The notes beneath the pieces were generated by a model that was not told the DNA's origin, did no database searches, and saw nothing but the letters and a program-made list of their open reading frames with translations. Shown in pieces: positions 1 to 40,993 of a stretch of DNA of 40,993 bases. The stretch lies in contig CANKHJ010000014.1 of NCBI GenBank assembly GCA_947481635.1, forward strand, positions 1 through 40,993, written 5' to 3'. The DNA comes from Bradyrhizobiaceae bacterium. GTDB taxonomy: Bacteria; Pseudomonadota; Alphaproteobacteria; Rhizobiales; Xanthobacteraceae. A program made the position numbers and the translations under genes. The first letter of the stretch is position 1; each line of letters opens with the position of its first letter.

Positions 1-201
1 GGCGCGACCATCCTGATGGCGTCACACAACATGGCGGAAGTGGAGCGGCTGTGCGAACGCGTCATCATCATGAAGCGCGGCCGCATCGAGGATGACGACA
101 CGCCGCAACGGCTGATCACGCGCTATGGCCGCGCGACGCTGGAAGAGGTTTTCCTCGACGTCGCCCGCGGCACCGGCGAGCCTCGCGAGGCTGCGCAGTG
201 A
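1..201 (+). CDS. ABC-2 type transporter ATP-binding protein, C-terminal fragment
   Basis: Only the last 66 codons are present, because the gene begins before the window. The visible part starts in the switch (H-loop) region, with a histidine in MASHNMAEVERLCERV, then the usual MKRGRI turn and the end motif LEEVFLDVARG. That ending is typical of ATPases that drive ABC-2 exporters (DrrA/NodI/CcmA-like). The next gene on the same strand is a matching membrane subunit, so the two probably form one exporter. Walker A, Walker B and the signature lie outside the window and the substrate cannot be inferred. Confidence 0.85.
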   Translation, partial: GATILMASHNMAEVERLCERVIIMKRGRIEDDDTPQRLITRYGRATLEEVFLDVARGTGEPREAAQ

Positions 202-207
202 TTGTCC

Positions 208-307
208 GTCACCCTGAGGTGCGAGCCCTTGCGAGCCTCGAAGGGCGACGGCCCGGCTCGTGCCCGCTCATCCTTCGAGGCTCGCTTCGCTCGCGCCTCA
301 GGATGAC
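208..307. repeat. Intergenic palindromic repeat between ATPase and permease genes
   Basis: An imperfect inverted repeat begins GTCACCCTGAGG and ends CCTCAGGATGAC. The inner arms GCGAGCCTCGAAGG and CCTTCGAGGCTCGC pair around a GC-rich loop. It separates two genes that should be co-transcribed, so it would fold in the mRNA. Elements of this style are scattered between genes in Bradyrhizobium-like genomes. Confidence 0.75.
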
Positions 308-331
308 GGATCAAAAGTCGAGAATCCTCTC

Positions 332-1129
332 ATGACCGCCTCGCTCCGCCGCATCGCCGCGATGTGCCTGCGCTATTGGTACCTGCTGCGCTCGTCGTGG
401 CCACGGCTGCTCGACATGATGTATTGGCCGACGGTGCAGATGTGCACCTGGGGCCTGCTGCAGATCTATGTCGGGCAGAATTCCGGCTTCTTCGCGCGCG
501 CCGCCGGTACCTTCATCGCGGCGGTGATCCTGTGGGACATCCTGTTCCGCGGCCAGCTCGGGTTTTCATTGTCGTTCCTCGAGGAGATGTGGTCGCGCAA
601 CATGGGCAACCTGCTGATCAGCCCGCTGCGTCCGATGGAGTTCGTCGCCGCGCTGGTGGTGATGAGCGTGGTGCGCCTCGCCATCGGCATGGTGCCGGTC
701 ACGCTGCTCGCGATCGCGTTCTTCGATTTCAATCTCTACAGCCTCGGCTTCGCGCTCGCGGCGTTCTTCCTGAATCTGCTGCTGACGAGTTGGACCGTTG
801 GGATCGTGGTGTCCGGCCTGATCCTGCGCAACGGCATGGGCGCGGAAAACCTCGCCTGGGGCATCATGTTCATGATCCTGCCCCTGTCGGCGGTGTATTA
901 CCCGGTCACCATCCTGCCCGAATATCTGCAATGGTTCTCGTGGGCGCTGCCGCCGACCTATGTGTTCGAAGGCGCACGTGCGCTGCTGATCGATCACGTG
1001 TTCCGCGCCGATCTGATGATCCAGGCGTTTGCGATCAATGCGGTCTATTTCACCGCCGGTGTGCTGGTGTTCCTGGCGTTGCTCAACAGCGCGCGCAAAC
1101 AGGGCTCGCTAATGCAGGGCGGGGAGTAG
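332..1129 (+). CDS. ABC-2 type transporter permease
   Basis: The 265-residue product is a polytopic inner-membrane protein with about six hydrophobic segments. The ATG at 332 is chosen because codons before it run through the palindromic repeat. The charged N-terminus (MTASLRRIAAMCLRYWYLLR), the ABC-2 core and the segment near LPLSAVYYPVTILPEYLQW (about residues 188-206) fit the NodJ/DrrB-like ABC2_membrane family. With the upstream ATPase it would form an exporter. The substrate is unknown. Confidence 0.85.
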   Translation: MTASLRRIAAMCLRYWYLLRSSWPRLLDMMYWPTVQMCTWGLLQIYVGQNSGFFARAAGTFIAAVILWDILFRGQLGFSLSFLEEMWSRNMGNLLISPLRPMEFVAALVVMSVVRLAIGMVPVTLLAIAFFDFNLYSLGFALAAFFLNLLLTSWTVGIVVSGLILRNGMGAENLAWGIMFMILPLSAVYYPVTILPEYLQWFSWALPPTYVFEGARALLIDHVFRADLMIQAFAINAVYFTAGVLVFLALLNSARKQGSLMQGGE

Positions 1130-1172
1130 TTTTCTTTACGCGGTGGCGACGGCCCGACTGAAGCAGCGCGTC

Positions 1173-2306
1173 TCACGGCCACGCCGCAGCCAATTCCCGC
1201 GCGCCTTGCGCTTGCACGCCGCGCTCCATCTTCGTCTCGATATCCGCGATCAACCCAGCCACCGTAGCGGTGCGCGCGGCGATCGGGTTGCGTTCATAGC
1301 CCGTCTGCTGGAAGAAATTCGAGGTCGGCACCCGTTCGCGCATCGCCTGCGGCATCAGCACCATGTCGATGCCGTTGCCGTCGCCGGTGAGATTCATCAG
1401 CTCGAGTTCGGCGGCGGTCAGCGTCGCGGTGGCGCCGCGGCGGCGCGCGAAGGCGATCGAGTCGGCGAGCTTCTGCACCTGCAGCAGCGGACCAATGTCG
1501 CGGTCCAGCACCACGGCATGGATGCCGATGCCGCCGGGCGTGGTCTTCGCCATGATGTCATGCTGCGCCCAGGCATTCGGCACCGAGCGGCTGAGTGTAA
1601 TCATACGGCGCAGCGCCTCGATCTTGCGCTCCATCGCGGCGCGCTCGGTGCCGCTGAGGTCGTCCGCCTTGCGCTTCAACAGCGCGACGAAGCGGTCACC
1701 ATGCTGCGCCAGCAGACCGACGCTGTTGGTGCTCAGCAACTGGTTGTAGCCCATGGCCGGCGAGATCGCGCGCGCGCCCGGCCGCATCGGCGAGGTCAGG
1801 CCGGACTGCACGTCGTGGGTACCGTTGCCGCCGGTCTCGAACACATAGACCCGCACGATCTGATCGCGCGTCAGTCCGGCCGCGCGCGCGGCCCGGGCAT
1901 ATTCCTTCTTGAACACCGCCTCCGGAACGCGATCCGGCACGAAGCGGAATTGTTCGGCGGCGTGGCGCAGGAAATCCGCGAGCACCGGAATCGGCGGCCT
2001 CGGCACTTCGGCCGGATCGGGAATCGCGAGGCCAGGCGGCCGCGGCGGTCCGGAATAGGCCGGGGGCTGGGTCAGCACATAGTCGCTGAGCTGGGTCGCG
2101 GTGCCGTCACGGCGTTTGGCATTTCGAATGCGGCGTTTCTCGACCACCGCGCTCCAATAGGCGGTGGCTTCCGCACGATAAGCCTCACGCGCCTCCGTAT
2201 AGTCCGCGATCTCGCCGGCGCTTTGCGCATACGCCTCAAGCGCGGCCAGCAACAGGGTCGCGGCCAGCAGGCAGGCGGAGAATCGGCCGATGAAGGATGC
2301 TCGCAC
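1173..2306 (-). CDS. Secreted protein of unknown function, possibly lysozyme-like
   Basis: I do not recognise the family. A GTG at 2306 gives 377 residues and puts a signal peptide directly at the N-terminus (VRASFIGRFSACLLAATLLL, then a cut after AYAQS); GAGG lies about 7 bases upstream. An ATG at 2357 is an alternative. A proline-rich linker (about residues 60-95) precedes a globular part. The segment ETGGNGTHDVQSGL...AISPAMGYNQLL loosely resembles the Glu plus GxxQLL pattern of lysozyme-like transglycosylases, but this is weak. It is transcribed toward the ABC-2 permease and away from phaZ. Confidence 0.65.
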   Translation of the reverse strand: MRASFIGRFSACLLAATLLLAALEAYAQSAGEIADYTEAREAYRAEATAYWSAVVEKRRIRNAKRRDGTATQLSDYVLTQPPAYSGPPRPPGLAIPDPAEVPRPPIPVLADFLRHAAEQFRFVPDRVPEAVFKKEYARAARAAGLTRDQIVRVYVFETGGNGTHDVQSGLTSPMRPGARAISPAMGYNQLLSTNSVGLLAQHGDRFVALLKRKADDLSGTERAAMERKIEALRRMITLSRSVPNAWAQHDIMAKTTPGGIGIHAVVLDRDIGPLLQVQKLADSIAFARRRGATATLTAAELELMNLTGDGNGIDMVLMPQAMRERVPTSNFFQQTGYERNPIAARTATVAGLIADIETKMERGVQAQGARELAAAWP

Positions 2307-2445
2307 GGTGAACCTCGACGGAGCGCTAGTTACGCTACTTGTGCCTGATTCTGCCATCGATCCAGCGGCCTCACGGTTGACGGGCCGTGCGATCAAGCCC
2401 ATCTTATTGCAGCGCAGCAAGGACGCGCGGAGGACTGGTATCCCG

Positions 2446-3867
2446 ATGGCGATTGGAGAATTCGGCGGCGCACCTGGACTGCCGCCTGAAGGCGGATTTG
2501 CCTATTCGGCGCCTCTTTACTGGTTCTACGAGATGAGCCACGCGGCGCTGGGCCCGGCGCGGGCGCTCTCCGACGTCACCAAGCTGTTTTACAAGAATCC
2601 CGCCAACCCGCTCTCGCATACCCATTTCGGCAAGCAGATCGCCGCTGCGGCCGAATTATTCGAGCGCTCGACGCGCCGCTATGCCCGGCCGGACTGGGGC
2701 ATCCGGTCGACCCTGGTCGGCGGCGAACGGGTTCCGATCAATGTCGTGCCGGTCTGGGAGCGCCCATTCTGCCAACTGCTGCATTTCCAGCGCGCGCTTG
2801 AGCGTGCGCCGCGCCGCCCACAGCCGCGGGTGCTGATCGTCGCGCCGATGTCCGGCCACTTCGCGACACTGCTGCGCGGCACGGTCGAGGCATTCCTGCC
2901 GAACCATGAGGTCTACATCACCGACTGGGCCGACGCGCGCATGGTGCCGCTGTCCGCCGGCCGCTTCGATCTCGACGACTACATCGACTACGTGATCTCG
3001 ATGCTGCATTTCCTCGGCGGCGACACGCATGTCATTGCCGTGTGCCAGCCCGCGGTACCGGTGCTGGCCGCGACCGCGCTGATGGAAGCGGACGGCGATC
3101 CTTACGTGCCCGCCTCGATGGTGCTGATGGGCGGGCCGATCGATACCCGCGTCAATCCGACCGGCGTGAACCGCCTGGCCGAGGAACGCGGCGTCGAATG
3201 GTTCCGCCGCAACGTCATCACCAAGGTGCCATTCCCGCATCCGGGCTTCATGCGCGATGTCTATCCGGGCTTCCTGCAACTCAATGGCTTTGTCAGCATG
3301 AATCTCGAACGCCATGTCGATGCGCACAAGAAGCTGTTCCACCATCTGGTCGATGGCGACGGCGATGGCGCCGACAAGCACCGCGAATTCTACGACGAAT
3401 ATCTCGCGGTGATGGACCTTCCGGCCGAATATTATCTGCAGACCGTCGATACCGTGTTCGTGCGCCACGCGCTCCCCAAGGGCGAGATGTGGCACCGCGA
3501 CCGCCTGGTCGATCCATCGAAGATCACGCGTACCGCTTTGCTTACCATCGAAGGCGAGCACGACGATATTTCCGGCATCGGCCAGACCGAGGCAGCGCAT
3601 AAGCTCTGCGTGAATATTCCGGCGGAACGCAAGGCGCATTGGCTCCAGCATGGCGTCGGCCATTACGGCGTGTTCAACGGGTCGCGCTTCCGCTCCGAGA
3701 TCGCGCCGCGCATCGCGGATTTCGTGCTGTCGAACGGGGCCTCCGCGAAGAATGGCGCACGCTCCGCCGCCGCTCCGAAGCCCACGACGCCGCCCAAGCT
3801 GAACGGGAATGGCGCCAGCAAGGGTTCTAACGGGGCTCCGAAACCGTCCTCCAAGGCGGCAGGATAA
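2446..3867 (+). CDS. phaZ: Intracellular poly(3-hydroxybutyrate) depolymerase
   Basis: This enzyme breaks down stored PHB granules in the cytoplasm by thiolysis or hydrolysis of the polyester. The ATG at 2446 follows a GGAGGA site and gives 473 residues beginning just before the family start YWFYEMSHAALGPARA. The nucleophile motif VCQP (Cys200) replaces a lipase box, as in intracellular PhaZ, and the C-terminal GHYGVFNGSRFR holds the expected catalytic His. There is no signal peptide. The last ~45 residues form a low-complexity tail rich in Asn, Gly, Ala, Lys, Pro and Ser that the catalytic fold does not need. It is divergent from the secreted-protein gene. Confidence 0.92.
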   Translation: MAIGEFGGAPGLPPEGGFAYSAPLYWFYEMSHAALGPARALSDVTKLFYKNPANPLSHTHFGKQIAAAAELFERSTRRYARPDWGIRSTLVGGERVPINVVPVWERPFCQLLHFQRALERAPRRPQPRVLIVAPMSGHFATLLRGTVEAFLPNHEVYITDWADARMVPLSAGRFDLDDYIDYVISMLHFLGGDTHVIAVCQPAVPVLAATALMEADGDPYVPASMVLMGGPIDTRVNPTGVNRLAEERGVEWFRRNVITKVPFPHPGFMRDVYPGFLQLNGFVSMNLERHVDAHKKLFHHLVDGDGDGADKHREFYDEYLAVMDLPAEYYLQTVDTVFVRHALPKGEMWHRDRLVDPSKITRTALLTIEGEHDDISGIGQTEAAHKLCVNIPAERKAHWLQHGVGHYGVFNGSRFRSEIAPRIADFVLSNGASAKNGARSAAAPKPTTPPKLNGNGASKGSNGAPKPSSKAAG

Positions 3868-3880
3868 GACCCTCCTCGCC

Positions 3881-3909
3881 GTCATTACGGGGCGCACCGC
3901 AGGTGCGAA
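3881..3909. repeat. Half of a palindromic repeat element
   Basis: The sequence GTCATTACGGGGCGC matches the left arm of the full repeats at 12363 and 32116, but no right arm follows. It lies just after the phaZ stop and looks like a truncated copy. Confidence 0.55.
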
Positions 3910-3930
3910 TCTCCTATATTTTGCGTGGGG

Positions 3931-4797
3931 ATGATCCCCCCGGTTGCCGCCATGCCGAATTCTCGCAAGGACCGAAGCCCGCTGGATCAGCTTCTCGTGC
4001 CGCTGCGCGCGCTGCTCTATCGCCGCCCCGCCGAATCCGGCCGCCGCCCGACCGAGTCCGGGGTGATCGACGTCACGTTCGATCGCAGCGTTCATTCGGT
4101 GCGCGTGCGCCGTCACCGCCAGGCGCGCCGCTATACGCTGCGCATCAATGCCGCCTCGCGCGAGGTGGTATTGACGATGCCGCTGCGCGGCAGCCTGCGC
4201 GAGGCCAAGGAATTCGCGCAGAAGCATGGCGGCTGGATCGCGGCGCGCATGGCGCGGCTGCCGGAGGCAGCGCCCTTTGCCGATGGCACAATTCTTCCGC
4301 TGCGCGGGGTGCCGCACACGATCACGCATCGCAAGGACGCGCGCGGCACGGTCTGGACCGAAACCGCCGAAGACGGAACCCATCTGCTCTGCGTCGCCGG
4401 ACAGACGCCTCATATGGCGCGCCGGGTCGGGGATTATCTCAAAGTGGAGGCGAAGAAGGCGCTTGAAGCCGCGAGCCGGCGCTATGCGGAACAGCTTGGC
4501 GTCAAGATCACCCGCCTGAGCGTCCGCGACCAGTCGAGCCGCTGGGGCTCCTGCTCGACCAATGGCGCCTTGTCCTATTCATGGCGGCTGATCCTCGCGC
4601 CGCCTTACGTGCTGGACTATCTCGCCGCTCACGAGGTCGCCCACCTGGTCGAGATGAACCATTCGCCGAAATTCTGGCGCGTGGTCGAACGGCTCTATCC
4701 TGACCTGGAGCGCGCCAAAGCCTGGATCGACCGCAGCGGCAACGATCTGCATCGCTACGGCACGCCGCAGCAGGCGCCGCTCCCCGACGATTTCTGA
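3931..4797 (+). CDS. YgjP-type (M48/DUF45-like) zinc metallopeptidase
   Basis: The product has the zinc site HEVAH followed by a third His in MNHSPKFW, the arrangement of the YgjP/SprT-like DUF45 family. Counted from ATG 3931, the ligands are His234, His238 and His244 with catalytic Glu235. Upstream lies the family signature DQSSRWGSCSTNGALSYSW. It is cytoplasmic, with no signal peptide. The start is unclear: GTG 3925, ATG 3931 and ATG 3952 are in frame and none has a good ribosome-binding site. The physiological substrate of this family is not well established. Confidence 0.88.
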   Translation: MIPPVAAMPNSRKDRSPLDQLLVPLRALLYRRPAESGRRPTESGVIDVTFDRSVHSVRVRRHRQARRYTLRINAASREVVLTMPLRGSLREAKEFAQKHGGWIAARMARLPEAAPFADGTILPLRGVPHTITHRKDARGTVWTETAEDGTHLLCVAGQTPHMARRVGDYLKVEAKKALEAASRRYAEQLGVKITRLSVRDQSSRWGSCSTNGALSYSWRLILAPPYVLDYLAAHEVAHLVEMNHSPKFWRVVERLYPDLERAKAWIDRSGNDLHRYGTPQQAPLPDDF

Positions 4798-4880
4798 CGC
4801 AGTGCGCGGATTTCGCGCGCGCTTGCCTCCGAGCGCGGATTGCGCTTGGTGCGGCATGTCTCTTGCCCTGTACACATCCC

Positions 4881-6095
4881 ATGATCCTGCGACCCGATTC
4901 CCGCGCGATGACCGTCTTGCTCGCGGTCCTGAACGGCATTGCGCCGTTTTCGACGTCGGTGTTCATGCCGTCGCTGCCGGACATTGCGCGCGACCTGCAG
5001 GTGACGCCGGCGCAGGTGCAGCTCTCGATCACGGCCTATCTGTTTGGCCTCGCCTCCGGCCAGATCTTCTACGGCACGATCTCCGATCGTTATGGCCGCA
5101 AGCCGGTGATGATGGTCGCGCTGCTGATCTTCTGCGGCGCCACGATCGTCTGTGGGCTGGCGCAAAGCATCGAGGTGCTGATCCTCGGCCGGGCCCTCCA
5201 GGCGATCGGCGGCGCCGGCGTCATCGTGATCGTGCGCGCCATCATTCGCGACGTCCACGAGGGCGCGCGCGCCGCGCGGGAACTCGCGATCATGGGCGCG
5301 ATCCTGTCGCTCTCGCCGATCATGGCGCCGATCCTCGGCGGGTTCCTGCAAGTGTGGTTCGGCTGGCGCTCGACATTCATCGCGCTCCTGGTGGTCGGTG
5401 TGGTGTTCGTCATTGCCGCCTGGTTCCTGCTTGTCGAGACGCTCCGGCAACAGGCAACCGACCCGCTGTCGCTGTCGGGCACGTTCAGCACGTTCGGCAT
5501 GCTGTTGCGCGATCCCAATTACACCAGCAACGTCGCGCTCGGCGCCGGCGCTTTCGCCGGCGGCTATGCTTGGCTGTCCGGCTCCGCTTTCGTATTGCAG
5601 GATCTGCACCACCTCTCGCCGGTGGAATTCGCCGTCGTGTTCGCGATCAGCTCGATCGGCTTTCTGATCGGCAACACGCTGGCGGCGCGGCTGTCGATGC
5701 GGCGCGGACTCAATTTCACCATCAGCATCGGCGCGGGCGCGCTGCTCTTCGCGAGCGTCTTTCTGGTCGCCGCCATGGCGCTCGGCTTCAATTCGGTGCC
5801 GATGCTGACCTTCCCCAATATCATCTTCCTCTCCGGCATGGGGCTGGTGATGCCCCAGTCGATGGCCAGCGCGATGATGAAATTCCGGCGCCATGCAGGT
5901 GCCGCGTCATCGCTCGCGGGCTTCATCCAGCAAGGCGCCGGCGGCATTTCCGCGGCGGTGGTCGGCTATTTCATGGGCGCGACGGAATGGCCCGTGGTCT
6001 GGGGCGTCGCCTCGATGGGCTTCTTCGTGTTCGCGCTGTGGCTGCTGTCGTCAGGCATCCGCCGCCGCGCCGCCGAAGCGGCGCAAGAGTCTTAG
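4881..6095 (+). CDS. MFS multidrug efflux transporter, Bcr/CflA family
   Basis: The 404-residue protein is hydrophobic throughout with about 12 membrane segments. It has the opening motif STSVFMPSLPDIARDL and the loop 2-3 motif GTISDRYGRKPVMM typical of drug:H+ antiporters of the Bcr/CflA type. The helix-4 segment GRALQAIGGAGVIVIVRAI also fits. ATG 4881 is preferred over a TTG at 4863. Its stop lies 6 bases from the stop of the convergent penicillin-binding protein gene, with no room for a terminator. The drug or metabolite exported is unknown. Confidence 0.9.
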   Translation: MILRPDSRAMTVLLAVLNGIAPFSTSVFMPSLPDIARDLQVTPAQVQLSITAYLFGLASGQIFYGTISDRYGRKPVMMVALLIFCGATIVCGLAQSIEVLILGRALQAIGGAGVIVIVRAIIRDVHEGARAARELAIMGAILSLSPIMAPILGGFLQVWFGWRSTFIALLVVGVVFVIAAWFLLVETLRQQATDPLSLSGTFSTFGMLLRDPNYTSNVALGAGAFAGGYAWLSGSAFVLQDLHHLSPVEFAVVFAISSIGFLIGNTLAARLSMRRGLNFTISIGAGALLFASVFLVAAMALGFNSVPMLTFPNIIFLSGMGLVMPQSMASAMMKFRRHAGAASSLAGFIQQGAGGISAAVVGYFMGATEWPVVWGVASMGFFVFALWLLSSGIRRRAAEAAQES

Positions 6096-6101
6096 CGAGG
6101 C

Positions 6102-8186
6102 TCAGTTTCTGCGGAATAACCGGTCGAGCAGCCAGCCGTCGATACCGGTCTGGCCCGGCGGCGCGGTCTGCGGCCGCACGCCGGGCTGCGCGGGCGCATT
6201 GATCGGCGGCAGCAGCGAGGCCATCGATGGCCCGTCCAGTCCGGGAAGGCCGGCGACCGGCACGCCGTGATGCGCGGCCTTCATGAAGCGGCTCCAGATG
6301 TCGACCGGCATGCCGCTGCCGGTCGCCTTGTTGGTCGGCGTCGCGTCGTCGTTGCCGAGCCAGACGCCGGTCACAAGATTGGCGGTGTAGCCGATGAACC
6401 AGGCGTCGCGGAAATCCTGGCTGGTGCCGGTCTTGCCCGCCGCCTGCCAGCCGGCGAGATCGGCCTTTTTCGCCGTGCCCATCAGCAACGTTTCGCGCAT
6501 CATGCCATTCATCATCGACACGTAACGCGGTTCGATGATGCGTCCGAGATTGTCGGCGTTGCGGGTGTAGAGCACCTTGCCGCCGGCGGTGCGAACCCGC
6601 ATCACGACGTGCGGCGCGACCGCGGTGCCGCCATTGGCGAACGGCGCATAGGCCGAGACCAGTTCGGTGAGCGAGACTTCAGAGGTGCCGAGTGCGATCG
6701 AGGCATTCGGCTCGAGCTTCGATGCGATGCCGAGCCGATAGGCGGTGCGCGTGACCGCAACGGGTCCGAACTCAATCGTCAGGCGCACCGACACGGTGTT
6801 GAGCGACATCGCCAGCGCCTGCGTCAGCGTCACCGGTCCGAAATATTCGTGATTGAAATTCTCCGGCTTCCAGCCCTTGAGCGCCACCGGCTTGTCGTCC
6901 CGCACGGTGTCCGGCATCAGCCCGCGCTCCAGCGCAGTGAGATAGACGAACGGCTTGAACGCCGAGCCCGGCTGGCGCTTGGCGGCAACCGCGCGGTTGA
7001 ATTGGCTCTCGGCGTAATTGCGTCCGCCGACCATCGCGAGCACCGCGCCATCCGGCCGCATCGCGACGATCGCGCCCTGGTCGACATTCGCCTTGATGCC
7101 CTTGGCCGCGAGTTCGTCGATCAGCGCCTTTTCCGCGGCGGCCTGCAGCACCGGATCGATCGAGGTCTCCACGATCACGTCCTGGTCGAGATTGCCGATG
7201 CGGTCGTTGAGCACGTCCATCACCCAGTCGGCGACGTAGTTGACCGAGCCGGCGCCCGGCAACCGCACCACCTGCGCGGGGCGCGCGATCGCGGCCTTCA
7301 CGCCGGCGTCGGTCGCGGCGCCGGTCTCGCCCATCGCGGCGAGCACGAGCTCCGCGCGCTTCTCCGCACCTTCGCGATTGAGATGCGGCGCGAGCTTTGA
7401 CGGCGACTTGACCAGGCCGGCCAGCATCGCCGCTTCGGCCAGCGTCACCTGCCGTGCCGATTTGCCGAAATAGCGTTGCGCCGCGCCTTCGACGCCATAG
7501 GCACCGGCGCCGAAATACACGCGGTTGAGATAGAGCTCGAGGATCTGCTGCTTGCTGTATTTGCGCTCGAGCCAGATCGCCAGCACCAGCTCCTGCACCT
7601 TACGCGTGAGCGTGCGCTCCTGGGTGAGAAACAGGTTCTTGGCGAGCTGCTGGGTCAGGGTCGAGCCGCCCTGCGATACGCCGCGGCGCATCACGTTGGC
7701 AATCAAGGCGCGTCCGACACCCATCGGGTCGACGCCGCTATGGCTGTAGAAGCGCCGGTCTTCGATCGCGACGAAGGCTTTCGGAAGATAGGCGGGAAGC
7801 TCCTTGATCGGCACCGCCGCGCCGCCCATCTCGCCGCGTGTCGCCAGCGGACGTCCATCCATGCCGACGATCTGCACCGAGGGCGGGCGCTTCGGCACAT
7901 CGATCGATTGAATGGACGGAAGATGGGCGCCGACCCAGAACAGCCCGCCGATGCCGGCAATGACGACCCAGAGCCCGAGAACGAGGACCCAATAGCCGGC
8001 GCGGCGCATGGTCCAGCGCCTTTTGCCGCCACCGCCGCCGGAGCGTTTTCTGGGCGGGCGGCGCGACCGGTCCGGCGAGGCCGGGGCAGGGCGATCCTGG
8101 GGATCGACGCGCACTTCGGGCGTCGCGTCGAACACAGGCTCGCGGCGTGCGCCACCCTTCCGCCGTGCCATCTTGCGTCCCGCCAC
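6102..8186 (-). CDS. Class A penicillin-binding protein (PBP1A-like)
   Basis: This bifunctional peptidoglycan synthase polymerises glycan strands and cross-links peptides in the periplasm. A basic cytoplasmic tail (1-62) and one membrane helix (about 64-88) precede the GT51 glycosyltransferase domain, with catalytic Glu142 in EDRRFYSHSG, GGSTLTQQLAKNL and the RKVQE-to-LELYLN motifs. The transpeptidase domain has SAFK (nucleophile Ser408), SLN (461-463) and KTGT (585-588), so both activities look intact. GTG 8186 has a GAGAGGG-type site upstream; ATG 8171 is an equally possible start. Confidence 0.94.
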   Translation of the reverse strand: MAGRKMARRKGGARREPVFDATPEVRVDPQDRPAPASPDRSRRPPRKRSGGGGGKRRWTMRRAGYWVLVLGLWVVIAGIGGLFWVGAHLPSIQSIDVPKRPPSVQIVGMDGRPLATRGEMGGAAVPIKELPAYLPKAFVAIEDRRFYSHSGVDPMGVGRALIANVMRRGVSQGGSTLTQQLAKNLFLTQERTLTRKVQELVLAIWLERKYSKQQILELYLNRVYFGAGAYGVEGAAQRYFGKSARQVTLAEAAMLAGLVKSPSKLAPHLNREGAEKRAELVLAAMGETGAATDAGVKAAIARPAQVVRLPGAGSVNYVADWVMDVLNDRIGNLDQDVIVETSIDPVLQAAAEKALIDELAAKGIKANVDQGAIVAMRPDGAVLAMVGGRNYAESQFNRAVAAKRQPGSAFKPFVYLTALERGLMPDTVRDDKPVALKGWKPENFNHEYFGPVTLTQALAMSLNTVSVRLTIEFGPVAVTRTAYRLGIASKLEPNASIALGTSEVSLTELVSAYAPFANGGTAVAPHVVMRVRTAGGKVLYTRNADNLGRIIEPRYVSMMNGMMRETLLMGTAKKADLAGWQAAGKTGTSQDFRDAWFIGYTANLVTGVWLGNDDATPTNKATGSGMPVDIWSRFMKAAHHGVPVAGLPGLDGPSMASLLPPINAPAQPGVRPQTAPPGQTGIDGWLLDRLFRRN

Positions 8187-8284
8187 ACCCTCTCGCCCAT
8201 CCGCACGCTAGGCCGGGTGGTTTAAGGGGCGGTTAAGTAGGTAAAAGCCTGTATTTTGAAGCGCTTATGCGGGGGCACACGGCC

Positions 8285-11074
8285 CTAACCCGCCGCCTTC
8301 TGCTTCTCGGTCTCGGCCGCGAACAACGCGATCAGCGCGCGCTTGATCGCTGTCTGGCGGGTCGGGGAGGTGATCTGGGCGCCGAACAGGTCGGTGACGT
8401 AGAACACGTCGAGCGCGCGCTCGCCGAATGTCGCGACATGGGCCGAAGCGATGTTGAGGTTGAGCTTCGACAGCGTCGCGGTGAGCTCATAGAGCAGGCC
8501 GGGGCGGTCCAGGCCGATGACCTCGACCATGGTGTAGCGGTTGGACCATTGGTTGTTGATGGTCACGTCGGGCTCGACCGCGAACGCCTTGAGGCGGCCC
8601 TTCGGTGCGGCGCGCTTGGCGACCACGTCGGGCAGCTTGATGTCGCCACGCAAGGCCTTCTCGATCGAATCGGCGATGCGGGCCGCGCGCCGCTCCTCGT
8701 CGTCGTCGCGATCGAATTCGCGCGAGATCGAGATTGTATCCAGCGCGTTGCCGTCGGTGGTGGTGTAGATCTGCGCATCGACGATGTTGGCGCCGGTGCT
8801 CGCGCAGGCGCCGGCAATGATCGACAGGAGCCGCGGATGATCCGGCGCGATCACGGTCAGCTCGGTCACGCCGCGCAGCGGATCGAATGAGATGCGGGTG
8901 GCGAGCTTCTGTCCTTTCTGCTCGGCGTTGCGGACGAAATCCGCGTGCATGACTTTGTGCGGCAGATCGACCTTGAGCCAATAGGCCGGGTAATGGCGCG
9001 CGATATAGGCCTCGAGCGCGGCCGGTTCCCAGCCTTTGATCTCGGCGCGCAGCTCGGCCTGCGCCATCGCGACGCGTTGCGCGCGATTGACCTCGGAGAA
9101 TCCGCCGGTGAGCACCGGCTCGGTCTCGTAATAGAGCGTGCGCAGCAGCTGCGCCTTCCAGCCATTCCAGACGCCGGGCCCGACGGCGCGGATATCGGCG
9201 GTGGTGAGGATGGTCAGCATCTTGAGGCGATCGAGCGATTGAACCACCGAGGAGAAATTCGTGATCGTCATGCGGTCGGACAGGTCGCGCGACTGCGCCA
9301 CGCTCGACATCACCAGGTGATTTTCGATCAGCCATGCCACCGTTTCGGTCGCCGCGGGCGGCAGGCCGAGTTGCGGACAGAAGCGCCGCGCGATGCGGGC
9401 GCCGGCGATCGAATGATCCTCGATCCGGCCCTTGGCGATATCGTGCAGGAACAGCGTGACGTAGAGCAGCGTCTTGTGGCGTGGCTGCAGCGTGCGCATC
9501 AATTCGTTGGAGAGCGCGAATTCTTCGCTGGTGCCGCGGTCGATTTCCGACAACACGCCGATGCAGCGCAGCAGATGCTCATCCACCGTGTAGTGATGAT
9601 ACATGTTGAACTGCATCATCGCCACGACGCGGCCGAACGCCGGCACGAAAGCGCCGAGCACGCCGGCCTCGTTCATGCGGCGCAGCACGGTCTCGGCGTC
9701 GTTCGGCGATGTCAGGATGTCGAGGAAGAGCTGATTGGCTTCCGTGCTCTCGCGCAGCTTGCGGTCGATCAGCTTGAGCGAGCGCGTCGCCGCGCGCATC
9801 GCGTCGGGATGGAACGCGAGATTGTATTTCTGCGCCAGATGGAAGATGCGGATCAGGTTGACCGGATCGCGCTGGAACGCTTCCGCGTCGGCGAGGGTAA
9901 TGCGATTATTGTCGACCGTGAAATCGTCGCTCTCCGGCAGCGTGCGCTTGGCGCGCGGACGGAATTTCGCGATCACGCGGCTCAGCACCGGGACTGCCTT
10001 GGCCTGCGCGTCTTCGAGTTCGGCGCAGAGGATCGCGGTAAGGTCGCCGACGTCCTTCGCCACCAGGAAATAATGCTTCATGAAGCGCTCGACGTCGCGC
10101 TGACCCGGATGCTCGGTGTAGCCGAGCCGCACCGCGATCTCGCGCTGGATGTCGAACGACAATCGCTCCTCGGCGCGGCCGGTGACGAAATGCAGGTGGC
10201 ATCGCACCGACCAGAGCAGCTTCTCGCAGCGGCGGAAAAGCGCGTATTCGGTTTTATCGAACACGCCCTTCTCGATCAGTTCATGCGGTTCGCGCACGCG
10301 GTAGACATATTTCGCGATCCAGAACAGCGTGTGCAGATCGCGCAGCCCGCCTTTGCCGTCCTTCACATTCGGCTCGACCAGATAGCGCGACTGGCCGGAA
10401 CGGCGGTGGCGCTCCTCGCGCTCGGCGAGCTTGGCAGTTACGAATTCCGCCGCGGTGCCCTGCGCCACGTCCTTGTCGAAGCGCGTCACCAATTCGTCGA
10501 ACAGCTTGCGGTCGCCGAGCAGGAAGCGCGACTCCAGCACCGCGGTGCGGATGGTCATGTCGGCTTTGGCCTGGCGGATACATTCGTTGATCGAACGCGT
10601 CGCGTGGCCGACCTTCAGCCCCATGTCCCAGAGGCAATACAGAATCGCCTCCGCGACCGACTCGCCCCACGCGGTCTGTTTGTAGGGAAGGACGAACAGC
10701 AGATCGATGTCGGAGCCTGGCGCCAGCAGCCCGCGCCCATAGCCGCCGGTCGCGACCACCGCCATGCGCTCGGACTCGGAGGGGCTCTGCGACGGATAGA
10801 GATGCTTGGCCGCAAACTCGAACAGGATGCGGATGATTTCATCCTGCATATGGCTGAGCCGCTCGGCGCAGCGGCGGCCGTTGCGATCCTTGAGCAGCAA
10901 TTGTTCGGCCCTGGCGCGGCCCTCCGCCAGCACGCCCTTGAGATGCTGCGCGACCGCGGTACGCCGCTCGCGTTCGAGGCCCCCATTGCTGGCCAATGCC
11001 TCGAGCTCCGCCGTGACCGCGACGGAATCGATCAGGCTGGAAGAATCGATAATGGGGGCGTCAGGCGATAACAT
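8285..11074 (-). CDS. glnD: Bifunctional uridylyltransferase/uridylyl-removing enzyme
   Basis: GlnD senses glutamine and adds or removes UMP on PII proteins, controlling nitrogen assimilation. The 929-residue length is normal. The nucleotidyltransferase motif is GGYGRG...PGSDIDLL (about 110-126). An HD hydrolase domain follows, with YTVDEHLL near 490 and FLHDIAKG near 540. Two C-terminal ACT domains begin at VTELTVIAPDHPRLL and MVEVIGLDRPGLLYEL. All expected parts are present. It is divergent from the riboswitch-controlled importer operon and lies upstream of the PBP gene on the same strand, 98 bases away. Confidence 0.96.
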   Translation of the reverse strand: MLSPDAPIIDSSSLIDSVAVTAELEALASNGGLERERRTAVAQHLKGVLAEGRARAEQLLLKDRNGRRCAERLSHMQDEIIRILFEFAAKHLYPSQSPSESERMAVVATGGYGRGLLAPGSDIDLLFVLPYKQTAWGESVAEAILYCLWDMGLKVGHATRSINECIRQAKADMTIRTAVLESRFLLGDRKLFDELVTRFDKDVAQGTAAEFVTAKLAEREERHRRSGQSRYLVEPNVKDGKGGLRDLHTLFWIAKYVYRVREPHELIEKGVFDKTEYALFRRCEKLLWSVRCHLHFVTGRAEERLSFDIQREIAVRLGYTEHPGQRDVERFMKHYFLVAKDVGDLTAILCAELEDAQAKAVPVLSRVIAKFRPRAKRTLPESDDFTVDNNRITLADAEAFQRDPVNLIRIFHLAQKYNLAFHPDAMRAATRSLKLIDRKLRESTEANQLFLDILTSPNDAETVLRRMNEAGVLGAFVPAFGRVVAMMQFNMYHHYTVDEHLLRCIGVLSEIDRGTSEEFALSNELMRTLQPRHKTLLYVTLFLHDIAKGRIEDHSIAGARIARRFCPQLGLPPAATETVAWLIENHLVMSSVAQSRDLSDRMTITNFSSVVQSLDRLKMLTILTTADIRAVGPGVWNGWKAQLLRTLYYETEPVLTGGFSEVNRAQRVAMAQAELRAEIKGWEPAALEAYIARHYPAYWLKVDLPHKVMHADFVRNAEQKGQKLATRISFDPLRGVTELTVIAPDHPRLLSIIAGACASTGANIVDAQIYTTTDGNALDTISISREFDRDDDEERRAARIADSIEKALRGDIKLPDVVAKRAAPKGRLKAFAVEPDVTINNQWSNRYTMVEVIGLDRPGLLYELTATLSKLNLNIASAHVATFGERALDVFYVTDLFGAQITSPTRQTAIKRALIALFAAETEKQKAAG

Positions 11075-11172
11075 GCCGCATCCGGATAGACGACGCGCGG
11101 CGGCCTGTCATCTTCGCGGCCGATGCGGAACGGAAAATTCGAAGCGGCTTCGGATTAAAAAGAGAAAATAAT

Positions 11173-11191
11173 TCTATATTTATAATATAGA
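11173..11191. promoter_or_regulatory. AT-rich perfect palindrome in the glnD/importer intergenic region
   Basis: TCTATATT-TAT-AATATAGA is a perfect 8-bp inverted repeat with a 3-base spacer in otherwise GC-rich DNA. It lies 17 bases upstream of the -35 box of the importer promoter and about 100 bases upstream of glnD. It could be an operator or an UP-like element; no binding protein is suggested by the window. Confidence 0.45.
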
Positions 11192-11208
11192 AAGCAATTG
11201 TGATCTAA

Positions 11209-11237
11209 TTGACCTGAAAATATGGCCTCGGTATAGA
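11209..11237 (+). promoter_or_regulatory. Sigma70-like promoter of the importer operon
   Basis: TTGACC at 11209-11214 and TATAGA at 11232-11237 are separated by exactly 17 bases. The overlapping TAGAAT at 11234 is an alternative -10 box. Transcription would begin near 11244, directly ahead of the SAM-II-like RNA, leaving a leader of about 150 bases before the ATG at 11394. Confidence 0.65.
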
Positions 11238-11244
11238 ATAAAAG

Positions 11245-11298
11245 TAGCGCCGATTTGAGCGAGCAGCTTGCGGGTGCTTAACAAATGCAGCTAAAGCG
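11245..11298 (+). promoter_or_regulatory. SAM-II riboswitch aptamer (S-adenosylmethionine sensor)
   Basis: The RNA matches the SAM-II class element by element. P1 is AGCGC (11246-11250) with GUGCU (11274-11278). P1 is followed by GAUUU (11252-11256) and the loop segment UUGCGG (11268-11273). After P1, a 17-base tail (11279-11295) reads UAACAAAUGC then AGCUAAA, the same length as in the known metX SAM-II RNA. The pseudoknot pairing UUGCG with UGCAG (11268-11272 with 11286-11290) is possible. SAM binding in this class normally lowers expression, so SAM excess should repress the importer. Confidence 0.85.
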
Positions 11299-11301
11299 TG
11301 G

Positions 11302-11337
11302 GGCCCGCCCCGTCGCCAAGCTGAAGGCGGGCCGAAT
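11302..11337 (+). terminator. Leader hairpin, possible riboswitch expression platform
   Basis: GGCCCGCC (11302-11309) pairs with GGCGGGCC (11326-11333), followed by GAATTTT. It starts right after the SAM-II tail, so it could act as an intrinsic terminator, although the T run is short. The rest of the 11075-11393 gap, apart from the listed palindrome, promoter and riboswitch, shows no gene. Confidence 0.45.
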
Positions 11338-11393
11338 TTTCCCGCCTCCATTCTCACCGCCGGCGCCTTCGCTTGCGCCGCATTGGAGGTCCT

Positions 11394-12356
11394 ATGACTT
11401 TGGTATCTCGGCGTAGTCTGGTCGCTGCAGCGCTGATCGTCGGCTTCTTGCCGTCGGTCGCAGTCGCGGCGCCGAAGGAAATCCGCATCGACTGGGCGAC
11501 CTATAACCCGGTCTCGATCCTGCTCAAGAACAAGGGGCTGCTTGAGGCCGAGTTCAAGAAGGACGGCATCACGATCACCTGGGTGCAGACCCAGAGCTCC
11601 AGCAATGCGCTGCAGCTGCTCAATGCGTCCTCGATCGATTTCGGTTCGACGGCCGGCTCCGCCGCGCTGGTCGCCAAGATCAACGGCAATCCGATCAAGT
11701 CGATCTACACCTATTCGCGTCCGGAATGGACCGCGCTGGTCGTCACCAAGGACAGCAAGATCACCAAGGTCGAGGAGCTGAAGGGCAAGCGCATCGCCAT
11801 GGTGCGCGGCACCGATCCGCACATCTTCACAGTGCGCGCGCTGCTCGGCGCCGGTATCGGCGGCAACGACTACACCCCGGTGCTGGTGCAGAACCACGTC
11901 GACGGCGGCAATCTGCTGCTGCGCGGCGACGTCGACGCCTGGGCCGGCCTCGATCCGGCGATGGCGCAATTCGAGATCCGCGACGGCGCCAAGCTGTTCT
12001 ATCGCAAGCCCGAGGCCAATACCTGGGGCATCCTCAACGGCCGCGAGGATTTCGTGAAGGAGAATCCCGAGATCGTGAAGCGCGTGCTCGCGGTCTATGA
12101 AGAGGCGCGCAAATATTCGCTCGCCAATTACGAGGAACTCAAGCGCGACTTCATCGCCGTCACCAAGCTCGACGGCCCGGTGGTCGACAAGCAGCTCAAA
12201 GAGCGTACCGAACTGACCCACAACAAGGTCGGCCCGGCGCAACGCGACTCGATTCTCGAAGCCGGTCTCGCCCTACAGAAGGCCGAGGTGATCAAGGCCG
12301 GCGTCGACGTGAAGAAAGTGCTCGACGATCTGGTCGACGACAAATACGTGAACTGA
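11394..12356 (+). CDS. ABC transporter substrate-binding protein (sulfonate/taurine/nitrate type)
   Basis: This periplasmic receptor of 320 residues has a signal peptide (MTLVSRRSLVAAALIVGFL, cut near SVAVA). The mature part has the NMT1/SsuA-like pattern: LLKNKGLLEAEFKKDG, QLLNASSIDFGSTAGSAAL and DPHIFTVRALLGAG. The ATG follows a GGAGGT site 3 bases upstream. It is the first gene of a receptor-permease-ATPase set behind a SAM-II riboswitch. That context suggests a sulfur compound or methionine precursor as substrate; this is inference, not visible in the protein. Confidence 0.9.
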   Translation: MTLVSRRSLVAAALIVGFLPSVAVAAPKEIRIDWATYNPVSILLKNKGLLEAEFKKDGITITWVQTQSSSNALQLLNASSIDFGSTAGSAALVAKINGNPIKSIYTYSRPEWTALVVTKDSKITKVEELKGKRIAMVRGTDPHIFTVRALLGAGIGGNDYTPVLVQNHVDGGNLLLRGDVDAWAGLDPAMAQFEIRDGAKLFYRKPEANTWGILNGREDFVKENPEIVKRVLAVYEEARKYSLANYEELKRDFIAVTKLDGPVVDKQLKERTELTHNKVGPAQRDSILEAGLALQKAEVIKAGVDVKKVLDDLVDDKYVN

Positions 12357-12362
12357 GACACT

Positions 12363-12464
12363 GTCATTACGGGGCTCGCGAAAGCGCGAACCCGGAATCC
12401 AGACGAGACACCAGTCTTTGTTTCTGGATTCCGGCTTCGCTCCTTCGGAGCGCCCCGGAATGAC
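12363..12464. repeat. Palindromic repeat within the importer operon
   Basis: The element begins GTCATTACGGGG and ends CCCCGGAATGAC. Inner arms GGAATCCAGA and TCTGGATTCC pair around a short AT-rich loop. It lies between receptor and permease genes, so it may lower or protect part of the polycistronic mRNA and could explain higher receptor than membrane-subunit expression. Confidence 0.8.
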
Positions 12465-12496
12465 GCCTGTGGTCTGTTGCATTTCATGAGCGGGTT

Positions 12497-13336
12497 ATGT
12501 CTCTTGCGTCCATGACCACGGTCGTCGAGCCCGCCACTGAAGTCGCCGTCACGGCGCAGCCCGCGCATTGGAGCCGCTATCTGCGGCCGGTGCTCGGCTT
12601 CATCCTGCCGGTGACGCTTGCGGTCGGCTGGGAATTGGCGGTGCGCTACGGCTACTCCAACGGCCGCCTGGTGCCGCCGCCCTCCGTCATCTTCAGGACC
12701 TTCGTCGAACTCGCCGAGACCGGAGAGCTGCAGCAGCATGCCTTCATCACGCTGTGGCGTGTGTTCGCCGGCTTCGCGCTCGGCGTGTCGGCCGGCACCA
12801 TCCTCGGCGCGCTCACCGGCTATTCGGGCCTGACGCATCGGCTGGTCGATCCGACGCTGCAGGCGCTACGCTCGATCCCGTCGATCGCCTGGGTGCCGCT
12901 GTTTCTCCTCTGGTTCGGAATCTTCGAGACCTCGAAGGTCACGCTGATCGCGGTCGGCGTGTTCTTTCCGGTCTATCTCGGCGTGATGGGCGCGGTGCTG
13001 TCGGTCGATCGCAAGATCGTCGAGGTTGGGCGCGCGTTCCGGCTCTCCGGCTTCGCGATGGTGCGCCGCATCCTGCTGCCGGCGGTGCTGCCGACCTACG
13101 TGATCTCGCTGCGTGCCGGCCTCGGGCTCGGCTGGATGTTCGTCGTCGCGGCCGAATTCCTCGGCGCCTCGCAGGGCCTCGGCTATCTGCTGGTCGACGG
13201 CCAGCAGCTCGGCAAGCCGGCGCAGATCGTCGCCGCCATCGTCGCTTTCGCGATCCTCGGCAAGATCACCGATACGCTGCTGGCGGTCGTCACGACGCCC
13301 TTCCTGCGCTGGGAGGACCGCTTCGCGCGGGGTTGA
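12497..13336 (+). CDS. ABC transporter permease (SsuC/TauC-like)
   Basis: The 279-residue inner-membrane protein has about six helices and a BPD_transp_1 core. The ATPase-contact (EAA) loop is visible around EVGRAFRLSGFAMVRRILLP. The segment ALRSIPSIAWVPLFLLWFGI is typical of permeases for sulfonates, taurine, nitrate and related anions. ATG 12497 gives a hydrophilic start (MSLASMTTVVEPATEVAV). It ends 3 bases before the ATPase gene, so the two are translationally coupled. Confidence 0.92.
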   Translation: MSLASMTTVVEPATEVAVTAQPAHWSRYLRPVLGFILPVTLAVGWELAVRYGYSNGRLVPPPSVIFRTFVELAETGELQQHAFITLWRVFAGFALGVSAGTILGALTGYSGLTHRLVDPTLQALRSIPSIAWVPLFLLWFGIFETSKVTLIAVGVFFPVYLGVMGAVLSVDRKIVEVGRAFRLSGFAMVRRILLPAVLPTYVISLRAGLGLGWMFVVAAEFLGASQGLGYLLVDGQQLGKPAQIVAAIVAFAILGKITDTLLAVVTTPFLRWEDRFARG

Positions 13337-13339
13337 GAT

Positions 13340-14131
13340 ATGCTCACCATCGATCGCGTTGGAAAGACCTATCCGAACGGCGTCCGTGCGCTCGACGGGA
13401 TCTCGCTCGACGTTGGGCCGGGAGAGATCGTGGTCGTGGTCGGCGGTTCGGGCTGCGGCAAATCGACCCTGCTGCGCGCGGTCGCCGGCCTCGATATCGC
13501 AAGCCAGGGCCGCGTCGGCCTCGACGGCGACACCATCACCGCGCCGCATGAAAAGATCGGCATCATCTTCCAGGAGCCGCGGCTGCTGCCGTGGCTCACC
13601 GTGGCCGACAATGTCGGTTTTGGGCTCGAGCATCTCCCCAAGACGCAGCGCCGCGAACGGGTCGCCGCGGCGCTGGATCGTGTCGGCCTTGCCGACAAGG
13701 CCGGCGCCTGGCCGCGTGAACTCTCCGGCGGGCAGGCGCAGCGCGTCGCGATCGCGCGCGCGCTGGTGCCGCAGCCGCAGGTGCTGCTGCTCGACGAACC
13801 ATTCTCCGCGCTCGACGCCTTCACCCGCGCCGACCTGCAGGACCATCTGCTCGATCTCTGGGCCGACACCAAGCCGACGCTGATCATGGTCACCCATGAC
13901 GTCGAGGAGGCGATCGTGCTCGCCGACCGTATCCTGGTGATGCGTCCGCGCCCCGGCCGGATCTACGAGGAGATCATCGACGACCTGCCGCGCCCACGCG
14001 ACCGGCAGTCGGCGGCGTTCGATTTCGTCAAGCGGCGCGTGCTCGCCGCGCTGGATCGCTCGCTCGATCGCGCCGTGAGCGTCGACGAACGCACCGAAAA
14101 GGCCGAAGCCGGCGCGCATAGCTGGTGGTAG
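13340..14131 (+). CDS. ABC transporter ATP-binding protein (SsuB/TauB-like)
   Basis: This 263-residue cytoplasmic ATPase powers the importer. Walker A is GGSGCGKST (35-43), the Q-loop is FQEPRLLPW (Gln78), the signature is LSGGQ (128-132), Walker B is VLLLDEP (148-154) and the switch His is 186 in VTHDVEEA. All are intact. The QEPRLLPW form is typical of the SsuB/TauB/NrtC group. It is the third gene of the operon behind the SAM-II leader. Confidence 0.94.
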   Translation: MLTIDRVGKTYPNGVRALDGISLDVGPGEIVVVVGGSGCGKSTLLRAVAGLDIASQGRVGLDGDTITAPHEKIGIIFQEPRLLPWLTVADNVGFGLEHLPKTQRRERVAAALDRVGLADKAGAWPRELSGGQAQRVAIARALVPQPQVLLLDEPFSALDAFTRADLQDHLLDLWADTKPTLIMVTHDVEEAIVLADRILVMRPRPGRIYEEIIDDLPRPRDRQSAAFDFVKRRVLAALDRSLDRAVSVDERTEKAEAGAHSWW

Positions 14132-14160
14132 TGACCCGCACTGAATTCGCCCCATATTCC

Positions 14161-14245
14161 GTCATGCCCGGGCTTGTCCCGGGCATCCACGTCTTTATGT
14201 TCCGTCAGCGAAGACGTGGATGGTCGGGCCAAGCTTGGCCATGAC
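14161..14245. repeat. Palindromic repeat upstream of osmC-like gene
   Basis: It begins GTCATGCCCGGG and ends TTGGCCATGAC, with inner arms ATCCACGTCTT and AAGACGTGGAT that pair well. It belongs to the same family as the other GTCAT...ATGAC elements here. It separates the ABC ATPase gene from the OsmC-like gene and could weaken read-through. Confidence 0.75.
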
Positions 14246-14272
14246 GACTGGGTTGTTGAAAAGGATTTCATA

Positions 14273-14782
14273 ATGGACGCCGCAGAACTGCGCGCCATGC
14301 AGGCGCCGATCAAGGATCGCTACAAGACCGACGCCCAGGCGGCGATGATCACGCTGAAGGCGAGGGGCACGCTCGACGACACCAATATCGCGTGCAAAGT
14401 CGAGACTGGACGCGCGCTCGCCGTCGCCGGGCTGCATCCGGCCACCGGCGGCTCGGGCATGGAGCTCTGTTCCGGCGACATGCTGTTGGAGGCGTTGGTC
14501 GCATGCGCCGGCGTGACACTGAAGGCGGTCGCCACCGCCCTCGATATTCCGTTGAAATCCGGCGCGGTGTCGGCCGAGGGCGATCTCGATTTCCGCGGCA
14601 CGCTCGGCGTCGCCAAGGATGCGCCAGTCGGCTTCGCGCAGATTCGCTTGCGCTTCGACGTCGAAACCGACGCACCGCAGGAGAAGCTCGACCAGTTGCT
14701 CAAGCTGACCGAGCGCTATTGCGTGGTGTATCAAACCATCAAGAGCGGCCCGCCGGTCGACGTCCAGATGAAGCGGGCGTAA
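14273..14782 (+). CDS. OsmC/Ohr family protein
   Basis: The 169-residue product has the two cysteines of OsmC/Ohr proteins, Cys78 in LVACAGVTLKAVA and Cys150 in ERYCVVYQT. Members reduce organic hydroperoxides with these thiols, but many have unknown substrates. ATG 14273 is chosen because upstream codons run through the palindromic repeat. It may be read with the importer operon, 141 bases away, or have its own promoter. It is convergent with mutS. Confidence 0.88.
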   Translation: MDAAELRAMQAPIKDRYKTDAQAAMITLKARGTLDDTNIACKVETGRALAVAGLHPATGGSGMELCSGDMLLEALVACAGVTLKAVATALDIPLKSGAVSAEGDLDFRGTLGVAKDAPVGFAQIRLRFDVETDAPQEKLDQLLKLTERYCVVYQTIKSGPPVDVQMKRA

Positions 14783-14784
14783 CT

Positions 14785-14848
14785 GTCATTCCGGGTTTGC
14801 CCAACGGGGCGGCGCGAAGCGCCGACCCGTTGGGCACCCCGGAATGAC
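14785..14848. repeat. Palindromic repeat between convergent osmC-like and mutS genes
   Basis: The compact palindrome runs GTCATTCCGGG to CCCGGAATGAC, with inner arms GCCCAACGGG and CCCGTTGGGC around GGCGCGAAGCGCC. Its last base is part of the mutS stop codon. Its location suggests use as a bidirectional terminator, although no T tract follows. Confidence 0.75.
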
Positions 14849-17541
14849 TATGGAGAGACTTTTCCCTTCAGCCGATATAGCGCCTCGAGCGCCTCGCGCG
14901 GCGACAGCTCGTTCGGATCGATCGCGGTAAGTGCATCAATCACGGCTGTCAGTGGGGATTTCCCTTCCACCACCGGCTTCGGCGCGACCGCGAAGAGCGG
15001 CAGATCCTCGAAGCCGCGCGGCTTGACGCGCTCGTCCGCTTCCAGCGCCGCGAGCACCACCTTGGCGCGCTCGATCACGCCGGCCGGCAGGCCGGCAAGC
15101 TTTGCCACCTGGATGCCGTAGCTGCGGTCGGCGGCGCCGGGCATCACCTCATGCAGGAACACGACCTCGCCCTGCCACTCCTTCACCCGCATCGTTGCGT
15201 TGAACAGTCGCGGCAGTTTGGCCGAGAGCGCGGTCAATTCGTGGAAATGGGTCGCGAACAGCGTGCGGCATCGGTTCTGCTCGTGCAGATGCTCGATCGT
15301 CGCCCAGGCGATCGACAGGCCGTCGAAGGTCGCGGTGCCGCGCCCGATCTCGTCGAGGATTACCAGCGAGCGTTCGCCCGCCTGGTTGAGGATCGCGGCG
15401 GTCTCGACCATCTCGACCATGAAGGTCGAGCGGCCGCGCGCGAGATCATCGGCCGCACCGACGCGCGAGAATAGCCGGTCGACCACACCGATCTTGGCGC
15501 GTTTCGCCGGCACGAAGCTGCCCATCTGGGCGAGGATCGCGATCAGCGCATTCTGGCGCAGGAAGGTCGACTTGCCGGCCATGTTCGGGCCGGTGAGCAG
15601 CCAGATACGCCCGGCCTGCGGCGCCTTCGGCGGCGAGAGGTCGCAGTCATTGGCAACGAACGGCCCGCCATCGGCCAGCAACGCCTGCTCGACCACGGGA
15701 TGGCGGCCGCCTTCGATGATGAAATCGCAAGAGCCGTCGATCTCGGGCCGCACATGGTCGCGCTCGACCGCCAAAACCGCGAGTGCGGTCGCGACGTCGA
15801 GCAACGCGAGCGCCTCGGCCGCCGCCCTGATCTCGACGTTGGCCGCGGTCACACGCGCATTCAGCCGCTCGAAAATCTCCAACTCGATGCCGAGCGCGCG
15901 GTCGGCCGCATTGGCGATCTTGGATTCCAGCGCGCCGAGTTCGCTGGTGGTGAAGCGCGTCTGGCCTGCGAGCGTCTGGCGATGGATGAACGTCGCGTTG
16001 AGCGGTGGCGTCATCAGCTTCTCGCCATGCTGCGCCGTCACCTCGACGAAATAGCCGAGCACGTTGTTGTGCTTGATCTTCAGCGCGCGCAGCGTGGTCT
16101 CGTCGGCGTAGCGCGCCTGCAGCGCGGCAATCACGCGGCGCGATTCGTCACGCAGCGCACGCATCTCGTCGAGGTTGGCATCATAGCCCGCGCGCACGAA
16201 GCCGCCGTCACGCTTGAGATAGGGCAACTCATCCGCAAGCGCAGCCTCAAGCTCGGCATGCAGCGCCGGCTCGACCCGTCCCAAGGCCTGCACCGCATCG
16301 GCAATCTCGGCGGGATTCTGCGCCGCAAGCCGTGCGGCAAGCGCCGCCGCCGCCGCGATGCCATCGCGGATCGCGGCCACGTCGCGCGGGCCGCCGCGGC
16401 CAACCACCAGCCGGGTCAGCGCGCGCGCAAGGTCGGGAGCGGCCTTGAGCTGCCCGCGCACGTCGGTGCGTGCCGCTGAATCGATTACGAAGGCCTCGAC
16501 CGCATCGAGCCGGCGCTCGATCGCCGGTGGATCGGTTAGCGGCGCGGCGAGCCGCTGCGCCAGCAGGCGCGAGCCGGCCGAGGTCACGGTGCGGTCGATG
16601 GTCGCGAGCAGCGAGCCGCGTCGCTCGCCCGCCAAGGTGCGCATCAATTCGAGATTGCCGCGTGTCGCCTGGTCGATCGCGAGCGTTGCGCCCTGGGCTT
16701 CGCGCAACGGCGGCGACAGAGGCGGGCGCTTGCCGAACTGGGTGCGCTCCACATAGGTCACGCACGCTGCCGCGGCAGTCAGCTCCAGCCGCGTCAGTGT
16801 GCCGAAGGAATCGCTGGTCGCGACCGCGAAATAATCGGTCAGCCGCCGCTCCGCGGTTGCGCCGTCGAACACGTCGCGAGTCAGCGGCACCACGGCGGGC
16901 AGCGTGCGCCACAGTGGCACCAGGTCGGCATCCGCGAACAGCGCGTCGGAGACGATGATCTCGCCCGGCTCGAGCCGCGCGATCTCGGCCCCAAGACCGA
17001 GCCGGTCGCATTCGGCGATGCGGAATTCCCCGGTCGACATGTCGATCCAGGCCAGCGCGAAGCGGCTGTCGGTCTCGCCGGCGCGGGCGCGCGCGACCGC
17101 AAGCAGGTAATTGTTGCGGGTGGCGTCGAGCAGCGTGTCTTCGGTCAGCGTGCCGGGCGTGATCAGGCGCGTGACGTTGCGCAGCACCACGCTCTTGTTG
17201 CCGCGCTTGCGCGCCTCCGCCGGATCCTCCATCTGCTCGCAGACCGAGACGCGATGGCCGAGTGCGATCAGCTTGTGCAAATATTCATCGGAGCGGTGGA
17301 TAGGTACCCCGCACATCGGGATGTCCTGCCCGAGATGCTTGCCGCGCTTGGTCAGCACGATGCCGAGCGCGCGCGACGCGATCTCGGCATCCTCGAAGAA
17401 TAGCTCGTAGAAATCGCCCATCCGGTAGAACAGCAGCGAGTCCGGATTGGCGGTCTTGATCTGTACATATTGCTCCATCATCGGCGTGACGCGGCCGGCG
17501 TCGGCCGGGGTCGCGTCGGATGATGGCTGGTGGGCGTCCAT
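14848..17541 (-). CDS. mutS: DNA mismatch repair protein MutS
   Basis: MutS binds mispaired bases and starts mismatch repair. The 897-residue length is usual for alphaproteobacteria. The mismatch-reading motif is [13 protein letters not shown] (Phe44, Glu46). The ATPase domain holds Walker [11 protein letters not shown] near 645-655, then FMVEMVETA and Walker [18 protein letters not shown] short C-terminal tail ([14 protein letters not shown]) fits the helix-turn-helix end. No defects are seen. Its start is 128 bases from the end of the amidohydrolase gene, behind a terminator. Confidence 0.97.
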
Positions 17542-17567
17542 GGGACGACGCTAGCAAAGTCCCGCGT

Positions 17568-17606
17568 GCGATGCCCGGCCTTGTGCCACGGGATCCACGC
17601 TTTTAA
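17568..17606. repeat. Degenerate half copy of the palindromic repeat
   Basis: GATGCCCGGCCTTGTGCCACGG followed by ATCCACGC parallels the left arm of the 14161 element, with several changes and no right arm. It lies directly upstream of mutS. Confidence 0.4.
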
Positions 17607-17612
17607 GGCCCG

Positions 17613-17645
17613 GAAAAGAAAATGGCCGGGACAAGCCCGGCCATT
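17613..17645 (-). terminator. Intrinsic terminator of the minus-strand aromatic operon
   Basis: AATGGCCGGG (17621-17630) and CCCGGCCATT (17636-17645) form a perfect 10-bp stem with a 5-base loop. On the minus strand it is followed by TTCTTTT. It lies 24 bases after the amidohydrolase stop and closes the operon before mutS. Confidence 0.88.
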
Positions 17646-17669
17646 TCAGGTGTTTGACGGGGTTCCGGT

Positions 17670-18686
17670 TTACTTCGACAGCTTCCGGCCGGTGAGCTTT
17701 TCCAGGTTGCCGTGATAGACCATTTCCTTGTCGGCCTTCGGCATGTCGAGCTCTTCGAGAATGCGCAACGTCTCGCGGATATAGCCCGGGCCCTTCTCGG
17801 GATCGAACGGGCAATCCGAGGCGAAGATCACCTTCTCGAGCGGGAAGAACTCGAAGCCGGCCAGCATCGCGCCCTTCGAACCGAAGGTTGCGGTGTCGGC
17901 ATAGAAGTCCTGCTTGAAGTAATCGAGCACCCGCTTCTTCAGGCTCTTGCGCAACGCAACGTAATCCTCGTCCGAGGTGCGCGCGCCGAGCTGGTCCATG
18001 CCCGGGCCGAGGCGGCCTTCGAGCATCGGCACGATGGCGCCGAAGTGATGCACGATCAGCTTGAGGTTCGGGTTGTTGTCGATCGTCTTGGAGAACACCA
18101 GGCGCGCCATCGCGGAGGCGGTCTCGTAAGACCAGCCGAACGTCCACCACATCTCATAGAGCGACTTCTTCTCGTCCATGTAGTCGGGATGCTTGGCGCT
18201 GCGGGCCGGATGGATCCAGACCGGCTTGCCGTTCTTGTTCATCGCGTCGAAGAAGCCGGCAAATTCCGGCCGGTCGAGCGGCTTGCCGTTGACGTTGGTG
18301 TAGATCTGCACGCCGAGCGCGCCGGCCTTCAGCGCGCGTTCGACTTCCTTCACGCCGGCGTCGGGTGAGGCGAGCGAGACCTGTGCGATCCAGCCCGGGA
18401 ACTCGTCGGAATGCTTGGCGCAGATATCCGCGAAGCCGTCATTGACGATCTTGCAGAGGTCGTTGAGCTTCTCGCCCTGTGCCAGTTCTTCGAGCGGCGG
18501 CATCGCATAGGAGATGATCTGGCCGTAATCCGGAAACTGACCGACGATCTTGCGGCGCAGGTCGAGGTCGTAGATGCACGGGATGCCGCGCATGCGCTTG
18601 CCGATATCCGCGAAATCGGCGGCGTTCTTGCCCATCCAATCCATGAAGCCCTGGGGCAGGAAATGCGTATATGCGTCAATGCGCAT
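17670..18686 (-). CDS. Amidohydrolase-2 family protein (ACMSD/resorcylate-decarboxylase-like)
   Basis: The 338-residue TIM-barrel enzyme belongs to the group of metal-dependent decarboxylases and hydrolases that includes ACMSD, gamma-resorcylate decarboxylase and LigJ. Metal-site candidates are His in PVWIHPARS, His in LIVHHFGA and Asp in VIFASDCPFD. The first motif reads DAYTH, where the family usually has HxH, so one His ligand is replaced by Tyr. It is the last gene of the minus-strand run behind a TRAP transporter, so its substrate may be the imported acid. It does not look like LigJ, although hydratase activity cannot be excluded. Confidence 0.85.
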   Translation of the reverse strand: MRIDAYTHFLPQGFMDWMGKNAADFADIGKRMRGIPCIYDLDLRRKIVGQFPDYGQIISYAMPPLEELAQGEKLNDLCKIVNDGFADICAKHSDEFPGWIAQVSLASPDAGVKEVERALKAGALGVQIYTNVNGKPLDRPEFAGFFDAMNKNGKPVWIHPARSAKHPDYMDEKKSLYEMWWTFGWSYETASAMARLVFSKTIDNNPNLKLIVHHFGAIVPMLEGRLGPGMDQLGARTSDEDYVALRKSLKKRVLDYFKQDFYADTATFGSKGAMLAGFEFFPLEKVIFASDCPFDPEKGPGYIRETLRILEELDMPKADKEMVYHGNLEKLTGRKLSK

Positions 18687-18779
18687 CGAGGCTCTCCGAT
18701 GTTGATGCGGCCCGGCGGACAGGCCTGAAAGGATGGCAGTCGTTACCCTGTCCGGCAGCCCAAGTCCATGCGGAGGGTA

Positions 18780-20732
18780 TCAGGTGGTCGCACTGCCGCC
18801 ATGCGCAGGGGTGCGGCGCCGCATGATCTCGCGCGTGATCGCGACGACGGCGGCGGCGACGCCGGCGCCCTGGACCCAGGCCGCGCCGGGGAACATGGCC
18901 GGCTGCGAGAATAGCATCACCGTGATCACGCCATAGACCGCGCGCAGTGCCGGACTGACCGGGGCGAAGAAAAACCCGACCACGGCGATGGTGCCCATCA
19001 CGATGCCGAGCAGCGCGATCCCGAGCGCGACCAGGATTTCGAGGGCGCTGCCGCGCATCACCAGCGCGGGCGAGTAGATGAACAGAAACGGGATCAGGTA
19101 GGCGCACCAGCTCAGCCGCGTCGCGGTCCACCCGGTTTTCCATTGGTCGGAGCGTGCGATGGTCGCGGCCGCGAAGGCGGCGAGCGCGACCGGCGGCGTC
19201 ACCATGCCGAGAATACCGCTGAACAGCACGAACAGATGCGCCTGCATCGGTGCGATGCCGGCCTGCACCAGCGCCGGCGCCGCCAGCACCGCCAGGATCA
19301 GATAGACGCCGAGCGTCGGCAGCGGCAGCCCGAGAATGAAGGAGGCGAAGCCGGTGATCAGGATCAGCAGCGGCAGGTTGCCGCCGGAGAGGGTGATGAG
19401 CTGTTGCGTCAGCGAGAAGGTCACGCCGGTCAGGTTCATCGCACCGATCAAGATCCCGGAAATCGCGGTGATTGCGATGATGTCGGTGACCGCGCCGCCG
19501 GCCGAGACCGCCGCCGACAGCACCTCGCGGATCGACAGGCGCTGGCCCTTGTAGGGGATGATCACGGCCATCACCATCAGCAGCGCGGTGCCGAGCAGCG
19601 CCGCATATTCCGGCTCCATGTTGAGCCACAGCAGGCCGACCACCAGCAGGACAAAGGGCAGCAGGAAATGGCCGCCTTCGCGCAACACCTTCCACGGCGA
19701 CGGCAGCGTGGCGCGCGGCTCGCCGAGAATGCCGAGCTTCGCGGATTCCAGGTCCACCTGCACGAACAAAGCCGCATAGAACAGGAAGGCCGGGATGATC
19801 GATGCGAGCATCACGTCCGCATAGGGGACCTGCAGATATTCGGCCATGACGAAGGCCGCCGCGCCCATCACCGGCGGTGCGATCTGCCCGCCAGTCGAGC
19901 CGACCGCTTCGATGGCCGCCGCGGTGTGCGGCGGGAAGCCGGATTTCTTCATCAGCGGAATCGTGATTGTGCCGACGCTCGCGACATTGGCGACGGCGCT
20001 GCCGGACACCATGCCGAAGAAGGCCGAGCCGACCACGGCGATCTTGGCCGATCCGCCGCGGAAGCTGCCCATCAGCGAGGCCGCGAAGTCAGAGAAGAAC
20101 GCCGATCCGCCGCAGCGGCTCAGCACCTGTCCCATGATGATGAACGGCACCACCACGACGATCGCGATCTGCAACGTGTTGCCGAGCAGCGCGTTGGTGT
20201 CGACACCGAGATACACCATCAGCCGGCTGAACGAGATCGGGCGGCTCGCGAACATCTCCGGCAGCACCCAGCCGAACAGCGCGTGGGCGCATAGCAGCAG
20301 CACGATGATCACCAGCGCCAGTCCGGCGACGCGGCGGCTCGCCTCGAACACCAGCAGCACGATCACGGTGGCGATCGCGACGCCGCTGACCGGGCGGCCG
20401 ACCAGTTCGCGGATCAACTCGGGATAGCGGATCGCGATGTAGAAGCAGCAGGCGAGGCTCAGCGCGGCGAGCGCGAGGTCGATCGGCCCGGCAATGTCTT
20501 CCTTGCCCTCGAGGATCCTGGCGGCAACGGCCTCTTCGCCGACCACCCCGCTGCTGAGCGGGAAGGTCAGGAAGGTCAGCGCCAGCGACAGGCCGAGCAC
20601 CGCCATCATCATCTGTTCGGTGAACAGGTTGAGGCCGATCCGGCCGGGAATGTTGAGAATCCACGCTACGACCAACAGCACGACCGCCGCGCGCATCGCG
20701 GTCATCATGGATTTGATGAGATTGTCGGACAT
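18780..20732 (-). CDS. Fused TRAP transporter permease (TAXI-TRAP, 4TM plus 12TM)
   Basis: This 650-residue integral membrane protein joins the small and large TRAP subunits in one chain, as is common in TAXI-type systems. The N-terminal part (to about 170) has the small-subunit helices; the rest is DctM-like, with VGSAFFGMVSGSAVANVASVG and EAVGSTGGQIAPPVMGAAAF. It uses an ion gradient to import a substrate delivered by the receptor encoded just upstream. ATG 20732 is preferred over a TTG at 20741. The substrate is probably a carboxylate, given the setting. Confidence 0.93.
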   Translation of the reverse strand: MSDNLIKSMMTAMRAAVVLLVVAWILNIPGRIGLNLFTEQMMMAVLGLSLALTFLTFPLSSGVVGEEAVAARILEGKEDIAGPIDLALAALSLACCFYIAIRYPELIRELVGRPVSGVAIATVIVLLVFEASRRVAGLALVIIVLLLCAHALFGWVLPEMFASRPISFSRLMVYLGVDTNALLGNTLQIAIVVVVPFIIMGQVLSRCGGSAFFSDFAASLMGSFRGGSAKIAVVGSAFFGMVSGSAVANVASVGTITIPLMKKSGFPPHTAAAIEAVGSTGGQIAPPVMGAAAFVMAEYLQVPYADVMLASIIPAFLFYAALFVQVDLESAKLGILGEPRATLPSPWKVLREGGHFLLPFVLLVVGLLWLNMEPEYAALLGTALLMVMAVIIPYKGQRLSIREVLSAAVSAGGAVTDIIAITAISGILIGAMNLTGVTFSLTQQLITLSGGNLPLLILITGFASFILGLPLPTLGVYLILAVLAAPALVQAGIAPMQAHLFVLFSGILGMVTPPVALAAFAAATIARSDQWKTGWTATRLSWCAYLIPFLFIYSPALVMRGSALEILVALGIALLGIVMGTIAVVGFFFAPVSPALRAVYGVITVMLFSQPAMFPGAAWVQGAGVAAAVVAITREIMRRRTPAHGGSATT

Positions 20733-20782
20733 GGGTCTCAACCGGTCATGCCCCGCATTATGCCGGGCATCCTCTCGCGATT

Positions 20783-20867
20783 GTCATGCCCGCGAAAGCG
20801 GGCATCCAGTACTCCGTGACCTATCGATAGAACACGGCGTACTGGACCCCGCTTCCGCGGGGGTGAC
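20783..20867. repeat. Palindromic repeat between TAXI receptor and TRAP permease genes
   Basis: It starts GTCATGCCCGCGAAAGCGGGC and ends CCGCGGGGGTGAC, with inner arms ATCCAGTAC and GTACTGGA. A partial second copy (GTCATGCCCC...CCGGGCAT, 20746-20770) lies next to it. Both sit inside a putative operon, between receptor and membrane subunit, as in the 12363 element. Confidence 0.7.
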
Positions 20868-20893
20868 CACCTGTGGTGGGGGCTCCTCAGCGC

Positions 20894-21853
20894 TCACTTC
20901 GACGGCTGGATGCCCTTCTCTTTGTAATAAGCGACGGCGCCTTCGTGATAGGGCACGCCGACATCCGCATACATGCGCGCGGGTTCGAGGCCGGCAAAGG
21001 ACGGCTGCAATGGCGCCAGCACCGCCTTGTTCTCGGCAATCAGGCGCGTGATCGTCTTGATGCGTTCGGCCGGCACGCTCTTATGGGCGAAGATCGTGTA
21101 GTCGTAGAACATCACGTCCATCGGCTCCTTGATCCCAGCGAGTCCGGGGCCGGGCTCGATCCGGCTGATGTAGCCCGTCGGAAACTCCTTGCGCATCGCG
21201 GCAAGCGACGCCGGCGTATTCTCCAGCGGCAGGAATCGCACGCCGCCGAGCGCCGCGTCGGCTTCCGACACCTTGGCCGAGCCGATCGCGAACAACGCGA
21301 CGTCGACACGTCCGGCGATCAGTTCATCCGCGCCACGGATGACATTCGGCACCATCACCGACTTGAGGTCGCTCGGCGCGAGGCCGCCGGTCGCGAGCAT
21401 GGCGTCAAAGGTCTTGCGCACGATCTCCTGGCTGGCGAGGCCATAGGCCATGGTCTTGCCCTTGAGATCCTTGATGGTCTTGATGTCGGACGAGGCCTTC
21501 ACGAACACGCCGGCCTTGAGCGGAAAGATCACCGCGACGGCGCGAATGTCGCCGTTCTTGTTCTTGTCGAAGGTGCCGACGCCGTTATAGGCGTCATAGA
21601 TCTCGGCCGCATTGGCGAAGCCGACGTCGATCTCACCGGAATTGACCAGCGGCAGCATCGTCGTCGTGCCGCTCTGCGGCTGAAGCCGCGACTGGATATT
21701 GCCGTTGTCCTGCAGCACCTTGGCGAGCGCCGCGCCGAGGCCGTAGGTCAGGGTGCCCTGGGGGCTGGTGCCCAGCCCGATCGGCTGGGCCGCGGCGAGG
21801 CCCGCGAACAGCGTGGACGCGGCCAATACCGCGGAAAATGCGAGCTTTCTCAT
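20894..21853 (-). CDS. TAXI family TRAP transporter solute-binding protein
   Basis: This periplasmic receptor has 319 residues including a signal peptide (MRKLAFSAVLAASTLFAGLA, cut near AAA-QP). The fold pattern GTLTYGLGAALAKVLQ, LVNSGEIDVGFANAAEIY and LKGKTMAYGLASQEIV is that of the TAXI group of TRAP receptors. ATG 21853 follows a GGAGGGTTTC site. It should feed the fused permease downstream. The ligand cannot be told from sequence; TAXI receptors often bind dicarboxylates or glutamate-like acids. Confidence 0.92.
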   Translation of the reverse strand: MRKLAFSAVLAASTLFAGLAAAQPIGLGTSPQGTLTYGLGAALAKVLQDNGNIQSRLQPQSGTTTMLPLVNSGEIDVGFANAAEIYDAYNGVGTFDKNKNGDIRAVAVIFPLKAGVFVKASSDIKTIKDLKGKTMAYGLASQEIVRKTFDAMLATGGLAPSDLKSVMVPNVIRGADELIAGRVDVALFAIGSAKVSEADAALGGVRFLPLENTPASLAAMRKEFPTGYISRIEPGPGLAGIKEPMDVMFYDYTIFAHKSVPAERIKTITRLIAENKAVLAPLQPSFAGLEPARMYADVGVPYHEGAVAYYKEKGIQPSK

Positions 21854-21949
21854 CGAAACCCTCCCTGGATTTTGTTCGTTCGACGTCACCTGCTGCAACC
21901 TAACGCGGGTGGCGATGCCGGACAACCGCCATGCGGAAACTCCAGCCGA

Positions 21950-22372
21950 TCACTTCCCGGTCAGCTTGGTCACCACATCGGCCGGAATCGGTACCGCCTT
22001 GATGCCCTCCGGATTGGCGGGATCGCGTCCAACCCAGACGCGGGTCTCGAAGCCTTCGACCGCAAGCACGCCATCCAGCGTCAGGCGATGTTGGATATCG
22101 AAGCTTGAGCGGCGCAGTTCGGTGACGGTGCTCTCGATCATCACGTCGTCGCCGAAGCGTGTCGTTACTGCGAATTTGGCGCGGGTATCGACCATCGGAT
22201 AGCCGACGAAATCATAGTGTTTGAGGAATTTCAGTTTCTTCATCCCGAGCGCGCGCTCGAACAGCGCCGTGGTCGAGGAGTCGAACATCTGGAAATAGCG
22301 CGGATAGAACACGATGCCGGCCGGGTCGCAATCGGCCCACTCGATCCGCACCGGACGGGTATTGACGAACAT
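21950..22372 (-). CDS. Acyl-CoA thioesterase, 4-hydroxybenzoyl-CoA thioesterase-like
   Basis: This small hotdog-fold enzyme of 140 residues has the 4HBT signature RIEWADCDPAGIVFYPRYF, with Asp16 matching the catalytic Asp of 4-hydroxybenzoyl-CoA thioesterase. It should release a free acid from an aromatic or other acyl-CoA. It lies 27 bases after the SDR gene and upstream of the TRAP genes on the same strand. With the hydratase and dehydrogenase it would suit the last step of beta-oxidative shortening of a phenylpropanoid-CoA, but broader substrates are possible. Confidence 0.88.
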   Translation of the reverse strand: MFVNTRPVRIEWADCDPAGIVFYPRYFQMFDSSTTALFERALGMKKLKFLKHYDFVGYPMVDTRAKFAVTTRFGDDVMIESTVTELRRSSFDIQHRLTLDGVLAVEGFETRVWVGRDPANPEGIKAVPIPADVVTKLTGK

Positions 22373-22399
22373 GATTTCGATTCCCCCCGGGCGACGTGG

Positions 22400-23161
22400 T
22401 TATCGCGGCCCCATGCGCAGCGCGCCGTCGATGCGGATGGTTTCGCCGTTGAGATAGGTGTTGGTAATGCAATGCAGCGCCAGCGCCGCATATTCGTCCG
22501 GCGTGCCCAGCCGTTTCGGATAGGGTACCGCCGCGCCAAGCGATTGCTGTGCCTCTTCCGGCAGGCTGCCGAGCAGCGGTGTATGGAAGATGCCCGGCGC
22601 GATGGTCATCGAACGGATGCCGAATTGCGAGAATTCTCGCGCCACTACGATGTTCAGCGCCACGATGCCGCCCTTCGAGGCCGAATAGGCCGATTGCCCG
22701 ATCTGTCCCTCATAGGCGGCGACCGACGCGGTCGAGATGAAGATGCCGCGCTCGTTGTCGGCGAGCGGCGCGAGCTTCTGCATCTCGGCGCCGACCAGCC
22801 GGATCATGTTGAAGGTGCCGATCAGGTTGACCTTGATGACGCGCTCGAATTCGGCGAGCGGCATCGGGCCGTCCTTGCTGACGATGCGGCGCGGCGGACC
22901 GAGGCCGGCGCAGTTCACCAGGATGCGCGCAGCGCCGTTCTTGGCGGCGGCCTCCGCAATGGCCTCGGAAGCGGACTTGTCGTCCGACACGTCGCAGCGC
23001 ACCGCGATGGCACCGATGCGTGACGCGGTCTCCCGCGCGAGGTCGATATTCACGTCGAGTAGCGCGACCTTGGCGCCGGCCTTGGCCAGCGCCTCAGCGG
23101 TCGCGGCGCCGAGGCCCGAGGCCCCGCCGGTGACGATCGCCGATTGTCCTTGGATTTGCAT
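22400..23161 (-). CDS. Short-chain dehydrogenase, 3-hydroxyacyl-CoA dehydrogenase type-2-like
   Basis: The 253-residue SDR has the cofactor motif TGGASGLG (11-18), NCAG near 83-86 and the catalytic set Ser146, Tyr159 and Lys163 in STASVAAYEGQIGQSAYSAS. That segment closely resembles type-2 3-hydroxyacyl-CoA dehydrogenase (HSD17B10), and Asp36 at the end of beta-2 favours NAD. ATG 23161 starts directly at MQIQGQSAIVTGG. It lies 34 bases after the enoyl-CoA hydratase gene, as expected for successive beta-oxidation steps. Confidence 0.9.
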   Translation of the reverse strand: MQIQGQSAIVTGGASGLGAATAEALAKAGAKVALLDVNIDLARETASRIGAIAVRCDVSDDKSASEAIAEAAAKNGAARILVNCAGLGPPRRIVSKDGPMPLAEFERVIKVNLIGTFNMIRLVGAEMQKLAPLADNERGIFISTASVAAYEGQIGQSAYSASKGGIVALNIVVAREFSQFGIRSMTIAPGIFHTPLLGSLPEEAQQSLGAAVPYPKRLGTPDEYAALALHCITNTYLNGETIRIDGALRMGPR

Positions 23162-23195
23162 GGTAGGTCCTGTCGGTTCAGCTATGGACGACTGT

Positions 23196-23984
23196 TTAGC
23201 TATGGACAACTTTGGCGGCGCGGCCTTCGAGGAAGGCGCGCAGCCGGTCCTGCGCGGTGGGATCGGTGGAGCAGATCGCGGCGATCAGCGACTCCGTGAG
23301 GTAGCCGGCTTCGTTGCCGGCGTCGACGATGCGCGGCAGCACATGCGTCACCGCGAAATTGGTCAGCGGCGCGTTGTTGGCAATGCGCTTGGCGAGCGCG
23401 CGGCCTTTTTCCAGGCCCTCCCCCTTCTCGACCAGGTAATTCGAGACGCCGATGCGCTGGCCGTCTTCCGCGTCATAGGTGCGGCCGGTGAGCATCATGT
23501 CGGCCATGCGATGCGCGCCGAACAGCCGTGGCAGCCGCACCGATCCGCCGCCGCCGACAAAGATGCCGCGCATGCCTTCGGGAAGGCCGTAATAGGCGGA
23601 CTTCTCGGCGACCCGGATATGACAGGCCGCCGCGAGTTCGATGCCGCCGCCGATCACCGCGCCATGCAGCACCGCGACCACCGGGCATTTTCCGAATTCG
23701 ATCAACTGGAAAATGCGGTGCCAGGATCGCGAATGCGCGATGCTCTGCGCCATGTCGCGGATGGTGAGTTCGGACAGGTCGAGGCCGGCGCTGAAATGAT
23801 CGCCCTCGCCATGCAGCACCACCGCTTTGATTTCATCGGGGAGCGACGTAAAAACCGTTTCCAGCCCCTGGACGGTGGTGTCGTTGAGCGCATTGCGCTT
23901 CTCGGGCCGCGACAGGCGAACCAACGCGATCTCGTCCTCATAAGTGAGCGTAACGGATGGCGGCAAAGCGACGCTGGTGCTCAC
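23196..23984 (-). CDS. Enoyl-CoA hydratase/isomerase family protein
   Basis: The 262-residue crotonase-fold protein has an oxyanion segment HFSAGLDL and two conserved glutamates, Glu116 in GGGIELAAA and Glu136 in GLPEGMRG, consistent with hydratase activity. The GTG at 23984 follows GGGGAGGA and fits the family N-terminus. It is the first gene of a minus-strand run (hydratase, dehydrogenase, thioesterase, TRAP, amidohydrolase) and is divergent from a Bug receptor gene. Just past its stop, an 18-base segment is repeated imperfectly, so the next frame again reads VVHS-stop. Confidence 0.88.
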   Translation of the reverse strand: MSTSVALPPSVTLTYEDEIALVRLSRPEKRNALNDTTVQGLETVFTSLPDEIKAVVLHGEGDHFSAGLDLSELTIRDMAQSIAHSRSWHRIFQLIEFGKCPVVAVLHGAVIGGGIELAAACHIRVAEKSAYYGLPEGMRGIFVGGGGSVRLPRLFGAHRMADMMLTGRTYDAEDGQRIGVSNYLVEKGEGLEKGRALAKRIANNAPLTNFAVTHVLPRIVDAGNEAGYLTESLIAAICSTDPTAQDRLRAFLEGRAAKVVHS

Positions 23985-24146
23985 GCGTTTAGTCCTCCCC
24001 TGGTCGGGCCCAATGTCGTTTGTGGCTCGCGTGTGGTCAAGCGATCCTGTCCACGGCCCCGATGTTGCGGGCCGGCCGGGCATGCTATCGTGGTTTTTCA
24101 TAAGCGCCTGCCCGGCGGGTGCGCAAAAGCAGGTGTGGAGGAGACG

Positions 24147-25157
24147 ATGCGAGTGTTCCAGACACTGGTGTTCCGCCCAAAGATGTCGGTCTGGTGCGCT
24201 GCGGCCGTTGCCGCAATCGCCGTAAGCGCGGGCGCCCAGGCGCAGGATTATCCCAACAAGCCGGTGACCTTCATCACGCCGGCGGCCGCCGGGAACAGCC
24301 CGGACGTGGTGGGCCGCATCGTCGCCGATCGCCTCTCGCAGATGTGGAAGCAGCAGGTCGTCGTGCTCAATCGGCCTGGCGCCGGTGGGATGATCGCGGC
24401 GCAAGCCGCGGCCGGCGTCGAGAAGGACGGCTACACCCTCTACATGACCCAGGCCTCCACCTTCACCGTGCTGCCGGTCGAGCAGGAAGGAAAGATGTCG
24501 GTCGACCTGCAGACCGCCTTCGTGCCGATCGGGATGATCGGCGAGCAGCCGATCGCGCTGGCGGTCAACAAGGACATTCCGGTCAGCAACGCCGCGGAGC
24601 TGATCGCGCTGGCCAACAAAACGCCGAACGGGATGCTGTTTGGCGCCACCAACCGTGGCGGCCAGGCTCACCTGACCGGTGAATTGTTCCGCGACCGCTC
24701 CAAGGCGAACATCTCCTTCGTTCATGCCGCCGGCGCCGCGGTGTCGCTGAACGACGTCATTGGTGGGCGTATCCCGATCATGTTCGAAGGGCTCGCCGGT
24801 CTCGCGCCCGGCTTGCAGGGCGGCGGAATCAAACCGCTCGGCGTCGCGTCGACCAAGCGGCTGCCTAATCTGCCCGACCTTCCGGCGCTCAACGAAACCG
24901 TGCCGGGCGTGGTGTCGAGCGGCTGGATCGTGCTGATGGCGCCGGCCGGCACGCCTGACGCCATCATCCAGAAGATCAACGCCGATATCAGGCTCGTCGT
25001 CGCGATGCCTGACGTCGTGCCGCGCTTCCACCAGCTCGGCACCTATGCGCGTGACCTGACCGTGGCGCAGACCGGCGAATTCATCCGCAGCGAGGAGAAA
25101 CTGTGGTGGCCGATTGTTCGGGCGATGAAGGCGGCCGCTGACGCGCCTGCGCGCTGA
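24147..25157 (+). CDS. Bug/TctC family periplasmic solute-binding protein
   Basis: The receptor has 336 residues. An extended signal peptide precedes the mature start DYPNKPVTFITPAAAG, with a cut near GAQAQ. VVVLNRPGAGGMIAAQAAA and the later GGRIPIMFEGLAGL are typical of Bug receptors for carboxylic acids, which work with TctA and TctB membrane proteins. No tctAB lies nearby. ATG 24147 follows GGAGGAG. It ends 5 bases before the decarboxylase-like gene, so the two probably act on the same compound. Confidence 0.9.
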   Translation: MRVFQTLVFRPKMSVWCAAAVAAIAVSAGAQAQDYPNKPVTFITPAAAGNSPDVVGRIVADRLSQMWKQQVVVLNRPGAGGMIAAQAAAGVEKDGYTLYMTQASTFTVLPVEQEGKMSVDLQTAFVPIGMIGEQPIALAVNKDIPVSNAAELIALANKTPNGMLFGATNRGGQAHLTGELFRDRSKANISFVHAAGAAVSLNDVIGGRIPIMFEGLAGLAPGLQGGGIKPLGVASTKRLPNLPDLPALNETVPGVVSSGWIVLMAPAGTPDAIIQKINADIRLVVAMPDVVPRFHQLGTYARDLTVAQTGEFIRSEEKLWWPIVRAMKAAADAPAR

Positions 25158-25162
25158 TACGC

Positions 25163-26182
25163 ATGATCTCACCTTTGGTAGAAGCGTCGGGCACGGGCCG
25201 TCTGAATCTTACCATGGCGGTGACCGATTGCGATCACCTGCGCGATGTCGTCTCGGGCGTGGTGCGCCCCGACGGCATCCTGCTCACGCCGATCGTCCTG
25301 CCGGTGGAGGAAATATTCTTCCGCCTGATCAAAAATCTCGAATGGCACGTCTCGGAGATGTCGTTTGCGAAATATCTCGCGCTGACGGCGGCCGGAACCG
25401 CGCCGATGGTGGCCATTCCGGTGTTTCCGTCCCGGGTGTTTCGTCACTCCGCGATCTATATCCGCACCGACCGCGGCATTGCGACGCCGAAGGACCTTGA
25501 GGGCAGGCGCGTTGGAATCCCCGAATGGGCGCAGACCGCTGGCATCTACGCGCGCGGCTTCCTTGAGGAGCAATACGGCGTCGATCTGCGCTCGATTTCG
25601 TGGGTCCAGGCCGGCGTCAACCAGCCGGGGCGCGAAGAAAAAGTCGCACTGAACCTCGAAGGGCTGTTCAACGTCACCGCGCGTGCCGACACGACGCTGG
25701 ACCGGATGCTGCTGTCGGGCGAGATCGACGCCGCGATCAGTGCGCGCGAACTCAATGGATTCAGCAAGCGCGATCCGCTGATTGCGCGCATGTTCCCGAA
25801 ATTCCGCGAGCAGGAAGCGGTCTACTACAAAGAGACCAGCGTGTTCCCGATCATGCATGTCGTGGTGCTGCGGCGCGACGTCTACGAGGCCTATCCGTGG
25901 ATCGCGATGAATCTGTTCAAGGCGTTCGAGCAGGCGAAGGACCGCAGCATCGCGCGGATGCGCGACATCACGGCAGCTGGGCTTCCATTGCCGTGGTCGG
26001 CGGCGATTTGCGACGAGGTCGCGGAGATTTTCGGCGGCGATCTCTGGCCTTATGGCCTCGCGCCGAACCGGCCGACGCTGGATGCCTTCTGCCGCTACGG
26101 CTTCAATCAGCGCGCCACGGGTCGGCTGGTCGAGGCCAAGGAGCTGTTCGCGAAGGAAACGCTGGCGAGCTACAAGGTCTGA
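25163..26182 (+). CDS. 4,5-dihydroxyphthalate decarboxylase-like protein
   Basis: The 339-residue protein has a periplasmic-binding-protein-like fold but no signal peptide. The opening GRLNLTMAVTDCDHLRDVVS followed by GVVRPDGILL and PVEEIFFRLIKNLEWHVSEM matches the Pht5-type 4,5-dihydroxyphthalate decarboxylase group. Further motifs are GRRVGIPEWAQTAGIYARGF and PNRPTLDAFCRYGFNQ. If it is that enzyme, it would make protocatechuate, the substrate of LigAB encoded downstream. Members are often labelled ABC receptors; the lack of an export signal argues against that here. The upstream Bug receptor gene is 5 bases away. Confidence 0.75.
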   Translation: MISPLVEASGTGRLNLTMAVTDCDHLRDVVSGVVRPDGILLTPIVLPVEEIFFRLIKNLEWHVSEMSFAKYLALTAAGTAPMVAIPVFPSRVFRHSAIYIRTDRGIATPKDLEGRRVGIPEWAQTAGIYARGFLEEQYGVDLRSISWVQAGVNQPGREEKVALNLEGLFNVTARADTTLDRMLLSGEIDAAISARELNGFSKRDPLIARMFPKFREQEAVYYKETSVFPIMHVVVLRRDVYEAYPWIAMNLFKAFEQAKDRSIARMRDITAAGLPLPWSAAICDEVAEIFGGDLWPYGLAPNRPTLDAFCRYGFNQRATGRLVEAKELFAKETLASYKV

Positions 26183-26185
26183 TCT

Positions 26186-26638
26186 TCACAGTACTTCATA
26201 GACGTCGAGCTCGACGGAATTCTTCCGCCGCGCGCCTTTGGCGATGGTGAGGATGCGGTTGAGCCAGTCGATCGACTTGTCCGCAGTCTCGTAGCGCATC
26301 GCGGTGCGGAAATAATACCGCGACGGATCGACCGGCTCGCCGGTCATCAGCCGGGCCAGCACGTCCGGCGGACCGTGGCGCAGCCCCTCGCTCGACACCA
26401 GGATCAGGCCGCCGCTGTCTGTTTCGAGCGTGTAGCGCGCCTCGACATGCGCCGCGCCGTCTCGACGGATGATCTGCCAGTCGGCCCCGCCCGGCAGGAT
26501 GCGGGCGTTGAGCCGCGGGCCGGTGACGGTGCCGCCGAGGATGTTGATGACGCGGCGCACGCCATAGGGGCTTTCGCCGAATTCCAGGATGTCGGCGAGC
26601 AGGCAGTCGATACGAAAAATCGGGGCAGGGGACAGCAT
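26186..26638 (-). CDS. DUF3237 (UPF0311) family protein
   Basis: The 150-residue protein opens with PIFRIDCLLADILEFGESPYGVRR and ends with a region of SRYYFRTAMRYETADKSIDWLNR, the layout of DUF3237. This family folds as a small beta-barrel and often sits in aromatic or hydrocarbon degradation clusters; its activity is not established. ATG 26638 is chosen because it starts the conserved region. It is on the opposite strand to its neighbours: 3 bases from the stop of the decarboxylase-like gene and 82 bases from the CoA-transferase start. Confidence 0.8.
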   Translation of the reverse strand: MLSPAPIFRIDCLLADILEFGESPYGVRRVINILGGTVTGPRLNARILPGGADWQIIRRDGAAHVEARYTLETDSGGLILVSSEGLRHGPPDVLARLMTGEPVDPSRYYFRTAMRYETADKSIDWLNRILTIAKGARRKNSVELDVYEVL

Positions 26639-26720
26639 GATTGACGACCGCTTGGTTTGACCCGGTTGCGTTGCGCCCGTAAATACAAGGCCCGTTGACT
26701 TACCATGTGCTGGCCCGCCG

Positions 26721-27533
26721 ATGTCGCGTTTTCTCTCCCTTGCCGATGCCGTCAGCGAGATCGTGCGTGACGGCGACACCGTCGCGATGGAAGGTTTCAC
26801 CCACCTCATTCCCAGCGTGGCGGGCCACGAAATCATCCGCCAGAAGCGGCGCGACCTGACGCTGATCCGCATGACGCCGGACCTGATCTACGATCAGCTG
26901 GTCGGCATGGGCTGCGCCAAGAAACTCGTCTTTTCCTGGGCCGGCAATCCCGGCGTCGGCTCGCTGCACCGGGTGCGTGATGCGATCGAGAATGGCTGGC
27001 CGGGACCGCTGGCCTACGAAGAGCATTCCCATTCGGCGATGGCCAATGCCTATGAGGCCGGCGCGGCCGGGCTGCCGCTGGCGGTGTTCCGCGGCTATAT
27101 CGGCGCCGACCTGCCCAAGGTGAATCCGAACATCAAGTCGATCGTCTGTCCCTTCACTGGCGAGAAGCTTGCGGCGATTCCGTCGCACCGGCCGGACGTC
27201 GCGGTGATCCACGCGCTGCGTGCCGATCGCGCCGGCAACGTGATGCTGGAAGGCATCCTCGGCGTGCAGAAGGAAGCCGTGCTGGCGTCGAAGCGCTCGA
27301 TCGTCACCGTCGAGGAGATCGTCGAGGATTTCGGGCCGCGCAATCTCAACGCGGTGATCCTGCCGAGTTGGACCGTGACCGCGGTGGTGCATGCGCCGCG
27401 CGGTGCCTACCCGTCCTATGCGCAGGGCTATTACAAGCGCGAGAATTCCTTCTACATCCAATGGGACAAGATCGCGCGTGAGCGCGACACGTTCCTCGCC
27501 TGGATGAAGACCAACGTGCTAGAGGCCGCGTGA
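26721..27533 (+). CDS. CoA-transferase subunit A (CatI/GctA-like)
   Basis: The 270-residue protein is a family I CoA-transferase alpha subunit of the larger glutaconate/CatI type: SRFLSLADAVSEIVRDGDTV, AMEGFTHLIPSVAGHEIIR, DVAVIHALRADRAGN and APRGAYPSYAQGYY. It overlaps the beta subunit gene by one base (TGATG), and a 3-oxoadipyl-CoA-type thiolase follows. The order A, B, thiolase equals catIJF of chloroaromatic degraders, so 3-oxoadipate activation is the leading guess. IpdAB-type ring hydrolases are related and remain an alternative. Confidence 0.88.
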   Translation: MSRFLSLADAVSEIVRDGDTVAMEGFTHLIPSVAGHEIIRQKRRDLTLIRMTPDLIYDQLVGMGCAKKLVFSWAGNPGVGSLHRVRDAIENGWPGPLAYEEHSHSAMANAYEAGAAGLPLAVFRGYIGADLPKVNPNIKSIVCPFTGEKLAAIPSHRPDVAVIHALRADRAGNVMLEGILGVQKEAVLASKRSIVTVEEIVEDFGPRNLNAVILPSWTVTAVVHAPRGAYPSYAQGYYKRENSFYIQWDKIARERDTFLAWMKTNVLEAA

Positions 27534-28301
27534 TGGTCGATTACACCTCCAACGAAATGATGACCATTGCTGCCGCCCGCGCGCTGCGCAATGAGGACGT
27601 CTGCTTCGTCGGCATCGGTGCGCCCTCCGCGGCGTCGAATCTTGCGCGGCTGACGCATGCGCCGGACATCACCTTGATTTATGAATCGGGCACCATCGGC
27701 ACCAAGCCGAACGTGCTGCCGCTCTCGATCGGCGACGGCGAACTCTGCGAGACCGCGCTGACCACGGTGAGCGTGCCGGAGATGTTCCGCTACTGGCTCC
27801 AAGGCGGCCGTGTAACCGTCGGCTTCCTCGGCGGCGCGCAGATCGACCGCTATGCCAATCTCAACACCACGGTGGTTGGTCCCTACGACAAACCGAAGGT
27901 GCGGCTGCCGGGCGGCGGCGGCGCGCCTGAGATCGCGACCTCCTGCGGCGAGATCTTCATCATCATGGCGCAAGGCAAGCGCAGCTTTGTCGACAAGATC
28001 GACTTCGTCACGTCGCTCGGCCACGGCGAGGGTGGGGATCATCGCAGCCGGCTTGGCGTGAAGACCAAAGGGCCGACGCGGCTAATCACGGACCTCTGCA
28101 TCTTCTCGCCCGATCCGCAGAGCAAGGAGATGATTGTGGTCTCGATTCATCCCGGCGTGACGCGCGAGCAGATCGCCGAGGCGACCGGATGGCCGGTGAA
28201 ATTTGCGGCCAGCGTCGAGGAGACGGCGGCTCCGACCGCGAACGAACTCGGCGTGCTGCGCGACCTGCATGCACGCACCAAGCAGGCGCAAGGAGCCTCC
28301 A

Positions 28302-28309
<8 letters not shown>
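27533..28309 (+). CDS. CoA-transferase subunit B (CatJ/GctB-like)
   Basis: This 258-residue beta subunit carries the likely catalytic glutamate, Glu51, in the ITLIYESGTIGTKP motif, close to the known Glu of glutaconate CoA-transferase. Its presence favours true CoA transfer over the IpdB-type hydrolase role. Other family motifs are VCFVGIGAPSAASNLARL and GRVTVGFLGGAQIDRYANLN. ATG 27533 overlaps the stop of subunit A, and its own end overlaps the thiolase start by 8 bases, so the three genes are translationally coupled. Confidence 0.9.
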
Positions 28310-29504
<1,195 letters not shown>

Positions 29505-29532
29505 AGCGAACCGACAGCAGGAGACGACCGCC

Positions 29533-30408
29533 GTGGCAATGAGCGCAGGCTACATCCCGTTCCACCCGAATCCCTCGAAGCCCAAATATAAGCCGCCGGC
29601 GGGCGCGGTGGACGCGCATTGCCACGTGTTCGGGCCGGAGGCCAAATTCCCCTACGCGCCGGAGCGCAAATACACCCCGTGCGACGCGCCGAAGGAGAAG
29701 CTGATCGAGATCCGCGACTTCCTCGGCTTCGACAAGAACGTGATCGTCCAGGCGAGCTGCCATTCCAAGGACAATCGCGCGATGGTCGACGCGCTCCAGA
29801 CCTCGAATAACCGCGCCAAGGGCGTCGCCTTTGTCGGCGAGGAAGTCACCGCCGATGAACTCAAGTGGATGGACGAAGCCGGCGTGAAGGGCGTGCGCTT
29901 CAATTTCGTGAAGCGCCTGGTCGATTCCACGCCGCGTGACGTGCTGGAGCGCATCGTCAAGAAGATTGCGCCGCTCGGCTGGCACATCGTGATCTATTTC
30001 GAGATGCAGGACCTCCCCGACAACGAGGAATTCTTCAAGTCGATCCCGACGCCGGTGATCGTCGACCACATGGGCACGCCCGACGTGACCAAGGGCGTGC
30101 ACCACTCGGAGAACCAGCGCTTTCTCGACTTGATGGCCGCCCGCGACAATTTCTGGGTCAAGACCAGTGGGCCGGAGCGGCTGACCAAGGCCGGGTCGCC
30201 GTTCGACGACGCGCTGCCCTTCGCCAAGACCCTGGTCGAGAACTTCCCCGACCGGGTGCTGTGGGGCACCGATTGGCCGCATCCGAACATGAAGAAAGAG
30301 GCGCCGGACGACGGCGTGCTGGTCGACCGCATCCCACTGATCGCGCCCACCGCCGAGTTGCAGCGCAAGCTGCTGATCGACAACCCGATGCGGCTATATT
30401 GGCCGTAG
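29533..30408 (+). CDS. ligI: 2-pyrone-4,6-dicarboxylate hydrolase (lactonase)
   Basis: LigI opens 2-pyrone-4,6-dicarboxylate to 4-oxalomesaconate in protocatechuate 4,5-cleavage. It is an amidohydrolase-superfamily enzyme of 291 residues with HxH in DAHCHVFGP (His29, His31), a lid region HSKDNRAMVDAL and the catalytic Asp247 in LWGTDWPHPN. These positions nearly equal those of Sphingobium LigI. The GTG at 29533 is preferred over ATG 29539 because AGGAGA lies 9 bases upstream of it. It precedes ligA by 127 bases, which hold an inverted repeat. Confidence 0.92.
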   Translation: MAMSAGYIPFHPNPSKPKYKPPAGAVDAHCHVFGPEAKFPYAPERKYTPCDAPKEKLIEIRDFLGFDKNVIVQASCHSKDNRAMVDALQTSNNRAKGVAFVGEEVTADELKWMDEAGVKGVRFNFVKRLVDSTPRDVLERIVKKIAPLGWHIVIYFEMQDLPDNEEFFKSIPTPVIVDHMGTPDVTKGVHHSENQRFLDLMAARDNFWVKTSGPERLTKAGSPFDDALPFAKTLVENFPDRVLWGTDWPHPNMKKEAPDDGVLVDRIPLIAPTAELQRKLLIDNPMRLYWP

Positions 30409-30433
30409 CGCCGGCCCCTTAGAAACGCTCGAA

Positions 30434-30471
30434 ATCGGGCGCCTTCGTTGCAATCGGGGCGCGCGCCCGAT
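30434..30471. promoter_or_regulatory. Inverted repeat between ligI and ligA
   Basis: ATCGGGCGC (30434-30442) and GCGCCCGAT (30463-30471) are perfect 9-bp arms with a 20-base spacer. It could be an operator or an mRNA hairpin that sets ligAB levels apart from the upstream genes. No T tract follows, so it is not a clear terminator. Confidence 0.4.
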
Positions 30472-30535
30472 ATGACGGGACATCGATTTTCCGGCGGCGG
30501 GAAGCCTCTCGCGCCGGGGTGAGTGGAGGCCAGAC

Positions 30536-31111
30536 ATGGCTCGCAGAGAGCAGGCTTACGACGACATTCCCGGGACCTTCGTGTTCGATGCCGAGCGCGC
30601 TCGCGAAGGCTATCCGATCAATACATTCTGCATGTCGCTGATGAAGGACGAGAACCGCAAGGCCTTCAAGGCGGACGAGGCGGGATACATCAAGCAATTT
30701 CACATGACGCCCGATCAGGAGAAAGCGATCCTGACGCGCGACTACAACCGGATGCTCGAGCTCGGCGCCAACATCTATTTCACCGCCAAGCTCGGTGCGA
30801 CCGACGGTCACTCGTTTCAGCATCTCGCCGCGGTGATGACCGGCAATACCCAGCAGGCCTATGCCGACATGATGCTGGCCGGCGGCCGCAACGTCGACAA
30901 GAACCGCAGCACCACCGGCATGAATACGCCGGTCAGCCTGAGCGACGACGTGTTTGCTGCCGGTGCGGCCAAGCCGAAGGCCAAGGCCAAGCCGGCTGCA
31001 AAGGCCAAGGTGGCAAAGGCCGGCGCTGCGAAGGCCAAGTCGAAGACGAAAGCCAAAGCTTCCGCGAAGAAGTCCTCGCCGAAGTCGAAATCCTCGAAGA
31101 AGCGGAAGTAG
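30536..31111 (+). CDS. ligA: Protocatechuate 4,5-dioxygenase alpha subunit with lysine-rich tail
   Basis: LigA is the small subunit of the extradiol dioxygenase that opens protocatechuate to 4-carboxy-2-hydroxymuconate-6-semialdehyde. Residues 1-140 match the family: DIPGTFVFDAERAREGYPIN, TFCMSLMKDENRKAFKADE and LTRDYNRMLELGANIYFTAK. The protein is 191 residues instead of the usual ~140. The extra part, 146-191 (bases 30971-31108), has 19 Lys and one Arg among 46 residues, no acidic residue, and KAKAK-type runs like histone H1. The reading frame stays open across this region, and ligB follows after 3 bases. Confidence 0.93.
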   Translation: MARREQAYDDIPGTFVFDAERAREGYPINTFCMSLMKDENRKAFKADEAGYIKQFHMTPDQEKAILTRDYNRMLELGANIYFTAKLGATDGHSFQHLAAVMTGNTQQAYADMMLAGGRNVDKNRSTTGMNTPVSLSDDVFAAGAAKPKAKAKPAAKAKVAKAGAAKAKSKTKAKASAKKSSPKSKSSKKRK

Positions 31112-31114
31112 CCC

Positions 31115-32107
31115 GTGGCCAAAATCATTGCAGGCGTCGGATCGTCCCATGTGCCCGCCATCGGCGCGGCCATCGACAACAACCGCACCGAGGAGCCGTA
31201 TTGGAAGCGCGTATTCTCGGGCTTCGAGAAGTCGAAGGAATGGTTCACCAAGACCAAGCCGGACGTTGCGATCATCGTCTATAACGATCACGCGTCGGCC
31301 TTCTCCACCGATCTGATCCCGACCTTCGCGCTCGGCGCGGCGACTGAATTCCCGCCCGCCGATGAAGGCTGGGGCCCGCGTCCGGTGCCGGTGGTGCAAG
31401 GCCATCCGCAGCTTGCCTCGCACATCGCGCAATCGGTCATCCTCGACGAGTTCGACCTCACCGTCTGCAACAAGATGGAAGTCGATCACGGCATGACGGT
31501 GCCGATGAACCTCGTGATGGGGAAGAAGAACCCCGACGAGCATTGGCCGTGCCCGGTGATCCCGCTCGCGGTCAACGTCGTGATGTTCCCGCCGCCCACC
31601 GGCCATCGCTGTCTGATGCTCGGCAAGGCCATCAGAAGGGCCGTCGAGTCCTATCCGGAAGACCTGCGCGTCGTGATCTTCGGCACCGGCGGTCTGTCGC
31701 ACCAGATCAGCGGCCCGCGCGCCGGCCTGATCAACAGCAAGTGGGACAAGAACTTCCTCGACAACCTGACCAAGGACCCGGTCAAGCTCTCGAAGATCCC
31801 GCACATCGACTACATGCGTGAAGCCGGCGCCGAAGGCATCGAGATGGTCATGTGGCTGATCATGCGCGGCGCGCTCGGGGACAACGTGGAAGAGGTCTAC
31901 CGCTTCTACACCGTGCCGGCGTCGAACACCGCCGTCGGCCACATCATCATGGAAACGCGCGACAAGCCCAAACCTTCGGCTCGTAAGTCGTCGGCGCGCA
32001 AGAAGCCCGCCGCAAGCAAGCGCGCCGTCGTCGCGAAGAGCAAGGCAAAGGCCAAGCCACGCCGCGCCGCTGCGGCCGCGAAGAAGGTCGATCGCGTCCG
32101 GAGCTGA
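31115..32107 (+). CDS. ligB: Protocatechuate 4,5-dioxygenase beta subunit with basic tail
   Basis: LigB is the catalytic, Fe(II)-binding subunit. Iron ligands are His12 (GSSHVPAIG), His59 (YNDHAS) and a Glu in EAGAEGIEMVMW (240 or 243); the catalytic base is His196 in GTGGLSHQISG. The catalytic domain ends near residue 280. Residues 284-330 (bases 31964-32104) hold 19 Lys/Arg among 47 residues with one Asp, an unusual extension that mirrors the LigA tail. Translation starts at GTG 31115, three bases after the ligA stop. Confidence 0.95.
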   Translation: MAKIIAGVGSSHVPAIGAAIDNNRTEEPYWKRVFSGFEKSKEWFTKTKPDVAIIVYNDHASAFSTDLIPTFALGAATEFPPADEGWGPRPVPVVQGHPQLASHIAQSVILDEFDLTVCNKMEVDHGMTVPMNLVMGKKNPDEHWPCPVIPLAVNVVMFPPPTGHRCLMLGKAIRRAVESYPEDLRVVIFGTGGLSHQISGPRAGLINSKWDKNFLDNLTKDPVKLSKIPHIDYMREAGAEGIEMVMWLIMRGALGDNVEEVYRFYTVPASNTAVGHIIMETRDKPKPSARKSSARKKPAASKRAVVAKSKAKAKPRRAAAAAKKVDRVRS

Positions 32108-32115
32108 TACTCTCG

Positions 32116-32217
32116 GTCATTCCGGGGCGCGCGTCAGCGCGAACCCGGAATCCAGACGCGGAAACGGTGAACAAGTTGCTGGATTCCGGGTTCTCGCTGC
32201 GCGAGCCCCGGAATGAC
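32116..32217. repeat. Palindromic repeat between ligB and ligC
   Basis: It runs from GTCATTCCGGGGCGCGCG to CCCCGGAATGAC, with inner arms ACCCGGAATCCAG and CTGGATTCCGGGT. It closely resembles the 12363 element and again lies between genes of one pathway, so ligC may be expressed at another level than ligAB. Confidence 0.8.
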
Positions 32218-32242
32218 GGCTCTAAATCCGAAGAGGAACCCC

Positions 32243-33199
32243 ATGAAAATCTGTGTCGCCGGCCAAGGCGCCTTTGGCCAGAAGCATCTCGACGCGCTGA
32301 AGCGCATCGACGGTGTCGAAGTCACGTCGCTCGTCGGCGGCAATCAGGACTCCACCGCCGAGGTCGCCAAGAAATACGGCATCCCGCATTTCACCGGTGA
32401 TCTTGCCGAAGGCATCAAACGCGCCGACGCGGTGATCCTCACCACGCCGACCAAGATGCATTTCCGCCAGGGCGAGCAGGTGATGCGCGCCGGCAAGCAT
32501 GTGCTGGTGGAAATCCCGGTGACCGATAGCGTGGAGGATGCCGAGGCGCTGGCGAAGATCGCCCGCGAAACCGGCGTCGTCGCGATGGGCGGCCATGTGC
32601 GCCGCTTCAACCCGAGCCATCAATACGTGCACAAGAAGATCAAGGCCGGCGAATTCAACATCCAGCAGATGGACGTGCAGACCTATTTCTTCCGCCGCAA
32701 GAACATGAACGCCGCCGGCAATCCGCGCAGCTGGACCGACCATCTGCTGTGGCACCACGCCGCGCACACCATCGATCTGTTCCAGTATCAGACCGGCCAG
32801 AGCATCTCGGAATGCTCCGCGGTGCAGGGGCCGATCCATCCACAACTCGGCATCGCGATGGACATGGGCATCGTCGCCAAAGTGCCGTCGGGCGCGATCC
32901 TCACGCTGTCGCTGTCGTTCAACAACGACGCGCCGCAGGGCTCTTTCTTCCGCTACATGGGCGATACCGCGACCTACAAGGCCTATTACGACGACTTGTC
33001 CGACGGCAAGGACAACAAGATCGACGTCTCCAAGGTCGACGTCTCGATGGACGGCATCGAGCTCGAAGACCGCGAGTTCATCAAGGCGATCCAGGAGAAG
33101 CGCAAGCCGAACGGCAGCCTGGAGGAACTCCTGCCCTGCATGCATGTGCTCGGCAGGCTGGAGCAGATCATCGATCCGCAACGCAAGGCGCACGCGTAG
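32243..33199 (+). CDS. ligC: 4-carboxy-2-hydroxymuconate-6-semialdehyde dehydrogenase
   Basis: LigC oxidises the LigAB ring-cleavage product to 2-pyrone-4,6-dicarboxylate, the LigI substrate. It is a Gfo/Idh/MocA-type oxidoreductase of 318 residues, with the cofactor motif CVAGQGAFGQKH (4-15) and the stretch HVLVEIPVTDSVEDAEAL. Where most of this superfamily has EKP, it has EIP. The segment RSWTDHLLWHHAAHTIDLFQ fits the active-site region of LigC. ATG 32243 follows AAGAGGA. The gene ends before a strong terminator. Confidence 0.92.
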   Translation: MKICVAGQGAFGQKHLDALKRIDGVEVTSLVGGNQDSTAEVAKKYGIPHFTGDLAEGIKRADAVILTTPTKMHFRQGEQVMRAGKHVLVEIPVTDSVEDAEALAKIARETGVVAMGGHVRRFNPSHQYVHKKIKAGEFNIQQMDVQTYFFRRKNMNAAGNPRSWTDHLLWHHAAHTIDLFQYQTGQSISECSAVQGPIHPQLGIAMDMGIVAKVPSGAILTLSLSFNNDAPQGSFFRYMGDTATYKAYYDDLSDGKDNKIDVSKVDVSMDGIELEDREFIKAIQEKRKPNGSLEELLPCMHVLGRLEQIIDPQRKAHA

Positions 33200-33222
33200 T
33201 CGAGGGCTGCCTCACCCCAATA

Positions 33223-33250
33223 AAAATGCCCGGCGCGAGCCGGGCATTTT
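33223..33250. terminator. Bidirectional intrinsic terminator between ligC and Bug receptor gene
   Basis: AAAATGCCCGGC and GCCGGGCATTTT form a perfect 12-bp stem with loop GCGA. A/T runs flank both sides, so it can stop transcription from ligC and from the convergent receptor gene. A second hairpin (33257-33285, around CCCCGCCTTCGCGGGG) lies beside it. Confidence 0.88.
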
Positions 33251-33288
33251 GCTTTCTGTGTGCCCCCCGCCTTCGCGGGGACACGCGA

Positions 33289-34260
33289 TCACTCCCCCTT
33301 GAACCCGCTCTCCTTCACCGGATCGGCCCAGAGCTTGTATTCGGCCGCCTGCCAGTCGGTCAGCTCCTTGGCGGTTGAACCGGACGGCTGCAGCCCCATC
33401 TGCGTGAGCTTCGCGGCGACATCCGGCTCCTTGATCGCCTTGACCAGCGCGGCGTTAAGGCGCTCGACGCTGCCTGCCGGCGCACCTGCCTTGATGTGCA
33501 CGTCGAAGCCCACGTCGAAGGAGATATCGATGCCCTGCTCCTTGAGCGTCGCAACGTCGGGAAGCTGCGGCGAGCGCTTCGATCCGGCGATCGCGATCAC
33601 CTTCATCTTCCCCTCTTTGTGGAAGTTCGGCAGGTCGGAGAACGCGGTGCTCACCAGTGGAATATGGCCGCCCATCAGGTCAGTGAGCGCGGGCGCGCCG
33701 CCGCGATAGGGCAGGTGGGTCATTGGCACGCCGATCGCCTTTGCCAGCATGATGCCGGTGAAATGCGACGAGGTGCCCGCGCCCGGCGATCCGTAAGACG
33801 CCTTGCCCGGGTTGGCTTTGAGCCAGGTCACGAATTCCTTGACGTTGCTCGCCCCGGTATGCAGGCCGGTGGCGAGGCCGACCTGGAACGCGACCACGCG
33901 CGTCACCGGCAAGGCGTCCTTGAACGGATCGAAGCCGGTCTGGTCGCCATAGATGTGCGGGATGATCGAGTAGAGCGCGCTCGACGCGATCAGCAGTGTG
34001 CGACCGTCGGCCGGCGCCTTCTGCAATTCCTGCATGCCGATGCGCTGACCGGCACCGGGCCGGTTCTCGACGACGACGGTCTCGCCGAGCGCGTCGCGCA
34101 GCTTCTCCGCCAGCAAGCGCGCGATCGTGTCGGTGGACGCTCCAGCCGGCACCGGTACGATAAGGCGCATGGGCGAGCCGCCACCTTGCGCGGCGGCCGG
34201 CGTGGCCGCGACAACCACAACGGCGGCTGCGGCCGCAAGCATCGAAATGATGTGACGCAT
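33289..34260 (-). CDS. Bug/TctC family periplasmic solute-binding protein, copy a
   Basis: The receptor has 323 residues with a signal peptide (MRHIISMLAAAAAVVVVAAT, cut near AAAQ). Typical Bug motifs are RLIVPVPAGASTDTIARLLA, VVVENRPGAGQRIGMQEL and ASYGSPGAGTSSHFTGIMLA. It is a clear paralog of copy b, 65 bases upstream on the same strand, sharing HIYGD, YRGGAPALTDLMGGHIPL and the ending SGFKGE. No TctA/TctB genes are present, so it must use membrane subunits encoded elsewhere. The ligand is probably an aromatic or other carboxylic acid. Confidence 0.92.
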   Translation of the reverse strand: MRHIISMLAAAAAVVVVAATPAAAQGGGSPMRLIVPVPAGASTDTIARLLAEKLRDALGETVVVENRPGAGQRIGMQELQKAPADGRTLLIASSALYSIIPHIYGDQTGFDPFKDALPVTRVVAFQVGLATGLHTGASNVKEFVTWLKANPGKASYGSPGAGTSSHFTGIMLAKAIGVPMTHLPYRGGAPALTDLMGGHIPLVSTAFSDLPNFHKEGKMKVIAIAGSKRSPQLPDVATLKEQGIDISFDVGFDVHIKAGAPAGSVERLNAALVKAIKEPDVAAKLTQMGLQPSGSTAKELTDWQAAEYKLWADPVKESGFKGE

Positions 34261-34325
34261 TGTATCCTCCTCGTCGTCAAGCGGCGTTACTCGCCCTTGA
34301 TCTCTCTTGAATTCATACGACCGGC

Positions 34326-35291
34326 TTACTCGCCGGTGAATCCACTTTGCTTCACCGGAGCACGCCAGAGTTTGATTTCCTCGACCTGCTTCGCGGCAAG
34401 CTCATCCGGCGTCGAGCCGGAAACTTCGAGGCCCATTCCCTCCAACCGCTTGCGCGTATCGGGATGGGCCAGCGCCTCGCGCACGGCGGCGCCCAGCTTG
34501 GCGACGACGTCGTCCGGCGTGCCCGCCAGCGCGTGCATGTCGAATGAGGATTCGAACGCGATGTCGATGCCCTGCTCGCGCAAGGTCGGCACTTCCGGCG
34601 CCGCGGGCGAGCGCTTCGGCCCGGCGGCCCCGATGATCGTGATCTTGCCCTCGCGATGATAGGACGGCAGGTCGGAGAGTGCGGTCGACAGCAGCGGAAT
34701 ATGGCCGCCCATCAGGTCCGTGATCGCCGGTGCGCCGCCCTTATACGGAATATGGGTCAACGGGATGCCGATCGCACTCGACAACATCAGGCCGGCGAAG
34801 TGCGATGTGGTGCCGGCACCGGGTGACGCGAACGAAGCGTCGTTCGGGTTAGCCTTCACCCAGTTCACGAACTCGGCGATGTTTTTTGTCTTGGTCTTCG
34901 GTCCGGTCGCGATCCCGACCTGAAAAATAACCAGCCGCGACACCGGCCTGAATTCCTCCGGCTTGTAGTCGAGCCGATCGCCATAGATGTGCGGCACGAT
35001 CGAGAATGCTGCATTCGAGCCGACCAGCAGCGTTCGTCCATCCGCCGGCGATCGCTTCAGTTCCGCGATCGCCATGCGCGAGGCCGGCCCAAGCCGGTTC
35101 TCGACGATCACTGTCTCCTTGAGGATTTCACGCAGCCGCTCGGCAACCGAGCGTGCCACCGTGTCGGTGGTGGCTCCGGGTGCGACGCCGACGATCAGCC
35201 GGAGCGGCGCCGAGGATTGTCCGAAAGACGGAACCGACCACAGCGCCACGGCCGCAACAATGGCCAATGTCGCTTTGTGAGGGATGCGCAT
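34326..35291 (-). CDS. Bug/TctC family periplasmic solute-binding protein, copy b
   Basis: The 321-residue receptor has a signal peptide (MRIPHKATLAIVAAVALWSV, cut near SFGQ). LRLIVGVAPGATTDTVARSV, ETVIVENRLGPASRMAIAEL and YKGGAPAITDLMGGHIPL are Bug motifs. In the middle of the second motif it has RLGPASR where copy a has RPGAGQR, so the ligand pocket may differ. ATG 35291 follows GGGAGGA. It is read before copy a, and both lie downstream of ligM on the same strand beyond a terminator. Confidence 0.92.
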   Translation of the reverse strand: MRIPHKATLAIVAAVALWSVPSFGQSSAPLRLIVGVAPGATTDTVARSVAERLREILKETVIVENRLGPASRMAIAELKRSPADGRTLLVGSNAAFSIVPHIYGDRLDYKPEEFRPVSRLVIFQVGIATGPKTKTKNIAEFVNWVKANPNDASFASPGAGTTSHFAGLMLSSAIGIPLTHIPYKGGAPAITDLMGGHIPLLSTALSDLPSYHREGKITIIGAAGPKRSPAAPEVPTLREQGIDIAFESSFDMHALAGTPDDVVAKLGAAVREALAHPDTRKRLEGMGLEVSGSTPDELAAKQVEEIKLWRAPVKQSGFTGE

Positions 35292-35382
35292 CGATGGGTC
35301 CTCCCGGCTTGTTCTACTGTCACGCTTTGCCGCCAGCATTTCACAGGCGAAACGGCAAAACCAGTAGCGCGATATCTTGGGC

Positions 35383-35400
35383 GCGCCCCGGAATGACGGC
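35383..35400. repeat. Half palindromic repeat upstream of receptor copy b
   Basis: GCGCCCCGGAATGACGGC is the right arm of the repeat family with no left arm. It lies between the receptor gene and the ligM terminator. A full copy ends the same way at 32217. Confidence 0.5.
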
Positions 35401-35413
35401 GGAACTTCAAATG

Positions 35414-35444
35414 AAAAAGCCCCCGTGCCGGAGCACGGGGGCTT
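35414..35444 (-). terminator. Intrinsic terminator of ligM
   Basis: AAGCCCCCGTGC (35417-35428) and GCACGGGGGCTT (35433-35444) form a perfect 12-bp stem with loop CGGA. On the minus strand the stem is followed by TTT and then CATT. It lies 28 bases after the ligM stop and separates it from the receptor genes. Confidence 0.88.
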
Positions 35445-35471
35445 CTGTTCACATCACGGATGCGGAGACGA

Positions 35472-36954
<1,483 letters not shown>

Positions 36955-37026
36955 AAGGGCGCGGAAATTGGCTCGAAACGCCGTGATCCCTTGCAGCGAG
37001 CCGGGCAACAATCGCAGCGGCAATAT

Positions 37027-37063
37027 CGTGTCCCGGAGGTTTTTTCAATCGGCACGGGACGCG
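37027..37063. promoter_or_regulatory. Second inverted repeat upstream of the MetE-like genes
   Basis: CGTGTCCCG (37027-37035) and CGGGACGCG (37055-37063) pair at 8 of 9 positions across a spacer that includes a run of six T. It lies about 100 bases before the first MetE-like start and could be a leader hairpin or operator. No known riboswitch motif is visible in this region. Confidence 0.3.
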
Positions 37064-37165
37064 CAAAGGGAGGGCCTGCGGTGGGCAGCGCGATCTTGCA
37101 TCGAAGGGTTTCAGGCCCTATTGGCGGGCAGTCGCCAGCAGTGACGGCGTGCAGGGAGTGAAACC

Positions 37166-38272
37166 ATGATCTCGGCGACGCCGCCGTTTCGCGCCGACCA
37201 CGTCGGCAGCTTCCTCCGTCCGGAAGCCCTCAAGCAGGCGCGGGCAAGGCGCGCGAACGGCGAGATCACCGTGGCCGAACTCAAGGAGGTCGAAGACCGC
37301 GAGATCGCGGCGCTGATCCGCAAACAGGAAGAGATCGGTCTTGCGGTCACGACCGACGGCGAGTTTCGCCGCTCCTGGTGGCAGTTCGATTTCTTAGGCA
37401 TGCTCGATGGCGTCGAATTGTTCGAGGCTGACCAGGGCATCCAGTTTCAGGGCGTGAAGACCCGGCCGATCGGCACCCGGATCAACGGCAGGATCGGCTT
37501 CTCCAATCATCCGTTCCTGGAACACTTCAAGTTTCTCAAAGCGCATACCCGCGTCACGCCGAAGATGACCATCCCAAGCCCGACGGTGCTGCATTTCCGG
37601 TTGGAGCCGGGATCGGTCGACAAGGGCGTGTACCCGCACCGCGACGACATTTTCCAAGATCTGAGCCAAGCTTATCGGGATGCGGTGCAGGCCTTCTACA
37701 ATGCGGGCTGCCGTTATCTGCAATTCGACGATACCGCCTTGGCCTATCTCTGTTCCAAGGAGGAGATGGCCAAGGCCCGGGCGCGCGGCGTCAAAACCGA
37801 GAGCGTCGTGCGGGACTATGCCGACGTCATCAACGCGGCGCTGGCCGGCAAGCCGAAGGACATGGTGATCACCACCCATGTCTGCCGCGGCAATTTCCGC
37901 TCGACCTGGATCGCGTCGGGCGGTTACGAGCCGATCGCCGAGGTGCTGTTCGGCGGCACCGACTTTGACGGCTATTTCCTCGAATATGACAGCGAGCGCG
38001 CCGGGGGCTTCGAGCCGCTGCGCTTCGTGCCGAAGGGTCCCAAGCAGGTCGTGCTCGGCCTGATTACCTCGAAGAGTGGCACGCTCGAGAACAAGGACGA
38101 GATCAAGCGCCGGATCGATGAGGCCGCGACCTATGTGCCGCTTGATCAATGCTGCTTGTCGCCGCAATGCGGCTTCGCCTCGACCGAGGAGGGTAATACC
38201 CTGACCGAGCAGCAACAGTGGGCGAAGATGCGCGAAGTGATCGAGATCGCCCGCGAGGTGTGGGGCAAATAG
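37166..38272 (+). CDS. MetE C-terminal-like zinc methyltransferase, copy 1
   Basis: The 368-residue protein corresponds to the catalytic half of cobalamin-independent methionine synthase and resembles YxjG/YxjH-type proteins, beginning PFRADHVGSFLRP. The zinc set is complete: His238 and Cys240 (THVCRGN), Glu273 (LEYDSERAGG) and Cys335 (SPQCGFAS). Residues matching homocysteine contacts of MetE are kept (Ser15, Glu66, Asp188). The N-terminal folate-binding half of MetE is absent, so the methyl donor is uncertain. It differs from copies 2 and 3 at LQFDDT (they have LQLDEV). Epoxyalkane:CoM transferase is a related family. Confidence 0.88.
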   Translation: MISATPPFRADHVGSFLRPEALKQARARRANGEITVAELKEVEDREIAALIRKQEEIGLAVTTDGEFRRSWWQFDFLGMLDGVELFEADQGIQFQGVKTRPIGTRINGRIGFSNHPFLEHFKFLKAHTRVTPKMTIPSPTVLHFRLEPGSVDKGVYPHRDDIFQDLSQAYRDAVQAFYNAGCRYLQFDDTALAYLCSKEEMAKARARGVKTESVVRDYADVINAALAGKPKDMVITTHVCRGNFRSTWIASGGYEPIAEVLFGGTDFDGYFLEYDSERAGGFEPLRFVPKGPKQVVLGLITSKSGTLENKDEIKRRIDEAATYVPLDQCCLSPQCGFASTEEGNTLTEQQQWAKMREVIEIAREVWGK

Positions 38273-38354
38273 GGCGCCGGCCCCGAGCACAATGAGGGTG
38301 GCCTGGAGCCGCCCCGCCGTGACAGAATAAAGAAAATCGACTGGGGGAGGTCTC

Positions 38355-39461
38355 ATGCAACGGTCCAAGCCGCCATTCCGCGCCGATCATGTCGGCTCGC
38401 TGTTGCGCCCGCAGCCGGTGAAGGCGGCCCGCGCCAGGCTTGAGGCCAAGGAGATCAGTGCGGCCGAGCTCAAGGCTGTTGAGGACCGCGCGGTCGAGCA
38501 ACTGATCCGTAAGCAGGAAGAGATCGGACTGCAGGCGATCACCGATGGCGAATGTCGCCGCGCCTTCTGGCATTACGATTTTCTCGTCGGCCTCGACGGC
38601 GTGGACTTCCGCCAACTGGACTCGGGCTGGGCCTTTAAAGGCGCGACGCTGAAGCCGATCCAGCCGACCGTGGTCGGCAAGCTTGGCTTTTCGAACCATC
38701 CCTTTCTGGAACACTTCCGATTCCTGAAGCAGCACGCCAGGCAGACGCCGAAGATGACGATCCCGTCGCCCTCGGCGCTGCATTTCCGCAATGGCCGCCA
38801 GAGCATTCCGGAATCGGTCTATCCGCGCATGGAGGATTTCTTCGCGGATCTCGGCAAGACCTATTCCAAGGCGGTGCGCGCCTTCGCCGACGAAGGCTGC
38901 CGTTACCTGCAGCTCGACGAAGTGTTCATCGCGTATCTGTGCGATCCCGAGCAGCGCAAGGTGCTGTCGAGCCGCGGCGAGGACCCGGAGCAGATCCTGC
39001 GCGTCTATGCCGATCTGATCAATGCGTCGATGGAGGGCATTCCTTCCGACATGACGATCTCGATGCATCTGTGCCGCGGCAATTTCAAATCGACCTTCGT
39101 CGCGTCGGGCGGTTATGAGCCGGTGGCCGACGTGTTGTTCAATCAGACCAACGTGCATGCGTATTTCATGGAGTTCGACAGCGACCGCTCCGGCGGCTTC
39201 GAACCGCTGCGCTTCGTGCCCAAGGGTAAGCTGGTGGTGCTCGGCGTCGTCACCTCGAAGACCGGTGAACTCGAGCCGAAGGACGCAATCAAACGCAGGA
39301 TCGAAGAGGCGTCGGAATATGTGCCGCTCGATCAGCTTTGCCTCTCGACGCAATGCGGCTTCGCCTCGACCGAAGAGGGCAACGCCGTCACCGAGGAGCA
39401 GCAATGGGCCAAGCTGCGCATGGTGATCGATATCGCTGAAGAGGTTTGGGGGAAGCAATGA
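38355..39461 (+). CDS. MetE C-terminal-like zinc methyltransferase, copy 2
   Basis: The 368-residue paralog has zinc residues His238, Cys240, Glu273 and Cys334 and the pocket residues Ser15, Glu66 and Asp188 in LQLDEV. ATG 38355 follows GGGGGAGG. It lies 82 bases after copy 1 and its end overlaps the copy 3 start (ATGA), so copies 2 and 3 are translationally coupled. TDGECRRAFWHYDF replaces the TDGEFRRSWW of copies 1 and 3. All three are likely expressed together and may act on different thiols or methyl donors. Confidence 0.88.
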   Translation: MQRSKPPFRADHVGSLLRPQPVKAARARLEAKEISAAELKAVEDRAVEQLIRKQEEIGLQAITDGECRRAFWHYDFLVGLDGVDFRQLDSGWAFKGATLKPIQPTVVGKLGFSNHPFLEHFRFLKQHARQTPKMTIPSPSALHFRNGRQSIPESVYPRMEDFFADLGKTYSKAVRAFADEGCRYLQLDEVFIAYLCDPEQRKVLSSRGEDPEQILRVYADLINASMEGIPSDMTISMHLCRGNFKSTFVASGGYEPVADVLFNQTNVHAYFMEFDSDRSGGFEPLRFVPKGKLVVLGVVTSKTGELEPKDAIKRRIEEASEYVPLDQLCLSTQCGFASTEEGNAVTEEQQWAKLRMVIDIAEEVWGKQ

Positions 39462-40561
39462 AACGCACCACGCCACCGTTCCGCGCTGACCATGTCGGCT
39501 CCCTGCTGCGACCCGCGGCGCTGAAACAGGCGCGCGAGCAGCGCGCCAAGGGCGAGATCGACGCCGCAGCGCTGAAGGCGGTGGAAGATCGCGAGATTGA
39601 CCGCATCATCGGCAAGCAGGAAGAGGTTGGGCTTGCGGCCGTCACCGACGGAGAGTTCCGCCGGTCCTGGTGGCATCTCGATTTTCTCTGGGGCCTCGAC
39701 GGCGCCGAGAAGACCGACATGAGCACCGGCATTGCCTTCGCCGCGGTGACCACTCGCAACGAGGGCGTGAAGGTCACCGGCAAACTCGGCTTTTCCGGCC
39801 ATCCGATGATCGATCACTGGAAGTATGTGGCGGCTCGCACCAAGCGCACGCCGAAGGTCACGATCCCGGCGCCGTCGGCGATCTATGGTCGTCCGGTGGC
39901 GACGCCGATCAACAAGGATGTCTATCCGAAGATGGACGCGTTCTTCGACGATCTCGGCCAGGCCTATAAGAAAGCCGTGCGCGCCTTTGCCGATGCCGGC
40001 TGCCGCTATCTGCAGCTCGACGAAGTGTTCATCGCGATGCTGTGCGACCCGAAATACCGACAGCAGATGAAGGACCGCGGCGACAATCCCGAAACGCTCG
40101 GCGATCTCTATGGCGACCTGATCAACACCGCGATGTCGGACATTCCCTCCGACATGACGATCACAATGCACCTGTGCCGCGGCAATTATAAATCCACCTT
40201 CATGGGTTCGGGTGGCTACGATGCGGTGCAGGAAGTCCTGTTCAACAAGATCAAGGTGCACGGCTTCTTCATGGAATATGACGACGAGCGCGCCGGCGGC
40301 TTCGAGCCGTTGCGCCAGGTGCCGAAGGATCGCCATGTGGTGCTCGGCCTCGTCACCTCGAAGAACGGCCAGCTCGAAACCAAGGACGAGATCAAACGGC
40401 GCATCGATGCGGCGGCGAAGTTCATTCCGCTCGATCAGCTCTGCCTCTCGCCGCAATGCGGCTTTGCCTCGACCGAGGAGGGCAACATGCTCACCGAGGA
40501 GCAGCAATGGGCCAAGCTGCGGATGATCGTAGAGGTATCCGAGGAGGTATGGGGAAAGTAG
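39458..40561 (+). CDS. MetE C-terminal-like zinc methyltransferase, copy 3
   Basis: The 367-residue paralog keeps His238, Cys240, Glu273 and Cys334, plus Ser15, Glu66 and Asp188. It differs most from the others in the 85-125 and 140-150 regions (NEGVKVTGKLGFSGHPMIDH; AIYGRPVATP instead of xLHFR), which border the pocket, suggesting another substrate. ATG 39458 overlaps the stop of copy 2. The gene upstream supplies the ribosome-binding site (GGGGGAAG). Seventy-five bases separate it from the VWA gene. Confidence 0.88.
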   Translation: MKRTTPPFRADHVGSLLRPAALKQAREQRAKGEIDAAALKAVEDREIDRIIGKQEEVGLAAVTDGEFRRSWWHLDFLWGLDGAEKTDMSTGIAFAAVTTRNEGVKVTGKLGFSGHPMIDHWKYVAARTKRTPKVTIPAPSAIYGRPVATPINKDVYPKMDAFFDDLGQAYKKAVRAFADAGCRYLQLDEVFIAMLCDPKYRQQMKDRGDNPETLGDLYGDLINTAMSDIPSDMTITMHLCRGNYKSTFMGSGGYDAVQEVLFNKIKVHGFFMEYDDERAGGFEPLRQVPKDRHVVLGLVTSKNGQLETKDEIKRRIDAAAKFIPLDQLCLSPQCGFASTEEGNMLTEEQQWAKLRMIVEVSEEVWGK

Positions 40562-40636
40562 CCGCCTCTTTTTACCGCTTTTGAACCTCTGTAGGCTGAC
40601 AAGCGACCCATTGCTGTCAGCCTTCGGAGGGACGAC

Positions 40637-40993
40637 GTGGTTGGTATTGCCCGTTCGACGATTTTCGCTGCGCTCCTCGCGCTTTCCTCCACACCGGCAT
40701 TGGCCCAGAGCGGCGACGCGATCCTGATCCTCGATGCGTCGGGATCGATGTGGGGGCAGGTCGACGGACAGACCAAGATTTCCGCGGCGCGCAAGGCGGT
40801 CGATTCGATCCTGCGGAAATGGAAGCCGGATGACCGTCTTGGCCTGATGACTTACGGGCACAGGTCGAAGGGCGACTGCAAGGACATCGAATTGATGGTC
40901 CCGGTCAGCCGCTTCGATCCGGATCGCATCAAGGCCGCGGTGAACGGCCTCAATCCGAAGGGCAAGACCCCGATTGCGGATTCCCTGCGCGCC
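40637..40993 (+). CDS. Secreted VWA-domain protein, N-terminal fragment
   Basis: The first 119 codons are present; the gene runs off the window. GTG 40637 follows CGGAGGG. A signal peptide (VVGIARSTIFAALLALSSTP, cut near ALAQ) precedes a von Willebrand A domain with the MIDAS motif DASGS (in ILILDASGSMWG) and the later Thr in KTPIADSL. Such proteins bind a divalent metal and a protein partner outside the cytoplasm. The function is unknown and no link to the methyltransferase genes is evident. Confidence 0.88.
   Translation, partial: MVGIARSTIFAALLALSSTPALAQSGDAILILDASGSMWGQVDGQTKISAARKAVDSILRKWKPDDRLGLMTYGHRSKGDCKDIELMVPVSRFDPDRIKAAVNGLNPKGKTPIADSLRA

Follow-up and report, generated by a model that had tools for sequence, protein, structure and literature searches.

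A SAM-II aptamer upstream of an SsuA-subfamily importer and osmC operon in a Bradyrhizobiaceae bacterium

Results

Genes of the operon

The window, that is the whole stretch of 40,993 nucleotides that was analysed, carries on its forward strand an operon of four genes, coding for an SsuA-type substrate-binding protein (11394–12356, PF09084), an ABC permease (12497–13336, PF00528), an ABC ATPase (13340–14131, PF00005) and, as the last gene, an OsmC-like protein (14267–14782, PF02566 with 69.4 bits against a cut-off of 27.5). Read from the sequence, a complete SAM-II aptamer is located at 11246–11298 on the same strand, with the ssuA-permease-ATPase-osmC genes downstream and a promoter-like element close upstream. 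The first-pass annotation, made from the letters of the window, had described a receptor-permease-ATPase set, which is present, but overlooked osmC, a constant part of the operon. In 76 of 80 orthologous loci a homologue of OsmC is encoded further along the same strand, and in the other four the available stretch stops before this can be judged; these 80 named loci are those kept of 370 relatives and many are from Bradyrhizobium. An alcohol dehydrogenase-like gene is inserted between the ATPase gene and osmC in some relatives. A PHROGs search with the OsmC-like protein gave no match.

The receptor belongs to the broad NMT1/THI5-like family and passes the SsuA subfamily model TIGR01728 with 212.1 bits (cut-off 163.5), and among solved chains it is nearest to 2x26, an aliphatic sulfonate-binding protein. 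It does not reach the narrower SsuA model (PRK11553, NF008588; 89.9 against 299) or the TauA models (TIGR01729, 46.5 against 304.25; NF008553, 34.2 against 490), and the operon does not reach the SsuC model. The earlier designation as an SsuA/TauA-type importer therefore holds for the SsuA subfamily but not for the narrower SsuA and TauA models, which are far from their cut-offs, and by these scores the operon can be assigned at the SsuA-subfamily level. Among its four genes there is no ssuD-like gene, and in the genome of the window no SsuD-type monooxygenase is found over the cut-off, with four weaker matches. The same genome has 16 matches to the TauD dioxygenase family, which is too broad to identify a pathway.

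Promoter region

The promoter-like element read from the sequence (11209–11237, forward strand) consists of TTGACC at 11209–11214 and TATAGA at 11232–11237, spaced by 17 bases, and transcription should start around position 11244. The aptamer would then begin about 2 bases after the start, as described for SAM-II, where the promoter lies few bases before P1 (Corbino 2005). TTGAC is located 41–44 bases 5' of GATTT in all 21 importer leaders tested, and 15 of the 21 have a -10-like hexamer (at least 4 of 6 positions, best of three spacings, without a shuffled control). A scan for strict consensus promoters found none at the importer leader. By eye, a similar promoter is present without an aptamer in the relatives L034, L045, L064, L079 and L118–L120. 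Just 5' of the importer promoter, at 11172–11192 of the window, there is also an AT-rich inverted repeat, TTCTATAT...ATATAGAA, noticed by eye and possibly an extra protein-binding site.

Parts of the aptamer and covariance-model scores

The 5' strand of P1 (11246–11251) pairs with the 3' strand (11273–11278), helix and loop together spanning 11246–11278 on the forward strand. GAUUU, corresponding to nucleotides 8–12 of the solved structure 2QWY, is found at 11252–11256, the 5' side of P2 at 11266–11271 with GC (P2a) followed by UUGC (P2b, 11268–11271), and the 3' side of P2 at 11290–11297 with the bases GC U AA A GC. The ligand contacts U44 and A47 (PMC3764141) are positions 11292 and 11295. 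The SAM-II elements listed in the first-pass annotation, namely P1, GAUUU, UUGC and a 17-base tail at 11279–11295 ending in AGCUAAA, were thus correctly recognized and placed.

The Rfam model RF00521 (SAM_alpha) matches the window copy end to end at 11237–11314 (forward strand) with 31.8 bits, E=1.1e-5 for the 271 bases searched and E=4.5e-5 over the whole genome. As the gathering score of the model is 36 bits, no SAM-II is reported when the whole window is scanned with Rfam defaults; the scan proposed earlier as a check of the element is significant, but under the curated threshold. The genome has in addition a canonical SAM-II copy, scoring 75.2 bits with RF00521, 5' of a gene named metZ from its sequence and neighbours. 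For RF00521 over 241 genomes of the class the figures are 131 at E≤1e-3 and 115 over the cut-off. The P1 of the window copy is AGCGCC/GGUGCU and that of the metZ leader CGUGGU/ACCACG, and among the matches listed many copies of the GCGCC type score about 35–44 bits, a range that straddles the cut-off. This flavour as a whole is therefore not unknown to Rfam; the window copy falls short and is an example missed by the default threshold.

Two further models were built. A sequence pattern picked out 23 importer loci, whose leaders were aligned (A1) to give model R1, and this model was searched against family and class genomes. A second alignment (A2) of 61 distinct class-wide sequences, none of them from the family of the window, gave model R2; because its members were gathered with R1, R2 is independent of R1 in its content but not in the way it was assembled. 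R2 scores the window copy with 69.7 bits (E=1e-16), the second-best place in the window reaching 7.6 bits, and over the whole genome the window copy ranks first (E=1.3e-14), followed by the metZ copy with 32.4 bits.

Covariation and pseudoknot

Changes on both sides of a pair are seen for five of the six P1 pairs in A2 (61 sequences), and for all six in a mixed set of 30 sequences that was picked for diversity and includes five CGUGG-type copies. The whole structure with its pseudoknot gives 94.7% paired cells on A2, and none of 500 shuffles reaches any of the five measures used. With the mixed set four of the five measures beat all shuffles, the exception being the number of further pair types (144 of 500). 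Pair 24-40 covaries in the same set, being A-U in the five CGUGG-type copies, including the metZ leader of the same genome, and G-C in the remaining 25 sequences, including the window.

For 2QWY the pairs C23-G42, U21-A45 and U20-A46 are listed (PMC3764141), and continuity of the P2b helix implies G22-C43. P2b, UUGC with GC(U)AA, is kept in 61 of 61 sequences of A2 and is nearly invariant, with one change from C-G to U-A (L275). P2a is less well supported, one of its two pairs failing in 18 of 61 of these class-wide sequences and the other in 11 of 60, although all 23 importer leaders have G and C at positions 48–49. The alternative register UUGCG/UGCAG was rejected, having no both-side change, scoring no better than shuffles and with its C-G pair broken in 23 of 60 (61 sequences), and it is at odds with the solved structure as well. 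The first-pass annotation was accordingly right in proposing a pseudoknot but gave it this register, and the compensating change that it read from UUGCA/UGUAG to UUGCG/UGCAG belongs to the wrong register as well, the real one being at the neighbouring pair 24-40.

Thirteen positions, U10-U12, U20-C23 and G42-A47, are reported as completely conserved in SAM-II (PMC3764141), and all of them are intact in the window. They are likewise all present in 22 of the 23 importer leaders, a count that is no independent evidence since 12 of the 13 are already required by the pattern used to find them. In A2, where sequences were chosen by model score, each core position is kept in 58 to 61 of the 61. The exception among the importer leaders is found in a Pseudolabrys leader (L037:4910–4960), in which the ligand contact A47 is changed to C, and this aptamer may be decaying.

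The score of R2, the covariation and the intact ligand-contact positions all bear out the proposed identity, and on sequence grounds the element can be firmly assigned as a SAM-II aptamer.

The leader downstream of the aptamer

The minimum-energy fold has a hairpin at 11288–11323 (forward strand), in which CAGCU at 11288–11292 pairs with AGCUG at 11319–11323 around an inner stem GGGG/CCCC. Since it uses G42, C43 and U44 it is incompatible with the bound pseudoknot, and it is proposed as the conformation taken in the absence of SAM. In a consensus fold calculated from 20 leaders its G-C pair (columns 49–95) is present in all 20 and its C-G pair (columns 50–94) in 19, with no change on both sides of either; since one strand belongs to the invariant aptamer, such changes do not arise and covariation cannot test the hairpin. 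The minimum-energy fold of the leader, by a method that is blind to pseudoknots, is no better than that of shuffles (z −0.21).

A second hairpin, GGCGGG...CCCGCC, folds at 11326–11346 on the same strand. It has no U-run after it, which makes a terminator less clear, and a terminator scan found no intrinsic terminator on the coding strand. On its 3' side there is a possible anti-Shine-Dalgarno sequence, CCUCCA (11345–11350, forward strand), complementary to UGGAGG at 11384–11389. A complement of at least 6 bases is found in 10 of 20 leaders, with a mean length of 4.9 against 3.8 in shuffles. Masking of the ribosomal binding site of the importer is, by this complementarity, a weak possibility.

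Occurrence among importer orthologues

A strict pattern, which may miss diverged copies, finds the aptamer within 400 bases upstream in 15 of the 80 named importer loci and not in the other 65. Among the 391 genomes of the family the receptor is present at E≤1e-60 in 212, and R1 matches 87 at E≤1e-3, with 48 matches of at least 64 bits among those listed. The best 30 of these 48 strong matches are all located directly 5' of an SsuA orthologue, and so are four more of them, L214–L217.

Searching the 241 genomes of the class with the receptor alone, a selection that is blind to the aptamer, gave 18 at E≤1e-40, one of them the window's own; with 18 of 241 genomes matching, the importer is not common in the class at this threshold. 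In the other 17 a loose pattern finds the aptamer within 350 bases upstream of the gene in 11 and none in 6. The pairing of aptamer and importer recurs in other families at 48–56% receptor identity, and at 8 of 11 class-wide importer loci with an aptamer OsmC is also encoded in the fetched stretch. Because the pairing recurs in such diverged orthologues the aptamer is assigned to the importer operon, as had been proposed.

Loss of the aptamer elements in relatives that keep the importer, named in the first-pass annotation as an argument against its reading, is found in part. The importer is present in Bradyrhizobium, Afipia, Rhodopseudomonas and some Pseudolabrys, where the patterns used found no aptamer. 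Presence of the aptamer, labelled by sequence pattern, requires 5 changes of state on a tree of 119 receptors, against a mean of 38 when shuffled. Deep rows of the tree have it; a clade of 60 that comprises Bradyrhizobium, Afipia, Rhodopseudomonas and some others does not, nor do another 9 rows. Eleven class-wide rows of the tree were chosen for having the aptamer and several branches are long, and the count that is free of such selection is the 11 of 17 class genomes, not the tree. The distribution is consistent with an old association with later losses.

Other genes behind related aptamers

A total of 62 fetched class-wide R1 matches, mostly from the top of a list of more than 100 and including two with a CGUGG-like P1 (L266 and L274), were surveyed for the gene that follows. 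The next gene is of the MetY/MetZ type in 28 cases (same strand, within 1000 bases), the importer in 11 and osmC in 2. Further targets are PAPS reductase (L231), siroheme synthase (L234 and L255) and MetF (L242), and MetX (L271) and a sulfate-binding protein (L226) are over their cut-offs, while at L251, L258 and L263 the best model is MetN but under the cut-off, the products being MetN-like ATPases. A methyltransferase (L237), a PF03601 protein (L233) and a RimK-like protein (L269) are off the sulfur theme, and the profile comparison assigned no family for L219 and L245.

In the two genomes where osmC has a SAM-II of its own (L218 and L220), a second SAM-II precedes the importer. A 1.4 Mb alphaproteobacterial genome (L299:559–2468) has a SAM-II of 37.6 bits, over the cut-off, followed by an OsmC-like gene, whose product is 29% identical to the OsmC of the window, and a metZ-like gene. 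In L239 the order is SAM-II, metY and then an OsmC-like gene (29%). In Pelagibacter osmC is the most raised gene under sulfur limitation and is located behind SAM riboswitches, its response being put down to peroxide protection; organosulfur transporters were not raised, which was unexpected to the authors (PMC5069961).

Two other observations come from the window's own family. A SAM-II-like match precedes a gene for the dimethylsulfone monooxygenase SfnG (L204:2419–3577; TIGR04021, 620.9 bits, over the cut-off). Matches of the same flavour, with 44–56 bits by R1, are located directly 5' of a calcineurin-like metallophosphoesterase gene at eight of eight fetched loci (L202, L203, L205, L207–L210 and L213) in genus g24, probably Bradyrhizobium, the proteins being 64–84% identical to that of L202.

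Discussion

By its sequence, the leader is probably a SAM-II riboswitch that at high SAM represses an operon for organosulfur uptake and an OsmC-like protein; we infer the binding of SAM, the direction of control, the mechanism and the cargo. Binding of SAM would close the H-type pseudoknot and thereby withdraw G42, C43 and U44 from the hairpin at 11288–11323. The downstream RNA set free in this way would lower expression, perhaps by CCUCCA masking the ribosomal binding site, and a high level of SAM would thus shut down the importer and OsmC-like operon, repression being the direction expected from the SAM-II class. The cargo should then be an organosulfur compound that serves as a sulfur source, and OsmC would presumably act in the same response to sulfur limitation. 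The support for this reading is slightly tempered by the count of conserved contacts in the relatives, which is partly circular.

The aptamer itself can hardly be a chance resemblance: the RF00521 score is under the Rfam cut-off, but a model built from other families finds the element at E=1e-16 and it recurs at orthologous places, by which chance is refuted. It is very unlikely that a real aptamer stands here with no control over the importer, as a relic of a duplicated metZ/metY leader that does not switch. Such a relic would fit with the want of a clear expression platform, the many relatives that have no aptamer, the changed A47 in L037 and a second hairpin loop that by eye is like that of the metZ leader (L001). 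Against it, the aptamer is kept in 20 leaders with differing surroundings together with a downstream GCUG (19 of 20), these leaders having been picked for the motif, and the pairing with the importer recurs in other families in spite of receptor identities of 48–56%. A SAM-II fold with a changed ligand, for example another sulfur metabolite, has to be considered because rare SAM-I variants associated with odd genes sense spermidine (PMC10853860), and the gene set is here wider than methionine synthesis. This is highly improbable, as the window retains every SAM contact that has been published; furthermore, matches to the same model precede MetY/MetZ-type genes in 28 of 62 cases, and metY is a known SAM-II target.

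It is also rather unlikely that the cargo has nothing to do with sulfur supply, the importer taking up nitrate, a thiamine precursor or an aromatic compound and SAM being a general growth signal. The breadth of the NMT1/THI5-like family would allow this, as would the distance of the receptor from the TauA and narrower SsuA cut-offs and the alcohol dehydrogenase-like gene in the operon of some relatives. The best receptor model is nevertheless that of the SsuA subfamily, over its cut-off, the nearest solved chain is an aliphatic sulfonate-binding protein, and where genes behind related aptamers could be identified, most are sulfur or methionine genes.

The window copy is a further member of a known riboswitch class, one most familiar from leaders of genes for making methionine, and the importer-osmC target was not found in the literature searched. 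For Rhizobiales and Rhodobacterales, the SAM_alpha targets given by Leyn 2014 are metY, hom, metA, metX, metC and metW; the importer-osmC operon is not named there, Table S2 set aside. A match to RF00521 and a nitrate/sulfonate transporter are reported on different contigs of a metagenome (PMC3101246), and no bearing on an association of SAM-II with the importer was found in PMC4448311, PMC8877191 and PMC12452182 (Bacillota). No description of SAM-II together with importer and osmC was found, subscription papers and supplements lying outside the search.

With the SAM-II elements in front of metA, metX, metZ and metY the window copy shares P1, the GAUUU loop, the UUGC/GCUAA pseudoknot, U44, A47 and a promoter just 5' of P1, but no U-run terminator was found for it and its target is the importer-osmC operon. 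The bhmT leader of Pelagibacter, with osmC and ordL beside it, has a SAM riboswitch, osmC and a setting of sulfur limitation in common with the window; it differs in being a tandem of SAM-II with SAM-V and in controlling bhmT, not an importer, and the likeness of osmC is one of gene name. With the alkanesulfonate importers SsuABC and TauABC the window operon shares the gene set and the SsuA subfamily model, and 2x26 is the solved chain nearest to its receptor; it differs in not reaching the narrower SsuA, TauA and SsuC models, in having no ssuD-like gene among its four genes, and in having osmC as its last gene.

If the reading of the leader as a repressing SAM-II riboswitch is true, the SAM-II regulon extends from the making of methionine to the acquisition of sulfur, and there would be a handle on the cargo of this SsuA-subfamily importer and on why osmC genes answer to SAM and sulfur limitation. 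More tentatively, SAM-II of the GCGCC type could run a wide sulfur-scavenging regulon in Alphaproteobacteria, with the OsmC-like protein as one of its core parts and coupled to an organosulfur importer, a proposal that we hold somewhat less probable than its opposite. The sequences suggest that the level of SAM also controls sulfur scavenging in several alphaproteobacterial families.
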